From contig DASRFG010000032.1 in assembly GCA_035651655.1 (NCBI GenBank), positions 1 through 62,270 on the forward strand: a stretch of 62,270 nt of DNA, read 5' to 3'. Made by a program: the position numbers and the translations under genes. This document shows, piece by piece, positions 1 through 62,270 of the stretch. Positions within the stretch are counted from its first letter, which is position 1. Every line of letters begins with the position of its first letter. The notes below the pieces were generated by a model that had not been told where the DNA came from, did not search any database, and saw only the letters and a program-made list of their open reading frames with translations. The stretch comes from Terriglobales bacterium. Lineage in GTDB: Bacteria; Acidobacteriota; Terriglobia; Terriglobales; Acidobacteriaceae.

Positions 1-517
1 ACTGACCGGGCGATTTTGCCCTTGATGGTGTTGGGGAAGGCCTTTCCCGATGCGGTTCTCGGGACTTATGAACCAGATGAACGATCTCAGCCGCCGAAAC
101 CCGGCTTTTTCCCCCGACGGTAGTATAGGAACTCTAAGCCAGAACCTGGGATTTCGGGCGCACGGAAGACCAGGTAGGTGAGGATCCCGCCCGCTCCCCT
201 GCTGTCGGAGCCGGGCAAGCACTCTCCGCCTGCGCCGCCAGCCTCGGCTACCCAACTGTGCGCCCGGGACTGCGGACTCGAGTCCTTTGGGTTATGAGGG
301 GAAATCCGCACTACACTCCGCACAGCTCTAACCAGCTAAAGCAGAGAAAGCATTACGAATTCCTAACCATTCGTTGTTTGGTTTAGGCTGGTTTTGCACC
401 CCGTTCGCGCACAGAACCCGCACAGGCTTTTGGGATTGCTGGTAGGCCCAAAAGTGGGCACAACCCTGGAGCGTAAAAAGCCGTTTTTGATCGACTCAAA
501 CCCGGTATGATCGAAGG
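1..517. other. left-edge region without a recognisable gene
   Basis: No gene is convincingly supported here. A plus-strand frame is open from the window edge to a stop near position 120 and could be the tail of a gene starting outside the window, but its roughly 39 residues match no family I recognise. The rest has short overlapping frames on both strands with no ribosome-binding site and no conserved motif. No tRNA or attachment-site copy like those at 7087 and 10060 is visible. Confidence 0.4.
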
Positions 518-667
518 ATGGAATCAAAAACTGAAGAAAAGGCCCGAGTCCGCTGCGAGGTTAAAGGGCCGATCCGCTGCCACAAATGCCAGATGAGCTG
601 TCGAGACGCTGCGGAATACCTGAGCCACAAGTGCGAACCGAAGAATCCTCCAATCGTCATCAATTGA
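518..667 (+). CDS. small cysteine-rich hypothetical protein (49 aa)
   Basis: This short frame starts with ATG at 518 and ends TGA at 665-667. It encodes 49 residues with Cys at about 14, 22, 25, 30 and 42 and two His, including a CHKC knuckle and a terminal HKC. The spacing resembles a small zinc-binding peptide but fits no family I can name. A GAAGG stretch lies almost on top of the start, so initiation is not well supported. It is followed by another small gene on the same strand at 762. Confidence 0.35.
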   Translation: MESKTEEKARVRCEVKGPIRCHKCQMSCRDAAEYLSHKCEPKNPPIVIN

Positions 668-761
668 TGCGCCGCTCCCGCGTGGGGGGAACGCACCTGA
701 AATAGGGCATTGACTCCGGTTTGATTCGCGGACTACCGTGGACGTTAGCTGAAGGGGTTTT

Positions 762-986
762 ATGGCCGACGAGAGGCCACATCCCACCGCTATCGAGTCC
801 CGTCTCAACGACGTCCGCGACAAGTGCCGCAACGAACAGCAGAAAGCTTTTTTCCTCACTGAAGCGCTGAGGTTAGCGAGCAGCAATTTGACCGAGATCT
901 TGGATGACTCCAAAAGGCTCATAAACGAGAGTCGCAAGTTGCGGCAGAACGCTCAGCAACACCGAGTCAAAAGACGCGCTGCTTAA
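762..986 (+). CDS. small helical hypothetical protein (74 aa)
   Basis: ATG at 762 follows a good ribosome-binding site (GAAGGGG, four bases upstream). The 74-residue product is charged and rich in Arg, Lys, Glu and Gln, with no Cys, no signal peptide and no membrane segment. It should be almost entirely alpha-helical, perhaps a short coiled coil, with a basic C-terminus. I do not recognise the family. A stem-loop with a T run follows at 1051-1108. Confidence 0.55.
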   Translation: MADERPHPTAIESRLNDVRDKCRNEQQKAFFLTEALRLASSNLTEILDDSKRLINESRKLRQNAQQHRVKRRAA

Positions 987-1050
987 GGGAACAGGCAACC
1001 ACCTGCTGTGCTTAGCTGCATCTCACGAGATGCGTAGGAACGCATCGGAA

Positions 1051-1108
1051 AGGGACAGCACCCCCAACCTCCAAAAAAAAACCTCCTCTGGACTGCTGTC
1101 CCTTTTTG
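1051..1108 (+). terminator. long-loop stem-loop followed by T run
   Basis: A perfect 10-bp inverted repeat (AGGGACAGCA at 1051-1060, TGCTGTCCCT at 1094-1103) encloses a 33-base loop and runs into TTTTT. Position after the gene ending at 986 and the T run suggest a factor-independent terminator, but the loop is unusually long and contains a nine-A run. A repeat or insertion-element end is an alternative reading. Confidence 0.4.
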
Positions 1109-1275
1109 TAACAGATATCCCTCGCGTTCACCGTCAACGCAATATCGGCTATTTCCTCGGCTATCCCGGTGGCGTCAGTGGAGAATGGCAACTCGTACAG
1201 CGCCATTACATCGTCTATCGCTTCTAGAGTGTGCTCTTTTGAACAGACTACACGACTCCGAGGATTTATTGTCTA

Positions 1276-1737
1276 TTGAAAATAGTTCACGTTAGCCCAA
1301 CAGCCAGCCCACCGGAGACCAAACTGAGTCCATCCCGTCGCAATATCCATATTTTAGTGGTTGACGACTCTGCCAGTGTTGCGGCCACGCTTGCAATGTT
1401 GCTCGAATCAGAGGGCTACAGCGCCATTTTTGCCTTGAGCGGCGGAGCCGCGCTCGAAATGCTTTCCGGAATTGCTGTGGATGTTGCAATCATTGACATA
1501 ACGATGCCTGTCTTCGACGGCATCGAGACAGCGGCGGCGATCTGCAAAAAGCTGAAGGCTTGCAAAATCCTCCTCATGTCGGGCTCCTCCGATGCCACAT
1601 CGCTGCTCGACCGCGCAAGAGAACTGAACCTCCAATTTGAGATTTTAGCCAAACCGATCCCACCGCGTGAGCTGTTGGCAAAGTTGGAGTTCCTAGCAGC
1701 GCAAGTCAAGACCAGCAGTGCATCAACAACAACTTAA
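1276..1737 (+). CDS. single-domain response regulator (receiver protein)
   Basis: This stand-alone CheY-like receiver domain has 153 residues. The acidic pair is D30/D31, the predicted phospho-acceptor is D74 in the IIDITMP strand, the conserved Ser/Thr is S102, and the conserved Lys is K126 in AKPIPP. There is no output domain, so it probably signals by protein contact. A non-conserved 23-residue N-terminal tail precedes the domain. The start used is TTG at 1276; no better in-frame ATG exists before the first receiver strand. No kinase lies nearby. Confidence 0.8.
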   Translation: MKIVHVSPTASPPETKLSPSRRNIHILVVDDSASVAATLAMLLESEGYSAIFALSGGAALEMLSGIAVDVAIIDITMPVFDGIETAAAICKKLKACKILLMSGSSDATSLLDRARELNLQFEILAKPIPPRELLAKLEFLAAQVKTSSASTTT

Positions 1738-1975
1738 CCCCGCTCTCCGCAGCGAACATTATAGCCAGCAACATCAAGTAATCCTGCAGCCTCAACGAAC
1801 GTTTTCACACGTTCGCGACCAGAGACTGGGACTCCCGCTGCGCGCACAAGTCCACCACCGTCTGCGTAAGAGACAACATCCTCCGCGAGGAGCCCTTCCA
1901 GAGCGGCCATGTCTCCTTTCTGCGCGGCAGGCAGGCGGTAGTAGCTCGCGTACTCTCTAATAGCGAGGAAGCACT
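1738..1975 (-). pseudogene. ECF41-type sigma factor remnant (SnoaL-like C-terminal domain)
   Basis: The minus strand encodes a stretch closely resembling the start of the SnoaL-like domain of ECF41/SigJ sigma factors: a PAAQKGDMAALEGLLAEDVV segment followed by a YADGGG motif and a GRERVKTF segment. The frame upstream, where the sigma domains 2 and 4 should be, is unrelated, and the domain is cut short downstream. I therefore read it as a decayed fragment. The plus strand is also open across most of this stretch (from 1788), but without a start codon or a recognisable product. Confidence 0.5.
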
Positions 1976-2418
1976 CGGGCCGGAGGTGGACTTCTATTTT
2001 GCATATTGGGTGGAGGCTCACGAACTTCCAGAAACAGGGGTTCCGACAACGTTGGTGTTTGAGCGTGGAACTGACGGAAACGTATACCTCGACGGATGTC
2101 AGGTTAGCATAACTCTGCTGACGTGATCTTCCGCTTAGGAACATCGACCTTCTCTCCCAGCTCTCTGCCGTAGAGTCGCGGACGTGGCTTGGTGTGTTGT
2201 CGGCAAACCTTCCCTTGGATTACTTCAGAGTTGCCCGTCATTCGGGAAGGAACTAATTCGCTTTTGACAATTTCTTCGGCTGGGATCCCCGCTCTGTCTG
2301 GACATTCATTTCCAGAACATCGAAGCCGGAACGGCTTCCATGGCCCGATGAAAGCGACCGGGCTCTCGTTGCCATCAAGTTCGTGGGGTCAGGAGCGTCC
2401 TGACAGGAGTTTCCGGCC

Positions 2419-3246
2419 TCAATGTTCCTCATGGTAATCAGAACGCCGACTCGCGCGGCGCTCCTCTTCTTCTTCGATATCGATGAGTTGTTGCTCATCC
2501 TCCCACCATAAGAGGACGGTCATCGAATCGGAACCCGTTTTGAAACAGCTCTCGCGAATGTAGTACTTCTCAGCCCCGTCGCGATCAAACCAGCGGTCCG
2601 CGCGCACGTCTCCGCTCTTGTCGTCCCCAAGCTTGTTTGCGAGGAGGGTTGCGGCCAGTGAATGAGGATCGGGCCGAAGCCGAGGAAAGAGCGAAGAAGG
2701 AATGTCCTTGCCGGACGGGATGAACCGCTTTTTTCGCCCCTGCTCATAAAAGACAAGCATCGCGGGAAACGAACCGTGCTGAACAAGCCTAATCGCGGTC
2801 GCGGTGCGGCTCATCCTGAACACGCCCGCGAGGTATATGACCGTTTCAAGTGTGATCGGGCGTCCCTTCGCGAGCGGAACGAACATGCTGAGCGGCAGCA
2901 GGAGATCGCTCGCGAAGCGGTTGGCGCGGGTCTCGGCGTTGTTGCCCGTCCACTCGGAATTCATTTGGCTCTTGGAACAGCCGAAAGCGTTCTGCCCGCG
3001 GTCCTTCATCCAGTGCCCCAGCTCATGACCGGATGAGAAACGCTGGCGTCCGGCAATGGATTTGCTGTTGACGGTGATGATGGCTTTGTTGCCAGATCCG
3101 ACAATGTTCGCTTCGCACCCCGTCAGCGGCTGACGCAGAATTGTCGCGCCGCACGCGAAGGCGATGGCATCGATGTCGAGATCCTCCGGCTCCGTGATCC
3201 CCAGCAGGCCGAGAATCTTCTCCGGCGGGGTGCCCGCTTCAATCAC
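2419..3246 (-). CDS. ImmA/IrrE family metallo-endopeptidase
   Basis: The 275-residue protein has the zinc peptidase signature HELGH at residues 74-78 and a downstream glutamate ligand (E105, in AETRANRFASDLLLP), the pattern of the ImmA/IrrE family. Characterised members cleave repressors in response to stress or DNA damage. The C-terminal 120 residues are variable and end in a Glu/Asp/His-rich tail. Its start overlaps the stop of the upstream gene by four bases, so it is translationally coupled as the last gene of a three-gene leftward operon (sigma-like, helical protein, peptidase). A repressor substrate in the divergent ubiquitin-like module is possible but not shown. Confidence 0.88.
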   Translation of the reverse strand: MIEAGTPPEKILGLLGITEPEDLDIDAIAFACGATILRQPLTGCEANIVGSGNKAIITVNSKSIAGRQRFSSGHELGHWMKDRGQNAFGCSKSQMNSEWTGNNAETRANRFASDLLLPLSMFVPLAKGRPITLETVIYLAGVFRMSRTATAIRLVQHGSFPAMLVFYEQGRKKRFIPSGKDIPSSLFPRLRPDPHSLAATLLANKLGDDKSGDVRADRWFDRDGAEKYYIRESCFKTGSDSMTVLLWWEDEQQLIDIEEEEERRASRRSDYHEEH

Positions 3247-3674
3247 TTTTCCTCCGGGAGGAGACCAAGCTGGGCAAGTTTTTTGAGGTTCGACTCAATG
3301 TCTTCATCGGAGAATTCCGAAAGTTCGCGGTGCTGCAGCGTGAACGCCGGTTGCAGTTGCCCTGCTTGGGCGAGTGCTGCCATAAACAACCTTCTTCTTC
3401 CCTCAGCGGTTTTCGGAAGGTCAAAATGCCCTTCTGAAATACTGGCGAGTTCACGCTTGTAACCTTCCTTCGCCTCCGCGAGTGTTTTTTGCTGATGCGA
3501 CTTGAACACGTTCAGCAGAAAACCTTTGAGTCGGGTATTCCCTTCTCCGGGATCGCGGCCCTCCTCCCGTGCTGTTTCGATCAGTTCATCTCCCGGAGCA
3601 CTTCGGATATAGTCTCCGAGGTAATCGAGAAGTTTTTCAAGCCGTTCTGTGTGACTGCGCTCCTTACCTGCCAT
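3243..3674 (-). CDS. hypothetical helical protein, middle gene of peptidase operon
   Basis: The 143-residue protein is charged, lacks Cys, signal peptide and membrane segments, and is predicted to be mostly alpha-helical. It overlaps the sigma-like gene upstream by 11 bases and the ImmA/IrrE gene downstream by four bases, so the three are almost certainly co-translated. By position it may be the partner or substrate of the peptidase. I do not recognise a family, and no helix-turn-helix is obvious. Confidence 0.75.
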   Translation of the reverse strand: MAGKERSHTERLEKLLDYLGDYIRSAPGDELIETAREEGRDPGEGNTRLKGFLLNVFKSHQQKTLAEAKEGYKRELASISEGHFDLPKTAEGRRRLFMAALAQAGQLQPAFTLQHRELSEFSDEDIESNLKKLAQLGLLPEEK

Positions 3675-4332
3675 TGCGTTGCTCCATAATCTTCTTCACG
3701 CCGCGCTGGATGCGGCGCATCGTTGTTCGGAATTCCTTTTCGGGCATTTCGAACTCTGCCCGTATCGAGGGCCCGTCCATGCCGTCCTGGAATCCCATGA
3801 TGAGAATTCCTGCTTTTTCGTCGTCGGCGAAAGCCGCTTCGATTTCTTCCACCAGCGCCTTGTTCTGCGCTTCGTGTTCGGCGCTCACTTCCGCTTGAAT
3901 GAGCGCCTGTTCGGGATTGAGGGCCGGCGCCGCAAGCCCGTCAAAGGGAGAAACGATTTTCCCTTCCTCATCGGTTCTCGTCAGCTCGGATTCCAGCGAG
4001 GCGTATTCCGGCAGGTCCTTGTTCCGCTCTCGATAGCCTGCCCATTCGCTGGCAATGCTCCAGATCGTGCCAATGACGCACTTCGTGAAGCTGATACGGT
4101 CCTTATACCAATGCCGCTTCCTGTCGAGAATTCTCATTAAAGCTTCCCCGATGAGTTCTTTGGCATCACGGCGGTTGGCGGCGCGCCCTATGCGATAAAT
4201 GCGGTTCCGTGCGCTCTGCTCAATGCGTTCGGTGTCTTCGAGCGTTAAAGCCTCGATCGCCTGCTGGATTTCGCCGGGGGTGGCTGGCTCAGGTTTCCGC
4301 GGAGCTGGTGAAGGCTTCGGCTTGGTTTTCAT
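3664..4332 (-). CDS. sigma-70-like regulatory protein
   Basis: The 222-residue protein has a Pro/Lys-rich N-terminal tail. A helical segment at about residues 35-110 resembles sigma region 2 (ARNRIYRIGRAANRRDAKEL and a WSIASEWAGYRERN helix). A C-terminal helix-turn-helix-like part at about 165-218 resembles region 4. It is atypical: the linker is long and the usual ECF signatures are weak. ATG at 4332 follows GGAG; a TTG at 4371 would add 13 residues. It heads the leftward operon and faces the ubiquitin-like operon across a shared 200-bp intergenic region, so it probably regulates one or both. Confidence 0.6.
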   Translation of the reverse strand: MKTKPKPSPAPRKPEPATPGEIQQAIEALTLEDTERIEQSARNRIYRIGRAANRRDAKELIGEALMRILDRKRHWYKDRISFTKCVIGTIWSIASEWAGYRERNKDLPEYASLESELTRTDEEGKIVSPFDGLAAPALNPEQALIQAEVSAEHEAQNKALVEEIEAAFADDEKAGILIMGFQDGMDGPSIRAEFEMPEKEFRTTMRRIQRGVKKIMEQRNGR

Positions 4333-4370
4333 TCGCTCCACGGCCTTCGTTTTCCGGCCCTCCCTTATCA

Positions 4371-4445
4371 ATGCTCAGATTTTCGGTATCCGTGACAAAG
4401 AAAAAATGACGCGCGCATTGTCGCGCATCCAGGAATTCTGAGCAT
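4371..4445. promoter_or_regulatory. 9-bp inverted repeat in the divergent promoter region
   Basis: ATGCTCAGA at 4371-4379 is repeated in inverse orientation as TCTGAGCAT at 4437-4445, centred between the leftward sigma-like operon and the rightward ubiquitin-like operon. The 57-base spacing could allow a looped or dimer-of-dimers operator. A second small repeat, GCGCGC/GCGCGC-like, lies inside. No clean -35/-10 pair is evident. The operator role is inference. Confidence 0.35.
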
Positions 4446-4535
4446 AGACCACTATGGGCAAATAAAACCAGCCAGCAGCGGCGCCCAAAGCTGGGACGGG
4501 CCTTCAGCTCCCGCATGGCAAGAGAGGGTACCAAA

Positions 4536-4802
4536 ATGACTCCGGGCAATGAGAACAAAAACGAGAAGCTGGTAATTTTCGTGAACGGGAAGAAGAGGAC
4601 GAGCGAGGAGGACGGCGTCACGAATCCAATGTCCGTTGACGCCATCGCACGGTCGGCCGGACTGACGGGCGACACGGCCGTCGTGCGCCGGCGGCAGGGA
4701 GAAGACGGGCCGGTGGGAGATCCGCTCACGGGCGAAGTCCCGATTAAGAACGGCGAGCACTTTGTGGTCACGCGAAGGAACGTCGAAGGAGGCCGCCGGT
4801 GA
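4536..4802 (+). CDS. ubiquitin-like modifier (single multiubiquitin-type domain)
   Basis: The 88-residue protein fits a beta-grasp ubiquitin-like fold: a strand-rich start (LVIFVNGKK), a central helix (MSVDAIARSAGL) and a late strand (HFVVTRR). It ends in a diglycine, G85-G86, followed by two arginines. A C-terminal GG is the hallmark of E1-activated modifiers; the extra RR would need trimming, which the JAB domain two genes on could do. ATG at 4536 is chosen because GAGGG sits seven bases upstream; an ATG at 4515 is less well placed. Its stop overlaps the GTG start of the E2 gene. Confidence 0.75.
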   Translation: MTPGNENKNEKLVIFVNGKKRTSEEDGVTNPMSVDAIARSAGLTGDTAVVRRRQGEDGPVGDPLTGEVPIKNGEHFVVTRRNVEGGRR

Positions 4803-5177
4803 CGGCGGAGATCAAGGCCCGCGTGACGCGGGAACTCGAAAAAATCAGCTGGAAGACGAAGCTCATCGAGACTCCCGACGCGGTCATTTACCTCGGCCTT
4901 CCCAGCACGCTCGGCGTCGCAAGCACCGACGTGCTGGTGCTCGTGCCCGGCGGTTATGCGCAGTCCATGCTCGACAGTGCTTGTCTTCCGCAGGGCTCCC
5001 CTCTCATCGGCGTGGTGAAGGGGCAACCGTCAAACGTTCGTGGCTGACGGAAGAAGCTGGGTTCCCATCAGCTATCACCCTCATAATGGCGGCGGGGCTC
5101 CCGGCTGGGATCCCACGTGGCATGGTTTTCATACTTACCTGGATGAACTGGTGTCATGGCTATCGGTCAGAAGGTAA
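4799..5177 (+). pseudogene. E2/UBC-like conjugating protein, single-base frameshift
   Basis: GTG at 4799 overlaps the stop of the modifier gene. The first frame gives about 75 residues of a prokaryotic E2-like protein (LVLVPGGY segment, C62 in SACLPQG) and then hits a stop at 5045-5047. Removing one G from the run at 5030-5033 joins it to a frame that continues with DGRSWVPISYHPHNGGG and a WHGFHTYLDELVSWL end, giving a normal 125-residue protein that stops at 5177. Both halves look equally protein-like. This is a recent mutation, a sequencing error or programmed slippage. The end overlaps the E1 gene by 22 bases. C62 is a candidate catalytic residue, not proven. Confidence 0.7.
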
Positions 5178-6646
5178 AGCAAGCGGCCGTCATGCGGATC
5201 ACGGGCGCTCTGCGCGAGCGCCTGGAATCCCTCATCTTCTCGCGCTATCCCGACAAGGAATGGGCGACGTATTTTCTTTTCGGGACGCATCGGAGGCCGG
5301 ACGGCATGGTCATCACGGTCGCCGATCTCATCGAGCCGGAAGGCGATGACCTCGATTCAACGACAGCGATTGTCAGATTCACCGAGCCGTACTCCTTAAG
5401 GGCGGCACTGGAAAAACAAAAACGCGGACTGTGTGTCGGCGTCATTCATTCCCATCCGCAAGGTTATGGCGTGCGTCCCAGCCCGCTAGACGATGACATG
5501 GACTCGTATTACGGGGACTACTTTTCCGCCTTTGGCAAGGAAGGAGCGTATTTCAGCCTGATTTTTTCCAAGACGAAGGAAGGCGATATCCATTTTTCCG
5601 GGCGCGGATGGAACGATGGCCATGAATTTCAGTTAACCGAGATCGTGACGGTCAGCGACAAGGAGATTCGCCGGGAGACGGCCCGGTGCAAGCCGTCCTC
5701 TGCGTCGCATTCCCACAATGAATACCGGGAGCGCTTTGAGCAAATCTACGGCAGGGAAGCAGCCGCACGCCTCCGCAATGCGCGCGTCGTTATCATCGGC
5801 GCCAGCGGCACGGGATCGCCAGCGGCCCATGTGCTTGCGCGTGCTGGCGTGGAAAACTTCGGTCTTATTGATCCACAGCAATTGGCAAAATCGAATCTGG
5901 AAAGGCTTCACGGCAGTTATCAAGCTCACTTTGCAAAAGGCGAGGCGGAAGCGCCTCTCAAGGTTGAGGTGGTGCGGGATCTCATAAAAGCCATCAATCC
6001 CAGGGCGAACGTGACCTGCATCGCAGGCAACATTGTGCAGCCGCTGGCGCGGGATTATGTCGTCGGCGCGGACCTCGTCATCTGCTGTACGGATACGAAC
6101 CACAGCCGGACCGCCATCAGTGAACTCGCCTACCGCTACCTGGTTCCCGCTATCGACATGGGCGTCGTGTTTGAATCAAAGAACGGTTCCATAACAGGAG
6201 AGATCGGGCGCATTACGTTCTATTCTCCCGGCGGGCCATGTGTCCATTGCCTGGAGCTTGTGGATCCGTGGCGCGCAACTGTGGAGCTCATGTCAGAGGA
6301 AGAAAAGGATTGCCGCCGGCGCGAAGCGAAAGAGGCCGAACTCCGCGGCGATGACGCTAGCGTTTACTGGAGAGATGTCCCTGAACTTCCCACCGTGGGA
6401 CACTTCACTTCAATGGCCGGCGCGCTCGCCGCCAGCTACGCGATCGGATGGCTGACGGGCAAGTTCACGCCGCCGCATCGCTACTTTGAATTCAACATCC
6501 TCGCACCCAATTTTGATTACGTGGGCTTCGATGCGCTGTGCCGCTCGGGGTGTTATTGCGAGACATTAATCGGGCATGCGGATCAGGGGGCGCATGCAGC
6601 TCTGATTTCTGCGCCGCCGCACTGGCCTGACGCCAGGCTCGTTTGA
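5156..6646 (+). CDS. JAB (JAMM isopeptidase)-E1/ThiF fusion protein
   Basis: The 496-residue protein joins two enzymes. Residues 1-165 are a JAB/MPN+ metalloprotease: H98-S-H100, S109 and D112 give the JAMM zinc motif, with an upstream acidic residue near E60. Residues 190-496 are a ThiF/E1 adenylyltransferase: a nucleotide loop at G215-ASGTGS, an acidic D239, a CCTDTN segment near 310, and zinc-binding cysteines C362/C365 with C462, C466 and C468. C386 is a candidate thioester cysteine. The enzyme would trim the modifier C-terminus and activate its diglycine for transfer to the E2. The gene is coupled to the E2 gene, forming a compact modifier-E2-JAB/E1 operon. Confidence 0.88.
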   Translation: MAIGQKVKQAAVMRITGALRERLESLIFSRYPDKEWATYFLFGTHRRPDGMVITVADLIEPEGDDLDSTTAIVRFTEPYSLRAALEKQKRGLCVGVIHSHPQGYGVRPSPLDDDMDSYYGDYFSAFGKEGAYFSLIFSKTKEGDIHFSGRGWNDGHEFQLTEIVTVSDKEIRRETARCKPSSASHSHNEYRERFEQIYGREAAARLRNARVVIIGASGTGSPAAHVLARAGVENFGLIDPQQLAKSNLERLHGSYQAHFAKGEAEAPLKVEVVRDLIKAINPRANVTCIAGNIVQPLARDYVVGADLVICCTDTNHSRTAISELAYRYLVPAIDMGVVFESKNGSITGEIGRITFYSPGGPCVHCLELVDPWRATVELMSEEEKDCRRREAKEAELRGDDASVYWRDVPELPTVGHFTSMAGALAASYAIGWLTGKFTPPHRYFEFNILAPNFDYVGFDALCRSGCYCETLIGHADQGAHAALISAPPHWPDARLV

Positions 6647-6650
6647 CGCT

Positions 6651-6737
6651 TCACGGCATGCTGGACCAGCGCGCGCCATCGCAATAGTGCATGGTGTTGT
6701 AGTCGTTGTCGTAGAGGATGTCGCCAGCGCGGGGAAG
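6651..6737 (-). pseudogene. 28-residue phage tail-like C-terminal fragment
   Basis: Between in-frame stops the minus strand encodes a 28-residue tail containing GDILYDNDYNTMHYCDGARW. This resembles the short repeat (IxYNxDYxxMQYCxGxxW) found at the end of many phage tail or secreted surface proteins. There is no start codon and no upstream protein. It is read as a leftover of a lost gene convergent with the E1 gene, and supports a phage or island history here. Confidence 0.35.
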
Positions 6738-6739
6738 TT

Positions 6740-7086
6740 AAACACCAGCACGCGCGCCGCCCGGCCTCGCTGTTAGGCAAACGGCTTGCCGTCCCTCTAC
6801 TCCCGGATGGTCGGCCACTCGGAAGTTATACCGGCGGTCACCCGGATGCAGAGTGGGCACTTCGGATTGGTGATGAGAAATCCCCCTTTTCACTAGTGTT
6901 CTGCAATCGGAGCGGCGGACGTTTGGCCGGCTGGGCGAGAACGTTGGGCAGGTCTTACTGGGGTTCCCATTGGAGGGTGCCCATAACAACAAAACTAGCG
7001 GCTTCCTGTGAGAATGAGAGAGGCTTGCACGGTTGAAGCACCACTGACAAGTGTTGATAAGAATCAACTTAGTTGACTTTCTTTAG
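6740..7086. other. intergenic stretch without a supported gene
   Basis: The 109-codon leftward frame at 6738-7067 is compositionally odd, lacks a ribosome-binding site and resembles no family. I see no RNA gene. The stretch precedes the first tRNA-Pro scar and is probably decayed island DNA. Confidence 0.4.
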
Positions 7087-7131
<45 letters not shown>

Positions 7132-7179
7132 TTCTTTTCAAGCACATGAACGGCATTTCTGGTTTTTCGTCTATAGCGA

Positions 7180-7195
7180 TGTAGGCGATTTTGTA
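7180..7195 (+). repeat. TGTAGRCGATTTTGTA repeat, copy 1
   Basis: This is one of three copies of a 16-base motif (7180, 9920, 10153). It lies 49 bases beyond the tRNA-Pro scar and belongs to about 50 bp of imperfect similarity with the sequence following the second scar. The motif contains TGTAGRCG followed eleven to twelve bases later by TGTAGACG. It may be an integrase arm-type site or simply duplicated flank. Confidence 0.4.
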
Positions 7196-7534
7196 GACGG
7201 TGAAGTCCTCAAAGTTCAACAACCGGGTTTTCCACGCCGACTTATCGTGAACTTGCTGTGCAATTCCTCTGCACCAGCTACTGAGGGGGCCGATCGGCCG
7301 GAGGTGTATGCCATTTTTAGACCGCAATCATTTAAGTGGCGACGGTGTCGGTAGTGTGCCCTTTAGGTAGTGTCAAGGAAGTACGTTTTTCCTCCGAGAG
7401 AAATTCCTCGCTGCGGAAATGTTGGGTCGGACCGAATTCCAATCCAGCGTTCAGGGCGCTCGATGATGACCTTTTTCCAAACATTGCCGTAGAACATGCC
7501 GGCGCGCTCGTCCATACCGCACGCGATCTCGTAG
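7196..7534. other. intergenic stretch between scar and Rhs fragment
   Basis: No gene is supported. Frames on both strands are short or are read-throughs of the tRNA scar. A leftward 67-codon frame at 7363-7566 looks somewhat protein-like but matches nothing I know and overlaps the open Rhs frame. The missing body of the Rhs gene probably once lay here. Confidence 0.35.
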
Positions 7535-8344
7535 ATCTCGAGCAAGACCATCACCGGACTGAGCACCGCATTTCTGTATGATTTCGAGAACGTCGTTCAG
7601 GAGCTATCTGGAACCACGCCGACTGCGAATCTGCTCACCGGTCTCGGGACGGATGAAATATTTTCTCGACTGGACTCTGGAGCTACAATTGGGCCGTCAT
7701 CCTTCTTGACTGATGCGCTTCACCACACGATTGCCTTGACGAACTCAAACGGCGGCATTCCAACCCAGTACACGTATCAACCGTTTGGAAATACCACTCT
7801 CGTCGGAACGGGAAATCCTAACTCGTTTCAGTACACCGGGCGAGAAAATGACAATGACAGTCTATATTTCTATCGCGCCAGATATTACAGCCCGACATAT
7901 GGGCGATTTCTGGCTCAAGATCCAATTGGCTTTGCCGGGGGCATAAACCTGTACGGCTATGCGGGAAACGATCCCATTGACTTCACGGATCCGTTTGGCT
8001 TAAAACCTAAAATTCCGGCGTGTCCTCCATGGGCCGTGCAGTGCCCCTTGCCACCCGGATCGCCGAGACCAGACCCCAAACAGCAGAAGAAAGACTACGA
8101 TAAATGTATTAATGATCAACGCGTACAGTTGGCCCATGCTATGAAAAACGCCGCGGACAATGCCGCGGAAGCTCTGCGTAATCATCCTAATTTCGGAGAG
8201 ATGCCCGAGTCTCCAAGCTTGGGAGACGCGCTCATGCCGCTTGTGGGCACGATCGGGGACACTTCAGACTTCTGCCATGAACAATTCCCACTTGTAGATC
8301 TAGCTCCGGGGGGGGATGAGTATACCCGATATCCATTAAAGTGA
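7535..8344 (+). pseudogene. Rhs/YD-repeat protein C-terminal fragment with toxin-like tip
   Basis: The frame is open from 7535, after a stop, with no start codon until ATG at 7706. It begins with YD-repeat-like sequence (FLYDFENVVQELSG, then FLTDALHHTIALTNSNGG) and continues through the Rhs core terminal motif (YFYRARYYSPTYGRFLAQDP, NLYGYAGNDP, ending DPFGL). About 108 variable residues follow, where polymorphic toxin tips normally sit; I do not recognise the tip. Full Rhs proteins exceed 1000 residues, so this is an orphan C-terminal cassette. The membrane protein downstream is in the position of an immunity gene. Confidence 0.75.
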
Positions 8345-8439
8345 ACTTGGCAATAAAGTAAAGAACCGCGCATGCAGGGACAAGGTAGTTTATGTCGAAA
8401 GCGGATTGAAACTAGTTGGACTAGAACGAATGCTGCAAA

Positions 8440-9195
8440 GTGAGAATATACGAAGGGGTACCGAGAGTTGTGATTGGAGATAATAAGCCGCTTAGGAATT
8501 GTCAGTTCTCGCTTACTAAACTTATATATGCGATGTCAGCCGCGTCGATTGTCACGTACGTTGCGGCGGCCATTGGTATTCATGCCTTCTGGCCGAATTC
8601 AACCCGTTATGATCTGACACTCCTCTACGGTTTTCCGGTAACGTTGTTAGTCTTTGTTTTTATAATGGTCGGCATAATTCTGTTCTACAAGCCAATAGGA
8701 GTGATATTTCATTCTTCATCGAGCACTCCGCCGGAAAATTCTCGCAGTTCTAACCTCCTGAAGGACCTTGCAATCGGACTGCTCGTCGGGCTGGCCTGCT
8801 TTGTAATCGCCGTCCCAATGCTGTTGCGCGGTGACACACAGAGTCGCGTGATCGCACGACTTGTTGTCGCTGCATACGAACTGTCACCTGTTGCAATCCT
8901 TGGAGTCGTACTACTCGTCGTGGCACTGCCAGTCAGCGGTGAAATGGTGTTTAGAGGTATTGTATTCAGGACCCTTGCCGAGTATGCAACCATCCCTGCG
9001 GCTGTGATTGGCAATTCTTTGGTGTTTGCATACTTTTGGCCGGTCTACAACTGGCCTTTGAGAGTCCTTATCGGGGCAGCTTTGGGATTACTGTACTACC
9101 GAACGCAAAGCCTAGTGTCCTCGATCATAGCGAATGCCGCCTTTACTTCGTGCATCTGTGCTTTCACGGTATATAACTCGCTAGCAAGAACTTGA
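8440..9195 (+). CDS. CPBP-family membrane protein with degenerate active site
   Basis: The 251-residue integral membrane protein has about seven hydrophobic segments. Its C-terminal half matches the CPBP (CAAX protease and bacteriocin-processing) family: SGEMVFRG, LVFAYFWPVYNW and the LGLLYYRTQSLVSSIIANA end. The catalytic positions are altered: EExxxR reads GExxxR, the His of FxxxH is Trp, and the His before the last helix is Asn. It is therefore probably not a protease. CPBP proteins often act as bacteriocin or toxin immunity proteins, and its place behind an Rhs tip suits that. The GTG start at 8440 lacks a strong ribosome-binding site. Confidence 0.7.
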   Translation: MRIYEGVPRVVIGDNKPLRNCQFSLTKLIYAMSAASIVTYVAAAIGIHAFWPNSTRYDLTLLYGFPVTLLVFVFIMVGIILFYKPIGVIFHSSSSTPPENSRSSNLLKDLAIGLLVGLACFVIAVPMLLRGDTQSRVIARLVVAAYELSPVAILGVVLLVVALPVSGEMVFRGIVFRTLAEYATIPAAVIGNSLVFAYFWPVYNWPLRVLIGAALGLLYYRTQSLVSSIIANAAFTSCICAFTVYNSLART

Positions 9196-9212
9196 GGGCG
9201 CTCAGACCTTAG

Positions 9213-9356
9213 TGGTGTGGACCAGGTCCGTTAGGCTGGCTCTTAGGTATTCAGGCGGCTGTAGCTGGTGTGGCAGCAGGTCTCTACATGACAAATGCTG
9301 GGATAGACGAAATCGAGGATATATACAGCGACTACAAGTGGCCACAGTGCGAATGA
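9213..9356 (+). pseudogene. orphan C-terminal tip fragment, coupled to next gene
   Basis: A 47-codon frame opens after a stop at 9210-9212 and has no upstream start. It encodes a hydrophobic Gly/Ala helix (GIQAAVAGVAAGLY) and an acidic end (DEIEDIYSDYKWPQCE). Its stop overlaps the ATG of the following membrane-protein gene as ATGA. Such coupling is typical of a toxin end and its immunity gene, so I infer the last part of a displaced Rhs-type tip. The family of the tip is unknown. Confidence 0.4.
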
Positions 9357-9790
9357 ATAGACAGCAAAACCTCTTTCGATGGCTAGCAGTAGGAGTTCCT
9401 TGTTTGCTTGGGATAGGTTTGTTCGGCGTGATCATTCTGCATGCAGGCTTTGCAGTGCAGTGGTCCGATGCAATGGGTCCAGTCGGCGCACTAATAGGAA
9501 TTCAGCTCGTTCTATACGTTTCCATGTATTGGGTTCGTAAACGATTTGAATACACGCACGATCCAAGACCGGGAATCATGATCTTCGGACTTTACAGCTG
9601 GGTTCTCTGTTTGACAGCGTTGTACTATGCGGGGCAGCTGGGACTGTTAAATGCAAACGTCGTCGCAAGCAACTATTTGAATTTATCTATTTTCGCGCTG
9701 ATTGTAACGTTGATAGGGGTCGTTCTTGGTTCTTACTGGAAGCGACAGTACCGTGGCATTAGCGAAACAGATGATGAGAGGCATGAATAG
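9353..9790 (+). CDS. four-helix membrane protein, possible immunity protein
   Basis: The 145-residue protein has four predicted membrane helices (about residues 9-31, 42-63, 75-96 and 108-130) and a short charged C-terminal tail. I do not recognise the family. ATG at 9353 is chosen because it overlaps the stop of the preceding fragment (ATGA); the longer frame starting at 9212 would run antagonistically through that fragment. Position directly behind a toxin-tip-like piece suggests, but does not prove, an immunity role. Confidence 0.6.
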   Translation: MNRQQNLFRWLAVGVPCLLGIGLFGVIILHAGFAVQWSDAMGPVGALIGIQLVLYVSMYWVRKRFEYTHDPRPGIMIFGLYSWVLCLTALYYAGQLGLLNANVVASNYLNLSIFALIVTLIGVVLGSYWKRQYRGISETDDERHE

Positions 9791-10059
9791 TGCGAACGCA
9801 AATCTGGATCTGAATATGTATTAGCCGTGTAATAGATCGCCCATTTTAGACGATCTTGCTAGCCGCGGCGCAGACTGTTGTTTTTCAACAAGTCGGCTTT
9901 CGCTGTAGTCGGCCTCCCCTGTAGACGATTTTGTAACTGCGAAAGCACTCGAGAACCAGAACTAACCGCAGTCTACAATCAGCAAGCCCCAACTGATTCA
10001 AAGCAAAGCAATAAACTTCAACAGAAATCACAATCGTTCGTCCCGACGAGCGCACGCGC
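9791..10059. other. intergenic stretch with motif copy 2
   Basis: No gene is supported. A TGTTG-TTTTT-CAACA hairpin lies near 9888-9902, and the second copy of the TGTAGACGATTTTGTA motif is at 9920-9935. The rest is low in coding character and leads into the second tRNA-Pro scar. Confidence 0.4.
9920..9935 (+). repeat. TGTAGACGATTTTGTA repeat, copy 2
   Basis: This is an exact 16-base match to copy 3 at 10153, but without the similarity in the downstream flank that copies 1 and 3 share. It lies about 125 bases before the second tRNA-Pro scar, that is inside the putative element. Confidence 0.4.
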
Positions 10060-10104
<45 letters not shown>

Positions 10105-10152
10105 ATATTTTCTAGAACATAGAATCATTGTAGGGGCTAGCAAAAAATCCAC

Positions 10153-10168
10153 TGTAGACGATTTTGTA
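10153..10168 (+). repeat. TGTAGACGATTTTGTA repeat, copy 3
   Basis: It lies 48 bases after the second tRNA-Pro scar, almost the same distance as copy 1 from the first scar, and shares a further 30 or so bases of imperfect similarity downstream (GACGG...CTCA...CAACAACC). This supports a duplicated junction rather than chance. Confidence 0.45.
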
Positions 10169-10373
10169 GACGGTAACTTCCTCAGAGCCAACAACCCAGC
10201 CTTAACCGCTGGACGGCTGGGGTTGGGATACCCAGAGGTGGGCACGCAGCTGGCCGATTTATTGTTCACATTGCCCGGTCGACCTTTTCGATATTGAATT
10301 TCTTGGGTCGTGTTGACAGGCGCAAGGTGTCGGAGGATACTGCCGGTCCTCCCCTCAATGCTGGAGGTTAGCC

Positions 10374-10502
10374 ATGCTGATGAGCGACAAAGATCCAAAA
10401 CCGAAACCTAGTCCGTCTCCGAGTCCGCGTCCCAGTCCAGTTCCCAGCCCGTCGCCTGTTCCTGCGCCCACGCCAACGCCCAAACGAACTGAAACACGCT
10501 GA
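10374..10502 (+). CDS. proline-rich mini-protein (42 aa)
   Basis: ATG at 10374 has a strong ribosome-binding site (GGAGG, seven bases upstream). The 42-residue product starts MLMSDKDPKP and then consists of about a dozen Ser-Pro, Val-Pro and Thr-Pro dipeptides ending in a basic tail. It resembles the rigid Pro-rich linkers of TonB or cell-wall proteins, but no folded domain or anchor is present. The function is unknown. It is either a real peptide gene or a broken linker region. It is the first reading frame after the island scar. Confidence 0.45.
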   Translation: MLMSDKDPKPKPSPSPSPRPSPVPSPSPVPAPTPTPKRTETR

Positions 10503-10740
10503 ACTAACATGACCGTCACAAGCATACGTGCCAGACCGAGTGACATTTTTTGATTCTTGAATCCGTGCAGGCCCAGACTCCCACAATCAATTGAACCAGG
10601 CGAAGCGATAAGCTTTATTGCATTCCGGAATTTGTGACGTGTAACATCCTGAATCGCCGCCGCAGCCGCTGCGGCCCGGCTTAACTTTTGAGAAATTTCT
10701 TCTTAACCAGTTAGGAGTTACACATTCAGGGCCAGCGGGA

Positions 10741-12261
10741 CTACTGAGCTTTGGCGGGTATGCTCAAGTTCGGCATGGGGCGGCCGGCAAACAGCCGACG
10801 GCAGGGTCGCGCCAGCAAACGAGCCCAGCGCGCCGACCAGGCCACCCGGGCGCTGTCGGTGGCGATTCCAGTATCTGCGTACATCTGGCGATAGATCTTT
10901 GAGATCAGCACAAAGGCCAGTCGGTTCCGTTTTGCCTTAATGAAATCAGAGCGCTTCCAGATGTATTTGAGGCTGTAAAATTTGTCCCACACTTCCTGGG
11001 TGCGCTGGCGAATTTCTTCAGCCGACATCACCGGATGTGGCCAAAATAGTTTGGGGCGAAGCGCCTGCGGAATCAGCCAACGCCGGGTGATAGGAACACC
11101 GGCGATTGGAGGATGGCCATCCATCATCTTTTCCCAACGGTTAAAGTCCACAGTCCCAGGAAACGGGGTCAACATAATGAATTGTGCGAAGGCGATATCA
11201 GCTCGCTGGGCCAGAGCAGCGGTATAGTCAAAAGTTGACGCACGATCACTGGGAAGTCCAAAGATGAAAGAACCCAGCACATACACCCCGTAACGACGAA
11301 ACGTTTTCAGGTGCTCAACCAGGTTTTCTCCAGCTGCATTGAAATCCTTGTACACATCTTTGAGCCCTTCCGGGGTCACCGATTCCACGCCGACCAATGC
11401 GCCTTTAATACGGGCGGCCCTCATGGCTTCCAAAAACTCGGGGTCTTCGGCCGCTTCCATCGTGATCTGAGTAAAAAAGACCATGTCTTCGGGAAGCCGA
11501 GACAGCTGCGACATCAGCTCGAATCGTTCTGCTCGGATTGCTTTCAGCTCGTTGAGACGATCTGTATTGTTCTGCCGGGCAGCAAGCTTCAGATCAGTCA
11601 ACGTGACAGGATAAAAGTTGTCATCGGCCAAGGCGATAAAACGAAAGCCAAGACGACGCAACTGGACGATTTCCTCCAACACCACATCTGCGGCACGCTG
11701 GCGTGGCCGCTGGCCGTCGGTTCGCCACACCGAACAGAACGAACAATGCTTGGGACAGCCACGCACGGTTTGCACCGAAGCCCACATGTAACGATCTCGG
11801 GGTATCAGGTCCCAACGAGCAGCAACAAACTCATTACCCTCGAGCCATCCGCCCGCATACATGGCCTTGGGGGTATCGTTGCAGCAGTCTGCAATTACGG
11901 CAGGCCACACCAGTTCTCCATCCCCTTTTACGACACCGTGGGCGCCGCCCAGTTCGAGCGCCTCCTCGGGATAGAGCGTGGCATGAATTCCTCCGAAGAT
12001 TACATAGGCGCCGCGGGCGCGGGCGAGTTTTCCGATCTCATATCCTCGCAATGCGTTCGCAGTATGGATTCCGATACCCACCACGTCGCCGCTGTTAATC
12101 CGGCTGAGATCAATCGGGGCCAGAGTTTCATCAACCAAGTTTGGGTCGCCGAAGGAACGCGGGGTAGCTGCTGCAAGCACGTACAGCCATCGGGGGGTAA
12201 TAACGGCGGTGCCGAACGAGACATGGCTGGGGTTGACCAGGTGAACCGCCCGCGCGGTCAA
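10741..12261 (-). CDS. B12-binding domain radical SAM protein
   Basis: The 506-residue protein has an N-terminal cobalamin-binding Rossmann-like domain (VVGIGIHTANALRG, IFGGIHATLYPEEAL) and a radical SAM core with CxxxCxxC as CPKHCSFC near residue 175. The ADDNFY and VGVESVTPEGL strands and a C-terminal helical extension follow. This architecture is shared with methyltransferases and hopanoid or lipid-modifying enzymes; the substrate cannot be told. The start is TTG at 12261, with a GAGG stretch about 12 bases upstream. It stands alone, divergent from the DEAD-box gene. Confidence 0.85.
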   Translation of the reverse strand: MTARAVHLVNPSHVSFGTAVITPRWLYVLAAATPRSFGDPNLVDETLAPIDLSRINSGDVVGIGIHTANALRGYEIGKLARARGAYVIFGGIHATLYPEEALELGGAHGVVKGDGELVWPAVIADCCNDTPKAMYAGGWLEGNEFVAARWDLIPRDRYMWASVQTVRGCPKHCSFCSVWRTDGQRPRQRAADVVLEEIVQLRRLGFRFIALADDNFYPVTLTDLKLAARQNNTDRLNELKAIRAERFELMSQLSRLPEDMVFFTQITMEAAEDPEFLEAMRAARIKGALVGVESVTPEGLKDVYKDFNAAGENLVEHLKTFRRYGVYVLGSFIFGLPSDRASTFDYTAALAQRADIAFAQFIMLTPFPGTVDFNRWEKMMDGHPPIAGVPITRRWLIPQALRPKLFWPHPVMSAEEIRQRTQEVWDKFYSLKYIWKRSDFIKAKRNRLAFVLISKIYRQMYADTGIATDSARVAWSARWARLLARPCRRLFAGRPMPNLSIPAKAQ

Positions 12262-12743
12262 ATGCGTTCAACCTCGCGGTGCTGTGGCTTTGACGGAATC
12301 ACTTGCGAACTCGGCGAGACGACTATGACTGGCAGTGGAACCAAAGACATTAGCGCTCGGACGTTCAGGATTGTCGTCCGTCTCTTGCGCAAAGGGCCGT
12401 CGAGGTCAACAACGGCGGGATGCGTTCGTGACTGCAACCAAACTAGCAGACATTGGGGTTTGTCTCAAGCCTCTGATCGCACATGATATCTAGCGCTATT
12501 CCGGTTATTTTTTAGAAGCACACGAGTACCCACGTGCTATACTGTTTTTGACGCTAGTAGCCACGGCTCGCTTGCGGTGTGGCCGTCCGATTGATTTAAG
12601 AGACGAATCCCACCCCTCCCCAGTTGTCCTGCTCTCCGTTTCGTGCCAGCGCCAAATAACCTGAGCGGCTTCTCTTTTGTACATCGCGAATCGCACGTTG
12701 AGTGCGCGTCGCCAGGCGCCACTCTAGAAAGTTTACGATTCGA
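12262..12743. other. divergent intergenic region, long leader of helicase gene
   Basis: No supported gene; a 53-codon frame around 12324-12485 has no ribosome-binding site. A TATACT hexamer at 12538-12543 could be the -10 of the helicase gene, which would give a 200-base leader. An imperfect AGCAC/GTGCT palindrome surrounds it. DEAD-box helicase genes often have long regulated leaders, but no known RNA motif is visible. Confidence 0.3.
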
Positions 12744-13943
12744 ATGATGAATTTCTCTGAAATGCCACTCTCTGCCGCAATGCAGCAGCGCTTGGCGCAA
12801 TCCAATTTTTGTAATCCCACGCCAATTCAGGCGGAAACGCTCCCGCACGCCCTTGCCGGAAAAGATGTGATGGCTACAGCCCCCACAGGTACCGGCAAGA
12901 CCTTGGCTTTTTTGGTTCCCATTATCGAGCGGCTGCAAACCGCACCGAACTCACGTGCTGTTGAAGTGCTGGTACTAGTCCCCACGCGCGAATTAGCTAT
13001 GCAGGTTCACGAGCAGTTCGAACGATTCCGCGGCAAGTCGCTCGCCCCGGCGGCACTGGTGATGGGCGGCGTCCCCGAGAAGAGGCAGTTAAGTGAGCTT
13101 CGATCCGGTGCCCGCGTGCTGGTTGCCACCCCCGGCCGACTGGAAGATTTCCATAGGCGAAAGCTGGTTGACCTGCGGCAGGTATCGGTTCTGGTCCTCG
13201 ATGAAGCCGACCGCATGCTGGACATGGGATTTCTGCCCGCAATACGGCGCATTGTGGCAACGCTGCCCAAGAAACGCCAGACGATGTGCTTCTCTGCAAC
13301 CCTTGAAGCGTCGGTTGCGCGCCTGGTGAACGACTACATGTGCGACCCGGTGCGAATCGCGCTGGGATCGACGCTGAAGCCCGTGGACAGCGTCGAATTG
13401 CACGCCTTTGAAGTGCCCATGGCGGACAAGTTCGATGCCTTGCGTCACCTGCTTCGCTCGGAGAAAGGACGCACGCTGGTATTTGCCCGAACCAAGCGCG
13501 GGACTGAGCGTTTAGCCAAGCACCTTATTCGCGAAGGTTTCTTGACGGCCATGATTCACGGCGACCGTTCGCAGCCGCAGCGGGTTGCCGCTCTCGACGG
13601 CTTCGACAAAGGGCGGTTCAAAGTGCTGGTCGCCACCGATGTCGCTTCCCGCGGTTTGGACATTCAGGATGTGGCCCACGTAATCAATTACGATCTGCCC
13701 ACCTTGCCGGAAGATTTCATTCACCGTGTGGGCCGGACCGGCCGGGCAGGAGCTCGCGGCCGCGCCTCAACCCTGGTCTCACCCGCGGAGATGCTCGAGC
13801 TGCGGACGATCGAACGTGCTCTGCAGCTCAGACTGCAACGCATGGAGATTCATGCCGAGATCTCGGCTGAGAGGTCCTCTCGACCACGGAACACGCTGGT
13901 AGGCAGGACATTGCAACCTTTGCCGGGCGAAATATTTGCTTGA
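12744..13943 (+). CDS. DEAD-box RNA helicase
   Basis: The protein, 399 residues from ATG at 12744, carries all core helicase motifs: Q motif with FCNPTPIQ, motif I APTGTGKT, Ia PTREL, II DEAD in VLDEADRMLDMGF, III SAT, and VI HRVGRTGRAG. It ends soon after the second RecA domain, like short RhlE-type enzymes, without a long basic tail. It unwinds RNA duplexes in ribosome assembly or mRNA decay. An in-frame ATG at 12702 is rejected because the added residues are unlike the family and lack a ribosome-binding site. Confidence 0.92.
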   Translation: MMNFSEMPLSAAMQQRLAQSNFCNPTPIQAETLPHALAGKDVMATAPTGTGKTLAFLVPIIERLQTAPNSRAVEVLVLVPTRELAMQVHEQFERFRGKSLAPAALVMGGVPEKRQLSELRSGARVLVATPGRLEDFHRRKLVDLRQVSVLVLDEADRMLDMGFLPAIRRIVATLPKKRQTMCFSATLEASVARLVNDYMCDPVRIALGSTLKPVDSVELHAFEVPMADKFDALRHLLRSEKGRTLVFARTKRGTERLAKHLIREGFLTAMIHGDRSQPQRVAALDGFDKGRFKVLVATDVASRGLDIQDVAHVINYDLPTLPEDFIHRVGRTGRAGARGRASTLVSPAEMLELRTIERALQLRLQRMEIHAEISAERSSRPRNTLVGRTLQPLPGEIFA

Positions 13944-13993
13944 TGCTTCAGCCTGGAAGCAAACCAGTCAGATGAAACATTTGGGAGGCTATT

Positions 13994-14158
13994 CTGAGCA
14001 ACACTTGTGCGTGTGGCCATGACAAAAAGGACCACGTATTCACTTTGAACAACATGCAGCGCTACGCAAGCTGTAAGGTGTGTCTGTGCGACGGATACAC
14101 CAAGCTCCAGGCCACCCCTGCGGGAACCAAGCTCGCAGCCGTAATAAGTCATGAATAG
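13994..14158 (+). CDS. small cysteine-rich protein, possible CTG start
   Basis: A 54-codon frame follows GGGAGG by five bases but begins with CTG (13994); no ATG, GTG or TTG is in place. The product has CACGH near the N-terminus and CKVCLCDGY in the middle, a pattern suggesting one zinc site. It lies 50 bases after the helicase gene on the same strand. I do not recognise the family. The strong ribosome-binding site and Cys/His spacing support it; the unusual start lowers confidence. Confidence 0.4.
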   Translation: MSNTCACGHDKKDHVFTLNNMQRYASCKVCLCDGYTKLQATPAGTKLAAVISHE

Positions 14159-14373
14159 CCCGTCCTGTTTCTCTGAATGACTTCTCAGCCTTGCCTTGCT
14201 TAGGCGGCATCAGCAATTTGAGAAATTACTGAAGGCCGGGCCGAGGCGCTGAATCCTGCATCGGGCAGCTCTGCGATAGCCTCTGCGGCTTCTGATTGTT
14301 CGTGAAACCCCACTCATGGATTCCGCTTAGTGCGCCAACGGAGGTGCCCAACCGGCGGCGGCCTACAGGCCAC

Positions 14374-15432
14374 TTATCGCGGAACGGCTTCCAGCACGCA
14401 TAACGGCGACTCCGTCTTTATCACGCGGGTCAGCTTGAATCCTGACTTGTCGAACAGCGAGGCGAATTCTTTCTCGGTACGCTCACGGCCGCCGGGGAAG
14501 ACGAGCATTTCTAGATCGAGCCATTTCGCGAAGTGAGGCTCGTTGTCGGCGCTGACCACCGATTCCAGCAGCAACACCTTCCCGTTCTCCTTGCCCGCCA
14601 GCCCTGTGTGGCAGTTGCGCAGAATCACCGCGCATTGCTCGTCGTTCCAGTCGTGGATGATGTGTTTCATGATGTAGGCGTCGCCGGCGGGGACGGATTT
14701 GAAGAAATCGATGACTTCGGTGCGGCAGCGATTTTCCAAGCCGAGCGAGCGGATGCGCTGCTCGGCGCCGGGGATGACCTCGCCCAGGTCGGCGAGAATG
14801 CCTTTCATCGCCGGATATTTTTGCAGGATCGCGCACAGCACCATGCCGTGGCCGCCGGCGACGTCAACCAGAGTGCGGATGCCGGAAAAATCGTAGGCTT
14901 TCAGCGCTGCGGCGATGACCACTTCGCTGAAGTTGGTCATGGCGGCGTGAAACAGCGCGCCTTCATCGGGATTGGCGGCGAAATACTCGAAGATGGGCTT
15001 GCCCAGCACGCGCTCCGCCAGCGTTTCGCCGGTCTTCACGGAATGCATCAGCTCGGGCCAGATCTTGTAATGCAGCGGATTGGTCAGGAAGAGAACCAAA
15101 TCGCGCAGCGAGCCGCGCTGGGTGCGCAAAGCACGCGAGGCGTCGGTGAGCGCGAAGATACGCGGCGCGGTTTCAGTGAACACGCCGTTGCTGGCCAGCG
15201 CGCGCAGCACGCGATAGAGCGCGTCTTCGTTGACGGAAGTTTTCGCGGCCAACTCGGCGACCGGACGCGGGCCTTGCGACAGCAGATCAGGGATGCCCAG
15301 CTTGGCGGCTATGTGCATGGCCGCGGATTGAACGTGTCCCATGGTAAGCTGCATGACGATCTCTTCGCCCGATGGCCCGCGCTTGGCGGTCTTGCGGCCA
15401 GCAGAAGGAGCGGAAGTGGCTGGAGTCATCAC
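14374..15432 (-). CDS. SAM-dependent O-methyltransferase (dimerisation plus class I fold)
   Basis: The 352-residue protein has an N-terminal winged-helix dimerisation domain (about residues 25-110) and a C-terminal class I methyltransferase domain with motif I LVDVAGGHGMVLCAIL, followed by ADLGEVI and an HIIHDWNDEQC motif. This is the plant-type/actinobacterial small-molecule O-methyltransferase architecture (hydroxyneurosporene and polyketide methyltransferases). The catalytic His-Asp pair in HDWND is present. The substrate is unknown, and no biosynthetic cluster surrounds it. Confidence 0.88.
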   Translation of the reverse strand: MMTPATSAPSAGRKTAKRGPSGEEIVMQLTMGHVQSAAMHIAAKLGIPDLLSQGPRPVAELAAKTSVNEDALYRVLRALASNGVFTETAPRIFALTDASRALRTQRGSLRDLVLFLTNPLHYKIWPELMHSVKTGETLAERVLGKPIFEYFAANPDEGALFHAAMTNFSEVVIAAALKAYDFSGIRTLVDVAGGHGMVLCAILQKYPAMKGILADLGEVIPGAEQRIRSLGLENRCRTEVIDFFKSVPAGDAYIMKHIIHDWNDEQCAVILRNCHTGLAGKENGKVLLLESVVSADNEPHFAKWLDLEMLVFPGGRERTEKEFASLFDKSGFKLTRVIKTESPLCVLEAVPR

Positions 15433-15592
15433 AGCAGTTTACCTGAAGATAACTTGCGTATGAAGACTGGCTTGCTCTTGCCTAAATGCTGAAATCGCTG
15501 CCATAAGCATCGGCCTAGCTGGGGATTATTCGACGTTGATCTTCACAGCGTCACCGAGGTTTAGGTGCCGCATAATTTGCACTCGTTGCACC

Positions 15593-15667
15593 GGGCCCGT
15601 AGCTCAGCGGTAGAGCAGGGGACTCATAATCCCTTGGCCCCAGGTTCGAATCCTGGCGGGCCCACCA
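15593..15667 (+). tRNA. tRNA-Ile2 (anticodon CAT, predicted lysidine-modified)
   Basis: A 75-nt cloverleaf: acceptor GGGCCCG/CGGGCCC, D-arm GCTC...GAGC, anticodon stem GGGGA/TCCCT with loop CTCATAA, variable loop TGGCC, T-arm CCAGG-TTCGAAT-CCTGG, discriminator A and encoded CCA. The anticodon CAT could be Met or Ile. The ACTCATAATC context and TTGG variable region resemble the minor tRNA-Ile whose C34 is converted to lysidine by TilS to read AUA. Elongator tRNA-Met is the alternative. Confidence 0.9.
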
Positions 15668-15707
15668 CTGGAATTCTAGTTGCGCCATCAAGCGGAGACC
15701 GCCGATT

Positions 15708-16274
15708 TCAAACGGACGACCCGCGCTCCGAGCTTGGCAATCGTCGACTACTCAAAAGAAGAGCCACAGCATATCCTGACACGACCACGCCCCACAGTAC
15801 TCCACAGAGGTTAACAAATTGCTCGTGTCCCATCCCAATTCTGTGAATTGCAATTCCCGCAAGGAAGGAACCAGTACATACCAGCACAACGCCCAAAGCC
15901 CCAGCGGCTAGGCCGACCGGGCGCTGTCGTGTTGCCAAGTATGCTACACAGATCCACAGCAGGACGACTGAGATAAGAAAAACCGCGGTGTGTCTGGGCC
16001 TATCCATCTCAGCTGTCAGAGCATACGTGAATAGAGCTGCAGGGAAGTTGATCGCCACAGCGACCTGTGTGGCGGGTGGCACATAATCCCATGAGGGGGC
16101 CTCCCAACTCGCTGTATTGTCATGCTGAACGACTACCATCGACAGTTGGCGAATGTATGATTCTCTCTGCCGATTTCCCCAGAACAACAAGAGCACAGTG
16201 CACACAAAGAGCAATAGCGGAAGTAGAGACCAGAATCGGCCGAACGTGCCTGTCTTGCGATTATCTTGAGTCAT
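15708..16274 (-). CDS. hypothetical membrane protein
   Basis: The 188-residue protein starts at ATG 16274. It has an N-terminal hydrophobic segment (about residues 15-35), a soluble stretch, then three further membrane helices, ending in a short polar tail. I do not recognise the family. The longer frame (to 16421) adds an Arg-rich low-complexity start that overlaps the upstream region of the convergent neighbour and is rejected. Confidence 0.55.
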   Translation of the reverse strand: MTQDNRKTGTFGRFWSLLPLLLFVCTVLLLFWGNRQRESYIRQLSMVVVQHDNTASWEAPSWDYVPPATQVAVAINFPAALFTYALTAEMDRPRHTAVFLISVVLLWICVAYLATRQRPVGLAAGALGVVLVCTGSFLAGIAIHRIGMGHEQFVNLCGVLWGVVVSGYAVALLLSSRRLPSSERGSSV

Positions 16275-16457
16275 ATTCCTGCTGTAAATGTCGCAGTGGT
16301 CCCATTTGTTCAATCTTACCCCCTCGATACTGCTCCTTCGTGCTCTTTGTGGCGGTTCTGTGCTCCTCTGTGTCCTCTGTGGTTGAAGTGCGCCATGGCA
16401 ACGCCGGCGCGCTCGGCTCATGCCTTTCCCTGTGCGATAATTGCTGTGGGAACAATC

Positions 16458-16775
16458 ATGGGTAGCTGCTCAATGCCGTCCATACCATCGGGTCCGGTGA
16501 ACCGGACAGTCTTCTGCGTCAAGTTTCAGAAGGAGCTGCCAGGTTTGGACGAGCCGCCTTTCGACAGCCCTCTGGGCCAGCGGATTTACGAGCATGTCTC
16601 CCGCGATGCCTGGGGCCTGTGGACGGAGCACTGCAAGATGATCCTCAACGAGTACCGCCTGAATCCCGCCAACCGCAAAGACCAGGAATTCATCGTCCAG
16701 CAAATGGAACAGTTCTTCTTTGGCGAAGGCGCGGTCTTGCCGGCGGAGTACGTCCCTCCCAAGAAAAAAGCCTAG
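16458..16775 (+). CDS. yggX: Fe(2+)-trafficking protein (YggX family)
   Basis: The 105-residue product has the YggX pattern: an N-terminal RTVFCVKFQKELPGLD with the conserved Cys, GQRIYEHVSRDAWGLW, then MILNEYRLNPAN and the C-terminal QMEQFFFGEGA. Family members protect Fe-S enzymes from oxidative damage and help move iron. The N-terminus is extended by about 10 residues relative to the enterobacterial protein. ATG at 16458 is preceded by GGGA; ATG at 16473 is an alternative start. It is convergent with the ATP-grasp gene. Confidence 0.88.
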   Translation: MGSCSMPSIPSGPVNRTVFCVKFQKELPGLDEPPFDSPLGQRIYEHVSRDAWGLWTEHCKMILNEYRLNPANRKDQEFIVQQMEQFFFGEGAVLPAEYVPPKKKA

Positions 16776-16823
16776 TAAAGAATGGGCGAGTGAAAATGCC
16801 GGGGCCCCCACTCGGGGTGGAAG

Positions 16824-16843
16824 CGTGGGCCTTCAGGCCCACG
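16824..16843. terminator. bidirectional hairpin between convergent genes
   Basis: CGTGGGCC-TTCA-GGCCCACG is a perfect 8-bp GC-rich stem with a tetraloop, placed between yggX (ends 16775) and the ATP-grasp gene (ends 16865). No long T run follows, so it may act as an mRNA-end stabiliser or a mobile palindromic repeat rather than a classical terminator. Confidence 0.5.
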
Positions 16844-16864
16844 GTCTCGACTGCGCGCCTACCT

Positions 16865-18154
16865 TCACACCACCGGTAGACTGGGAGAGATCACGAATTG
16901 CAATTTTTCATGGGCTAGACGGAGCGCCGCTTCTACAATCTCCGGTGATTCCCCTCGGGCAAAAATGAATCCCAGATAACTTGAACCTTCAGGAAGTGGC
17001 ACCAGCTTTTCGCGGACTTTGGCAGTGATCTCTATGGCCTCGACGCCAGGGGTTTCCGCCGCCTCTCGCACATTTTTTACTTCTTCGAGAAAGCCAGCCT
17101 GTGGGATAGGAATCATCATCACGCCCGCAGCCCGGGCTTCTCGCACAGGTACGATCTTTTCGCCCAAGGCGTGGCGAAGAATCAGTTCCTCAAGCGACAT
17201 GTTTTCTTGAAAGCGTAAAGTGCGCGCGCACAAACCGCCAATCGGGCGGGCCGCGATCTCCAGCGGCCAGACCCCAGCTTCGTTGACTCGCATTTCCGCG
17301 TGCAGCGGCCCGTCAAATAATCCCAATGCCCGAACTGCCTGTTCCACAGTATTCTTGATCGCAGTTTGGGTAACGGCCGGAAGGCGTGAGGGCGTCACAT
17401 AGATGGTCTCTTCGAAAAATGGGCCGTCCAGTGGATCTGGTTTGTCGAAGATTGCGAGCACGTGCAGTCTGCCGCGATCAACGAGTCCTTCAACCGCGAC
17501 TTCCTTCCCCTCAATATACGATTCCACCTGAATGAAGTTGCTGGAGTCCTCCCGCAACGCGCCAATCTCGCCACTGCGTAGCAGCGCACGGATGCGTAAG
17601 AAGGCAGCGGTAAATTCTTGATCTGTGTTGGCGCGGATCACTCCCCGGCTGCCCGAAAGCGAAAGCGGCTTGAGAACACAGGGGAAGCCGACCTTCAGCG
17701 CGCTTGAACTCAATATCTGCTTAGGATCCTCTTCCACGCTGAAGCGCTGGTACTCGGGCACCTTCATCCCCGCCTGACGCAGTACCTCGCGGGAGAGATA
17801 CTTATCGCGGCAAATATCTGCGGCGGTTCTAGGGTGCGCCGCAAGACGCAGTGCCTCCGCCAGTAACCCGGCAGTCGGCCCCGGACGGTCACCAAGGGCG
17901 ACTACACCATGGATCGGGTGGCTAGCGGCGTATTCCATCAGCTTGGCGGCGCTGGCCTCCGCATCTTCAAAGCGCAAAGGAATGGCGCCATCCCGCCAGG
18001 GATCATCAAGCACGTGGCAGCGATCGGTCCCAAACACAATGGAGACACCCAATTTCTCGGCCGATTGAACAAAGGCGCGCGTCTGGTAACCGGTCGTCGT
18101 GCACAGCAGTAAAAGACGTTTGCCGGCATGGGCGGGCATGGTAGCTTCAATCAC
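16865..18154 (-). CDS. ATP-grasp carboxylate-amine ligase
   Basis: The 429-residue protein has an N-terminal Rossmann-like preATP-grasp part (LLLLCTTTGYQTRAF, FGTDRCHVLDDPW) and an ATP-grasp core: a lysine in FPCVLKPL, a SGSRGVIR glycine-rich loop, FIQVESYIEGKEVAVEGL, and the Mg-binding HAEMRVNEAGVWPLEIAARP. Such enzymes form amide or peptide bonds through acyl-phosphates (BacD-, PurD- or carnosine-synthase-like). No cluster indicates the substrate. The C-terminal LGFIFARGESPEIVEAALR domain is typical of the family. Confidence 0.85.
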   Translation of the reverse strand: MIEATMPAHAGKRLLLLCTTTGYQTRAFVQSAEKLGVSIVFGTDRCHVLDDPWRDGAIPLRFEDAEASAAKLMEYAASHPIHGVVALGDRPGPTAGLLAEALRLAAHPRTAADICRDKYLSREVLRQAGMKVPEYQRFSVEEDPKQILSSSALKVGFPCVLKPLSLSGSRGVIRANTDQEFTAAFLRIRALLRSGEIGALREDSSNFIQVESYIEGKEVAVEGLVDRGRLHVLAIFDKPDPLDGPFFEETIYVTPSRLPAVTQTAIKNTVEQAVRALGLFDGPLHAEMRVNEAGVWPLEIAARPIGGLCARTLRFQENMSLEELILRHALGEKIVPVREARAAGVMMIPIPQAGFLEEVKNVREAAETPGVEAIEITAKVREKLVPLPEGSSYLGFIFARGESPEIVEAALRLAHEKLQFVISPSLPVV

Positions 18155-18307
18155 CCTCGGGGATTGGGAAAGGCGTTGTCAAGGAGCCAGAGGGCCCAGC
18201 AGCTCTCAATTTTGCCACTTTTCCACAAACCCAAAGTGCAGGCAGGAGCATCATTAAAAATTGGCGAAGCCTGCATTAAAGACTAACCCGCTGGAAGAGG
18301 AGGCCAC

Positions 18308-18583
18308 GTGCTCTCCAAATGTTCGAATCCTCTCTGCAGCAATGCATTTCTGTATCTTCGAGACGGCAGGTTGTTTCAAATGGAAATCGAGGAATCCGGG
18401 AGTGAACCTGCCCAATTGGCTGATGACGGCGGGGTCTCATCGCTGGGCAGGCGTTCGTCTCGTCATGTGGAATTTTTCTGGCTCTGCGGGACTTGCTCGT
18501 CCACTTTGACGTTGTCCTACAAAAGAGGACTGGGAGTGAAGGTTGTGCCACTCCAAAGTACAACCCAGGCGGCCGCCGCTTAG
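18308..18583 (+). CDS. small zinc-ribbon protein
   Basis: The 91-residue protein has two Cys pairs, CSNPLC near residue 5 and CGTC near residue 61, forming a zinc ribbon around a FLYLRDGRLFQME strand. Proteins of this kind are common in Acidobacteriota and have no known function. It overlaps the convergent glycosyltransferase gene by four bases. There is no signal peptide. Confidence 0.65.
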   Translation: MLSKCSNPLCSNAFLYLRDGRLFQMEIEESGSEPAQLADDGGVSSLGRRSSRHVEFFWLCGTCSSTLTLSYKRGLGVKVVPLQSTTQAAAA

Positions 18584-19341
18584 GCCTGAGTAGTGGCGCA
18601 CCTGGCCATAGGGCGACCGTACTGCCCGGTTGCGGAATACCAGCGAATGCGTAATGCGTCCCAGGCCATACCGATCCCGTCGCGGAAATAACTCATCTTT
18701 GTGCCTTCAGCGTGCGCCCACTGTACCGGTATTTCGCGTGTAACCAGGCATAGTTTCCTGGCCAGGAAGAGCAGTTCCGGATCAAATCCCCAGCCTTCGA
18801 TCTTCTGGCGCGCGAATACCGCCTGGGCGGCCCGCGCTCTGAAAGCCTTAAAGCCGCATTGCGTGTCCTTGAAGCTGAGACCCAGAGCCAGGCGCAGCAG
18901 CACATTAAAAACACGGCTAAATAATTGCCTATAGAACGGCTGGCGCTCGGTTTGTAGTTCGCTGCGCAGCCAGCGCGATCCGATTGCAACATCGGCGCCC
19001 GCAGTTAGGGCGGCGAACAGCTTCGAGGCCTCCTCGATGGGCGACGAAAGATCCGCGTCGGTGAATAGCAACAATTCGCCTTGTGCCTGTAGCATTCCAT
19101 TACGAACGCTATAACCTTTGCCGCGATTGCCCGGATTTTGTACCAGGCGCACCGCGGAATGCCTCTGGGCATAGCCCTTTACAATCTGGACCGTGTCGTC
19201 GCAGGAGCCGTCATCCACCACGATGACCTCGGCGCTCCAGCCTTGGTTGTCAATATGGGCCAGTATCTTGTCCAGGCTGAGCACGATCCGCTTACTCTCA
19301 TTGTAAGCGGGCATCACGATGCTGTAAGTAGGGCCATTCAT
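18580..19341 (-). CDS. GT2 glycosyltransferase, dolichyl/polyprenyl-phosphate glucosyltransferase type
   Basis: The 253-residue GT-A protein has the start YSIVMPAYNESKRI, VVDDGS, NRGKGYSVRNGM, and the metal-binding TDADLSSP. The later DTQCGFKAFRA and GWGFDPELLFLA motifs are diagnostic for the Alg5-like polyprenyl-phosphate beta-glucosyltransferase subgroup. It transfers a sugar from a nucleotide donor to a lipid phosphate at the inner membrane. No C-terminal membrane helices are present. Confidence 0.88.
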   Translation of the reverse strand: MNGPTYSIVMPAYNESKRIVLSLDKILAHIDNQGWSAEVIVVDDGSCDDTVQIVKGYAQRHSAVRLVQNPGNRGKGYSVRNGMLQAQGELLLFTDADLSSPIEEASKLFAALTAGADVAIGSRWLRSELQTERQPFYRQLFSRVFNVLLRLALGLSFKDTQCGFKAFRARAAQAVFARQKIEGWGFDPELLFLARKLCLVTREIPVQWAHAEGTKMSYFRDGIGMAWDALRIRWYSATGQYGRPMARCATTQA

Positions 19342-19471
19342 AGGGATTGCATGGTGCGGTTGATACGGGCTGCGCAGGTTAATAAAGCCATCTTACTCGT
19401 CAACAAGTTGCGGCAGCACAGTTCTGACTGTAAGTAGATGAGGAAAACACCCGGACTAGATGGCCAGAGTT

Positions 19472-20524
19472 TCAGCTGGCCGCTTGCAATTGCTCGCCAC
19501 TGATCATCCCGAAGAACTCGTTGACTAGTTCTTCGTCCCAAAGACCCGCCTGAGCCTCCTCGCGCATCGCCTGGGCGGCCTGTTGATGGGTCAGGGCCGG
19601 TTTGTAAGGGCGCTCCGTGCGCAGGGCGTCGTAAACGTCCACTACCTGGAGGATGCGTGCCAAAAGGGGTATGTCCCGGCCGCGGAGCCCGTCCGGATAG
19701 CCACTTCCATTCCAATGCTCATGGTGATGCCGAATGATGGGCAGCACCAGACGTAAAGACTTCAGGGGCTTGCAGATAGCTTCGCCCGTCATGGGATGTT
19801 TTTTGATGATTTCCCACTCTTCCGGGCTCAGATTGCTCCCTTTCTTCAGAATCTCGTCGGGTACCTTAATTTTTCCCAAATCGTGGAGGTAACCACCACG
19901 TTTGAGCGCAACCAGTGACGCTTCTTCGAGGCCAAGATGCCGCCCCAATTGAGAGGCATATTGCGCCAAGCGCTCACAGTGGCCTTCGGTGTAGGGATCG
20001 CGGGCTTCGACACTCAATCCTAGGGTGCAAAGTACTGCTTCGGCATTCTCCAGTTCGTCGGTAAAGTCCTTGAGCTTAAGCAGGGATTTGACGCGCGCAA
20101 AGAGCTCTTCGGGAAAGATCGGCTTATTGAGAAAGTCGTCCGCGCCGGCTTCAATGCCACGTACCCGGTCCTCGCGGTCGGTAAGACCCGTGACCATGAC
20201 CACTGGGATGAGGCGAGTTATCGGATCATCCTTCAACTCACGGCAAAGTTCGTAGCCGGACTTCCCCGGCATCACAACGTCCAATAGGATCATATCCGGC
20301 TGATGCTGCCTGATTTTTGATTCCGCTTGCTCTACGTGCAGCGAGACCACCACGTCGTAACCCTTCGACGACAACAACTCCCGCATAAGCAAGGCATTGT
20401 CGGGATTATCGTCCACCACCAGAATGGTAGGGGCGTGCTTACCTGATTGGATTTCGGGCATCCCCTTCTGGGACGAAGGGGAGCGTACTTTGGTTGCATC
20501 TCGAAAGGGACTCGGCCTCATCAT
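19472..20524 (-). CDS. response regulator with HD-GYP domain
   Basis: The 350-residue protein combines a receiver domain (D38/D39, phospho-acceptor D82, K134) with an HD-GYP phosphodiesterase domain: the HD pair H214-D215 in YLHDLGKI and the HHEHWNGSGYP signature at 267-277. It most likely hydrolyses cyclic di-GMP on phosphorylation. No kinase is adjacent, so its partner is unknown. Two consecutive ATGs at 20522-20524 and 20519-20521 are both possible starts. Confidence 0.92.
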   Translation of the reverse strand: MMRPSPFRDATKVRSPSSQKGMPEIQSGKHAPTILVVDDNPDNALLMRELLSSKGYDVVVSLHVEQAESKIRQHQPDMILLDVVMPGKSGYELCRELKDDPITRLIPVVMVTGLTDREDRVRGIEAGADDFLNKPIFPEELFARVKSLLKLKDFTDELENAEAVLCTLGLSVEARDPYTEGHCERLAQYASQLGRHLGLEEASLVALKRGGYLHDLGKIKVPDEILKKGSNLSPEEWEIIKKHPMTGEAICKPLKSLRLVLPIIRHHHEHWNGSGYPDGLRGRDIPLLARILQVVDVYDALRTERPYKPALTHQQAAQAMREEAQAGLWDEELVNEFFGMISGEQLQAAS

Positions 20525-20668
20525 GAACCTGCAATATCAACGAATCGGGAATATTGTAACCAAATCATACCGGTGATGCACGAAGCACGTTCTAATTTGG
20601 CAGAAGAATCGGCTCTCTTGCGGGAGCAATCCTTGCTCCCATGCTCTGGTGGGGGTTACGCTTTTGCT

Positions 20669-21370
20669 ATGCGATGGGGAATTTTCTCGCGGAACTTGCA
20701 TATTATTTTTCCTAAAATCCTGCTGGCCGGATTTCTCCTGCTTGCATTTAATACCGCCAGAGCGCAACACGTCATCACCTTTGGAAAGCCACTTCCGGTC
20801 AAATGGTTTGTAGGCCCTAGCGAAAGCCGCGTACTTCCATTGAAGGTCCGCGCTCTCTATGTTGATGGCCGCGTGAAAGAATTCACCATCGGCGATGTAC
20901 ATGATGTGACTGAACGTTTGTTCGTGGTGCGCCGCGGCTTCCGTTTGAATGACCTGCTTCCGGCCGACGAGAAGAAAGTTCCGGACTGGCGCTGGCAGCG
21001 AGGTGGCTGGATCCTGGTGGACCGCAGCAGCGGCCACATTTCACAACTAAAATTGCCGGATTTTGATCCCTTCTATTCAGTCGTGAGCTGGTACCGCGAT
21101 TATGCGGCTTATTGCGGCTTATCCGAAGATGGCGGAAAGGCATACGCCGTCGTCGCAGAGCTAGGCATCAAGAAGCCGGTTGTGCGCAAGGATCTGGGTG
21201 CGGCATCGCAGTCTGATGTGCCTGATTCTGAGTGCCCCGCACCGCTTTGGCAGCGACAGCCACCGCGCGTGACTTTCACTCCTCGTGGCGGGCCGAAGCT
21301 AAGCTTCACGGTTCGAGGGCACGCTGCCGGGCTGCTCAGCGAAGAGGCCGCCGAACCGGAATCCAAGTGA
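20669..21370 (+). CDS. secreted hypothetical protein
   Basis: The 233-residue protein starts at ATG 20669 with a signal peptide (about residues 1-30, hydrophobic ILLAGFLLLAF, cleavage near ARAQH). The mature part is beta-rich, with GKPLPVKWFVGP and VRALYVDGRVKEFTIGDVHDV segments, and contains the pair of Cys in the YCGL and SECP stretches. Similar proteins occur widely in Acidobacteria but their function is unknown. Longer starts exist at 20579 and 20447 but would bury the signal peptide. Confidence 0.6.
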   Translation: MRWGIFSRNLHIIFPKILLAGFLLLAFNTARAQHVITFGKPLPVKWFVGPSESRVLPLKVRALYVDGRVKEFTIGDVHDVTERLFVVRRGFRLNDLLPADEKKVPDWRWQRGGWILVDRSSGHISQLKLPDFDPFYSVVSWYRDYAAYCGLSEDGGKAYAVVAELGIKKPVVRKDLGAASQSDVPDSECPAPLWQRQPPRVTFTPRGGPKLSFTVRGHAAGLLSEEAAEPESK

Positions 21371-21431
21371 TCGTGAGCCGCGGGGATGTTTCTGGTGCTG
21401 CAGCCCGCGCTGCTACCTGAAGACCAAAAAG

Positions 21432-21463
21432 AAAACGGGCGGCGTGTGATCGCCGTCCGTTTT
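21432..21463. terminator. bidirectional rho-independent terminator
   Basis: AAAACGGGCGGCG and CGCCGTCCGTTTT pair over 13 bp (one G-U) around the loop TGTGAT. The A run on one side and T run on the other make it functional for both convergent genes (ending 21370 and 21485). Confidence 0.85.
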
Positions 21464-21484
21464 GTTCGGCTGCCGTTGCAAAAC

Positions 21485-21988
21485 TTATTTCAATGATGCG
21501 GTCGTACGGGCCGGGCTTTTCTTCGCGGCCTTCGATTTCTGCTTCGCAGGTTGCTGCTTCACCGAGTGATGGGCCTTGACAGCTTGTTTCTTCACTGCCG
21601 GCTTTTTCGCCGATTTGGACTGCGCCTGCTTCTTTGGCGAGTTGCTCATCTTGCTCGCATGCTTCGCCGGCTTGCTCTGGTTCTTGGCCACAGCGTTCTT
21701 CGGCTGCTTGTTTTCATGTTTCGGCGCAGCTTGCTTGGGCTGAGGCTGCTTCGCCGAAGCCGGTTTCACTTGGGCGTGCTTGGGCTGCGAGGGCTTGGAA
21801 TTGTTATCGCCACCCTTGTGCCGCCAAAAAGCCACCTTGGAGAGACGGCTGTGTTGCTCTGTGCTGTTCCCTTTGCTCTTGGTCTTGCTCTTGTCAGAGC
21901 TGTTGCTGCTGCCCTGCGCCAAGGCTACCGCGCTGCATAGCGCCAGGCCGGCTACAAGGGCTAAAGTTGTCCTCACCGATTTACTCAT
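21485..21988 (-). CDS. secreted Lys/Ala/Pro-rich basic protein
   Basis: The 167-residue protein starts at ATG 21988, just after GGGGGA. A signal peptide (LALVAGLALCSAVALAQ) is followed by a low-complexity region rich in Lys, Gln, Ala, Pro and Ser, resembling eukaryotic-type histone H1 tails in composition. Its high charge suggests binding to polyanions (cell wall, exopolysaccharide or nucleic acid) outside the membrane. No folded domain is evident. The extension to 22057 is rejected because the signal peptide would be internal. Confidence 0.65.
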   Translation of the reverse strand: MSKSVRTTLALVAGLALCSAVALAQGSSNSSDKSKTKSKGNSTEQHSRLSKVAFWRHKGGDNNSKPSQPKHAQVKPASAKQPQPKQAAPKHENKQPKNAVAKNQSKPAKHASKMSNSPKKQAQSKSAKKPAVKKQAVKAHHSVKQQPAKQKSKAAKKSPARTTASLK

Positions 21989-22098
21989 AAATCCCCCAGT
22001 CCTGTGCATTGTGCGTTTCCGGCCCGCCGCGCACAAGTAACGAAAGGGAATACGCAAATAGGACGGGAGTCATCAACAGGCGTCGCAGTGGCGGTTAT

Positions 22099-23538
22099 TT
22101 ATGCTGCCCGGGCCTGCTCATAGGCATGCGCCAAACGAAAAATCGTGGCTTCATCGAAGTGTTTGGCGAAGATCTGCACTCCAATCGGAAGGCCGGAACC
22201 GGTTTCACCGCAGGGCACGGAGATCCCAGGAATGCCCACTAGATCAGCCACAACTGTATAGATGTCAGCCAGATACATGGCTAACGGGTCGTCCGCCTTT
22301 TCACCAAGTTTAAAAGCAGGAGTCGGGCAAGTGGGCGTGATAACAGCGTCCACACTGCCAAATGCCTGCTCGAAGTCGCGAGTGAGCAGCGTACGAACCT
22401 TCTGTGCTTTCAAGTAGTAGGCATCGTAGTAGCCGGCGCTCAGGGCGTAGGTGCCCAGCATGATGCGACGCTTCACCTCGGCGCCAAAACCCTCGTCACG
22501 CGTACGGCGGTACATCTCGGCCAGAGTGCGCGCCTCCTTCGCCCGGGAGCCGTAACGCACTCCATCGTAGCGCGCCAGATTCGAAGACGCTTCGGCGGTG
22601 GCCACCAGGTAATAAGTGGGAATTGCGTACTCCGTGTGCGGCAGTGAGATGGAAACGACTTCGCATCCGCACTTGGCCAGCTTCTGGATCGCGGCTTCGA
22701 CTGCCGCCCGCACCTCGGGGTCGAGGCCTTCCCCGAAATACTCCTTGGGAACGCCCAATTTCAACCCGCGCACCGGGCGTTCGATCTGCTCCAGATAGTT
22801 GGGTACGGGCACCTCGGCTGAGGTTGAATCCATTGGATCGCGCCCAGCGATCACCCCCAGCACCGTAGCGGCGTCTTTGACGGTCTTGGTCAGAGGCCCG
22901 ATGTGGTCGAGCGAGGAGGCAAATGCAATCAATCCATAGCGCGAGACGCGACCATAAGTCGGCATCATGCCGACTACCCCGCAAAACGACGCTGGCTGGC
23001 GGATGGAGCCACCCGTGTCTGAGCCCAACGCGGCCACGGCAGTACCGGCGGCGACTGCTGCCGCGGAGCCTCCAGAAGATCCGCCCGGCACGCGGCTAAG
23101 ATCGCGAGGATTGTGCACCGCCCCGTACGCCGAATTTTCATTCGACGATCCCATGGCGAATTCATCGCAGTTGGTCTTGCCTAACACCACCGCTCCCGCA
23201 GCCTCAAGCCGCGCCACAGCCGTGGCGTCATAAAGGGGCACAAAATTCTGCAGGATCTTCGATCCCGCGGTGGTGCGGACGCCCCGGGTGATGATCACGT
23301 CCTTGATCGCGAGCGGCACGCCTCCGAGTACCGGCAAGGGCTCGCCTTTATCCGCAAGCGCGTCCATGCGGGCTGCCTGCTGCAAGGCACGATCTTTGGA
23401 GAGGGTGAGATAAGCGTGGATCGCGGGATCATCTTTCTCGATTTTGCCGTAGAAAGACTCGGCCAGAGCAGCGGCGGTAGTCTGCCGCTCCTGTACCGCA
23501 GTGCGCGCCGATTCGACGGTGAGTAGATTTAAGTCCAA
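22099..23538 (-). CDS. gatA: aspartyl/glutamyl-tRNA(Asn/Gln) amidotransferase subunit A
   Basis: The 479-residue amidase-signature protein has the catalytic triad K79, S154 (cis-Ser) and S178 in PLAIKD, PGGSSGGS and GSDTGGSIR. Together with GatB and GatC it converts misacylated Glu-tRNA(Gln) or Asp-tRNA(Asn). The start is TTG at 23538 with no better alternative in frame. gatC lies 54 bases upstream on the same strand; gatB is not in the window. Confidence 0.95.
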   Translation of the reverse strand: MDLNLLTVESARTAVQERQTTAAALAESFYGKIEKDDPAIHAYLTLSKDRALQQAARMDALADKGEPLPVLGGVPLAIKDVIITRGVRTTAGSKILQNFVPLYDATAVARLEAAGAVVLGKTNCDEFAMGSSNENSAYGAVHNPRDLSRVPGGSSGGSAAAVAAGTAVAALGSDTGGSIRQPASFCGVVGMMPTYGRVSRYGLIAFASSLDHIGPLTKTVKDAATVLGVIAGRDPMDSTSAEVPVPNYLEQIERPVRGLKLGVPKEYFGEGLDPEVRAAVEAAIQKLAKCGCEVVSISLPHTEYAIPTYYLVATAEASSNLARYDGVRYGSRAKEARTLAEMYRRTRDEGFGAEVKRRIMLGTYALSAGYYDAYYLKAQKVRTLLTRDFEQAFGSVDAVITPTCPTPAFKLGEKADDPLAMYLADIYTVVADLVGIPGISVPCGETGSGLPIGVQIFAKHFDEATIFRLAHAYEQARAA

Positions 23539-23592
23539 GAGGTTTTCGATTCAGATGAAGATGTTAAGCGGAGATTTGGAATCCAACAAACG

Positions 23593-23931
23593 CTATCTCT
23601 CAATCACTTTTGGGACTTTAAAGAAGGTCGCTTCGCATTCGGGAGCGTTCTTAAGCGCCTCTTCTGGCTTAAACGACGGCCGCAAACCCTGCGGAATGTC
23701 GTCCCTAAACGCGTAAGCGAAGCGTGCCGTGCCCGTCTTCGACTGATCAACGCCGTACTTGTCTGAGACTTGGGCCATCGGCGGCACGTTCGAGGTATCA
23801 AGCCCAGCAAGCCGGTCCACATACTCCAGAATGGAGTTGAGGTCTTTCACCATTCGCGTGCGTTCTTCCGCTGTGAGCTCCAGGTTGGCCAGACTGGCGA
23901 CGTGGAGCACATCCTGCTCAGTGACTTTCAT
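23593..23931 (-). CDS. gatC: aspartyl/glutamyl-tRNA(Asn/Gln) amidotransferase subunit C
   Basis: The 112-residue protein has the GatC pattern: VLHVASLANLELTAEE at the start, LNSILEYVDRLAGLDT in the middle, and a C-terminal RDDIPQGL followed by NAPECEATFFKVPKVIE. It tethers and stabilises GatA with GatB. It is encoded just before gatA, and a DUF721 gene precedes it by 45 bases, suggesting one transcript. Confidence 0.95.
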   Translation of the reverse strand: MKVTEQDVLHVASLANLELTAEERTRMVKDLNSILEYVDRLAGLDTSNVPPMAQVSDKYGVDQSKTGTARFAYAFRDDIPQGLRPSFKPEEALKNAPECEATFFKVPKVIER

Positions 23932-23976
23932 GGCCGATTTCTTTATGACAAGTGATGCTGGGACCGTGCTGCTGTC

Positions 23977-24294
23977 TTAAGTATGCGTGACAGCCTTGGC
24001 GCGTTGCGGTGTACTGTCCTCAGCTATTACGAAGGCAATCTTTCTAACATTTTTGGTAACAAACTTGTTCACTTCGGCAAGATACTGCGGCGCCAGACCC
24101 AAAAGTTGGGTTCGCCAGTTGGCATCGGGCACCTGCACGCTCAGCACTCCGTCGGTGAAGTCCAGAGCGCGGGTCTTGCCGGCCACCGCGGTTCCGCAAA
24201 CGAGTGGCCAAGCCAGCACCGCCGCATCGTCTGTAGGCGCCCGGCGTAAGGTATCGGTTACGATCTTCTGCAGGCCCGCTCCAGCGTGTTGCAT
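23977..24294 (-). CDS. DUF721 (DciA-like) protein
   Basis: The 105-residue protein matches DUF721: W29-P30-L31-V32 in the AWPLVCGTAVAGKTRA segment, a beta stretch LDFTDGVLSVQVPDANWRTQL and LAPQYLAEVNKFV. This family includes DciA, a loader of the replicative helicase DnaB in bacteria without DnaC. ATG at 24294. It probably heads the DUF721-gatC-gatA transcript. Confidence 0.75.
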   Translation of the reverse strand: MQHAGAGLQKIVTDTLRRAPTDDAAVLAWPLVCGTAVAGKTRALDFTDGVLSVQVPDANWRTQLLGLAPQYLAEVNKFVTKNVRKIAFVIAEDSTPQRAKAVTHT

Positions 24295-24554
24295 CAGTCA
24301 CCTCGCTCGTTGGATGAAGAGGCTCGCCCTCGGCTCTCGCCGTGGCTAGTTTTCACGCGCCTCGCGTTGGCTCTTGGCGAATCATGCAGAAACTCGCCAG
24401 CAGGATAATTGACGACCCAGCAGCTTACCACCCCAAAGCTTCGGTCTAATCCTGAAATTCTACCATCCGGCGAAGGATTGAGAGCGGAAATCCAGCCACT
24501 TGCCCAACTTTTTTGGTTCCAATAAGCTGCAAGGCTTCATTCCCGGAGTGAAAA

Positions 24555-26258
24555 ATGAGACTTCTTGCAGGTTTGGCGGTATCCCTTTGTCTGGCAATAA
24601 TGGGCACTCCCGCGCAACAAGGGGCGGCAACGCACAACCCGAAGCTGGAGCAGGCTTACAAGCTGCTTGACGCCTACATTGATCGTGAGATGAAAGCCCA
24701 GCACGTGCCCGGCATTTCTCTGGCAATCACCGACCGCCACGGGCTGATGCGGACCTCGAACTACGGATTTGCCGACATCAAGACCCGCGCGCCTATAACG
24801 CCAGATACGCTCTTCGAAATAGGATCCATTTCAAAATCCTTTACCGCAACCGCGCTGCTGCAGCTACGTCAGGAGGGCAAGTTCGATCCAAGGCAGCCGG
24901 TGACTACATATCTGCCGTGGTTTTCGATCCACAGTAAATATGTGCCCATCACCAGCCACGATCTTCTGACTCACACTGCGGGCCTGCCGCGCGATCGCGA
25001 CGATGTTCCTTCCTCGCCGTATCAGGCAGCGGGCGTCCGCGAACGCTGGACCGGATATGCGCCGGGGCAGCACTTTGCATATTCCAATATTGGTTACCAG
25101 ATCATGGGCAACGTGCTGGGCGAGATCACGAAAGAGCCGTACGCGGAGACAATCCGCAAACGCATCCTTCAACCGCTTGGGATGAGTCACACAGAAGCGG
25201 TATTCACTCACGACACTTACCGGCGGCTGGCGACCGGTTATGCGCCGCTGTACGACGACCGGCCTTACCGTCCGACGCAACCCCTGATCGAAGCCACCTG
25301 GCAGGAGTACGCCTCCGGGGACGGTTCCATTGTGTCAACCGCGACTGACATGGCGGCCTACGTTCGCATGTTGCTCAACCATGGCGCGGGTCCTGATGGA
25401 CGCGGCGTTCTTTCCGATGAAAGCTTCAAGCTGTTGACGCAGCGCGCCGTGAAAATTTCCGCTGACGAAGACGACTACTACGGATACGGGATTGACAGCC
25501 GGGATGTTGATGGTCACCGATATGTTGGTCACGGTGGCGGGATGATCGGCTACAGTTCGCACATCGAAGCCGACCTGGACAGCGGCATCGCGGTGGTGGT
25601 CCTAGAAAATGCGCCGCTCGGGCCGACACCCATCTCCGACTTCGCGCTGAAAATTATGCGCGCTGCGCTTGAGGGTCGTGACCTTCCCACCCTGGCAGAC
25701 GACTCCAAGACAAGGGTGACGAACGCGAACGACTACCAGGGAGTTTATACGTCTGCCGATGGCCGCAAACTTACGTTGCTCGCTGAGGGTGAACAGCTGC
25801 TGCTGGAGCAGGGGGGAAAGCGAATCCCGCTGCAGACCAGTGGCAAAGACAGCTTCCTGGTTGAGCATCCCGACTTTGCGTTGTTCCCACTGCATTTTGG
25901 GCGCGAGAACGGCAAAGTGGTGGAAGCGTTCTACGGGGGAGATTGGTACGCAGGAGAGCGCTATTCCAGGCAGGGAACCTTCACCGTCCCGCCTGAATGG
26001 GAGAGCTACGTGGGTCACTACCGCGCGGCGCATGCATGGTCGAACAATTTTCGCGTCGTGCTGCGCAAGGGCAAGCTCTGGCTGATCTTTCCGCAAGGCG
26101 ACGAGATGACGGCGACGCCAAGCGAGGGCGGAGGGTTTGCCGTTGCTGAGGAGGGCGAGCCGGCGCGGGAGCAACTCTTCTTTGACACGCCGGTGCACGG
26201 CCACATGCTGCGCGCGACACTCTCCGGGTTGAGCTACTACCGATTTTTCACGCCGTGA
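24555..26258 (+). CDS. secreted serine hydrolase (beta-lactamase/class C family)
   Basis: The 567-residue protein has a signal peptide (residues 1-25) and a class C beta-lactamase-like domain with the SxxK motif S91-I-S-K94 and the YxN motif Y176-S-N178. The third motif, the HGG/KTG-equivalent, is VGHGGGMIGYSS near residue 330. A C-terminal DUF3471-like or lipocalin-like beta domain (about residues 390-567) follows. Such enzymes are DD-peptidases or esterases more often than drug-hydrolysing lactamases. It is transcribed toward the CCA-adding gene, overlapping its end by 11 bases. Confidence 0.88.
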   Translation: MRLLAGLAVSLCLAIMGTPAQQGAATHNPKLEQAYKLLDAYIDREMKAQHVPGISLAITDRHGLMRTSNYGFADIKTRAPITPDTLFEIGSISKSFTATALLQLRQEGKFDPRQPVTTYLPWFSIHSKYVPITSHDLLTHTAGLPRDRDDVPSSPYQAAGVRERWTGYAPGQHFAYSNIGYQIMGNVLGEITKEPYAETIRKRILQPLGMSHTEAVFTHDTYRRLATGYAPLYDDRPYRPTQPLIEATWQEYASGDGSIVSTATDMAAYVRMLLNHGAGPDGRGVLSDESFKLLTQRAVKISADEDDYYGYGIDSRDVDGHRYVGHGGGMIGYSSHIEADLDSGIAVVVLENAPLGPTPISDFALKIMRAALEGRDLPTLADDSKTRVTNANDYQGVYTSADGRKLTLLAEGEQLLLEQGGKRIPLQTSGKDSFLVEHPDFALFPLHFGRENGKVVEAFYGGDWYAGERYSRQGTFTVPPEWESYVGHYRAAHAWSNNFRVVLRKGKLWLIFPQGDEMTATPSEGGGFAVAEEGEPAREQLFFDTPVHGHMLRATLSGLSYYRFFTP

Positions 26259-27681
26259 CCGGGAACTGCTCGCGCACAAAGGTCAAAGCCTGGTCCTTGC
26301 TCTGCAACCGGCCTTCAAGTTGGGCGTCTTCGACGCGGGAGAGAATCTCTTTGAATCCTGGTCCGGGGGGGTAGCCGGCCGCGATCAGATCGTCGCCGGT
26401 GAGCAGGGGTTGCGGTCGAATCTGCTCTTCGGCCAGCGAGCCGCGCTTCTCACGCACAAATTCGTACAAGGTGAGATCGCCATGACTGGAGAGGCAATCC
26501 AGCCGGTGCAACTCCAAGTGCTGGTCAAAATGCGGCAGCCGGAAGAAGCGCTTCAAGGTTGACTGCTTCATGCGCTGCACATCGGCAAAGCGCATGTGAT
26601 TCGCCACCAGCGCGGCAATCTGCTCGGTTTCGTGCTTGGAGAACCGCAGGCGCCGGCAAATCTCTTCCGCCATCCGGACCCCAATTTCCACATGGTTATC
26701 AAAACGTATGCGGTCCGGCGCCACACGAAAGGTCGGTGGCTTGCCGACATCGTGAAGCAAGGCGCCCCAAGCCAGGGTCTTTGAGCACGGGTGCGGCAAG
26801 TTCTCCAGCAGCATGAGGGTGTGTACCCAGACGTCACCTTCGGGATGGAACTGCGGCGGCTGCTCCACGCCTTTCATCGCTGACACTTCCGGTAGCACTT
26901 CTTTTAAAAGGCCGCTTTCATCGAGCAATTCAAAAGCGCGTCGCGCGCGACCTTCGGTAAGCATCTTGGTCAGCTCCTCGCGGATGCGCTCGCAGCTTAC
27001 CTGATGAATTTGTGCCGCCATCTTCTGGATGGCCACGAAAGTAGCGGGCTCGATTTGATACTCGAAACGTGCGGCGAACCGCACGGCGCGCAGCATGCGG
27101 AGCTTGTCTTCGCGGAAACGGAGCTCAGGCTCGCCGATAGTGCGAATTATTTTGGAACGGATGTCGGCCCGTCCGCCAACGTAATCAAGAATGCGATCGG
27201 CTTCGGGATCGTAAAGTAAGCCATTGATGGTGAAATCGCGGCGCTGGACGTCTTCTTTGGGATCGCTCGAGAAGCGCACCTGGTCAGGATGTCGGCCGTC
27301 GCTGTATCCGATGTCGCTGCGGAAGGTAGCGACCTCGACCACACCCGCCTTGTCTGTCTGATGCTCGGCCGAATTCGCAGTGCCGATTTGGGAAGGTCTG
27401 GCGGGCTGCTCATTGCCATCTGGAGATGGAACCAGCACCACCCCGAACTGGGCACCCACCGCATAGCTCTGGGGAAAGATCCGCATCACCTGGTCGGGAG
27501 TGGCGCCAGTGGCTACGTCGTAGTCGGCAGGCTGGCGTCCGAGCACGATGTCACGCACGCATCCGCCGACCAGGTAAGCCTTGTGGCCGGCCAGGTGCAA
27601 AGTACGCACGATTTGGATGGCGAAATCCCTCACCGAATTTCCAGTTGGGACAGGCGAGGGCGCCTGTCCCAGCGCGAGCAT
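26248..27681 (-). CDS. tRNA nucleotidyltransferase / poly(A) polymerase family with HD domain
   Basis: The 477-residue protein has the class II nucleotidyltransferase head: YLVGGCVRD with G39-G40, DYD at 53-55, RRDFTINGL and GEPELRFREDKLRMLRAVRFAARF. A C-terminal HD domain (LLHDVGKPP, ANHMRF) follows. It adds or repairs the CCA end of tRNA. An unusual polar insert (about residues 88-112) interrupts the catalytic domain, a variable site in the family. Start ATG at 27681; a GTG 45 bases inside is possible. Confidence 0.9.
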   Translation of the reverse strand: MLALGQAPSPVPTGNSVRDFAIQIVRTLHLAGHKAYLVGGCVRDIVLGRQPADYDVATGATPDQVMRIFPQSYAVGAQFGVVLVPSPDGNEQPARPSQIGTANSAEHQTDKAGVVEVATFRSDIGYSDGRHPDQVRFSSDPKEDVQRRDFTINGLLYDPEADRILDYVGGRADIRSKIIRTIGEPELRFREDKLRMLRAVRFAARFEYQIEPATFVAIQKMAAQIHQVSCERIREELTKMLTEGRARRAFELLDESGLLKEVLPEVSAMKGVEQPPQFHPEGDVWVHTLMLLENLPHPCSKTLAWGALLHDVGKPPTFRVAPDRIRFDNHVEIGVRMAEEICRRLRFSKHETEQIAALVANHMRFADVQRMKQSTLKRFFRLPHFDQHLELHRLDCLSSHGDLTLYEFVREKRGSLAEEQIRPQPLLTGDDLIAAGYPPGPGFKEILSRVEDAQLEGRLQSKDQALTFVREQFPVTA

Positions 27682-27732
27682 CGTTTATTGCGACGATCAC
27701 GTCAACGTCGCAATTCCAATAATATAGAAGCT

Positions 27733-28878
27733 GTGGCAGACACCTACATTTTGGGCATTGAAAGCTCTTGCGACGAGACTGCTGCGGCGGTGGTGCGCTC
27801 AGGTGAACAAGTGGTCTCGAACGTCGTGTTTTCCCAGTTCGCCACGCACGGACCGTACGGCGGAGTGGTGCCCGAGCTGGCTTCGCGCGAGCACTTGCGC
27901 GCGATCGTGCCGGTGGTCCGCCAGGCCCTCGAAGATGCCCACCAGACCTACCAGAGCGTTGATGCGCTCGCCGTCACTCAGGGACCCGGCCTCGCGGGCG
28001 CGCTGCTGGTGGGGATCAGCTATGCAAAGGCGTTGGCATTCGCGCTGGAAAAGCCGCTGATCGCGGTCAACCATTTGGAGGGGCACATCCACGCGGTACT
28101 GCTCGAGGAAAGGCAGAAAGGAAATCGTGAGCTGGCGTTTCCGGTGCTGGCGCTGGTGGTTTCAGGAGGCCACACCCATCTTTACCTCGCCAACCAGCGG
28201 AATCAAGGTTGGAGTTATGAGAATGTCGGCCACACCCGGGATGATGCCGCCGGCGAAGCCTTCGACAAAGTCGCTAAGCTGCTGGGCTTGGGATATCCCG
28301 GCGGGCCAGTCATAGACAAGCTGGCCCGCTTTGGGGACGCCGGCGCCGTCAAATTTCCGCTGTCGCAAATCAAACATCCGGACCGGCGTGAAAAAGATGC
28401 TCCCCAAAAAGGCGGCCCTCGGAACATTGATTTTTCTTACAGCGGAATCAAAACCAGCGTGCTGCGCTACGTTGAAACTCACGATATGCGCAGCAGCATT
28501 GAAGCACGTCAGCGGGCGCTTTCTGCAACTAAGCCCTCGATTGAGGAGCTGCGCGCCTCATGCGATCGGCAGACGCTCGATCTTGTGGCGTCCTTTCAGC
28601 GCGCCATGGTAAACGACCTGGTGCAGAAGACCCTCACAGCCGCCCGCGAATTCGAGGCGGCAACGCTTTTCGTCACCGGCGGTGTGGCCGCCAATCAGGA
28701 ACTGCGGCAGACGTTTGAAGATCGTGCCGCCCGAGAAGGGTTGCCGGTGTATTTCCCTTCCCGTCCGCTCTCCACCGACAACGCTGCCATGATTGCGGCA
28801 GCGGCGTATCCCAAATTTGTTTCCGGTGATTTCTCGAACCGTGAGCTTTCCGCGGAAGCGTCGTTGCGACTGAAGTAA
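27733..28878 (+). CDS. tsaD: tRNA N6-threonylcarbamoyladenosine transferase TsaD
   Basis: The 381-residue protein has the Kae1/TsaD signatures: GIESSCDETAAAVV at the start, TQGPGLAGALLVG, the metal-binding HLEGHIH with H114 and H118, and LVVSGGHT. The C-terminal LFVTGGVAANQELR and PLSTDNAAMIAAA also fit. With TsaB/E it makes t6A37 on ANN-reading tRNAs. GTG at 27733 fits the usual N-terminus; upstream open frame is non-homologous. Divergent from the CCA-adding gene by 51 bases, so the two tRNA-maturation genes share a promoter region. Confidence 0.95.
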   Translation: MADTYILGIESSCDETAAAVVRSGEQVVSNVVFSQFATHGPYGGVVPELASREHLRAIVPVVRQALEDAHQTYQSVDALAVTQGPGLAGALLVGISYAKALAFALEKPLIAVNHLEGHIHAVLLEERQKGNRELAFPVLALVVSGGHTHLYLANQRNQGWSYENVGHTRDDAAGEAFDKVAKLLGLGYPGGPVIDKLARFGDAGAVKFPLSQIKHPDRREKDAPQKGGPRNIDFSYSGIKTSVLRYVETHDMRSSIEARQRALSATKPSIEELRASCDRQTLDLVASFQRAMVNDLVQKTLTAAREFEAATLFVTGGVAANQELRQTFEDRAAREGLPVYFPSRPLSTDNAAMIAAAAYPKFVSGDFSNRELSAEASLRLK

Positions 28879-28885
28879 GCAGTAC

Positions 28886-29278
28886 TTAATTGGCAGCGGC
28901 GTCGCCCAACGCCACCCTGAGCGCGGTCTGCAACTGGGATTCGATATCAATGTCCTTGAAGATCACGCAGTCCGCCCGGTTCTCCTGCTCATCGAAGCCG
29001 CTCTGCCGGCCGGCCAAAATCACAATCGGAATGGTGGATGTCTCCCGCCTGGTTTTTAACTCGGAGATGAACTCACTGCCTGACATTTTGGGCATCTGCA
29101 TGTCGGTAATGATGATGCAGGGCTGCATTCGGGTCAGAAACTCCAGTGCCTCGACGGGATTGGTGGCAGCTTCCACATTGAAGCCGCGCTCCTCGAGGAA
29201 GCGGCATACGGTATGACGAATCAACATGGAATCGTCCACCACAAGCGCCACACGGGCCATGGGCAAGTTCGCATCCAT
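28886..29278 (-). CDS. CheY-like response regulator
   Basis: The 130-residue single receiver domain has the acidic pair in VALVVDDSMLIRHTV, the phospho-acceptor Asp in IIITDMQMPKMSG, and the Lys in CVIFKDID. The alpha-helix 4 region contains an unusual QSGFDEQENRAD insert. No output domain is present, so it may act on a motility or signalling partner. An internal ATG (MARVALVV) six codons downstream is an alternative start. It is convergent with tsaD, with seven bases between stops. Confidence 0.85.
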   Translation of the reverse strand: MDANLPMARVALVVDDSMLIRHTVCRFLEERGFNVEAATNPVEALEFLTRMQPCIIITDMQMPKMSGSEFISELKTRRETSTIPIVILAGRQSGFDEQENRADCVIFKDIDIESQLQTALRVALGDAAAN

Positions 29279-29409
29279 CCCTCGAAACTAACAAACCAGG
29301 CAAGCGCAGCCAACAGGGCGGCGGGATTTCTTGATTACGTTGGTCACGAATCGTGCGGTTTCCGGCGCACAGCGGGTCGTAATATCCCCAAAATTCGGAA
29401 GCAGCTCGG

Positions 29410-29607
29410 CTAGTCTTCCTCGGCGGGAATGCGCTCTTCAATGGCCATGTCTTTGAATTCGCTGGCTTCAAAGATCTCGCCGCATTCGAGGCATTCTACG
29501 AACTCAGCATCCTCTTCGCGTGACACAATCTGCACGCGAGGGTGCTCACATGGCTGCTTCATGTTGGGTTGCGCGGGGGCTGGTGGACGTTGCTGGGGCG
29601 GATTCAT
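29410..29607 (-). CDS. small zinc-ribbon protein
   Basis: The 65-residue protein starts at ATG 29607 and has a Pro/Gln-rich N-terminus followed by a zinc ribbon: CEHPRVQIV, then CLECGEIF, and an acidic C-terminus. It resembles short acidobacterial zinc-ribbon proteins of unknown function. The IS1595 element is inserted 90 bases upstream of the start, so its promoter may be altered. Confidence 0.65.
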   Translation of the reverse strand: MNPPQQRPPAPAQPNMKQPCEHPRVQIVSREEDAEFVECLECGEIFEASEFKDMAIEERIPAEED

Positions 29608-29696
29608 AAATCCCGGATTTTTGCCCGACGCGCCAGGGCGGGAAAACTTCACCGGAAATTTTGGGTATTGTAGACCGCCTGTATATCTTGTCAAGC

Positions 29697-29704
29697 TCTG
29701 CAAT
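29697..29704 (+). repeat. 8-bp target-site duplication, left copy
   Basis: TCTGCAAT directly precedes the left terminal repeat and is repeated exactly at 33205-33212 directly after the right terminal repeat. An 8-bp duplication is characteristic of IS1595-family insertion. Confidence 0.9.
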
Positions 29705-29731
29705 GGCACTAATATACTTAGCTAACCAAAG
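29705..29731 (+). repeat. left terminal inverted repeat of the IS1595 element
   Basis: It matches the reverse complement of 33178-33204 at 24 of 27 positions; differences are at positions 5, 16 and 17. The first bases are GGCACTAATATACTT. The repeat contains a TAATATACT stretch that could supply a -10 element for the antitoxin gene, with TTGTCA at 29689-29694 outside the element as a possible -35. Confidence 0.85.
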
Positions 29732-29858
29732 CGTGCTAAGTTGTTGATGCCGTGACAGGGCATCTAGTTTGTCAATAGAAACATCAATTCTTAGAATCAA
29801 TGGTTTCGCGAGTTTTTTACACATTTTTCCACAATCACGTGCTAACCTTTTTCTGGGC

Positions 29859-30422
29859 ATGAACTTACGGTTTGACGAGCGTAAGGCAACACAAGTGGCA
29901 GCCCAAGTTTTGAGGTTGCGGGGCGGCCGAATGCACTACATTAAGCTCGTTAAAATTCTTTACCTCATTGATCGTGAGGCCCTAAATCGTTGGGGTGTAC
30001 CTGTCACCACGGACAGCTATGCATCCATGAAAAACGGGCCCGTTGTCAGGAACATTCTCGATCTCATCACAAAGAAAGACCTGCCAAAGCCTACATGGGC
30101 AAGCTATATTTCTGAGCCCTTGGGAGATTCAGAGGTGGAACTTCGCGCCGATGTGAACCCCCCAACTGATCAGCTTTCACGTGCCGAAGAGAAGCTTATA
30201 CAAGAGGTTTATAAGCAATATGGGCATAAGAATCGCTGGGACATAATTGATAATTACATGCACAAGCTTCCAGAATGGCATGATCCAAAGGGCAGCTCAT
30301 TTCCAATACGTATTCGCCAGATATTGGAAGCTCTTGGGCAAAACCAAGAAGAAATCAATGCCACTCTGCGGGAACTCCGCAGCATGAGAACCGCCGAAGA
30401 GATACTCTCTCTCGCTCCCTAA
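29859..30422 (+). CDS. Panacea (SocA/DUF4065) domain antitoxin
   Basis: The 187-residue protein starts at ATG 29859. Residues 1-75 match the Panacea domain: FDERKATQVAAQVLRLRGGR, MHYIKLVKILYLIDREAL and a TDSYASMKNGPVV segment, with HDPKG-like residues further on. Panacea-domain proteins are chaperone-like antitoxins that neutralise many unrelated toxins (PanAT systems). It overlaps the next gene by one base (TAATG), the usual antitoxin-toxin arrangement. The longer start at 29769 lies just inside the transposon and is unlike the family. Confidence 0.85.
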   Translation: MNLRFDERKATQVAAQVLRLRGGRMHYIKLVKILYLIDREALNRWGVPVTTDSYASMKNGPVVRNILDLITKKDLPKPTWASYISEPLGDSEVELRADVNPPTDQLSRAEEKLIQEVYKQYGHKNRWDIIDNYMHKLPEWHDPKGSSFPIRIRQILEALGQNQEEINATLRELRSMRTAEEILSLAP

Positions 30423-30796
30423 TGTTCAAATGTGGTGACACCTTCCTCATGGAAGACGAGGATGGTTACGAGCGCCACTTGTGGATAATCGTAAGCCCGC
30501 CAACTAATGGGGAAATGGTTGTGGTATGCGTCACCACGCAACATGAAAAATCAGAGGTGCTGGTCAAACTCCAAAAAGGGGATCATCCTTTTCTCAAATG
30601 GGAGTCTGTAATTTCTTACCGATATTCAAAAATCACATCAATAGATACAATTGAGAATGCGATTGCAAACGGAATGGCGAAAGCGAACGCGCCAGTCTCG
30701 GAGGCCCTGCTCAGTAGAGCACAGGCTGGTTTAATAGATTCCGACTTCACACCTAATGAGGTAAGGCATTATTACAAGGGTCTCAAGACGAAGTAG
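30422..30796 (+). CDS. PemK/MazF-like toxin candidate
   Basis: The 124-residue protein starts at ATG 30422, overlapping the antitoxin stop. It has a beta-rich PemK-like pattern: GDTFLM, RHLWIIVSPP, GEMVVVCVTTQ, then a GDHPFLKWESVISYRYSK segment like the GxHPFL...DSxV stretch of PemK-family proteins. A short helical C-terminus follows. Known relatives cleave mRNA, but catalytic residues cannot be assigned with certainty here. Its end overlaps the convergent RelA/SpoT gene by 14 bases. Confidence 0.65.
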   Translation: MFKCGDTFLMEDEDGYERHLWIIVSPPTNGEMVVVCVTTQHEKSEVLVKLQKGDHPFLKWESVISYRYSKITSIDTIENAIANGMAKANAPVSEALLSRAQAGLIDSDFTPNEVRHYYKGLKTK

Positions 30797-31877
30797 GGTC
30801 TGGAGATGGTTTTGGCCCCAGGGCCTCGGTAACCAACTGAATGAAGCGATGAGTATCCAAGAAATAGTTTGGATATGCTCGTTTAAGCGCCGCGAAAGAT
30901 TTGACAGAAACCAGTACCGCATCGCGCCAAGTTGAACCCCCTAAAATCTCGCGTTCAATCCTTAAATAATCTCCTGAAGCCCGACCCAACTCGTCAGGCT
31001 TATAGCTAGTAATCCGTATTTTCCGCTGCGACGGGTCTAGTTCTAGAAGAAAGTAATGTTGACCTCTAGTGGCTCCTATGCGCTCCGGTGCATCCACCGC
31101 GGCCGCGTACAATTCCAAGTGCCGTATAGCATCGAGCTGTTCAGCATATTCGCTCAATTGGCGGCGTAACTCGACAGCATCAGACGGCGTATCTTCAACC
31201 AATGGGCTGCGTTCCTTTATAGCAATGTAGGTTGACATCAAAGCGAAAAAACGTAACCACTTTTCTTCTCCTTGACTCGACTTCAAAGCCTGCCCAATGA
31301 ACGTACCCACGGTTTCAACGGCGGTGGCCCAAGTGTGTTGAAGTTGCGAGCGTAATTGAATTTCAATTCGCAGGCCGTTATAGACCCTATGCCGTTTAGC
31401 CGGACTGCGATATTTGTAAACGAGGTGAACACCGCGGTATCCGTCCTTCTTTGGAGATGCGATGTAATCGTATTCTCTTACGAATTCTGCCCTGTTTAGG
31501 TTTTTGCCTGCACTCTTTTTGTAAACGTCCACCAAACGCCTAACAACAGCGGCGCTATTCACTACCGCACGACAACCGCCAATGTCCTGCATTTGGGATA
31601 GTTCCATGCGAGGGAACCGAGCAAGTTTTGCGGCGATTGAGGACAAACGCTTTATGCGCTGCGCGGTGACTGCTCGGCGATCCAGTTTGATTGCGCGTCC
31701 ACGTAGAGTCACATGAAAAGAGTTCAGGGGAAAGCTGTGGCATGAGCGCCAATTATTGATTATTACAAGATCGCTGACTGGGTTTTCGAGGATATCTTCT
31801 TGCAAGCTGCCGGTAGCCAGCCGCCGTCCAGCAGCATCTATTTGCCCTTTTCCGAATTTGGGTGGCACATAAGCCAT
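30783..31877 (-). CDS. RelA/SpoT-type alarmone synthetase (possible toxSAS)
   Basis: From ATG at 31877 the protein has 364 residues. The ppGpp-synthetase core is intact: QDIGGCR with the catalytic-type Asp near residue 98, the DYIASPKKDGYRGVH segment at about 137-151, and EIQLRSQLQHTWA at about 172-184 with the conserved Glu. A 150-residue C-terminal extension of unknown fold follows; there is no hydrolase, TGS or ACT domain. Such stand-alone synthetases include toxic (toxSAS/CapRel-like) defence effectors. A TTG at 31955 would add 26 residues. The frame lies within the transposon. Confidence 0.8.
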   Translation of the reverse strand: MAYVPPKFGKGQIDAAGRRLATGSLQEDILENPVSDLVIINNWRSCHSFPLNSFHVTLRGRAIKLDRRAVTAQRIKRLSSIAAKLARFPRMELSQMQDIGGCRAVVNSAAVVRRLVDVYKKSAGKNLNRAEFVREYDYIASPKKDGYRGVHLVYKYRSPAKRHRVYNGLRIEIQLRSQLQHTWATAVETVGTFIGQALKSSQGEEKWLRFFALMSTYIAIKERSPLVEDTPSDAVELRRQLSEYAEQLDAIRHLELYAAAVDAPERIGATRGQHYFLLELDPSQRKIRITSYKPDELGRASGDYLRIEREILGGSTWRDAVLVSVKSFAALKRAYPNYFLDTHRFIQLVTEALGPKPSPDPTSS

Positions 31878-31972
31878 TGCGCTTGGGAAGGTTATTACCT
31901 TTGAGTCTTGTGGCGGCGGCGAGGGAATCAGGGATTGACTTTTGAGGCACGACAAGACACACTCCTAGTGTC

Positions 31973-32167
31973 GTGACACAAAAGGCCAATCGCCCTGTCC
32001 CTTCCGCCAAGAACGAGCAGGGTGAATACGCCACATTCGCAAAAGCTCTGCGAAAAGTTCTTTCGGTTCCGCGTTCAGAAATGAGAGCTAGGCTTGACGC
32101 CGAGAAACGGACGCGGAAGCGGCGCTCGAAACCGACTTCTTCCCACGCTTCCGACGAAAAGGGTTAA
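31973..32167 (+). CDS. small basic protein, transposon passenger
   Basis: The 64-residue protein starts with GTG at 31973. It has a Lys/Arg-rich C-terminal half and a central FAKALRKVLSVPRSEMRARL helix. Short proteins with this VPRSEM-like segment are found next to many mobile genes and are of unknown function; an antidote or accessory role for the RelA/SpoT protein, transcribed divergently 95 bases away, is possible. Its end overlaps the transposase stop by four bases. Confidence 0.55.
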   Translation: MTQKANRPVPSAKNEQGEYATFAKALRKVLSVPRSEMRARLDAEKRTRKRRSKPTSSHASDEKG

Positions 32168-33162
32168 ACCGTCGTTTCTCCCACCTTGCCGGTCACTTCC
32201 TTGTAGGTCAACCGCTTTCCCGCAATCTGCGATAACGCTAAATTGAATCTATCGAGATCAGTGATCCTGTATTGCCCTTGCTTGCGGTTATTATAACGGA
32301 ACACCTGCTCGTCCACGTACCGGAAAAGATGGTAAGGCTCTACTGCCACGTAGGTGCCGTTCAATCCGCGTTTCAAGAGACTCCAGAAGTTTTCCAGACC
32401 GTTAGTGTGAACGCGGCCATTAACGTACTGCTCCATGTGATTCACAACCTGATGTGCATATTTGGCAGTGAGACCCATGTACGAAGTAGATTCATCGGTA
32501 TAGATTTGGGTGCCGCGCTCTACCTGTTTCAGAATCTCGTTTTGCAAAGTGTCGCGCTTAACATCTGGCACTACGGTAGCCCGAACCTTGCGCTGCTGCC
32601 GATCTAGTAGACCCATCACGGCGGTTTTTCCGATCAGTCGAGTATTTCCCCGAAGACATTCGTTCTTTGCCTGATTCAGTGCCAGTCTCCGGCTCTTGTG
32701 CATATTCTTTGGTTTGCCACCGATGAAAGCCTCGTCTGCTTCTACTTCGCCGCCATCGCCGCCGATCTTGTTATCTATGCTGCCTTCCTGTAGAGCCAAG
32801 CGGAGCCGATGCAGCACGAACCATGCTGATTTTTGGGTGATGCCTAGGTCGCGTGCCACTTCGTATGAGCTGATGCCGTTCTTGCAGTTCACCAGCATCC
32901 ACAGAGCGATGAGCCACTTGTCCAATGGAATTGGGCTGTCCTCAAAAATGCTGCCCACTTTGGCAGAGAACTGCTTCCAGCACTCTTTGCACTTCCACCT
33001 GCGCTGATTCTCTAGGTAGTAATGCTCTTTGTGTCCACAGGCAGGGCAGACTATGCCATTTGGCCAGCGCATCTCTGCCACGGTGCGAATGCAATTGTCC
33101 TCGTTGCCGAAGTATCTGATTGCATCCCTGAGGCTTTTGGGCTTCTTTTCGTCCATGCCCAA
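32164..33162 (-). CDS. IS1595-family (ISXO2-like) transposase
   Basis: The 332-residue protein has an N-terminal zinc ribbon (CPAC at 39-42, CKEC at 58-61), a helix-turn-helix stretch (SYEVARDLGITQKSAW) and an ISXO2-type DDE domain. The acidic residues are D143 in EADEAFIGGK, D223 in YTDEST, and N254/E257 in HTNGLENFWSLLKR. It appears intact. It is the rightmost gene of the element, reading inward from the right terminal repeat only 15 bases away. Confidence 0.95.
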   Translation of the reverse strand: MGMDEKKPKSLRDAIRYFGNEDNCIRTVAEMRWPNGIVCPACGHKEHYYLENQRRWKCKECWKQFSAKVGSIFEDSPIPLDKWLIALWMLVNCKNGISSYEVARDLGITQKSAWFVLHRLRLALQEGSIDNKIGGDGGEVEADEAFIGGKPKNMHKSRRLALNQAKNECLRGNTRLIGKTAVMGLLDRQQRKVRATVVPDVKRDTLQNEILKQVERGTQIYTDESTSYMGLTAKYAHQVVNHMEQYVNGRVHTNGLENFWSLLKRGLNGTYVAVEPYHLFRYVDEQVFRYNNRKQGQYRITDLDRFNLALSQIAGKRLTYKEVTGKVGETTV

Positions 33163-33177
33163 ACTTTAGCAAAGTAC

Positions 33178-33204
33178 CTTTGGTTAGTCAAGTATATTAT
33201 TGCC
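33178..33204 (-). repeat. right terminal inverted repeat of the IS1595 element
   Basis: Reading inward it begins GGCAATAATATACTT and matches the left repeat at 24 of 27 positions. The transposase start is 15 bases inside it, so the repeat probably contains the transposase promoter. Confidence 0.85.
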
Positions 33205-33212
33205 TCTGCAAT
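33205..33212 (+). repeat. 8-bp target-site duplication, right copy
   Basis: TCTGCAAT follows the right terminal repeat directly and is identical to 29697-29704. Confidence 0.9.
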
Positions 33213-33297
33213 GTATTTATTAACATAGACTTAACATTGGCAGGGAGGTCCAATGTGCAGTTTTTTGCACTCCGCCTTCCAGCCGCCGGACTGGGGA

Positions 33298-34446
33298 CTA
33301 TCGGCGGGAGGCCAGATCGTTCTCAGCAGATTGAGTGTAGGAAGGCATGGGGTAAATGCCGGCCTGACGCGCGCTATTGATCGGAATGCGGATGACCTCT
33401 GATGCGCGGCGGCTGTGCAAGGCGCGCTCGGCAGCACTCACTGCCGCGGCAAAACTGGCGCGTCCGGTCAGCGAAGTTTCGATAAAGATGTAATTCAAGG
33501 AACCTGGCGCGACCCGCACGCCCACATAGGCATGCCCGGGAACGAGCAACACCACCGGATCCATTCCCAGGTTTTCAAAGAGTGAGGCGTACATCACTGC
33601 ACCATCAATGCAGTTGGCAGAAACCTGATTGAGCGATTCGCGGGGCATGCGCACACGTTCGCTGGCATCCGAGTGTTCGCCGAAGGTCAACGAACTCTTC
33701 ACGTAAGAGAGGCCTTGCGCTTGCAGCGCGCGGTAGATAGCGTTCACTTGCTCATAGGTCGAACGCGCCTGGAGAGCAGGCTTCAACCCCGGGACATATC
33801 CGGGCAGGCGACGGCCGGGAGCGAATTCCTTGGCGCGACTCAACAGTGTTTCCACCCCCGCCTCGTGCGGCGTGACCCAAGAGGCGATAAACGGGGCGAA
33901 TTTGAAGTTGCGGCCCCAGTACATGTCATCCGCCGAGCGTAAGCGAACCGGTGCGGTAGCGGTGAACAGCAGATTACCGCTCCGGTCGCGCACATTCACC
34001 AGCGCGGTAGCGGCTGCGATCTCCCGATTGTGATAAAGCCGCGGGAGGAAGGCGGGGGCGAATAAACAGGTACGAACCTCACCCGCGCGCAACTCTATGA
34101 TCTGGATTTCCTCGTCGCTCCAGCCTTCGATCCGCGCGGAGATGTGCTGACGCAGAGTTGCATCGCTGGAGTTCGTCACCGTCACAGCCACCGTTCCCCA
34201 TTTGCGATCGCCGGGCTTTTGCAGGGAGGCGTAATTAGCAAAAACCGGATAGACCTCGCCATCCATTCCCACCTGGATCTTGTAAGTGGGCTCGGGTTTG
34301 CGGGCTTTCAGAGTTGAGCCAGCTGCGACGGAGGAAGGATCGGCCTTATCCAACTCTGGCCCAGCCGCCAGAAGCGGCAATACGGCGAGAGCAAGGACAC
34401 CCACCACGGCTCCCAAGAAAACGCGGCCAGAGTTGAGCTTGGGCAC
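33298..34446 (-). CDS. secreted transglutaminase-like protein
   Basis: The 382-residue protein has a signal peptide (LGAVVGVLALAVLPLLAAG) and a beta-sandwich-like middle part (residues 55-175). A papain-like/transglutaminase-like domain follows, with C279 in ANCIDGAVMYASLFENLG and H305 in VPGHAYVGV; a downstream acidic residue (IFIETS) could complete a triad. Related proteins are exported and their substrates are unknown. It is divergent from the cysteine desulfurase gene, 170 bases away. Confidence 0.7.
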   Translation of the reverse strand: MPKLNSGRVFLGAVVGVLALAVLPLLAAGPELDKADPSSVAAGSTLKARKPEPTYKIQVGMDGEVYPVFANYASLQKPGDRKWGTVAVTVTNSSDATLRQHISARIEGWSDEEIQIIELRAGEVRTCLFAPAFLPRLYHNREIAAATALVNVRDRSGNLLFTATAPVRLRSADDMYWGRNFKFAPFIASWVTPHEAGVETLLSRAKEFAPGRRLPGYVPGLKPALQARSTYEQVNAIYRALQAQGLSYVKSSLTFGEHSDASERVRMPRESLNQVSANCIDGAVMYASLFENLGMDPVVLLVPGHAYVGVRVAPGSLNYIFIETSLTGRASFAAAVSAAERALHSRRASEVIRIPINSARQAGIYPMPSYTQSAENDLASRR

Positions 34447-34616
34447 ATCTCAGCTTACTTCGTCAGCGGCTGAGGACAATCGAGCGTATCCCTTAGTTGC
34501 GCAGCAAATCGTTGATTACTCTGGTTCACGCGTGGTTCACATTTCGAGAAGTCGCGCGCCTTGTGTGGACTCAGCCCGGCCAACTAGACTAGTAGGGCTG
34601 CTTCGGGAAAGTTGTG

Positions 34617-35849
34617 ATGGCTGCTCCATCCAAGCCGGCTGTGAAGTTGCCCATCTACATGGACAACCATGCCACCACGCCAGTTGATCCTCGCGTGCTG
34701 GAGGAGATGCTGCCCTTTTTCACAAAGCGCTTTGGCAATGCTGCCAGCCGTAACCACGAATTTGGGTGGACTGCAGATGAGGCGGTCGAGGACGGTCGCC
34801 GCCGAATTGCCGACCTCATCGGGGCAGCGCCCGACGAGATTATCTTTACCTCCGGGGCAACAGAGAGCGACAACCTGGCAATAAAGGGCATTGCCGGACA
34901 GTACAGACACAAGGGAAATCACGTGGTGACTGCGGTGACTGAGCACAAGGCGGTGCTCGACAGTTGCAAGCGCCTGGAAAAAGAGGGGTACGAGGTCACG
35001 TATTTGCCGGTCCGCAGTGATGGGTTGATTGACATTGATGGGCTTGATCGGGCGATCACCGACGGGACGATCCTGGTCAGCATCATGGCAGCGAACAACG
35101 AGACGGGAGTGCTGCAGCCAATCGAGGAAATTGGCCGCATGTGTGAGGAGCGGGGTGTGCTCTTCCATTCCGATGCGACCCAGGCTGTGGGCAAGGTTCC
35201 CATAGATGTCGAAAGAGAGCAGGTGGACTTGCTCTCCATTTCCGCGCACAAGATGTATGGACCGAAAGGGGTGGGCGCGCTTTACGTGCGGCGGCACACC
35301 CGCAGGAACCGTGAGCCGGTCCGGCTTTCTGCGCTTATCGATGGCGGAGGCCATGAGCATGCAATGCGCTCGGGAACATTAAATGTTCCGGGGATTGTGG
35401 GATTGGGCAAAGCGTGCGCCATTTGCGCCGAGGAAGTGTTCCAAGAGAGGGGTCGGCTGACCACGCTGCGCGACCGGCTGAAGGACAGGATCTGCGGGCG
35501 ACTGGACGGTGTTTACATTAATGGCTCCATGGAGCGACGTCTTCCCGGCAACCTGAATGTCGCTTTCGAAGGCGTGGACGGCGAGGCGTTGCTCGTCGCA
35601 CTTAATGACGTTGCGGTTTCAAGCGGCGCGGCCTGCACGTCCGACAAAATCGAGCCGTCCTACGTGCTCCGCGCCCTGGGGATCGGCGATGAACTGGCCG
35701 CAAGCTCGATCCGCTTCGGTATAGGCCGCTTTAACACGGATGCCGAGGTGGAGTATGTTGCCGACCGAGTCTGCGAGGTAGTGGGGCAACTTCGCGAGCT
35801 TTCGCCAACATTCGAGGAGAGCACACACCGCGTCTCAGCGACGAAGTGA
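34617..35849 (+). CDS. iscS: cysteine desulfurase (IscS/NifS family)
   Basis: The 410-residue PLP enzyme has the IscS features: [17 protein letters not shown], the PLP lysine K212 in [12 protein letters not shown], and the mobile active-site loop with C340 in SSGAACTSD. The C340 loop is of the long IscS type. It mobilises sulfur for Fe-S clusters. GTG at 34614 directly precedes ATG 34617. It begins a plus-strand operon with an A-type carrier and IscX. Confidence 0.93.
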
Positions 35850-35855
35850 GTGCCT

Positions 35856-36218
35856 ATGCCGATCACTGACAAAGCGAGGACCACCCCAGCTCGCGGGGTG
35901 CAAGTTACGGAGCGAGCCTTGGCCGAAATCCGCAACCGTCAGGCCAGCGAACGGGATGGTAGCGGCCTCCGAATTGCAGTCTTTGGCGGTGGCTGCACTG
36001 GCCTGAACGCCGAGGTCGCATTTGATTCACCGAGGGACCACGATCGTCTCCTGAACTTCGATGGAGTCCGGCTGTTGGTGGACCCGAAATCCTTCATCTA
36101 CGTCTTCGGGCTTATTTTGGATTACAACGCAACCGAGTTGCCGCGCGGATTCGTTTTATTGAATTCCGTAAATTCGAATGCCTGCGGCTGTGGGACTGTG
36201 ACCGCGCCGGGAAGTTGA
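35856..36218 (+). CDS. iscA: A-type iron-sulfur carrier (IscA/HesB family)
   Basis: The 120-residue protein has the three family cysteines: one in GGGCTGLNAEV and two in NACGCG near the C-terminus, with the SFIYVFGLILDY segment between. It carries clusters or iron to target proteins. ATG at 35856 lies seven bases after the iscS stop; an in-frame GTG at 35850 is less likely. Confidence 0.88.
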   Translation: MPITDKARTTPARGVQVTERALAEIRNRQASERDGSGLRIAVFGGGCTGLNAEVAFDSPRDHDRLLNFDGVRLLVDPKSFIYVFGLILDYNATELPRGFVLLNSVNSNACGCGTVTAPGS

Positions 36219-36260
36219 GGCACCTCGCGGCGGAGTATTTACGTCTCAAAGAATTGAGAA

Positions 36261-36491
36261 GTGAACGTGACCGAAGAACTCAGATGGGATGACACCGACG
36301 AGCTGGCAGTCGCTCTCGCCGAGAAATATCCAGACATAAACCCGCGGGAGGTGCGGCTGCGCGAGTTGTGCGTCTTTGTGAGCCAGCTCCCAATTTTTGC
36401 GGACGACCCCGAAGCCACCAACGAGGATCAATTACAGACGATTCAGGACGCCTGGTACGAGGAATACCTGGACCGCCGCAAGTCTGCCTGA
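36261..36491 (+). CDS. iscX: Fe-S cluster assembly adaptor IscX
   Basis: The 76-residue acidic protein matches IscX: LRWDDTDELAVALAEKYPD, VRLRELCVFVSQLP and an F-DDPEATNEDQLQTIQDAWYEEY C-terminus. IscX binds IscS and modulates sulfur transfer, and may act as an iron adaptor. The start is GTG at 36261, 43 bases after iscA. No IscU, HscA or Fdx gene is in the cluster. Confidence 0.9.
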   Translation: MNVTEELRWDDTDELAVALAEKYPDINPREVRLRELCVFVSQLPIFADDPEATNEDQLQTIQDAWYEEYLDRRKSA

Positions 36492-36624
36492 AAGCTCCCG
36501 CACAGGTCATGCTGGGTTGTCCGCTCCAACCGGGTTCTCTGGCTGGCTTGTTTTCCCGCTTGCAACCTCTTTCCTGAAAATCGCACCAGAGCCTAAGAGT
36601 GCCGCTGCACTCTCGGAGGTGGGA

Positions 36625-36777
36625 ATGCTTTGGACAATCTTTGTAATCTTGTTGATCGCCTGGATTCTGGGCCTGGTTGGAACCTATCAGATTGGCGCGT
36701 TCGTGTGGTTGCTCCTGGTAGCAGCGCTGATCGTGCTGGTCCTGCAATTGGTGACCGGCAGACGACCTGTGGCGTGA
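36625..36777 (+). CDS. lmo0937-family small membrane protein
   Basis: The 50-residue protein is two membrane helices, LWTIFVILLIAWILGLVG and VWLLLVAALIVLVLQLV, joined by a short YQIGAF turn and ended by a basic tail. This is the lmo0937 family pattern, stress-associated and otherwise uncharacterised. ATG at 36625 has GGAGGTGGG upstream. Confidence 0.8.
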   Translation: MLWTIFVILLIAWILGLVGTYQIGAFVWLLLVAALIVLVLQLVTGRRPVA

Positions 36778-36806
36778 GAGGTTGAAGGACTGAAGTTTTC
36801 AGGTCC

Positions 36807-36837
36807 GCCCCGCCGCATGCACTTTCAGTGGCGGGGC
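36807..36837. terminator. hairpin between convergent genes
   Basis: GCCCCGCC (36807-36814) pairs perfectly with GGCGGGGC (36830-36837) around a 15-base loop. It lies between the lmo0937-family gene (ends 36777) and galT (ends 36885). There is no strong T run. Confidence 0.55.
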
Positions 36838-36884
36838 CGGTCCCCTCTTAAATTGCAGCAGTAACAGCCAGGGTTCTGCAAAAC

Positions 36885-37928
36885 CTAAACTCCCGCAGCA
36901 ACCATTTCAGGAAGTTCCACGCTCGCCTCGCGTAGGAATCGCGCGGCCTCTTCGGGCGGCGTGGGATTGATGTAAAACCCAGTTCCCCACTCAAATCCGG
37001 CCGTCTTGGTCAGCTTGGGCATGAACTCGATATGCCAGTGATAGTGGTCGTTATTGGGATCCTGCACTGGCGAAGTGTGGATCACGAGGTTGTAAGGCGG
37101 ATTGTCGAGCACGCGGTCCGCTTTGGCCAGAAGGTTCCTGAGCGCCTTGGCGAGATTCTCGAACATGCTGGACGAAGAGTTCTCAAATGCGGATTCGTGG
37201 CGCTTTGGGAGAATCCAGGTTTCAAAGGGAAAACGCGGAGCGTAAGGCGCCAGGGTCAGGAAGTCTTCATTCTCGGCCACTACGCGCGAACCGGTGTCAA
37301 TCTCCTGGCGGATGATGTCGCAGAACACGCAGCGTTCCTTGTAAATGTAGTATTGCTTCGCGCCTTCGAGTTCTTCCACAACCTGCCGCGGCAGAATGGG
37401 CAGAGCGATCAACTGGGAGTGGGCGTGTTCGAGCGAAGCACCGGCCGGCTCTCCATGGTTCTTGAAAATGAGAATGTATTTGAAGCGGCGGTCTTTCTTC
37501 AGGTCGAGAATACGATCGCGGAAAGTCCACAGCACGTCTTCCACCCGCTTGGCAGGAAGCGTCGCAAGCGTGGCAGCGTGATCTGGCGTCTCGATGATGA
37601 CCTCGTGCGCTCCGATGCCGTTCATCCTGTCGAACATGCCCTCGGCCTGGCGACTTAAATTGCCTTCAATTCCCAGAGCGGGAAATTTGTTGGGCACCAC
37701 CCGAACTGTCCACCCGGTGCTGTCGCGCTGTAACGGCGGGCCGCCGTTTTGGCTTGGCCGATAGGCCTGAATTTCGGGAGGAGTTTTATCTTCGTTGCCG
37801 TAGCAGAAGGGGCAGAACCCACCCTTCATTTTGAATTGCTCACGGGCAAAGTCTGTGGGCCTTTTGGCACGATCGGTGGAGATGATGACCCACCGTCCAA
37901 CGATGGGGTCTTTTCTTAATTCAGGCAA
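36885..37928 (-). CDS. galT: galactose-1-phosphate uridylyltransferase
   Basis: The 347-residue protein has the GalT signatures: DPIVGRWVIIS at the start, FCPFCYGNEDKTP, and the HIT-type active site EHAHSQLIALP, plus the NHYHWHIEFMPKL segment near the C-terminus. It exchanges UDP between glucose-1-P and galactose-1-P in the Leloir pathway. Last gene of a leftward cluster (aminotransferase, MOSC, M24 peptidase, YraN, galT). Confidence 0.92.
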   Translation of the reverse strand: MPELRKDPIVGRWVIISTDRAKRPTDFAREQFKMKGGFCPFCYGNEDKTPPEIQAYRPSQNGGPPLQRDSTGWTVRVVPNKFPALGIEGNLSRQAEGMFDRMNGIGAHEVIIETPDHAATLATLPAKRVEDVLWTFRDRILDLKKDRRFKYILIFKNHGEPAGASLEHAHSQLIALPILPRQVVEELEGAKQYYIYKERCVFCDIIRQEIDTGSRVVAENEDFLTLAPYAPRFPFETWILPKRHESAFENSSSSMFENLAKALRNLLAKADRVLDNPPYNLVIHTSPVQDPNNDHYHWHIEFMPKLTKTAGFEWGTGFYINPTPPEEAARFLREASVELPEMVAAGV

Positions 37929-37960
37929 GTATGTGGGGTCCTTTCTGGTTGACTCTGATT

Positions 37961-38407
37961 CTACGACATTGCGAATGCATTTTTAAATAAAGTGATTTCC
38001 GGAGGGGAATCAGGCCGGTCATAATAAACGCTGACTACGTCAAAACGCCAAGTGGGCGAGCCTGCCACCCGGCGGATGTACTCGTCGGCAACGGCGCCGA
38101 TTTCGCGCTGCTTGGCCTCGTCCACCGCCGACTCGGCTGGCTTCACTTCCCTGGTGGTGCGGGTTTTGACTTCAATGAAGCAGAGGACGTCGCCTTCCCA
38201 GCCAATCAGGTCAATCTCACCGCGTCGTCTGGGTGACCTGAAGTTCCGCGCCACCATCACATAGCCGTTCCGGCGCAGATGAAAATAGGCATCTTCCTCA
38301 CCCCGCTGACCGGTAATTTGGTGGGCTGGTCCTGCCGGTGGGCGCCGCAGCAGCCGGGCCAGACCGTCAAGGGCCCGGACGGTGAGGCGCGTCATTCTTC
38401 CAGACAT
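37961..38407 (-). CDS. YraN/UPF0102 family endonuclease-like protein
   Basis: The 148-residue protein has the family core: GEEDAYFHLRRNGYVMVARNFR, RRRGEIDLIGWEGDVLCFIEVKTR with the restriction-endonuclease-fold D and E-x-K residues, and a VDEAKQREI helix. Cellular role is unsettled (a predicted Holliday junction or DNA-processing nuclease). It starts three bases after the M24 peptidase stop. Confidence 0.9.
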   Translation of the reverse strand: MSGRMTRLTVRALDGLARLLRRPPAGPAHQITGQRGEEDAYFHLRRNGYVMVARNFRSPRRRGEIDLIGWEGDVLCFIEVKTRTTREVKPAESAVDEAKQREIGAVADEYIRRVAGSPTWRFDVVSVYYDRPDSPPEITLFKNAFAMS

Positions 38408-38410
38408 ATT

Positions 38411-39781
38411 TCACTTCGCGCTGCCGACCAACTTTTCCACATCGGCCATTTCCTTGGGTACGCCAGACGAAAGTATCTCCGGATCGCCCTCGGTGATCAG
38501 CACCGTGTCTTCTACCCGGAAATGCAAGTGCTTCTCGGGAAACTCGATAATTGGCTCAACGGTCACAACCTGGCCAGCCTTTACAGGCCCCTGCGGCCGA
38601 AGCACGTCGTGAGTCGCCAAACCGACGAAGTGACCAGGGAAGGGGAACGTCTCACTCCATTGATTGCCGATGCCGTTCTTCTCATACACCGCCTTGCCAG
38701 CGGCCGCCGCCTCTTCGTAAGTGTGCCCCGGCCGGAGCAGCGCGATGGTGGCCTTTTGCGCTTCCAAATCCGCCTGGTACCACTTGGCCTGCTCGGGTGG
38801 GAACTTCCCACTGATGTTGAAGGTGCGAGTGATGTCCATGGTCTCGTGATCCAGGTCAGCGGCGAAGTCGAAAACCACTAGAGTGCCAGATGGGATCTGT
38901 TGACGATCGCTAAAGTAGTGCCACGTATTCACCTTGTCGCCAGAGCTGACAATGGCCGGATATGCCCAGCCCTGCGCGCCGCCATTGCGAAACACAAAAT
39001 CGGCCTGAGCTTCGATCTGATACTCAAACATTCCCGGATGAGCATGAGCTATGGCCTGCCTGATGCCTTCCGCGCTCAGCTTCCCATTGCGACGCAACAC
39101 GGTGATCTCCGACGCCGTTTTTATGTTGCGCATGGCGTCAATCAGCGGGGTCGCGTCGTTCTGGTGCGCAGAGGGGTAGCGTTCCGCCAGCTTCTTCAAG
39201 GCAGAACGGTCACCGGGAAGGAATTCGCCATAGGGGTGGGCGTATTCGGCGGCGTAGTCCCGACCGACCTCGGGGCGCGCGCCATCGGCTTTATCGGCAA
39301 AACCCATTCGAAGCCAGAGTTCGGATCCACGGCTCAACATAAAGGTGAGAAAGGTATCCAGGTCAGTGACCGGCATCACAACCGAATACCCGAATTTCTG
39401 CCGCTCATCGGGCGAAAGTGAGAGCAAGTTAGGTCCATAAACCTGCTTGATTCGCGGGCTCTGCGCCGGCTCAAAGATGGTGGTCTTCGCGTCACTGGCA
39501 TTCATTACCATCACGGCGCCGGGATCGGCGACTCCGGTGAAATAGAAAAAATCGTTGTCTTCACGATAGTGGCTGGACTCGGGCTCCTGGGTGCGCGCAA
39601 ACAGGACCAGAATTCCTTGCTTCATTTGCTTCGCAAGTTCCTGACGGCGGCGGGCAAACTCCTGCGGCCCGCCAAGATCATTAATGACGGCTGGATCGGT
39701 GTACTGAGCAAGAACCGGTCTAAGCGAGATCAGCGAACAGAGACACACCAAGATCAATGCGCGGCAGAAAAGAGCTTTCAT
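38411..39781 (-). CDS. secreted M24 (Xaa-Pro) aminopeptidase
   Basis: The 456-residue protein starts at ATG 39781 with a signal peptide (residues 1-25). An aminopeptidase P N-terminal domain (RRQELAKQMKQGILVLFA, EDNDFFYFTG) precedes the pita-bread domain. Metal ligands are visible: two Asp in VVFDFAADLDHETMDITR, His in FVGLATHD, Glu in TVEPIIE and Glu in HFRVEDTVLITE. It removes N-terminal residues before proline outside the cytoplasm. The reading frame upstream of 39781 is not family-like. Confidence 0.92.
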   Translation of the reverse strand: MKALFCRALILVCLCSLISLRPVLAQYTDPAVINDLGGPQEFARRRQELAKQMKQGILVLFARTQEPESSHYREDNDFFYFTGVADPGAVMVMNASDAKTTIFEPAQSPRIKQVYGPNLLSLSPDERQKFGYSVVMPVTDLDTFLTFMLSRGSELWLRMGFADKADGARPEVGRDYAAEYAHPYGEFLPGDRSALKKLAERYPSAHQNDATPLIDAMRNIKTASEITVLRRNGKLSAEGIRQAIAHAHPGMFEYQIEAQADFVFRNGGAQGWAYPAIVSSGDKVNTWHYFSDRQQIPSGTLVVFDFAADLDHETMDITRTFNISGKFPPEQAKWYQADLEAQKATIALLRPGHTYEEAAAAGKAVYEKNGIGNQWSETFPFPGHFVGLATHDVLRPQGPVKAGQVVTVEPIIEFPEKHLHFRVEDTVLITEGDPEILSSGVPKEMADVEKLVGSAK

Positions 39782-39864
39782 CTTGCCTCCTGGGAGCGCG
39801 CCGAGTCTAGCGCGATGAGCCAAAGGTTGGCAATGGACTCCGAAAGCGCGGCACAGCCACGCAG

Positions 39865-40329
39865 TCAAGCCTCTTGAATCGCATCGCCGACGCGGATCTC
39901 GCCGTCCGCGATGATCTGCGCGCGCAAACCACCGCGATGCTTCAGTCCTGCAATAACACCTTTGCCGGTTGCTTTTTCAAGATAGGAGCACGGCTCACAA
40001 AGACGTAACCCGCGGGCGCGGGCCTGACCAACACGGAATTCTCTGCCGACAAGATGGTTTAATGGCACACCTGAGGTCGTGATATTGCGCCGGCTCTCGC
40101 CGGGAGCGAGCTCGATGCCGTAGTCGCGCTTCAGCGCCTCAATTGCCTCACTTTCAATAAAGGTAAGCTCGTTGGAAGGGCCGAGGTTCTGGCAGAAGGT
40201 CCCGGTACGCTTCAGATACCGGTCCTCTGACAGGCCTCGTCCGGCAATAGCCTTCGCCTGGTCCACAGCGTTCATCGCCTCGCCGCCATTGGCGGCAATG
40301 TGAATAGCGACAACCATTCCCTTCCACAT
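39865..40329 (-). CDS. MOSC domain protein
   Basis: The 154-residue protein is a bare MOSC domain: VAIHIAANGGEAM at the start, GRGLSEDRY, LTFIESEAIEAL, ESRRNITTSGVPLNHLVGREF, and the Cys-containing LRLCEPCSYLEKATG. MOSC domains bind sulfur or molybdenum-cofactor species. It is 10 bases downstream of the aminotransferase gene and likely co-transcribed. Confidence 0.88.
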   Translation of the reverse strand: MWKGMVVAIHIAANGGEAMNAVDQAKAIAGRGLSEDRYLKRTGTFCQNLGPSNELTFIESEAIEALKRDYGIELAPGESRRNITTSGVPLNHLVGREFRVGQARARGLRLCEPCSYLEKATGKGVIAGLKHRGGLRAQIIADGEIRVGDAIQEA

Positions 40330-40338
40330 CGCCTGCTC

Positions 40339-41727
40339 CTACGCCCCTTGCGGCTTGCCAGTCCCGCTCTTGCGTGAGTCACCACTGACGCTCTCAATGC
40401 ATTGCTCGAGAACATCGAGTGCTTCGTCGGCTTCCTGCCTGGTCACGATCAGCGGAGGCGCAATGCGGACCGAGTTTGGCCCAGCGCCGAGGAACAGCAC
40501 GCCGCGTTCGAAGGCCAACTCCACGATGCGGTCGCGCTCCGGGCCAGCGGGAGTTTTGCTCTCCTGATCTTTCACAATTTCAACTCCGATCATGAGGCCG
40601 AGCCCGCGTACATCGCCCACCATGCTGTGTTTCTGCGGCCATTGGCTCAGGCGCTGCATGATGTGACGCCCGACCTCGGCAGCATTTTTCATGGCTTCAC
40701 GTTCAATCACGTCCATGCTGGCCAAAGCGGCTGCGATGCACACTGGATTGCCGCCGAAGGTGGAGGCGTGGGAACCGGGCACCCAATCCATGATGTTGGC
40801 GCGTGTCAGCGTAACTCCCAGCGGCATGCCGGAGGCGATTCCCTTGGCGATGCAGATAATGTCAGGGTGCACGCCGGCATGCTCGATTGCCCACCACTTG
40901 CCGGTGCGTCCCATGCCGGATTGCACCTCATCGGCGACCAGAAGGATGCCGTTTTCGTCGCAGATGCGGCGCAGTTCACGCATGAATTCCGGCGGGGCCA
41001 CTACATACCCGCCCTCGCCCTGTATCGGCTCTACGAAGATTGCGGCCACTTCTTCCGCCGGCAGGTCGGTCTTGAAGACCTTCTCTTCGATGAACCGGGC
41101 GCAGTCAATGGCGTACTGATGAGCATCGCTCCCCTTGGGGCGCCGGTATAAGTTGGGATACGGAACGTGCGTCACCCCAGGCATAAACGGACCGAAACGG
41201 CGGTGCTGCTGCGGCTTCGATGCGGTCAACGACACCGCGCCCATCGTCCGGCCATGAAATGCGCCATAAAAGGCAATGATGTGCTGCCGCTGCGTGTGAT
41301 ACCGCGAGAGTTTGATCGCAGCTTCAATGGCCTCCGCCCCCGAATTCCCGTAGTAAACCTTGTGCGGCGCGGGCATCGGGGCGATCTTCGACAGCCGCTC
41401 GGCGAGGGTGACCATGTTCTCATAATAGAAGTCTGTCCCTGACATGTGGATCAGCTCTGCCGCTTGCTTCTGGATAGCGCTGACCACCTGCGGATGACAA
41501 TGCCCGGTGGAGACTACGGCAATCCCGGCGGAAAAATCGAGAAACTCGTTGCCGTCCACGTCTTCGACGATCACTCCGCGGCCACGCTTTGCGACCAAAG
41601 GATAGGAGCGGGTGTATGACGGTGAAAGGTATTTCTGGTCACCCTCTAAAACTCGACGAGCATTGGGACCGGGCAACTCGGTTTTAATACGAGGGCTGAC
41701 AGCGGGTGTTGCAGTCTTGGTTGACAT
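40339..41727 (-). CDS. class III aminotransferase (GABA/acetylornithine type)
   Basis: The 462-residue PLP enzyme has the class III signature ILLVADEVQSGMGRTGKWWAIEH...PDIICIAKGIASGMPLG, with the PLP lysine in AKG. The GNSGAEAIEAAIKLSR and FHGRTMGAVSLT segments bind cofactor. Overall it is closest in look to 4-aminobutyrate transaminase, but acetylornithine or diaminobutyrate substrates are not excluded. It heads the leftward five-gene cluster. Confidence 0.9.
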   Translation of the reverse strand: MSTKTATPAVSPRIKTELPGPNARRVLEGDQKYLSPSYTRSYPLVAKRGRGVIVEDVDGNEFLDFSAGIAVVSTGHCHPQVVSAIQKQAAELIHMSGTDFYYENMVTLAERLSKIAPMPAPHKVYYGNSGAEAIEAAIKLSRYHTQRQHIIAFYGAFHGRTMGAVSLTASKPQQHRRFGPFMPGVTHVPYPNLYRRPKGSDAHQYAIDCARFIEEKVFKTDLPAEEVAAIFVEPIQGEGGYVVAPPEFMRELRRICDENGILLVADEVQSGMGRTGKWWAIEHAGVHPDIICIAKGIASGMPLGVTLTRANIMDWVPGSHASTFGGNPVCIAAALASMDVIEREAMKNAAEVGRHIMQRLSQWPQKHSMVGDVRGLGLMIGVEIVKDQESKTPAGPERDRIVELAFERGVLFLGAGPNSVRIAPPLIVTRQEADEALDVLEQCIESVSGDSRKSGTGKPQGA

Positions 41728-42026
41728 GGAATCCTCCCGAAAATCGGCTCGGCACAGTTATCAAATCCGTGCGGGTAGTACTCAAATTCGGGCAGCTACG
41801 CCCGAGGGATCCGTAAGAGGAGGAGAGGGCTTAATCGCCAGAAAAGAGATTGGGACGCGCCTGTGCGGGTACTTGCTCCTGGCCGACGCGCGGAAACGCG
41901 AGCTTCCAGCGTAGCCGGCAAGGCGGCGCCGGTACTGAGCTCATTCCGTGTGGGCGGGCGCGATTCATGTAACTGATCCGACCTCATTATAATTATAGCT
42001 TCTCAATAGGCTCGCGGGCTAAGGAA
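41728..42026. other. intergenic stretch upstream of aminotransferase
   Basis: No gene is supported. An AT-rich patch near 41988-42002 (TTATAATTATAG) is a possible promoter core for the leftward cluster. The remainder carries short frames with no ribosome-binding site. Confidence 0.35.
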
Positions 42027-42115
42027 ATGCACCCGGAACCACGGCCCCGGATCATCTCCGACAACGGCCGCAGTTCATCGCCGAGGACTTCAAGGAGTTC
42101 ATTCGGATTTCACGG
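42027..42115 (+). pseudogene. IS3-family transposase remnant (integrase core)
   Basis: ATG at 42027 begins a HPEPRPRIISDNG segment, the second Asp motif of an IS3-type integrase core. One C is missing after GGC at about 42067-42069. With it restored, the frame reads on as NGPQFIAEDFKEFIRIS, again canonical. Nothing before or after matches the transposase. It is a short scar of a lost insertion sequence. Confidence 0.7.
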
Positions 42116-42147
42116 ACGAGGGCGTCCCACCTGCCATTCAGTTTGGC

Positions 42148-42182
42148 TTGACATATATCCGTAACGGATATAGCGTTGGCGG
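42148..42182 (+). promoter_or_regulatory. promoter overlapping a PadR-type operator palindrome
   Basis: TTGACA at 42148-42153 is a consensus -35. It is followed by the palindrome ATATCCGTAACGGATAT (42155-42171) and a TATAGC -10-like hexamer at 42169-42174 (15-base spacing). The start codon of the PadR gene is at 42183. The palindrome overlaps the promoter and is a plausible site for autorepression by PadR. Confidence 0.55.
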
Positions 42183-42530
42183 ATGGCGAAGAAGAACGCG
42201 GCGCAAGCTCCACTGACTCCCGCAGTGCTGCACATCCTGCTGGCGCTTTCGACGGGGGAGAGGCATGGGTACGGGATCATGAAACAGGTACAGGCGGACT
42301 CGCAGGGCAAGGCGAAGATGGGCCCGGGGACGCTGTATGGCTCGATGGGGCGGATGATGGAGGCCGGGCTGATCCAGGAAAGCGATAAGCGGGTCGATCC
42401 GGAGATGGACGACGAGCGACGGATCTATTACGAGCTCACAGACGCGGGGCGGGCGGCGCTGGAAGCGGAGCTGAAGCGGTATCGCGGCGTGGTGGCGGTG
42501 GCGGAAGGACGTTTGGCGCATGGCCACTAA
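42183..42530 (+). CDS. PadR-family transcriptional regulator
   Basis: The 115-residue winged-helix protein has the PadR pattern: LTPAVLHILLALSTGERHGYGIMKQ, GTLYGSMGRMMEAGLI and the wing RRIYYELTDAGRAALEAEL. PadR proteins repress neighbouring membrane or efflux genes. The gene overlaps the following membrane-protein gene by 11 bases. Confidence 0.92.
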   Translation: MAKKNAAQAPLTPAVLHILLALSTGERHGYGIMKQVQADSQGKAKMGPGTLYGSMGRMMEAGLIQESDKRVDPEMDDERRIYYELTDAGRAALEAELKRYRGVVAVAEGRLAHGH

Positions 42531-43287
42531 CGTCGCGATCCGGCGTTACCGGACCTGGTATGCGATGCTGCTGCGGCTATATCCGCGCTCTTTCCGTGAG
42601 CGGTTCGGCGAGGGGGTGGCGCAGACATTTCACGACTTGTGCCGGGAGTACAGGGACTCTGGGCGGGGACTGTTCGGGCTCGCGCTGTGGATCTTCTTCG
42701 AGACGTCGGTGGGAATCGTCAGGGAGAACACAACTCATATGTCGCAACTCGGAAAGACGATGCTGCGTGTGGCGCTAGGGGCTTTGGCGGTGTTGATGGT
42801 GCCGATCGTGGCATCACGGGTGGTGGAGGGGTGGAACTGGGAGGCTGGAAGTTTCGTGGTGGTGTATGTCCTGTTCTTCGGGACGGGAATGGTGTATGCG
42901 GTGATCGCGAGGAAGATGGACGCGTGGTCGTACAAGGCGGGCGTTGCTGTGGCGCTGGTGGCCGGGTTCGGCTTAGGGTGGTCCAACATGGTCCATGTCG
43001 CGGACTCGGAGAATCCGGCGAACCTGGCGTACTACAGCGTGCTCGCAGTAGGGGGCGTTGGGGCCTGGCTGGCGCGGCTGGAGGCGCGAGGTTTGGCTCG
43101 CACGTTGTTCGCGATGGCGGCGACGCTAGCGGTGATTGCCGTGATGCTGCCTTCGGGCGCGCCACCCTACCTTGCGCGGAATATGGCCATCGGGCATGTT
43201 GTCTTCGTGGCATTGTTCACCACGTCAGGTCTGCTGTTCCGGCACGCGAGTCTGACGGGATTCCCGCCCCAAGGAAATACTCACTAA
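42520..43287 (+). CDS. membrane protein with permease-prefix-like N-terminus
   Basis: The 255-residue protein begins with a YRTWYAMLLRLYPRSFRERFGEGVAQTF segment, as seen in front of acidobacterial FtsX-type permeases. An amphipathic part and about six membrane helices follow. The MacB/FtsX extracellular domain is absent, so it is not a full permease. It is coupled to padR and probably under its control. Function unknown; G-rich third positions make its codon usage stand out from its neighbours. Confidence 0.65.
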   Translation: MATNVAIRRYRTWYAMLLRLYPRSFRERFGEGVAQTFHDLCREYRDSGRGLFGLALWIFFETSVGIVRENTTHMSQLGKTMLRVALGALAVLMVPIVASRVVEGWNWEAGSFVVVYVLFFGTGMVYAVIARKMDAWSYKAGVAVALVAGFGLGWSNMVHVADSENPANLAYYSVLAVGGVGAWLARLEARGLARTLFAMAATLAVIAVMLPSGAPPYLARNMAIGHVVFVALFTTSGLLFRHASLTGFPPQGNTH

Positions 43288-43445
43288 CGGAGAGCGACCT
43301 GTCTCCATTTCACGCTGAACCAACACATAGTCAGTGGCCAGTCATCAGCAGTTAGTGAGTGAGAACCTACGAGCTGTGCGCAGGAAAACTGCATCGTCTG
43401 TTCCTTCTTTGTCGTCTTACTATCGTCTAGATTGTTCATGTCCAG

Positions 43446-44399
43446 ATGACACTCCAGCGCCAGCATCGGCTCACGGTAATCCTCAGCTTCGGGCTGGTGT
43501 ACCTATTCTGGGGCTCGACTTACCTCGCCATTGACATTGGCGTGCAGCACATTCCTCCGGCCCTGCTTTGTGGCTTACGTTTTAGTGTCGCGGGAGTGCT
43601 GATGTTGATCTACTGCGCGCTCAACGGGCGCAAAATCCGCGCCAGTTCTGGCGATCTGGTCAAACTTGCTGTGGTTGGCATTCTGCTGCTGACCGGCGGC
43701 AATCTGACGTTGGCTTGGGCGGAACAGTACGTGCCCTCCGGACTGGCTGCCTTGGTCCTCGCGGGTACTCCCATCTGGTTCCTGATTATTGACACCTGGC
43801 TTTTGAAGGGAGATCACATCTCACGCCGCGGACTGGCTGGCATCGTGCTAGGAATCGGGGGAATGGTGGTACTGCTCTGGCCCCAACTCGTAAGTGGCAG
43901 CACCCTTGGCCGCTGGGGTCTGATGGCGTCGGTCAGCTTGCTGGGAGGTTCGTTCAGTTGGGCACTGGGATCGGTGTTATCGAAAAAATGGGAGCACGGT
44001 GGTGATCCTTTTGTCGGGGGCGGATGGCAGATGACCTTCGCCGGTTTATCGAACCTGCTGATCACGTTCACCACGGGCGAATACCGTCGCGTGCAGTGGA
44101 CGCGGCACGGCATTGAGGCCGTCGTTTACCTGGTGATATTCGGTTCCTGGGTGGGTTACACCGCCTATATCTACATCCTGAAACATGCGCCGACTAGCAA
44201 GGTTTCCACCTATGCATACGTGAACCCGGTCATAGCCGTTTTCCTGGGCTGGTTGGTCATGCACGAGCGCGTTGACGGCTTCATTCTGGCAGGAACGGCG
44301 GTGATTATTGCCGCGGTGATCCTGGTGACCAGCGCTAAAGCGAAGCCAGCAGAGGTTGTCGAATCCGACCTGCAGACGGTCGAAACTACCGGCGACTGA
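43446..44399 (+). CDS. EamA-family (DMT) transporter
   Basis: The 317-residue protein has ten membrane helices in two five-helix EamA repeats; the WGSTYLAIDIGVQHIPPALLCGLRF start and WAEQYVPSGLAALVLAGTPIW and HAPTSKVSTYAYVNPVIAVFLG segments are typical of YedA-like exporters of metabolites or amino acids. A tail of about 20 residues is cytoplasmic. Confidence 0.88.
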   Translation: MTLQRQHRLTVILSFGLVYLFWGSTYLAIDIGVQHIPPALLCGLRFSVAGVLMLIYCALNGRKIRASSGDLVKLAVVGILLLTGGNLTLAWAEQYVPSGLAALVLAGTPIWFLIIDTWLLKGDHISRRGLAGIVLGIGGMVVLLWPQLVSGSTLGRWGLMASVSLLGGSFSWALGSVLSKKWEHGGDPFVGGGWQMTFAGLSNLLITFTTGEYRRVQWTRHGIEAVVYLVIFGSWVGYTAYIYILKHAPTSKVSTYAYVNPVIAVFLGWLVMHERVDGFILAGTAVIIAAVILVTSAKAKPAEVVESDLQTVETTGD

Positions 44400-44489
44400 A
44401 CAACTCCAATTTCGCGGACACATGCGCCCTTACCTGTACTGGCGAATGTAGGGACCTCGGTGGAACGCGGCTGGTACCATGAGCCTCAA

Positions 44490-45527
44490 ATGAAAATTCT
44501 GGTGATTGGCGGAAGCGGATTCATCGGTCCACCGCTGATTCGCGAGTTCCAACAGCTGGGACATACCGTGGCCGTATTTCATCGCGGAACCAGCCCTGCG
44601 CCACTTCCCGCCGGCGCTGCTCAGATTCTGGGAGACCGCAATCAAGTCGCGGCCCAGCAAGAAGAGATTCGACGCTTCGGGCCCGAGATCGTTATTGATT
44701 TGATCCTCAGCTCTGGAGCGCAAGCCAAAGTATTGATGGACGCCATGCGCGGCATCGCCCGGCGCGTGGTTGCCGCTAGCAGTATGGATGTATATCGAGC
44801 CTGCGGTGTGCTGCACGGCAGCGAGCCTGGCCCACTCGAGCCTCTGCCGCTCACGGAGGAGTCGCCGCTTCGGACGAAGCTGCAAACCTATCCGCCAGAG
44901 GTGATCCAGTCCTTGCAAACCACTTTTGCGTGGCTTGATAACGAGTACGACAAAATTCCCGTTGAACGCGAAGTGCTGGCGCACCCGGAGCTGCCGGGAA
45001 CCGTGCTCCGCCTGCCAATGGTCTACGGGCCGGGTGACAAGCTGCATCGTTTCTTCCCGCTGCTCAAGCGGATGGATGACGGTCGTCAGGCGATTATTTT
45101 CGCTCAAGATCTTGGCGCTTGGCGGGGAATGCGAGGGTATGTAGATAATGTGGCCAGCGCCATAGCGCTCGCCGCCGTGTCGGAGCAGGCGGCTGGAAGA
45201 ATTTACAACGTCGCCGAAGAACAGACCCATTCCGAGCTGGAGTGGGCGAGAAAAATCGCTCACGGAACGGGCTGGCGTGGGAGGTTCGTCTTGTTGCCCC
45301 GCGAGCGCACCCCCAAACATCTCCTGCAGCCCGGAAACCCAGCCCAACATTGGGTGGCAAGTTCGGAGCGCATTCGCCGGGAACTTGGCTATCGCGAGCC
45401 GGTTCCTACGAACGAAGCCATCCGGCGGACGATTGCCTGGCAGCGCGCCAATCCACCAGCACAGATTGATCCCGCACAATTCGATTACGCCGCCGAAGAC
45501 GCGGCTCTCGCAGAATCAGCGGCGTAA
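44490..45527 (+). CDS. NAD-dependent epimerase/dehydratase (extended SDR)
   Basis: From ATG 44490 the protein has 345 residues and begins with the Rossmann motif ILVIGGSGFIGPPL. An ASSMDVYRACG segment replaces the usual YxxxK neighbourhood, so the classical catalytic Tyr/Lys pair is not clearly present; a substrate-binding or non-epimerase role is possible. The LRLPMVYGPGD and GYVDNVASAIALA motifs are normal for the family. The upstream ATG/GTG alternatives lack the glycine-rich start. Confidence 0.75.
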   Translation: MKILVIGGSGFIGPPLIREFQQLGHTVAVFHRGTSPAPLPAGAAQILGDRNQVAAQQEEIRRFGPEIVIDLILSSGAQAKVLMDAMRGIARRVVAASSMDVYRACGVLHGSEPGPLEPLPLTEESPLRTKLQTYPPEVIQSLQTTFAWLDNEYDKIPVEREVLAHPELPGTVLRLPMVYGPGDKLHRFFPLLKRMDDGRQAIIFAQDLGAWRGMRGYVDNVASAIALAAVSEQAAGRIYNVAEEQTHSELEWARKIAHGTGWRGRFVLLPRERTPKHLLQPGNPAQHWVASSERIRRELGYREPVPTNEAIRRTIAWQRANPPAQIDPAQFDYAAEDAALAESAA

Positions 45528-45569
45528 GACTTCCCGGGAAGCGTGCCGGCTGTGCCGCCGGGGTACCCT

Positions 45570-48035
45570 CTATTTCTTGCGACCCAGGAAGCGGACGCGG
45601 GCAACGAAAGTACGGCGGTCCAGATTGCTGAAGTGCAAGTAGGTGGCTGAATCTATGTTCGAATCCACCGAACCTGGATTCCTGTTGTTGGTGACATTGT
45701 CCCAGCCCATGCGCAAAGCAAGGTTGTACTTAAGCAGATTGAAACGCTTCTCGATATAGGTGTTAAGCGTGAAGAAGCGCGGGAAACGCAGACGCTGCAG
45801 GCCTATAATCTGCCGGTCCTGGTTGAAGATGGAGAACGGATAGCCGTCATGCCACTCCACAGAATAGGCAAGTTCCAGTTTGTGAACTACGGGTATGGAA
45901 GGCAGCGGCATCATGCCCCAGGAGATAAATCGGTTGGGACTGTCCCAGGGAAGCGGCCCCGCTCCTTGGGCGCCGAGCACAAGATTATCGAGAGTGTAAT
46001 TGAGGACAGCATTTGTGCGGGCGGAAGAACGGCTGTAAGAAAAAAGGAAGGGATAGCTCTTCCTAAAGGTGTAGCGAGCAGTGAGCAGCAAGGAACGGTA
46101 ATGGTCCTGACGGGTGTTGGTCAGGAAGTAATCAGTGCTCAGGGGCGAGCCCAAGGGAACATAAGTAAATTCGTGGGTGCCGCGGCGGTCAAGGTACTCA
46201 ACGGTGGTGTAAATTCCGTGCGGAAGCTTTCGCTCCATGCTCAAGCTCCAGTTGAGAGAGCGCGGAGCCACTAACGTGCGCTGGTCAACGGTGAATGTGG
46301 TAGCGATAGGTGGCGCGGCCAAAGTGACGCCATCCGAAGCGTAAGTCAAATCCAGGCGCGTTCCCTGGAGAGGACGGGTGAGTAGGGCGAGATTAGTAGC
46401 GTCATAGAAGAGGCCAACGCCGGCCGAGAGCTTAGTGTTGCCATTCTTGTCGAGCATGTACGTGGCGGCGAGGCGGGGCGAGACCAGCACGTTGCGGATG
46501 ATCTGGTCTTCATCGAAACGTAAACCACCTTCAATGAGCAGGCGGTCCACAGGTGACCAGCGATCCTGAACATAGCTTCCCCCCTGAAAATTGTTTTGGC
46601 GATATCGCACTTCAGCCTCTGGGAAAAGGACTTGGCGGTCTAGGGTGCGGTCCCCGCGCACCGTAGAGATGGGGCGACGAAGGAAAAATTGATGGTAGGC
46701 GATGCGCTCGACGTCGAAACCAAACTTCAGCTGATGCTTGCCATGCCAGTTAACAGGGTGGAAAAAAAGATTAGCGACCCCCTGGGTGCGGCGGGAGCGT
46801 CTCTGAGAAGTGCGAAAAAAATTGCCTTGGACGCCGCCTGGGGAAAGAGTGTAAGGCAGAGTGCCCTGGGGAATTTCATCCGCCTCCTGCTCGAAAACCG
46901 CGACGCCGGTTTCGAGTAAGTTGCCGCTGTGAAAATAATGCTGATCTTTGATCGAGCCCACGTAGCTGGTCTGGTCTTGACCTACGGTTGCAGAAATGGG
47001 AGTGAAAAGCGACAAACCGACCCGGCTGAATTTGGCGCGGTTAAACAGGAAGCTACCAGTCAGGATGTTGGAAGGGGTGATATTGGTTTGCAGCTTCGCC
47101 AGATTGCTGAAGCGCCATATGGGAGCGCGATTTCCGCTGCTGGGTAATAGGCGAATGATGTTTTCATCGTATTCGCCATCAACCGCGTTGTAGAACCAGA
47201 TTCTTCCTTTCTTTAGCGGTCCGGAGAAGGTTCCGCGAGGCTGCCACTTGTCAAACTTCAATCCATTTCTGAACTTATAAGAAGGGATGACATCAGTAGC
47301 GCTATAACGGAGATGATCATCACCAATTCCGGTGGTGATATTGAGCACCCCCGCTGAAGCGCGGCCAAATTGAGCCGAATAGCGTGTGCTCTGAACTTCC
47401 AGTGCTCGGATGGCGTCGGTGCTGACTCGCAGGTGAAGCAGACCGTCTACAGGATCCGTGACGTCGAAACTGTCCAGAGTATCCTGCATCTGATAAGTCT
47501 CACCCCCCGCAACGTGAGGCTGCCCGAGGCCATCTGACACAACTCCCGGGATAAAAGGCAGGACATTGCGGAAGTCGCGGCTCACGGGATAAGGAATATT
47601 TTGCACATCAACGTCGCTCAGGGTTTGAGTGTCGGCAATCTGGTCAGGATCAATCACGGGCGGAGACTCCACCACGTCCACCACTTCTTTGACTTCCTTT
47701 TGATGAGTGAGCGCGGCGTCTATGACAGTGGGAGCGTAGCCTGCGGCCCCGACCTGAACCGGTTGGGTGAGCTGGTAGAAGCCGGGTTTCTGGATGTGAA
47801 GCTGGTAAGCGCCATGTGGCAGGCCAAAGAGCTCGCAGCGACCGGCAAAATCAGTCTCCCGCTTGATGAACGCGTTGGTCCCGATTCGCTGAAGCGAGAC
47901 TTGGGCGCCCGGGACGGCCACGTGATTTTCGTCGGTAACCGTGATCAGAAGGCGATCTGACTGGGAAAACGCGGCAGGGCACAACAGCAGAAGGAGAATC
48001 AGGCTAGATGCATGCCGGAGTGGGGCCGAAAACAT
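45570..48035 (-). CDS. TonB-dependent receptor with carboxypeptidase-regulatory N-terminal domain
   Basis: The protein, 821 residues from ATG 48035, has a signal peptide (LILLLLLCPAAFSQS) and a CarboxypepD_reg-like beta-sandwich (about residues 25-110, ITVTDENHVAVPGAQVSLQR). A plug-like domain follows (VQNIPYPVSRDFRNVLPFIPG, GGETYQMQDTLDSFD, FGRASAGVLNITT), then a long outer-membrane beta-barrel ending in the aromatic-rich LDRRTFVARVRFLGRKK. This is the Oar-like organisation abundant in Acidobacteria. The ligand is unknown. Confidence 0.88.
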   Translation of the reverse strand: MFSAPLRHASSLILLLLLCPAAFSQSDRLLITVTDENHVAVPGAQVSLQRIGTNAFIKRETDFAGRCELFGLPHGAYQLHIQKPGFYQLTQPVQVGAAGYAPTVIDAALTHQKEVKEVVDVVESPPVIDPDQIADTQTLSDVDVQNIPYPVSRDFRNVLPFIPGVVSDGLGQPHVAGGETYQMQDTLDSFDVTDPVDGLLHLRVSTDAIRALEVQSTRYSAQFGRASAGVLNITTGIGDDHLRYSATDVIPSYKFRNGLKFDKWQPRGTFSGPLKKGRIWFYNAVDGEYDENIIRLLPSSGNRAPIWRFSNLAKLQTNITPSNILTGSFLFNRAKFSRVGLSLFTPISATVGQDQTSYVGSIKDQHYFHSGNLLETGVAVFEQEADEIPQGTLPYTLSPGGVQGNFFRTSQRRSRRTQGVANLFFHPVNWHGKHQLKFGFDVERIAYHQFFLRRPISTVRGDRTLDRQVLFPEAEVRYRQNNFQGGSYVQDRWSPVDRLLIEGGLRFDEDQIIRNVLVSPRLAATYMLDKNGNTKLSAGVGLFYDATNLALLTRPLQGTRLDLTYASDGVTLAAPPIATTFTVDQRTLVAPRSLNWSLSMERKLPHGIYTTVEYLDRRGTHEFTYVPLGSPLSTDYFLTNTRQDHYRSLLLTARYTFRKSYPFLFSYSRSSARTNAVLNYTLDNLVLGAQGAGPLPWDSPNRFISWGMMPLPSIPVVHKLELAYSVEWHDGYPFSIFNQDRQIIGLQRLRFPRFFTLNTYIEKRFNLLKYNLALRMGWDNVTNNRNPGSVDSNIDSATYLHFSNLDRRTFVARVRFLGRKK

Positions 48036-48193
48036 AGAGCTGCCTGGCTGACTCAACCCTCGAACCAGCTCAGATTGTAACTGGAATTACAGGCGGGGCA
48101 AGTTAACCATCGCGCCACCGTCGATGATTTGCCCAAGGTAGGTGAGCGAATGTTGTACTCTGTCGCGTTGGAATCAGCATGCGAGGAAAGAGC

Positions 48194-49522
48194 ATGACAA
48201 AGTCAGTGGTGATATTGGCAGCGATTTGGACCTGCAGCATCTCGCTTCTGGGGCAGACGGCGCCCGATCCGCAGATCATGCAGGCGATCAACAGCATCAA
48301 GGCATTGGACAATCACACTCATGTGCCCAAGGTGGTGCGGCCAGGGGAGAAGGACGACGAGTACGACGCGCTGCCCTGTGGCGGTTTTTTGGAGCCGGTG
48401 GACGACCCATGGATCGCGCGGCCGGACAATCCTCGGTTCTTGCAGGCTTGGAAGGCACTTTACGGCTACCGCTACAACGATAAAAGCCCACAGCACCTGG
48501 CCGAACTCCGGGAGACGATTTCCAAGGTGCGGCGCGAGCAAGGTGAGAACTTTCCCACCTGGGTGCTGGACAAGTTGGGCATCGAGTATATGATGGCGAA
48601 CCGGGTGGGGATGGGACCAGGGCTGAAGCCGCCGAGATTCATGTGGGTGCCGTTCGACGACGCGCTGATGCTGCCGCTGAATAACCAGTCGGTGGCAAAT
48701 GACACCCCCGATCGGAAGTTCTTTTATGGGCGGGAGGAGATGCTCCTAAAGCGTTATATGAGCGAATCGGGAGTGGACCTGCTGCCGGCAACTTTGGACG
48801 AGTACGTGACCAGCATCATCAAGCCGACGCTCGAGCGGCAGAAGAAGGCGGGAGCGGTGGCGGTGAAGTTTGAAGCAGCATACTTACGGACCCTGAATTT
48901 TGGCGATCCCGAGCGGGAAGAAGCGGCGCGGATCTATGCACAACATGCGCGTGGGGGCGTGCCCGGCAAAGCCGATTACCTAAAAGTGCAGAACGCGTTG
49001 TTTCGGGAGATTGCGGGTGAGGCCGGCAGGTTGGGGCTGGCGGTGCACATCCATACCGGCGCCGGGTGCGGAGGCTACTTTGAAGTGAGTGGGGCCAATC
49101 CCGGATTGCTGGACACGGTGCTCAATGACGCCTCGCTGCGGAAGACCAACTTTGTACTCATCCACGGCGGATCTGGCCCTTTTACCAAGGTAACAGCGTT
49201 CGAGTTGAGCCATCCCAACGTATACGCCGACTTTTCCGAGCAGGATTGGATGATCTCCACCCGGGCCCTCAGCGGGGTAGTCCGGGACTGGCTGGAGTGG
49301 TACCCGGAAAAGGTGATATTTGGGACAGACCTGTTTCCCGGGAGTACACCAGAGTACGACTGGGATTCGATCGGTTACGTGGTGGCCAGCAGCGGTCGCG
49401 AGGCCTTGGCCTTGGCGCTGACCGGAATGATGAATGATGGGGAGATTACCCGGAAGCGCGCGCTGGAACTCGCTCGCATGGTACTGATCGGCAACGCGGC
49501 AAAGTTGTACGGGCTACCTTAA
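48194..49522 (+). CDS. secreted amidohydrolase-family protein
   Basis: The protein, 442 residues from ATG 48194, follows a clear GAGGAAAG ribosome-binding site and has a signal peptide (VVILAAIWTCSISLLG). The metal-binding HxH sits early as ALDNHTHVPKV, later AVHIHTGAGCGG and an FGTDLFPG Asp complete a TIM-barrel amidohydrolase pattern. It is closest in look to the amidohydrolase_2 (uronate isomerase/ACMSD-like) group. Substrate unknown. Confidence 0.8.
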   Translation: MTKSVVILAAIWTCSISLLGQTAPDPQIMQAINSIKALDNHTHVPKVVRPGEKDDEYDALPCGGFLEPVDDPWIARPDNPRFLQAWKALYGYRYNDKSPQHLAELRETISKVRREQGENFPTWVLDKLGIEYMMANRVGMGPGLKPPRFMWVPFDDALMLPLNNQSVANDTPDRKFFYGREEMLLKRYMSESGVDLLPATLDEYVTSIIKPTLERQKKAGAVAVKFEAAYLRTLNFGDPEREEAARIYAQHARGGVPGKADYLKVQNALFREIAGEAGRLGLAVHIHTGAGCGGYFEVSGANPGLLDTVLNDASLRKTNFVLIHGGSGPFTKVTAFELSHPNVYADFSEQDWMISTRALSGVVRDWLEWYPEKVIFGTDLFPGSTPEYDWDSIGYVVASSGREALALALTGMMNDGEITRKRALELARMVLIGNAAKLYGLP

Positions 49523-49618
49523 ATCATCGCATTCTCCGCGAGTTGCGCAGGCACAACATAAGCTGCACTTTTGCCCAAAATCGCACAAACTGTTAGTCTT
49601 TTGGATTTTAGAATCAAT

Positions 49619-49642
49619 AGGCCGTACGCCAGTACGGCCTTT
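49619..49642. terminator. hairpin after amidohydrolase gene
   Basis: AGGCCGTAC-GCCA-GTACGGCCT is a perfect 9-bp stem with tetraloop, followed by TTT. It lies between the amidohydrolase gene and the next kinase gene, on the same strand, and probably terminates the former. Confidence 0.65.
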
Positions 49643-49661
49643 CAGCATCAAACCAGAGAAC

Positions 49662-52175
49662 ATGCAGGCCTCCGTAAACAATCGCCGATCATTCTGGAGC
49701 ATCTTCCGCGACGCGCCTGAGCGTCCCTGGCCTGCTCGCTTTGGCGTTGCGTTGCTGAGTATCGCCGCGGCCATGGCGCTCAATCTCGAACTTTCCCGCT
49801 TGGGTGTTGATCCGGGTTTCGGACTCCTCTATGTGGCGGTGATGCTCAGCGCATGGTATGGCGGACTGGTGCCCGGCCTGCTCGCCGTTGCCTTTGGCGC
49901 CCTGGCGACGGGTTATTTCATGCTGCCGCCGGCTTGGTCATGGGCTATTAGCGGATGGGAGAACTGGATCCGTTTCGGAATATTCGTATTGGTTGAGCTG
50001 CTGATGTGCTGGCCAGCAGTGCTGCGCTCGCAAATTGGCCGGCGACAGGAAGCCGAAGGGCAGCGGGCAGAGTTGCTGAGACGCGAACAGGCGGCGCGCC
50101 TGGCGGCCGAGCGGGCGGAGCAGCGGGCAGCTTTCCTGGCTGAGGCCAGCCGGATATTGGCATCCTCCCTGGACCATGAGAGCACGTTGGCTGAAGTAGC
50201 GCGCCTGGCAGTGCCTAAAATTGCCGATTGGTGCGTTGTTGACCTGGTGGACGAGCAGGGAGATTTGCGCACCCTGGAGATGGCGCACTTCGATCCCTGG
50301 AAACTTGACCTTGCTCGTGAAATGCGGCATCGCTATCCGCCTGACTCCTCCTCCACTTCTGGCCCTCACAACGTGGTACGCACCGGAAAATCCGAGTTGG
50401 TGAGCGAAATCTCGGAAGACACCCTGAGGCAAGCGGCACATGACACTCAACACCTGCTGATGCTGCACGAGTTGGGTTTCAAATCGTACATCTGCGTGCC
50501 GCTGGTCGCCCAAGGCCGTACGCTGGGGGCGCTCAGCTTTATTTCTGCCGAATCTGGACACAAATACACCGAGACTGAGTTGGCGTTGGCTGAGGATCTG
50601 GCCGGCCGCTGCGCGCAAGCCGCGGACACTGCGCGACTGCATAGGGAAACCCAAGAAGCCTCCCGCCTTAGCGAACAATCACGCGCGTTATTGGAAGCGG
50701 TGCTGAACCAGATGCCGGCAGGGGTGCTGATAGCCGAGGCTCCGTCGGGAAGAATCCTGCTGAGCAATAAACAAATGAAGGAAATCGCCCAGCACGGCAA
50801 TGCTGGGCCGATCTGCTGCCTCGAAGATTACGCGCAATTCGCCGAACTCTTTCCTGATCAGCCGTGGGAACGTTGGCCGCTGGTCCGCGCTTTGCGTGAT
50901 GGAGAAGTGGTCACAGGCGAGGCAATGGATTTCCTGCGCCGCGACGGCCAGAGAGGAAAACTGCGAGCCAGCGCGGCGCCAGTGCGCGACTCGGAAGGCC
51001 GGATCATCGCGGCCGTGACCACCTACTACGACGTGAGCGAGTTGAAGCAAGCAGAGGAGACCTTGCGAACGACAGCTGCTCGGCTGACCGGAATTATCGG
51101 CTCGGCCATGGACGCCATCACCACCATAGACGCTCAGCAAAAAATCACAGTTTTCAACCAGGCGGCGGAGAGGATGTTCCAGATTCCTGCCAGCCAGGCG
51201 CTCGGACTTTCCTTCGAGCGCTTTGTCCCGGCGCGCTTCCGCGAGGTGCATCGCAGACACATCCGGGAGTTAGCGGACAACGGTGGCTCCAGCCGTTCCA
51301 TGTATTCCCGCGGGGAGCTGATGGGGTTGCGGGCCAACGGCGAAGAGTTTCCGATCGAAGGAACTATTTCCCAGACGGAGAGCGACGGCCACAAGCTCTA
51401 CTCGTTGATCTTGCGCGATGTGGGGCAGAAGCAGCAATCAGAACGGGCGCTTCGAGAAACAGAGAAGCTGGCGGCAACCGGACGCCTGGCCGCCATGATC
51501 GCCCATGAAATCAACAACCCGTTGGAGTCCATCACCAACGTGCTTTATCTGCTGGAGAATCATCCCAATCTGGACCGCGCGGGGCGGCGTTACCTGGGAC
51601 TTGCGCAACAGGAGTTACAGAGGGTGGTGCACATCACCAAGCAGACGCTGGGCTTCTACCGCGAGGCTTCTTCTCCGACCAATGTGGAGTTGTCGCGCGT
51701 CGTTGAGGATGTAATTTCGATTTACGAGCGTCGCATCGACACCAAACAGATTCGTTTGGAAAAGCGATATCGCTCTCAGGGGACGGTCATGGCTTTCCCC
51801 GGTGAAATGCGGCAGGTGTTCTCCAACCTTATCTTGAACTCGCTTGACGCCGTGGACCAGTTTGGAAGCCTCAAAGTGCATATATTCGAATCGCGTGATT
51901 GGGCCCGTCCCGAGCGCAGGGGCGTACGCGTGGTGTTAGCGGATTCAGGGCGCGGGATCACACCGGAAAACTTGAAGAAGATCTTTGATCCGTTCTTTAC
52001 CACCAAGGGCGAGAAAGGCACCGGACTGGGTCTGTGGGTCATCAGCGGCATAGTGCGGAAGCACGAAGGATTTATCCGGGTGAGGAGTTGCGTACGTCCC
52101 GGCCGCAGCGGCACTTGTTTTTCCGTATTCCTGCCGCTCGAGGCGCAACCCGTACGGCAGGCAGGAGCGGCGTAA
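49662..52175 (+). CDS. membrane multi-sensor histidine kinase (DUF4118, GAF, PAS)
   Basis: The 837-residue protein has about four N-terminal membrane helices of the KdpD-like DUF4118 type (residues 25-125) and a coiled coil. A GAF domain (about 150-325) and two PAS domains (about 340-465 and 470-590) follow. A HisKA with H615 (MIAHEINNPLES) and an HATPase_c (N box NLILNSLDAV, ADSGRGI, FTTKGEKGTGLGL) complete it. It is a complete membrane sensor kinase without a receiver domain. No cognate regulator is adjacent. Confidence 0.93.
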   Translation: MQASVNNRRSFWSIFRDAPERPWPARFGVALLSIAAAMALNLELSRLGVDPGFGLLYVAVMLSAWYGGLVPGLLAVAFGALATGYFMLPPAWSWAISGWENWIRFGIFVLVELLMCWPAVLRSQIGRRQEAEGQRAELLRREQAARLAAERAEQRAAFLAEASRILASSLDHESTLAEVARLAVPKIADWCVVDLVDEQGDLRTLEMAHFDPWKLDLAREMRHRYPPDSSSTSGPHNVVRTGKSELVSEISEDTLRQAAHDTQHLLMLHELGFKSYICVPLVAQGRTLGALSFISAESGHKYTETELALAEDLAGRCAQAADTARLHRETQEASRLSEQSRALLEAVLNQMPAGVLIAEAPSGRILLSNKQMKEIAQHGNAGPICCLEDYAQFAELFPDQPWERWPLVRALRDGEVVTGEAMDFLRRDGQRGKLRASAAPVRDSEGRIIAAVTTYYDVSELKQAEETLRTTAARLTGIIGSAMDAITTIDAQQKITVFNQAAERMFQIPASQALGLSFERFVPARFREVHRRHIRELADNGGSSRSMYSRGELMGLRANGEEFPIEGTISQTESDGHKLYSLILRDVGQKQQSERALRETEKLAATGRLAAMIAHEINNPLESITNVLYLLENHPNLDRAGRRYLGLAQQELQRVVHITKQTLGFYREASSPTNVELSRVVEDVISIYERRIDTKQIRLEKRYRSQGTVMAFPGEMRQVFSNLILNSLDAVDQFGSLKVHIFESRDWARPERRGVRVVLADSGRGITPENLKKIFDPFFTTKGEKGTGLGLWVISGIVRKHEGFIRVRSCVRPGRSGTCFSVFLPLEAQPVRQAGAA

Positions 52176-52189
52176 GCGGGCTGCCACTT

Positions 52190-52909
52190 CTACTTCATTT
52201 CAAAGATTACGAATTGGGCGGGATCTTTGCCGGTATTGGTAAACGCGTAAGGAGCGCCGCCTGCCAACCACTTAACCTCTCCCTGACCGAGCCGAAGAGT
52301 TTCGCTTCCATTCGGACCATCCTGCTTAAGGTCCACATCGTTTAGAGCAACAATCAGTTCTCCGGGACTAGGGTGTTGAGACCTCACCTGTGAGTCTCCG
52401 GGCAACAACTGCACGTTCCAGATCTTTACGCCGGTCTTGTCGAGAGTGACAGCATATTTGGCATGGGGGTCCACGCCAGGACTGAGAACGTCACGAAAAG
52501 AGTCCTGAGTGCGGAAGCTGTCGTAAAGCGAATTGTCGGGTTTGGCGATTTCAACAGTAATATTCCGGTAAGTCATGGCTTCATCGTTGATCATGGTGTG
52601 TGCAATACCGCCATGGATATAACGGATATCACCCGCGTATCGAGGATAGGTGATGGGAGCTTCCCCCGCCCTGGCTTGTTTGATGTTGCTGTCCACCAGA
52701 GTGATGACCACGTAATCGTGGCTATGCTTGTGCAGGAGCGTGCTCTTGAGATGCGGGATTTCAACACGGAACGCGCGCAGGTAATCGTTCTGGATGAGCA
52801 AGCTGTGATATGGCTCGTCGGCCAAGTCCACAGGTGCCTGTGCAAGAGCAAGTGCGGCAAAACAGACCAGCGCAAGCAGAAGCGACACCCACCGGAGTGA
52901 GTTGTTCAT
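52190..52909 (-). CDS. secreted cupin-like hypothetical protein
   Basis: The 239-residue protein has a signal peptide (LLLALVCFAALALAQ). The mature part is beta-rich with cupin-like features: a HSHDYVVITLVD segment, HGGIAHTMIND, then the TLRLGQGEVKWLAGGAPYAFTN strand typical of the second cupin motif. Exported members are often sugar- or metal-binding, but function is unknown. It is convergent with the kinase gene. Confidence 0.6.
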   Translation of the reverse strand: MNNSLRWVSLLLALVCFAALALAQAPVDLADEPYHSLLIQNDYLRAFRVEIPHLKSTLLHKHSHDYVVITLVDSNIKQARAGEAPITYPRYAGDIRYIHGGIAHTMINDEAMTYRNITVEIAKPDNSLYDSFRTQDSFRDVLSPGVDPHAKYAVTLDKTGVKIWNVQLLPGDSQVRSQHPSPGELIVALNDVDLKQDGPNGSETLRLGQGEVKWLAGGAPYAFTNTGKDPAQFVIFEMK

Positions 52910-53003
52910 ATTCTGAAATTGTACTCTGGATACGCAAGTCGGCGACTCACGGTTGGACAGATTCTTTGGTAACTCATCATGTGCCCGTAACGTCGTGTGC
53001 CGG

Positions 53004-54392
53004 CTACGCAGCTGTCGGCAGCGCTTCCGTCATTTCTTCTTTTTGCGCGTCCCAGTAGATGCGCTTGCCGCTCCAGTAGGCCTGGTTGGCCATCATGCAG
53101 GCAATGGAGTGGGAGAAGCCATCGTCAACCGTGGCATTCGGCTGCTTGCGGTCGCGCATTGCCTGCAGCCAGTTTTCGAGATGATGAGTATCGTCATCGT
53201 CTGGGCCGTCGGAATTGGCCGGCACGCCTGGAACCTTCACCATTTCCGCGTGGTCGGCTGCGGGGCCCATGTCCCACGCAGCTTTGTAAGTGACTGGGCC
53301 ATCTTCGTGACGCCCACCCTCGCGCGTGACCGCGAAAAGCGATGAGCCTTCACCGCCATAGTTCATGATCGTGCCTTCGGTGCCCAATATGCGGGTGAAG
53401 GGGCGATAGCTGTTGCCGAAGTGAGTGGAATACGAATACAGGAATCCTTGCGGATAGTTAAATGCCGCAGTAATGGTGTCGGCATTCTCGCGCCCGTCTT
53501 TCCACACGAACACGCCGCCATTTGAGACCACGCTCTCGGGGTAGGTAGCGCCGGTCCAGAGGTGGACGAGATCCACGGCGTGGCTCATCCATTGATCAAA
53601 AATGCCGGATGAAAATCTCTTGTACAGGCGAAACTCCAAATAAACCTGCGGATCGAAGGGCTGCCACGGACGACCGAGGAGCCACCGGTTCCAGTCTGTA
53701 TCCTGCTCGCGCAGCTGTTTTACTTCCGGGCGGCCGCGCCAACGTTCCATGTTCACCGCCCATTCCTGCTCGATTTTGACGATTCTCCCGATGCGGCCGG
53801 TGCGCAAAATGTCTCGCACCGCGATGGGATAAGGCTCGCTACGGTGCTGCGTCCCCATTTGAACAATCTGTCGGGATGACTTGATGACGCTGCGGGCGTC
53901 CTTTGCTTCCTGCAGGTCGTTGGCGAAGGGTTTCTCAACGTAGCAATCCTTCCCAGCCTGGACCACGTCGGCACAAAGCTTGGCATGCTGGAAATCGCCG
54001 GTGGCGATCATCACCCCGTCAATATCCGGTTGCCGGAGCATCTCCTCGTAATGCTTGTAAGAGCCAGGAGCGCGACCAAATCTTTTGTGCACATCCAAGG
54101 CGCGGCGCTCACGCGCAAAACTCCAAAGATCACAAACCGCAACCGTTTCGACCGGTACGCGCCGCGAGGCAACGTGGACCATGTGTACGTGACCGCCGCT
54201 GCGATCGCCGCACCCCAGCTGCCCGAGCCGAATCCGATCATTTGCGCCGAGGATACGTGTGTAAGAGCTGGCGGGCAGGGACAATGCGGACCCTGCGAGG
54301 GCGGCGCCTCCGGCCTTCAAAAAGGTGCGGCGGTCGAAGATTGAGGCCTGCTGCGGAGAATCTGCTGGGGTCGTGAGAGGTTGATTTTTCAT
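53004..54392 (-). CDS. Gfo/Idh/MocA oxidoreductase with Tat signal
   Basis: The 462-residue protein starts at ATG 54392. The twin-arginine signal R21-R22-TFLKAGGAALAG indicates folded export to the periplasm. An NAD(P)-binding Rossmann domain (LGQLGCGDRSGGH, VAVCDLW, EKPFAND) is followed by the C-terminal Gfo/Idh/MocA domain (SGIFDQWMSHAVDLVHLWTG). It probably oxidises a sugar or inositol derivative; substrate unknown. Confidence 0.9.
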   Translation of the reverse strand: MKNQPLTTPADSPQQASIFDRRTFLKAGGAALAGSALSLPASSYTRILGANDRIRLGQLGCGDRSGGHVHMVHVASRRVPVETVAVCDLWSFARERRALDVHKRFGRAPGSYKHYEEMLRQPDIDGVMIATGDFQHAKLCADVVQAGKDCYVEKPFANDLQEAKDARSVIKSSRQIVQMGTQHRSEPYPIAVRDILRTGRIGRIVKIEQEWAVNMERWRGRPEVKQLREQDTDWNRWLLGRPWQPFDPQVYLEFRLYKRFSSGIFDQWMSHAVDLVHLWTGATYPESVVSNGGVFVWKDGRENADTITAAFNYPQGFLYSYSTHFGNSYRPFTRILGTEGTIMNYGGEGSSLFAVTREGGRHEDGPVTYKAAWDMGPAADHAEMVKVPGVPANSDGPDDDDTHHLENWLQAMRDRKQPNATVDDGFSHSIACMMANQAYWSGKRIYWDAQKEEMTEALPTAA

Positions 54393-54602
54393 GGTGCACC
54401 TGCAATATTGCACCGGATTATAACGCCGGACGTCACTCTCGGAGGCCGATCTCCTTCTGTAACTGTGACTTACAAACTGTGCGCGAAGTGCAAAAGTTTG
54501 CCTGTGGTTTTCCTTATCTTCGCGATAAAAATTTTGAATTTCCGTTGTCCAACAAATCCACGTAAGAACATAGCTGCTGCTTCGCAACAATTGGGGGGTA
54601 GT

Positions 54603-55847
54603 GTGGAAACGAACGTCTATTGGTTATGGCTGCTGTCCATGGGCAGTTTGATATTCCTCATGCAGGCGGGCTTTTTCCTGCTGGAGGGCGGACAGGTGCG
54701 CTCGCACGACGTGAGCAACGTCATGATGAAGATGACGGGGCACCTCGGCCTGGGAATCATTGTGTTCCTGGTGGGTGGCTTCGCCATCAAGCAATACGGC
54801 TGGCCGCTGGCCGCGATGCCGAATGGATGGCGCCTGCCGTGGCAGTTCATCAATGATGGGGGACATTCGATCACCTTCTTCGTTTCGCTGATGTTCGCGC
54901 TGGTCTCGTGCGCGATTCCCAGCGGATGTTTCTCCGGGCGCATGAAGTTTTCCGCGTACCTGCTGTTCGCCGGACTTTATGTCGGAGTTGTGTACCCAGT
55001 TTTCGCCTACATTCTATGGAATGGTCCTCTGGCGCGGCTGGGAGTGCAGGACTACGCCGGGTCACTGGGCGTTCATGCGGTTGGCGGTGTCGTCGGATTA
55101 ATGGGAGCGCATTATCTCGGCCGTCGCAAATTGAGCGGCCAGGCGCACGATGTGCCCATGATGGGCCTGGGTGCGCTGCTGCTGATGTTCTGCTGGTTTG
55201 GCTTCAATCTGGGCTCGGTACCGTCGTATGGAAATATTGCCGCGGACCTGCCGCTGGTGGCGATCAATACCTTGGCGGCAATTGCCGGCGGAATTATGGG
55301 ATCCATGGCAGCCACCTGGGCACAGCACAAGCCTGACCCCATCATTACTCCGAACGGCGGATTGGCGGGAGCGGTGGCGATCTGTTCGGGCGCGCACCTG
55401 GTACACCCGCTATTTGCAATCGTTATCGGCCTGGCGGCAGGGGCGCAGATTCCATTCACCGCGCGCTGGATTGAACGCAAGCTGAAGTTGGATGATCCAT
55501 GCGGCGTCGGCCCGGTACACGCCACTCCGGGTTTGCTGGGCGGACTGGCCGCAGGCCTGTGGGCGCCGATGATTCCCCATGGATTCCACGGATACACGGT
55601 CCATGTCTGGGTGCAGGTTGTTGGAACAGTGACTGCGCTGGCTTACGGGCTGGTCGCCTCGGTCATTCTATTCAAAGTCGTGGACGCGATTACGGGATTG
55701 CGGGTCAGCGACGAAGAAGAGCTTCACGGGCTGGACGTGGCGGAACATGGCATGCACGCCTATCCGGAGCTGGTGCAGCTGCATTTAAACCGGGAAGTCC
55801 GTCCGCCTGTACCCGTAGAAGTAGTGTCTGGGCTGGGAGCCGATTAG
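54603..55847 (+). CDS. amt: ammonium transporter (Amt family)
   Basis: The protein, 414 residues from GTG 54603 (after GGGGGG), has about eleven membrane helices. Family features are MQAGFFLLEGGQVRSHDVSNVMMKM, the pore histidines in SLGVHAVGGVVGL and VHATPGLLGG, and a GFNLGS segment. It takes up ammonium. The 40-residue C-terminal tail (ELHGLDVAEHGMHAYPE) is of the usual length. No glnK gene is adjacent. Longer starts would add a non-family region. Confidence 0.93.
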   Translation: METNVYWLWLLSMGSLIFLMQAGFFLLEGGQVRSHDVSNVMMKMTGHLGLGIIVFLVGGFAIKQYGWPLAAMPNGWRLPWQFINDGGHSITFFVSLMFALVSCAIPSGCFSGRMKFSAYLLFAGLYVGVVYPVFAYILWNGPLARLGVQDYAGSLGVHAVGGVVGLMGAHYLGRRKLSGQAHDVPMMGLGALLLMFCWFGFNLGSVPSYGNIAADLPLVAINTLAAIAGGIMGSMAATWAQHKPDPIITPNGGLAGAVAICSGAHLVHPLFAIVIGLAAGAQIPFTARWIERKLKLDDPCGVGPVHATPGLLGGLAAGLWAPMIPHGFHGYTVHVWVQVVGTVTALAYGLVASVILFKVVDAITGLRVSDEEELHGLDVAEHGMHAYPELVQLHLNREVRPPVPVEVVSGLGAD

Positions 55848-56109
55848 GGGCGGCAAGAGTCCCTCGTTTTGGGGCTTGTTCCTAGCCTATGGATCAACCC
55901 TGTACTGCAACACAGCTTTCGGGGCCGCCCCGAATAAAAGGCTGCCGGACCGGCCTTCAATGCTATTTCGCAAGTTCCTTCTTAACGTTCAAGTTAGGGA
56001 GGTAATCCCATCCGTTAGTAGCTGATGAGTTTCCGGAAGGCGCACGACCTTTGGAAGTTGAAGTGCTCTTGGGGGAGAATATAATTCGCTCCAATCCTCC
56101 GGAGAAATC

Positions 56110-56577
56110 ATGCGCTTTCGGCCTGCATTCTATGCGGCAGTGTTGGCCTTGTGCTGCGCGCAAAGCGCGGCCAAGGACATCGCGCTCATTTCCAATAAAG
56201 AAAATAGTGTCCGCGGCGTTCCATTCGCTGAACTGGTGAAGATCTGTAAGGGACAGACTTCGCGGTGGCCAGACGGTAAGTTCGTGACTTTAGTCATGCG
56301 CAACCCCGCATCCAGCGACATGAAGATCGTGCTGCAAAAGGCCTACGGCATGACTTCGGAAGAAGTGAATCAACTGCTTGCTACCGCCAATCATGGTCGC
56401 ACCGATCGGCCAGCGGTTGTGGTCGTGACCTCGGACGAGGCGGTGGTAAAGAAAGTCGAGACCATGCCCGGAGCGGTGGGCCTGGTAGATGTGTACTCCA
56501 TTACGGGTGGAGTGAACGTGATCAAGGTTGGCGGAAAGCTGCCGCTTGAACCGGGATACGTGCTCCACGGCAATTGA
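56110..56577 (+). CDS. secreted PstS-like/phosphate-binding-like hypothetical protein
   Basis: The 155-residue protein has a signal peptide (FYAAVLALCCAQSAA) followed by an alpha/beta fold like the small PBP-like domains of acidobacterial proteins: DIALISNKENSVRGVPFAELVKI, TLVMRNPASSDMKIV, and VETMPGAVGLVDVYS. Such half-size periplasmic binding-like proteins have unknown ligands. ATG 56110 follows GGAG. It precedes the PilZ gene by 127 bases. Confidence 0.6.
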   Translation: MRFRPAFYAAVLALCCAQSAAKDIALISNKENSVRGVPFAELVKICKGQTSRWPDGKFVTLVMRNPASSDMKIVLQKAYGMTSEEVNQLLATANHGRTDRPAVVVVTSDEAVVKKVETMPGAVGLVDVYSITGGVNVIKVGGKLPLEPGYVLHGN

Positions 56578-56703
56578 TTTTCATGCCACCTGCGCAAACG
56601 CGGAGCGGTCAAAGGCGGGCGACAGTATGGCGGTGCCAGATTCTTCGTAGCCAGCGTATCGAGACGCCGGCGGAAGTAGTGGCTGCCGCAGCCAGGAGTC
56701 AGT

Positions 56704-57069
56704 ATGAAGGAAGCTGCGTCAGGTTCAGGGGCAGACAAGTCTCATAGGAATGAGCGCCGCTACCCGCGTTGCGCGGTGGATATGCGCATCCTCGTTGTGG
56801 CATTTCGCGATGGCAACAACACCACGGTTTGGGGGCGCTCCAATGAGATCGGCGAAGATGGTATGAGCGCCACATTAACCGGCGATCTGGTGCCGGGAGA
56901 AGTGGTATCCATGGAATTCACCCTTCCGGTAAGCACCGAGCCTATGAAGTTGCGCGCCGTGGTGAGATATCGCAGCGGGTTTCGGCACGGTTTTGAGTTC
57001 CTTACCCTTAAAGATGGCCAGCGGGAGAAGATCCAGCGCGCCCTCCATCTGCTGCCCGGCGATATCTGA
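56704..57069 (+). CDS. PilZ-domain protein
   Basis: The 121-residue protein has the PilZ c-di-GMP signature split as RNERRYPRC (RxxxR) and NEIGEDGMSA (D/NxSxxG-like; the Ser is replaced), followed by GEVVSMEFTLP and a RSGFRHGFEFL strand. The altered second motif may weaken cyclic di-GMP binding. ATG 56704. It may work with the HD-GYP regulator at 19.5-20.5 kb, but no link is shown. Confidence 0.8.
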   Translation: MKEAASGSGADKSHRNERRYPRCAVDMRILVVAFRDGNNTTVWGRSNEIGEDGMSATLTGDLVPGEVVSMEFTLPVSTEPMKLRAVVRYRSGFRHGFEFLTLKDGQREKIQRALHLLPGDI

Positions 57070-57164
57070 GCGCCACCTCAGAATCCTTCAATTACGACCG
57101 TAACTTTTGACTAAGTGCCTGAGGCCCTAACATTACTGCGGGATCTGGCCCGCGGAGGGCACTC

Positions 57165-59678
57165 ATGGGTGAGAAGGTCACCCACACCACCAAACAAACT
57201 AGAAGTGTCCGGAAAAACGGCAAGGCTGCTCTGGACGAGAATGGCGCCACGGCCGCCGGCCTTTCCTACCCGGGCATTCCGCACGCCGGAGAAGCGCATC
57301 AGTCTCAGGACCTGCAGATCCAGAAGGCCTACCTGGAACAACTGTTTGAAAGTTCCCCGGAAGCTATTGCCATCCTGAAGATGGACAATACCGTTTCCCA
57401 CATCAATCCAGAGTTCACACGGCTTTTTGGCTATACACAAGAAGAAGTCAGGGGCAAAAAGCTGCATGACCTGATCGTTCCACCGGATCGCACGCGTGAA
57501 ACCAACTTTATTTTTGGGGCCATCACCAAGGGACAGAAGGTCTCCCTCGATAGCAAACGCCGGCGCAAGGACGGCAGCCTGGTGGATGTATCAATTCTTG
57601 GAATGCCGGTGAGCGTGGGTGGCGGTCAGATCGCAATCTACGGTATTTTTCGGGATATTACAGAGAACAAGCGGGCTGAAGCGCTCCAGTCAGCGCTCTA
57701 CCGCATAGCCGAGAAGACCAATTCAGCAGAAGACCTGCAGGAATTCTATGCCTCAATTCATGGAATTGTCGGCGAGTTGATGTATGCGCAAAATTTCTAT
57801 ATCGCTCTCTACGATTCCACGGCCAAACTACTCAATTTCCCCTATTTCGTGGACGAAGAGGATTCGCCTCCACAAGCCAAGCCACTGGGAAAGGGATTGA
57901 CGGAATACGTTCTGCGTACCGGAGAGCCCCTCCTGGCCACACCGGACGTGTTTGAGGAGCTGGTTCGTCTGGGCAAGGTGGAATCCATCGGCGCCCCCTC
58001 GGTTGACTGGCTGGGCGCACCCTTAAAGACGGGCAATGCCACATTTGGCGTATTGGTGGTGCAGAGCTATAGCGGAGGTATCCGCTACCGGGAGCACGAA
58101 AAAGAAATTCTGACCTTCGTTTCGCAGCACGTGGCGAGCGCAATTGACCATAAACGTCACGAACAGGCGCTACGACTCTCCGAAGCTCGCTATCGTTCGC
58201 TGGTACAGAGCGCAGTGTATGGCATCTACCGGTCCACGCTCGATGGTCGCTTTCTGGATGTGAACCCAGCGCTGGTGGCGATGCTGGGCTACGACTCTGC
58301 TGAACAAGTGCTGGCGCTCGATCCGAGGGAAGACGTCTATTTCAGCAGTGAAGAGCGAGAGCGGCTCGAACGGGAACACCTGCGCACTCGACGCATTGAT
58401 AGTGTCGAAGTGAAGTGGAAGAGGAAAGATGGCAGCGCGATCAGAGTTCGGCTGAGCGGGCAGGCGGTCACACAGGAAAACGGCGCGGAACTGCTGGAGA
58501 TGATTGCTGAAGACGTGACCGACCAACGTATGCTGGAAGATCAGTTTCGGCAGGCCCAAAAGATGGAGGCCGTGGGCCGCCTGGCAGGAGGAGTGGCGCA
58601 CGACTTCAACAACCTGCTGATGGTGATCAGCGGCTATACCGAGGTGTTGCTGAATCAATTGGGCGAGAGCGATCCGCGGCGCAAAAAGGCGGAGGCAATT
58701 CAGAAAGCCACCGAGCGTGCAGCGGGCCTGACCAGACAGCTCCTAGCGTTCGGACGCAAACAGCTTCTCGAGCTGAAAGTGATTGACCTGAACACCGTGG
58801 TGAGCGACATCAGCAAGCTCCTGCGGCCGCTGATCGGCGAGGACATAGATTTGACGGTGCGATTGGAGCGCAACCTGGGGAGGACCAAAGCTGATCCAGG
58901 GCAGATCGAGCAGGTAATCATGAATCTCGCCGTCAATGCGCGTGATGCCATGCCGAGTGGCGGCAAGTTGATCATCGAGACTTGCAACGTGGAGCTTGAT
59001 CAGGCATACCGGCGGGCGCATGCACACGTGCAAGCAGGAAGCTACGTCATGCTGGCGGTAAGCGATACCGGCTGCGGCATGGATGCGGAAACCCAGTCGC
59101 GCATCTTTGAGCCTTTCTTTACCACCAAGGAAAAGGGCAAGGGCACCGGGTTGGGGCTTTCGACGGTGTACGGGATTGTGAAGCAGAGCGGCGGGTACGT
59201 CTTTGCCTATAGCGAGATCGGCCGGGGAACGACGTTCAAAGTGTATCTGCCCCGCATAGACAATGAAGCAATAGAGAACGGACCGGAGAAGACATTGCAC
59301 AGCGCATGCGGAGGTACTGAAACGGTGTTGCTGGTGGAAGATGAAGAGTCGGTGCGTGAGTTGGTACAGGAAGCGCTGGAGGCGCGCGGCTTTAAGTTGC
59401 TGGTGGCCACCCATGGGGACCAGGCGTTGCAGATAGCAGCCCGGGGACAAAAGATTGATTTAATGATCACGGACGTGGTGATGCCGGGAATGAGCGGGCG
59501 CGACCTGGCCAAACGCTTCGCGGAACTACGCCCTCAGATGAAGGTACTCTATCTTTCGGGTTATACGGAAGACGCCATCGTGCAACACGGCGTGCTCGAT
59601 GCTGGAACAGCGTTCCTGCCGAAACCGTTCACTCTAGACGCGCTGGCGCTCAAGGTGAGAGAGGTATTGGACCAGTAA
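57165..59678 (+). CDS. hybrid histidine kinase (PAS-GAF-PAS-HisKA-HATPase-REC)
   Basis: The 837-residue soluble protein has a first PAS (about residues 55-165), GAF (about 185-330), a second PAS (about 345-460), HisKA with H479 in GGVAHDFNNLL, HATPase_c (NLAVNARDAMP, SDTGCGM, FTTKEKGKGTGLGLS) and a C-terminal receiver domain. The receiver has a VEDEESVREL acidic triad and phospho-acceptor D770 in MITDVVMPGMSG. It lacks membrane helices. Start ATG with GGAGG. It is the same length as the kinase at 49662 but has a different architecture. Confidence 0.93.
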   Translation: MGEKVTHTTKQTRSVRKNGKAALDENGATAAGLSYPGIPHAGEAHQSQDLQIQKAYLEQLFESSPEAIAILKMDNTVSHINPEFTRLFGYTQEEVRGKKLHDLIVPPDRTRETNFIFGAITKGQKVSLDSKRRRKDGSLVDVSILGMPVSVGGGQIAIYGIFRDITENKRAEALQSALYRIAEKTNSAEDLQEFYASIHGIVGELMYAQNFYIALYDSTAKLLNFPYFVDEEDSPPQAKPLGKGLTEYVLRTGEPLLATPDVFEELVRLGKVESIGAPSVDWLGAPLKTGNATFGVLVVQSYSGGIRYREHEKEILTFVSQHVASAIDHKRHEQALRLSEARYRSLVQSAVYGIYRSTLDGRFLDVNPALVAMLGYDSAEQVLALDPREDVYFSSEERERLEREHLRTRRIDSVEVKWKRKDGSAIRVRLSGQAVTQENGAELLEMIAEDVTDQRMLEDQFRQAQKMEAVGRLAGGVAHDFNNLLMVISGYTEVLLNQLGESDPRRKKAEAIQKATERAAGLTRQLLAFGRKQLLELKVIDLNTVVSDISKLLRPLIGEDIDLTVRLERNLGRTKADPGQIEQVIMNLAVNARDAMPSGGKLIIETCNVELDQAYRRAHAHVQAGSYVMLAVSDTGCGMDAETQSRIFEPFFTTKEKGKGTGLGLSTVYGIVKQSGGYVFAYSEIGRGTTFKVYLPRIDNEAIENGPEKTLHSACGGTETVLLVEDEESVRELVQEALEARGFKLLVATHGDQALQIAARGQKIDLMITDVVMPGMSGRDLAKRFAELRPQMKVLYLSGYTEDAIVQHGVLDAGTAFLPKPFTLDALALKVREVLDQ

Positions 59679-59832
59679 CCTCGAAAATCTCCTACTGCAT
59701 TATTCTGTTCGAAAATTGTCGGGAGGCATCAAAGCGACGCCCAACTCGACAACCGGCATACGACTCTTATTCAATGCTGCAATATCCGCTAACGCCTGCC
59801 CCCCTTTTCGGGACTGCTCCGCCTCGGTGTTC
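59679..59832. other. short intergenic stretch
   Basis: Nothing recognisable is present between the hybrid kinase and the putative small leftward gene. Confidence 0.35.
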
Positions 59833-60090
59833 CTAATGCGCTCTGTGCCTCGTCTTCCACAGGCTCTTGTCATAAATGCACGGTTTCCCATCCGGAGAGT
59901 TCGTGTGCGTCTGTAGATGCCTGGATTGCTTGTTCCTAGCAGGAGGTAAGGATTTTTTGTTCTTGTTTCCATAGAGGTCCAGCTTCCGGCCTGAAATGCA
60001 CAGGATCTTGCCGTTGGGCATGCAGTAGCACTTCTTAGGGGGTGGTGCAACCTGGACGAGTCCCCAAATCGCAAGCGCAGCAAAGAGCAA
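59833..60090 (-). CDS. hypothetical small exported protein (uncertain)
   Basis: An 85-codon frame with a TTG start at 60090 encodes a short hydrophobic N-terminus (LFAALAIWGLVQVA) and a basic Cys-containing remainder (KKCYCMPNGKILCISGRK). A ribosome-binding site is weak (AGAGGG). It could be a small exported protein or a chance frame; no family is recognised. Confidence 0.3.
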   Translation of the reverse strand: MLFAALAIWGLVQVAPPPKKCYCMPNGKILCISGRKLDLYGNKNKKSLPPARNKQSRHLQTHTNSPDGKPCIYDKSLWKTRHRAH

Positions 60091-60290
60091 CTTGCCCTCT
60101 TCTCTGGAAACGCCGGATGTCTGAATATATTAAGAGATATATCCTAATTGTTTAAGACATACAGGTCAACGGAGCGGCGTTTGGTTTGCCTGGAGTGCCT
60201 GGGAAAGAGTGGGCTTGAAGTTACCTCGTAAGGTCCGGGCGCAAAATACATCTGCAAAGTTAGAAGCAACACAAATTCCCCGGGGCTAGG
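60091..60290. other. intergenic stretch upstream of small frame
   Basis: AT-rich near 60125-60160 (ATATATTAAGAGATATATC, an imperfect palindrome) and then GC-rich, with no gene. The palindrome could be a regulatory site for the divergent small frame, but no neighbour to the right starts here. Confidence 0.25.
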
Positions 60291-60962
60291 TTACTGAGTG
60301 GCGTCTGAGGATGCCGGCTGGCGATGATGGCGGCGAGGCACCTTGCCGCGGACATCGCCCCAAAATTCGCGGAGAACATTGAAACTGGCGACACCGCCGA
60401 GTTGCGCGCCGTAGCGGCCAAGGGTTTGAATGGCTCCGCGATCGGCATCGGGGTAATACAAATTAGTAAGACCGGCAGAGATTCCGGTGCCCATCAGGAC
60501 AGAGGTATTCAGCGCCGGGGAACCGTCATCACGGCGGGTGACCAGCGCGCGCGTTCCCGCATACCAGACACGGTTGAAAAAACCGCCAGTGCCACGGCGA
60601 AAATAGCGCGGGTCCTGGTGCAAGATCGTCGGTAAAAGAAAATTGCTGAAGAACAGGCCGGTCTCGCTGCCCGCGAGCTCGGCGCCGAATCGTTTGCCGT
60701 AACCGCTGGCGCCTTGTCCGTAACCCGAGGTGCTGCCGGCAGCCTGCGAAATCCCCGCCGAGGCTGCGGCAGCAAGGAAATTCGTTGGCGCGTAGCTATA
60801 CCGCAGAAAAACGTCAAACTTCTGATGGGCGGAGAGCGGTTGCGGGGACAGACTGCTGGGCGATTCCGGGACAACGGTTTGGGCCGATGTTACCAGAGCA
60901 AGGAACAGCACCGAGAGTGCTGCGGAGAAAAAGCCACGGCAGTTCAAATGGTTTCTTTTCAC
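60291..60962 (-). CDS. secreted hypothetical protein (acidobacterial type)
   Basis: The 223-residue protein has a signal peptide (AALSVLFLALVTSAQT). The mature part contains two Gly/Tyr-rich stretches (GSTSGYGQGASGYGKRFGAEL, truncated here as a family feature), LHQDPRYFRRGTGGFFNRVWYA, and a conserved FNVLREFWGD end. Similar proteins occur in many Acidobacteria, of unknown function and possibly membrane-associated outside the cell. Confidence 0.6.
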   Translation of the reverse strand: MKRNHLNCRGFFSAALSVLFLALVTSAQTVVPESPSSLSPQPLSAHQKFDVFLRYSYAPTNFLAAAASAGISQAAGSTSGYGQGASGYGKRFGAELAGSETGLFFSNFLLPTILHQDPRYFRRGTGGFFNRVWYAGTRALVTRRDDGSPALNTSVLMGTGISAGLTNLYYPDADRGAIQTLGRYGAQLGGVASFNVLREFWGDVRGKVPRRHHRQPASSDATQ

Positions 60963-61062
60963 GAATGGCGGCTGGGAGCAAATTCCTGACCGCAGAGCCG
61001 GGTATGGAGCCCAAGTGTACTCTGTCTAAGGAGCTTTTCAAAGCCGCTGGGTGCGGGGGAGA

Positions 61063-61440
61063 TTAACGCACAACGTCCACGCTGCCATGAATCTGGACCA
61101 CTGGCCGGCGAACAATGATACGGCCGTCATCGTCCTCGTAGTAATAGTGCCGCCGACCTTCGTGAACGTAGGTGCGGCATCCATGCTTTTTTGCGTGCCC
61201 GGGAGGAAGGCCGCAGTTTCTCCATCCGGTTTTCCTGCCCTTACTCCATCCAGGGGGACGATCATCGCGGTCACGGTAGGCACGAGTTTCATATCTGCCT
61301 TCGCGGTTCCAGCCCTGATCGTCATCATCCCCGTGATGCCCTCTGCCGTGCCCCTCTCCTCTGCCCTGCGCCGTGGCTGCTGGTGTGAACAGTCCGAGCG
61401 CTCCAACCAGCGCGAATACTACGAGCCAGTTTCTGGCCAT
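61063..61440 (-). CDS. small secreted His/Arg/Gly-rich protein
   Basis: The 125-residue protein starts at ATG 61440 with a signal peptide (LVVFALVGALGLFTPAATA). The mature part is rich in His, Arg, Gly and Asp (GHGRGHHGDDDDQG), with two conserved-looking Cys (NCGLPPGHAKKHGC), followed by a YYYEDDDGRIIVRRP strand. A metal-binding or cell-envelope role is conceivable. Function unknown. Confidence 0.6.
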   Translation of the reverse strand: MARNWLVVFALVGALGLFTPAATAQGRGEGHGRGHHGDDDDQGWNREGRYETRAYRDRDDRPPGWSKGRKTGWRNCGLPPGHAKKHGCRTYVHEGRRHYYYEDDDGRIIVRRPVVQIHGSVDVVR

Positions 61441-61598
61441 TTGTGGGTCTCCCATGTCGAGTGCAATGTAGTGCCGTCCGGAACCAGCTTACCTTTGAAC
61501 AGGTCACGAGGGCATAGTTACGGAGGTTCTAGGCAGAAGTGGTCGGCGGTCGCGGGATAACAGCGCTATTCTCTAGCGTAGTGGAGCTGTGATTTACC

Positions 61599-62270
61599 TC
61601 AATCCAATAGAGCGATTTCGTCACCCGGCCGGATAGTCCCCTCGACCAGGACAACGGCGTAGATCCCGGCCTTGCCTTCATGATCGCGAGCCAACCGCCG
61701 CATCACCTCGGGGTTCGGATCTGCACTGTCGGGATCGAGCGTGATCATCTTGCAGCGAGAGTCTCGTTCAACCACTGCGATCTCCGTTCTTGCACCTACC
61801 CGTAAAGTCCGGCCCACGAACTGCTCTTCGGCGAAAGCATTTACGGATTCGAGATCTACATAAAGATTCGCGCGGAATCGCCGCTTGTCCAAATCGATGC
61901 CAAACTCTTTGCTCAGCTGGCGCACGGTTTGCAGTGAAAAGATCGAGACCGGACGGCAATCCGTCATCGCTCGATGGGAGCGAAGCAGGGTCAGCTCATG
62001 CCGGTCGCGAATGCCCTCGCGCAGCATGCTCATCAGCCGCGGATCATCAATGCCGAGCCGCTCTCCGTTCGGTGTCTCGACGTCCAGCATGAAATCGGCA
62101 AGATCCGCGTAGAGCGGAGTAAGGCCAGAACCTATGGCTTCAGCCTCCGCGAGGTTGCCGGGCTTGGTGGTGCGTTCGGGATGCCGATATCTGGGGCGAT
62201 ATAACAGCATTGCTTCCTGCTCACGCCCTGTGAGATAGGGGAATCCTTTAGAGGCCGCCGAACTATGAAA
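61599..62270 (-). CDS. MOSC domain protein (5' end beyond window)
   Basis: The frame stays open to the window edge, and the 20 codons before ATG 62210 (ending FPYLTGREQEA) continue smoothly into the MOSC_N-like MLLYRPRYR segment, so the true start lies outside. The C-terminal MOSC domain has DCRPVSIFSLQTV, RRFRANLYVDLE, FVGRTLRVGARTEIAVVERDSRCKMITLDP with the conserved Cys. It binds a sulfur or molybdenum-cofactor ligand. It is a longer relative of the MOSC protein at 39865. Confidence 0.85.
   Translation of the reverse strand, partial: FHSSAASKGFPYLTGREQEAMLLYRPRYRHPERTTKPGNLAEAEAIGSGLTPLYADLADFMLDVETPNGERLGIDDPRLMSMLREGIRDRHELTLLRSHRAMTDCRPVSIFSLQTVRQLSKEFGIDLDKRRFRANLYVDLESVNAFAEEQFVGRTLRVGARTEIAVVERDSRCKMITLDPDSADPNPEVMRRLARDHEGKAGIYAVVLVEGTIRPGDEIALLD

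Follow-up and report, generated by a model that had tools for sequence, protein, structure and literature searches.

CapH+CapP is a described controller of CBASS and Bub operons (PMC13373217, in its accessible part). According to the same accessible text, the controllers CapW, CapH+CapP and CapK+CapS are repressors or act on one, and most of the CapK+CapS genes found adjoin Bub operons. PprI, as described in the accessible portion of PMC10904395, provides a precedent for a link between such peptidases and ssDNA. In CalpL/T/S, a protease cleaves an anti-sigma factor and thereby releases an ECF sigma factor (PMC11417357, available in part). Here we describe a locus in which a CapP-like peptidase gene stands together with the genes of an ECF-like sigma factor and a helical protein, divergent from a ubiquitin-like (Ubl) operon.

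The window, i.e., the whole stretch of 62,270 nucleotides that was analyzed, belongs to contig DASRFG010000032.1 of a Terriglobales bacterium (GCA_035651655.1); the host is a soil bacterium. The features under study are listed below.

2419..3246, minus strand: CapP-like ImmA/IrrE metallopeptidase (Peptidase_M78, capP, HExxH)
3243..3674, minus strand: all-helical partner of 143 aa, proposed anti-sigma factor and peptidase substrate (no known family)
3664..4332, minus strand: ECF-like sigma factor with sigma2 and sigma4 (profile comparison and structure model)
4370..4398, minus strand: promoter-like bipartite element towards the sigma operon, TTGTCAC-N15-GAGCATT
4418..4446, plus strand: promoter-like bipartite element towards the Ubl operon, TTGTCGC-N15-GAGCATA
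4515..4802, plus strand: small beta-grasp Ubl-like ORF with a GGRR end (profile from relatives)
4799..5177, plus strand: E2-like gene of the Prok-E2_E type, frame-broken (profile from relatives)
5156..6646, plus strand: JAB-E1 fusion protein (ThiF, Prok-JAB)

We consider it reasonably probable that the divergent operon is a portable, sigma-based controller of immune operons. At rest, the ECF-like sigma factor would be bound and silenced by the helical protein. The signal would most likely be ssDNA from DNA damage or phage replication, by analogy with CapP and PprI. On this signal the ImmA/IrrE peptidase would cut the helical protein, and the freed sigma factor would guide RNA polymerase to a bipartite promoter present in two divergent copies, boosting its own operon and turning on the facing immune operon, here Ubl-E2-JAB/E1. 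The preliminary description of the locus had likewise suggested that the module is set off by proteolysis of a regulator, which by analogy is consistent with CapP as presented in the accessible part of PMC13373217.

The peptidase (gene 3) was matched by Pfam Peptidase_M78 (8.7e-12) and, over residues 8-249, by the PADLOC capP model (3.6e-55), and its family profile retrieved CapP (7t5t, 1.1e-19) and IrrE (1.3e-7) from the PDB. The HExxH motif is intact in the window and kept in 77 of the 78 peptidases that adjoin a helical gene. The protein is, by sequence comparison, a CapP-type metallopeptidase, and its earlier assignment to the ImmA/IrrE peptidases stands. Because the capP model fits nearly the whole length, peptidases of this kind may already have been collected by others.

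The longest frame of the sigma gene (gene 1) opens at 4371 (TTG); the true start is probably the ATG at 4332, since the position of the promoter-like element and a GGAG fit it. Pfam Sigma70_r2 was found in 13 of 65 family members, the window's own protein yielding no match to it. An hhalign comparison with six ECF factors encoded in the window's genome gave Prob 96.5 (E 7e-10), and the sigma profile matched sigma-H in the PDB at 1.3e-5; an earlier, smaller profile had no significant match in the PDB (best 0.64). In the structure model (pLDDT 91.8), VIA alignment by domain gave Z 7.8 over 83 residues for sigma2 and Z 7.9 over 66 residues for sigma4. Together with the absence of sigma3, as read from the helix list of the model, this is the domain composition of an ECF factor, and the sigma-like protein noted previously in the divergent operon is borne out. 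In a Foldseek search of the PDB with the model, sigma factors ranked first, with a best E of 0.046 that is non-significant alone, probably owing to the flexible two-domain layout. Neither the sigma nor the helical protein had a PADLOC match at E<=1, in a library from which a capH model is possibly absent. A weak sigma relative (L045, 7e-7) has neither a helical nor a peptidase partner adjoining.

The helical protein (gene 2), present as claimed in the preliminary description, matched no family above cut-off in the libraries searched (Pfam, NCBIfam and PADLOC among them). Its structure model (pLDDT 85.9) consists of six helices, found no Foldseek match under E 3, and was aligned best by VIA at Z 4.8 across 42 residues of one helix. 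No likeness to known anti-sigma factors was detectable in sequence or fold, in a comparison that left out CalpT, and hydropathy analysis found no 19-residue stretch with a mean above 1.6 in 91 of 91 helical units, repeats included. The gene sits between the sigma and peptidase genes in 75 of 80 loci, and we infer that its product is both an anti-sigma factor and the substrate of the peptidase. The gene order sigma, partner, protease is typical of sigma/anti-sigma units, and gene overlaps of the 4-nt type are usual for sigma/anti-sigma pairs. The sequence cannot tell which partner is cut, and the peptidase might cleave the sigma factor itself, with the helical protein as an adaptor or chaperone and with a switch that shuts off or resets the immune operon. 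This arrangement is improbable in our judgment, since the gene order matches that of sigma/anti-sigma units and since keeping toxic immune genes off would require a sigma factor that is held, not one that is destroyed on stress.

Across some 85,000 species scanned, the genes for sigma factor, helical protein and peptidase occurred in this order in 75 of 80 peptidase relatives from several phyla; the three genes form one unit beyond chance, as had been proposed. The 80 counted loci (L049-L128) were collected by peptidase likeness; some of them seem to repeat earlier loci (L049 = L034, L050 = L035 and others), and L087 and L088 are near-copies inside the set. Dropped from the 80 were L070, L115 and L124 (helical gene not found beside the peptidase), L102 (sigma gene not found) and L117 (contig edge). 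Start codons were picked nearest to a 4-nt overlap, so the counts are upper estimates: among 76 cassettes (window included), such an overlap is possible between sigma and helical genes in 47 and between helical and peptidase genes in 44, and a start codon no more than 30 nt away exists in 76 and 74, respectively. The broken E2 gene of the window would suit an ordinary housekeeping ECF operon beside a modifier operon in decay, with conservation reflecting common descent only, but the 75 of 80 loci, the several phyla and the exchange of partners largely refute this explanation, which we regard as almost certainly wrong.

The bipartite element was first noticed by eye. In a subsequent count of all 4-mer dyads (gaps 10-24), TGTC-N19-GCAT and its reverse complement ranked first; the dyad points towards the sigma gene in 14 of 74 loci, towards the facing operon in 21 and towards both in 10, against a background of 1.5-1.8 of 74. 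A leave-one-out matrix at score 12 found sites on the sigma side in 38/74, on the facing side in 47/74 and on both in 34/74 loci (background: 2.7% for random segments of 300 nt, 3.0% for shuffled segments); although near-copies had been removed, sites from closely related loci retain some dependence on one another. Scores were below 7 on the facing side in 15/74 and on the sigma side in 23/74 loci. Among loci outside the matrix training, both sites scored above 7 in three of eight (three of seven, as L198 seemingly repeats L066). Over the 16 block positions, the two sites within a locus differ at 2.8 positions on average versus 5.7 between loci (47 loci), a likeness not reached in any of 5000 permutations (0/5000), with local base composition uncontrolled. 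The exact pattern occurs in the window's own genome (4.07 Mb) at the two window sites only.

At the level of sequence, a shared divergent element lies upstream of each of the two operons in roughly half of the 74 loci. The same promoter-like element precedes the cassette's own operon and its target, as in ECF regulation, which strongly suggests that it is the promoter of the cassette's sigma factor. Sites of an identical type before both operons would suit an operator too, and the substrate known for CapP is a repressor that binds DNA (PMC13373217, accessible part). In a CapH+CapP-like scheme, the sigma-like protein would occupy the two divergent sites, either by itself or jointly with the helical protein, and block both promoters until its cleavage by the peptidase on DNA damage de-represses the immune operon. 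Repressor operators are usually palindromic, whereas the sites described here are asymmetric, composed of two blocks at near-fixed spacing and directed outwards to both start codons, and sigma2 and sigma4 have both been kept; repression is therefore an unlikely account, though one to be taken seriously.

The cassettes face known or candidate defence families in 48 of 75 loci (Ubl/E1, Bil-like, CBASS, Pycsar and others). The regulator is not tied to the modifier system, as the majority of cassettes face CBASS, Pycsar, Bil-like and other operons. Neighbor classes were assigned to 30 proteins by PADLOC and 20 by Pfam (some by both, two from L002, outside the 75) and otherwise by phmmer clustering or our own iterated profiles; L049 was classed as Ubl from a contig-terminal fragment of 54 aa. 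Three loci lie near Tn7/Mu-like transposition genes.

Ubl/E1-type genes within 7 kb were found upstream of the cassette in 25/75 loci and downstream in 2/75, the sequence examined being comparable on both sides (425 kb upstream, 411 kb downstream), and all upstream ones (45/45) are divergent from the cassette. This bias and the shared bipartite element speak for the functional coupling of the two operons that had been suspected from the window. The bias also weighs against the three genes being an independent stress or defence unit that gathers in defence islands next to unlinked neighbors, as does the element, whose sites are no less frequent on the partner side than on the sigma side. Such independence would fit the 17 of 75 loci without a nameable defence partner (proteins scanned against the family library for six, L072, L075, L120, L123, L127 and L128, and for none of the other 11) and two plasmids with DUF2188 genes on the divergent side of the cassette, but we hold it to be very unlikely. 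L072, one of the loci without a named partner, encodes a 602-aa protein with an RNB nuclease domain.

Immune partners have been exchanged, to judge from the peptidase tree, on which the partner label changes 23 times over 58 labelled rows; the window's own clade (SH-aLRT 99) has two Ubl, one Bil-like and one PDC-M48B partner. It appears fairly probable that the cassette travels as a unit, together with its own promoter element, between defence operons of the Ubl, Bil-like, CBASS, Pycsar and unnamed kinds, and that cassette and element can help to discover new ones. In the phylum sample, the cassette adjoins two of 13 Prok-E2_E operons in the stretches examined, one of them much diverged; three others lie beside a different ImmA-type gene, and in eight no ImmA-type gene or cassette was detected by profiles in the examined stretches. 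The expectation that the operon recurs beside homologous modifier genes is thus upheld in part: the coupling is real and recurrent, but not obligatory.

Regarding the Ubl operon of the window, the modifier had been described as GG-ending; its actual C-terminus is ...EGGRR, with two residues after GG. It starts perhaps at the ATG at 4536 behind AGAGAGGG. Neither this protein nor the E2 frame 4799-5047 had a match at E<=1 in Pfam, NCBIfam or PADLOC, and both are linked to their families solely through profiles of relatives: the Ubl protein scored 18.5 bits, where the highest-scoring of 200 shuffles reached 6.2, with a profile that may retain fragments of the close relative L034/L049, and E2 (X at the frame change) scored 12.6 versus 3.9 for shuffles. 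PF14462 had no match in the own genome. An E2-like remnant is present as reported, but not an intact gene: the frame stops at 5047 and the remainder follows in another frame (approximately 5031-5177), with the break at approximately 5020-5047. By eye, and with no close relative to compare, no clear slippery site for a programmed frameshift was seen. The break may be real or an assembly error; because of the broken or misassembled frame, the Ubl operon may be impaired in this genome.

The JAB-E1 fusion ORF was confirmed by ThiF (1.6e-33), with Prok-JAB at 0.0013 (19 bits, under the cut-off of 25). Its JAB part contains the JAMM motif HxH...SxxD, as stated earlier, with eight residues between HxH and S; the spacer of the JAMM motif is seven residues. 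Across 14 aligned E1 proteins, the window's among them, the glycine loop is conserved in 14, N in 13 and R in 14, in agreement with an intact nucleotide loop; of the cysteines, also reported as intact, C311 is kept in 13, C362 in 12, C466 in 11, C365 in 6 and C468 in 5. The cysteine pairs of the CxxC and CxC type resemble metal ligands more than a catalytic cysteine. The fusion of JAB to E1 had been regarded as a distinguishing mark against BilABCD; it does not set this operon apart, as it occurs in 13 of 13 Prok-E2_E operons from 396 genomes of the phylum.

No description of sigma and helical partners beside a CapP-like peptidase was found in the searchable literature, the key papers being outside its reach. 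If the proposed mechanism is true, the sigma factor would serve as a positive switch by committing RNA polymerase itself, unlike repressor-based immune controllers. The module is widespread and carries a readable DNA signature, which makes a direct test possible; cassette and signature also offer a route to defence operons without a known defence gene, such as those of a 314-aa protein family that faces the cassette in 6 of 75 loci.

Among known systems, the Bub/Prok-E2_E operons come close to the facing operon; they comprise Ubl, E2 of family E, E1 with JAB and often DUF6527, judged by the relatives examined, which we read as Bub operons. Of this gene set the window has a clear E1, a weakly matched Ubl protein with a single domain and a GGRR end, and a broken, weakly matched E2, without a DUF6527 match; BilD is not among the 25 of 30 families listed for the window E1 by PADLOC, and JAB is fused. 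CapK+CapS and CapW/BrxR are likewise portable, DNA-damage-linked controllers beside the same kinds of operons, but are a kinase with a STAS-wHTH repressor and a WYL repressor, respectively, both without a sigma factor in the accessible account (PMC13373217). CapH+CapP, as far as its description was available, shares the CapP-like ImmA/IrrE peptidase, the adjoining immune operon and the portability between immune systems. It has one HTH repressor, whereas the cassette has two partner genes, one for the helical protein and one with the sigma2/sigma4 fold, and promoters that look sigma-activated, not repressed. CalpL/T/S of type III CRISPR combines a protease, an anti-sigma factor and an ECF sigma factor in a transcriptional answer to infection; CalpL is a Lon-SAVED protease switched by cyclic tetra-adenylate (PMC11417357, accessible part), whereas the window protease is an ImmA/IrrE enzyme (Peptidase_M78) and cassettes of its type stand beside CBASS, Pycsar, Bil-like and Ubl operons. 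If our reading is correct, the sigma factor of the cassette would parallel CalpS, with a CapP-like protease as its driver.

The proposed controller cassette on contig C32 (genome size 4.07 Mb) lies opposite a putative modifier operon, with one copy of an asymmetric, two-block promoter-like element directed towards each operon and 19 bp between the two copies:

2419-3246, minus strand: ImmA/IrrE peptidase gene, third of the trio
3243-3674, minus strand: helical-protein gene, second of the trio
3664-4371, minus strand: sigma-like gene, first of the trio
4398-4370, minus strand: element towards the sigma-like gene (TTGTCRC-N15-GAGCATW)
4418-4446, plus strand: element towards the Ubl operon (TTGTCRC-N15-GAGCATW)
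Plus strand, opposite the trio: Ubl-like ORF, E2-like remnant and JAB-E1 ORF

The window peptidase matches the PADLOC capP model at 3.6e-55, its closest named relative is that of an Acidobacteria MAG (L049, 77% identity), and its family profile matched the solved structures of CapP (1.1e-19) and IrrE (1.3e-7). The Ubl-like protein, which the preliminary description had ending in GG, terminates in GGRR. The E2 reading frame closes at 5047 and the remainder continues in a different frame. The Ubl and the first E2 frame yielded no matches at E<=1 in Pfam, NCBIfam or PADLOC; with profiles built from relatives each outscored 200 shuffles, the Ubl test perhaps being aided by fragments of a close relative inside the model. 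Just downstream of the module is a 61-nt direct repeat (7087-7147 and 10060-10120, 93%, copies about 3 kb apart) that by eye resembles the 3' end of a tRNA gene including the T arm; the copies are possibly remnants of mobile-element attachment sites. The sole tRNA found by ARAGORN in the window is tRNA-Met at 15593. A fragment at 7706-8344 resembles, by eye, an RHS-repeat C-terminal end.

Several tests on sequences and a structural model identify the first gene as a sigma factor. Regarding Pfam (E<=0.01), Sigma70_r2 was matched by 13 and Sigma70_r4_2 by one of 65 family members, and neither by the window's own protein. The family profile aligned with six ECF factors from the same genome (Prob 96.5, E 7e-10, 184 columns). 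Against PDB sequences, an earlier 14-row profile yielded nothing below 0.6; the 63-row profile yielded six matches at E <0.01, every one a sigma factor (best 1.3e-5). The AlphaFold model (pLDDT 91.8) has two helical domains. Its sigma2 part resembles an ECF factor complexed with NepR over 83 residues (Z 7.8, rmsd 3.3); its sigma4 part resembles CnrH over 66 residues (Z 7.9, rmsd 2.5). These Z values would be middling by themselves. The best 50 structural matches are sigma factors or entries named RNA polymerase complexes or models.

The cassette forms a unit. When 84,980 species were scanned with the peptidase alignment as query, 159 relatives were obtained and 80 kept, 75 of which have the sigma, helical and peptidase genes in order; the scan leans to cassette peptidases because its patterns came from them. 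A 4-nt overlap is possible with some start codon between sigma and helical genes in 47/76 and between helical and peptidase genes in 44/76, upper estimates since the start choice favoured such overlaps. Sigma matches occurred in two of 61 close relatives (the window and the weak L045, which is without the helical and peptidase genes) and in 12 of 299 genomes of the class, the window included; the other 11 all have the two genes adjoining, one of them (L044) with its sigma frame split in two. Among 396 phylum genomes, eight matched the family profile at E <1e-13, all with a complete cassette; weaker matches in 240 further genomes are probably ordinary ECF factors, with at least one diverged cassette (L191) among them. 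According to record titles, the cassette occurs in Acidobacteria, Nitrospira, Rokubacteria, Actinomycetes, Bdellovibrio-like bacteria, Paraliomyxa, Desulfovibrio and alpha-, beta- and gammaproteobacteria. Two Comamonadaceae plasmids (L047 and L048; Polaromonas and Rhodoferax) carry it; the divergent side there holds DUF2188 genes, which IS21 genes separate from the cassette in L047, and both plasmids have a strong element in the facing direction. Of 15 viral contigs with a peptidase relative, two carry the cassette, which in one of them (L160) is accompanied by genes for a Ubl-E2 fusion and a JAB-E1 protein.

The element was first spotted by eye, after which all 4-mer dyads with gaps of 10-24 were counted in the 300 nt upstream of sigma at 82 loci (74 after near-copies were dropped). 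TGTC-N19-GCAT and its reverse complement ranked top, occurring towards sigma in 14/74 loci, towards the facing operon in 21/74 and in both directions in 10/74, where random segments would give 1.5 to 1.8 of 74. A matrix scored leave-one-locus-out reached 12 in the sigma direction in 38/74 loci, in the facing direction in 47/74 and in both in 34/74, compared with 2.7% for random and 3.0% for shuffled segments; scores were <7 in 23/74 in the sigma direction and 15/74 in the facing direction. In the 47 loci with both sites >=7, the paired copies disagree at 2.8 of the 16 block positions (5.7 between loci) and 38 have equal gap lengths; none of 5000 permutations came close to this within-locus likeness, local base composition being uncontrolled. 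Outside the training set, three of eight loci, one of them probably a repeat, have both sites >=7, and the paired sites of L160 share the block AGCGCAAC at a score below the matrix threshold. The exact pattern TTGTCRC-N15-GAGCATW is found nowhere else in the window's genome, where one-mismatch fits elsewhere number three (one for a control pattern). With three mismatches allowed, the 62-kb window holds six matches against 4.55 expected, which is not above chance, so the weight rests on the two exact sites.

Up to a distance of 7 kb, genes of Ubl, E1, E2, JAB or DUF6527 type lie on the divergent side in 25/75 loci and on the opposite side in 2/75; each of the 45 upstream genes of this kind is divergent. 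The 25 loci include L059 (BilD-like, 1.4e-25) and L050 and L052 (BilD-like by clustering); L091, with a BilD-type E1 (1.2e-130), is counted beyond them. CBASS cyclases are present in 13/75 loci (three clusters, one member of each scanned), CBASS effectors without a cyclase in two (L099 by scan, L110 by cluster), Pycsar in four by cluster (scanned member PycC, 1.7e-227), and PDC-M48B (L051), AbiEii (L063) and NsnA (L082) in one each. Named defence-type partners thus total 48/75, L079 (PADLOC 'beta') being a would-be 49th. Three loci have Tn7/Mu-like transposition genes near the cassette, clear in L087 (Mu-transpos_C and rve) and its near-copy L088 and a weak TnsB-like match in L076; these are perhaps DNA-damage-switched transposons. 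A divergent-side family of 314- to 341-aa proteins near the cassette in six loci (L068, L083, L093, L101, L108, L112), whose scanned member (L093) matched nothing in Pfam or PADLOC, is a candidate single-gene defence effector. Facing genes without nameable defence occur in 17/75 loci (11 unscanned). A clade of eight (L119-L123, L125, L127, L128; seven from Sphingomonas, the eighth labelled Bacillus sp. 2B10 and perhaps mislabelled) has the cassette without a recognised divergent-side immune partner; among the five members with element scores, both sites are >12 in four and the facing site only in one.

On the peptidase tree (76 rows, 58 with partner labels), partner type requires 23 changes, or 31 when the unnamed partner group is added (0/200 shuffles as low); partner types are thus also clustered. 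The window's clade (SH-aLRT 99) holds two Ubl, one Bil-like and one PDC-M48B partner, the last locus carrying the E1-E2 group label. Partner type changes 23 times, and also within this clade, so the controller switches between immune systems.

Prok-E2_E was found in 13 of 396 phylum genomes (12 above the cut-off). The fusion of JAB to E1, singled out in the preliminary description as a departure from BilABCD, is general among these operons, E1 and JAB forming one ORF in 13/13 (own profiles). Within the 5 to 16 kb covered, the sigma-like/ImmA cassette adjoins two of the 13 (one diverged), another ImmA-type gene adjoins three, and in eight no gene of this type was found. In published figures, CapW or CapH+CapP accompanies 219 of 544 Bub operons and CapK+CapS 59 (PMC13373217), which agrees with a choice of controllers.

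Gene order, a CapP-like protease and twin promoters together suggest that an anti-sigma factor is removed by regulated proteolysis. The helical protein, a small cytosolic partner encoded between sigma and protease, would have the anti-sigma role, and the CapP-like protease would cleave it. The signal would most likely be ssDNA, by parallel with CapP and PprI, which are described as ssDNA-activated proteases (PMC13373217, PMC10904395). The parts are of known kinds; no description of their combination and spread over immune operons was found in the limited literature searched. CalpL/T/S is the known parallel to the proposed mechanism (PMC11417357), and the cassette would belong with the controllers of adjacent pathways as a sigma-based type distinct from CapH+CapP.
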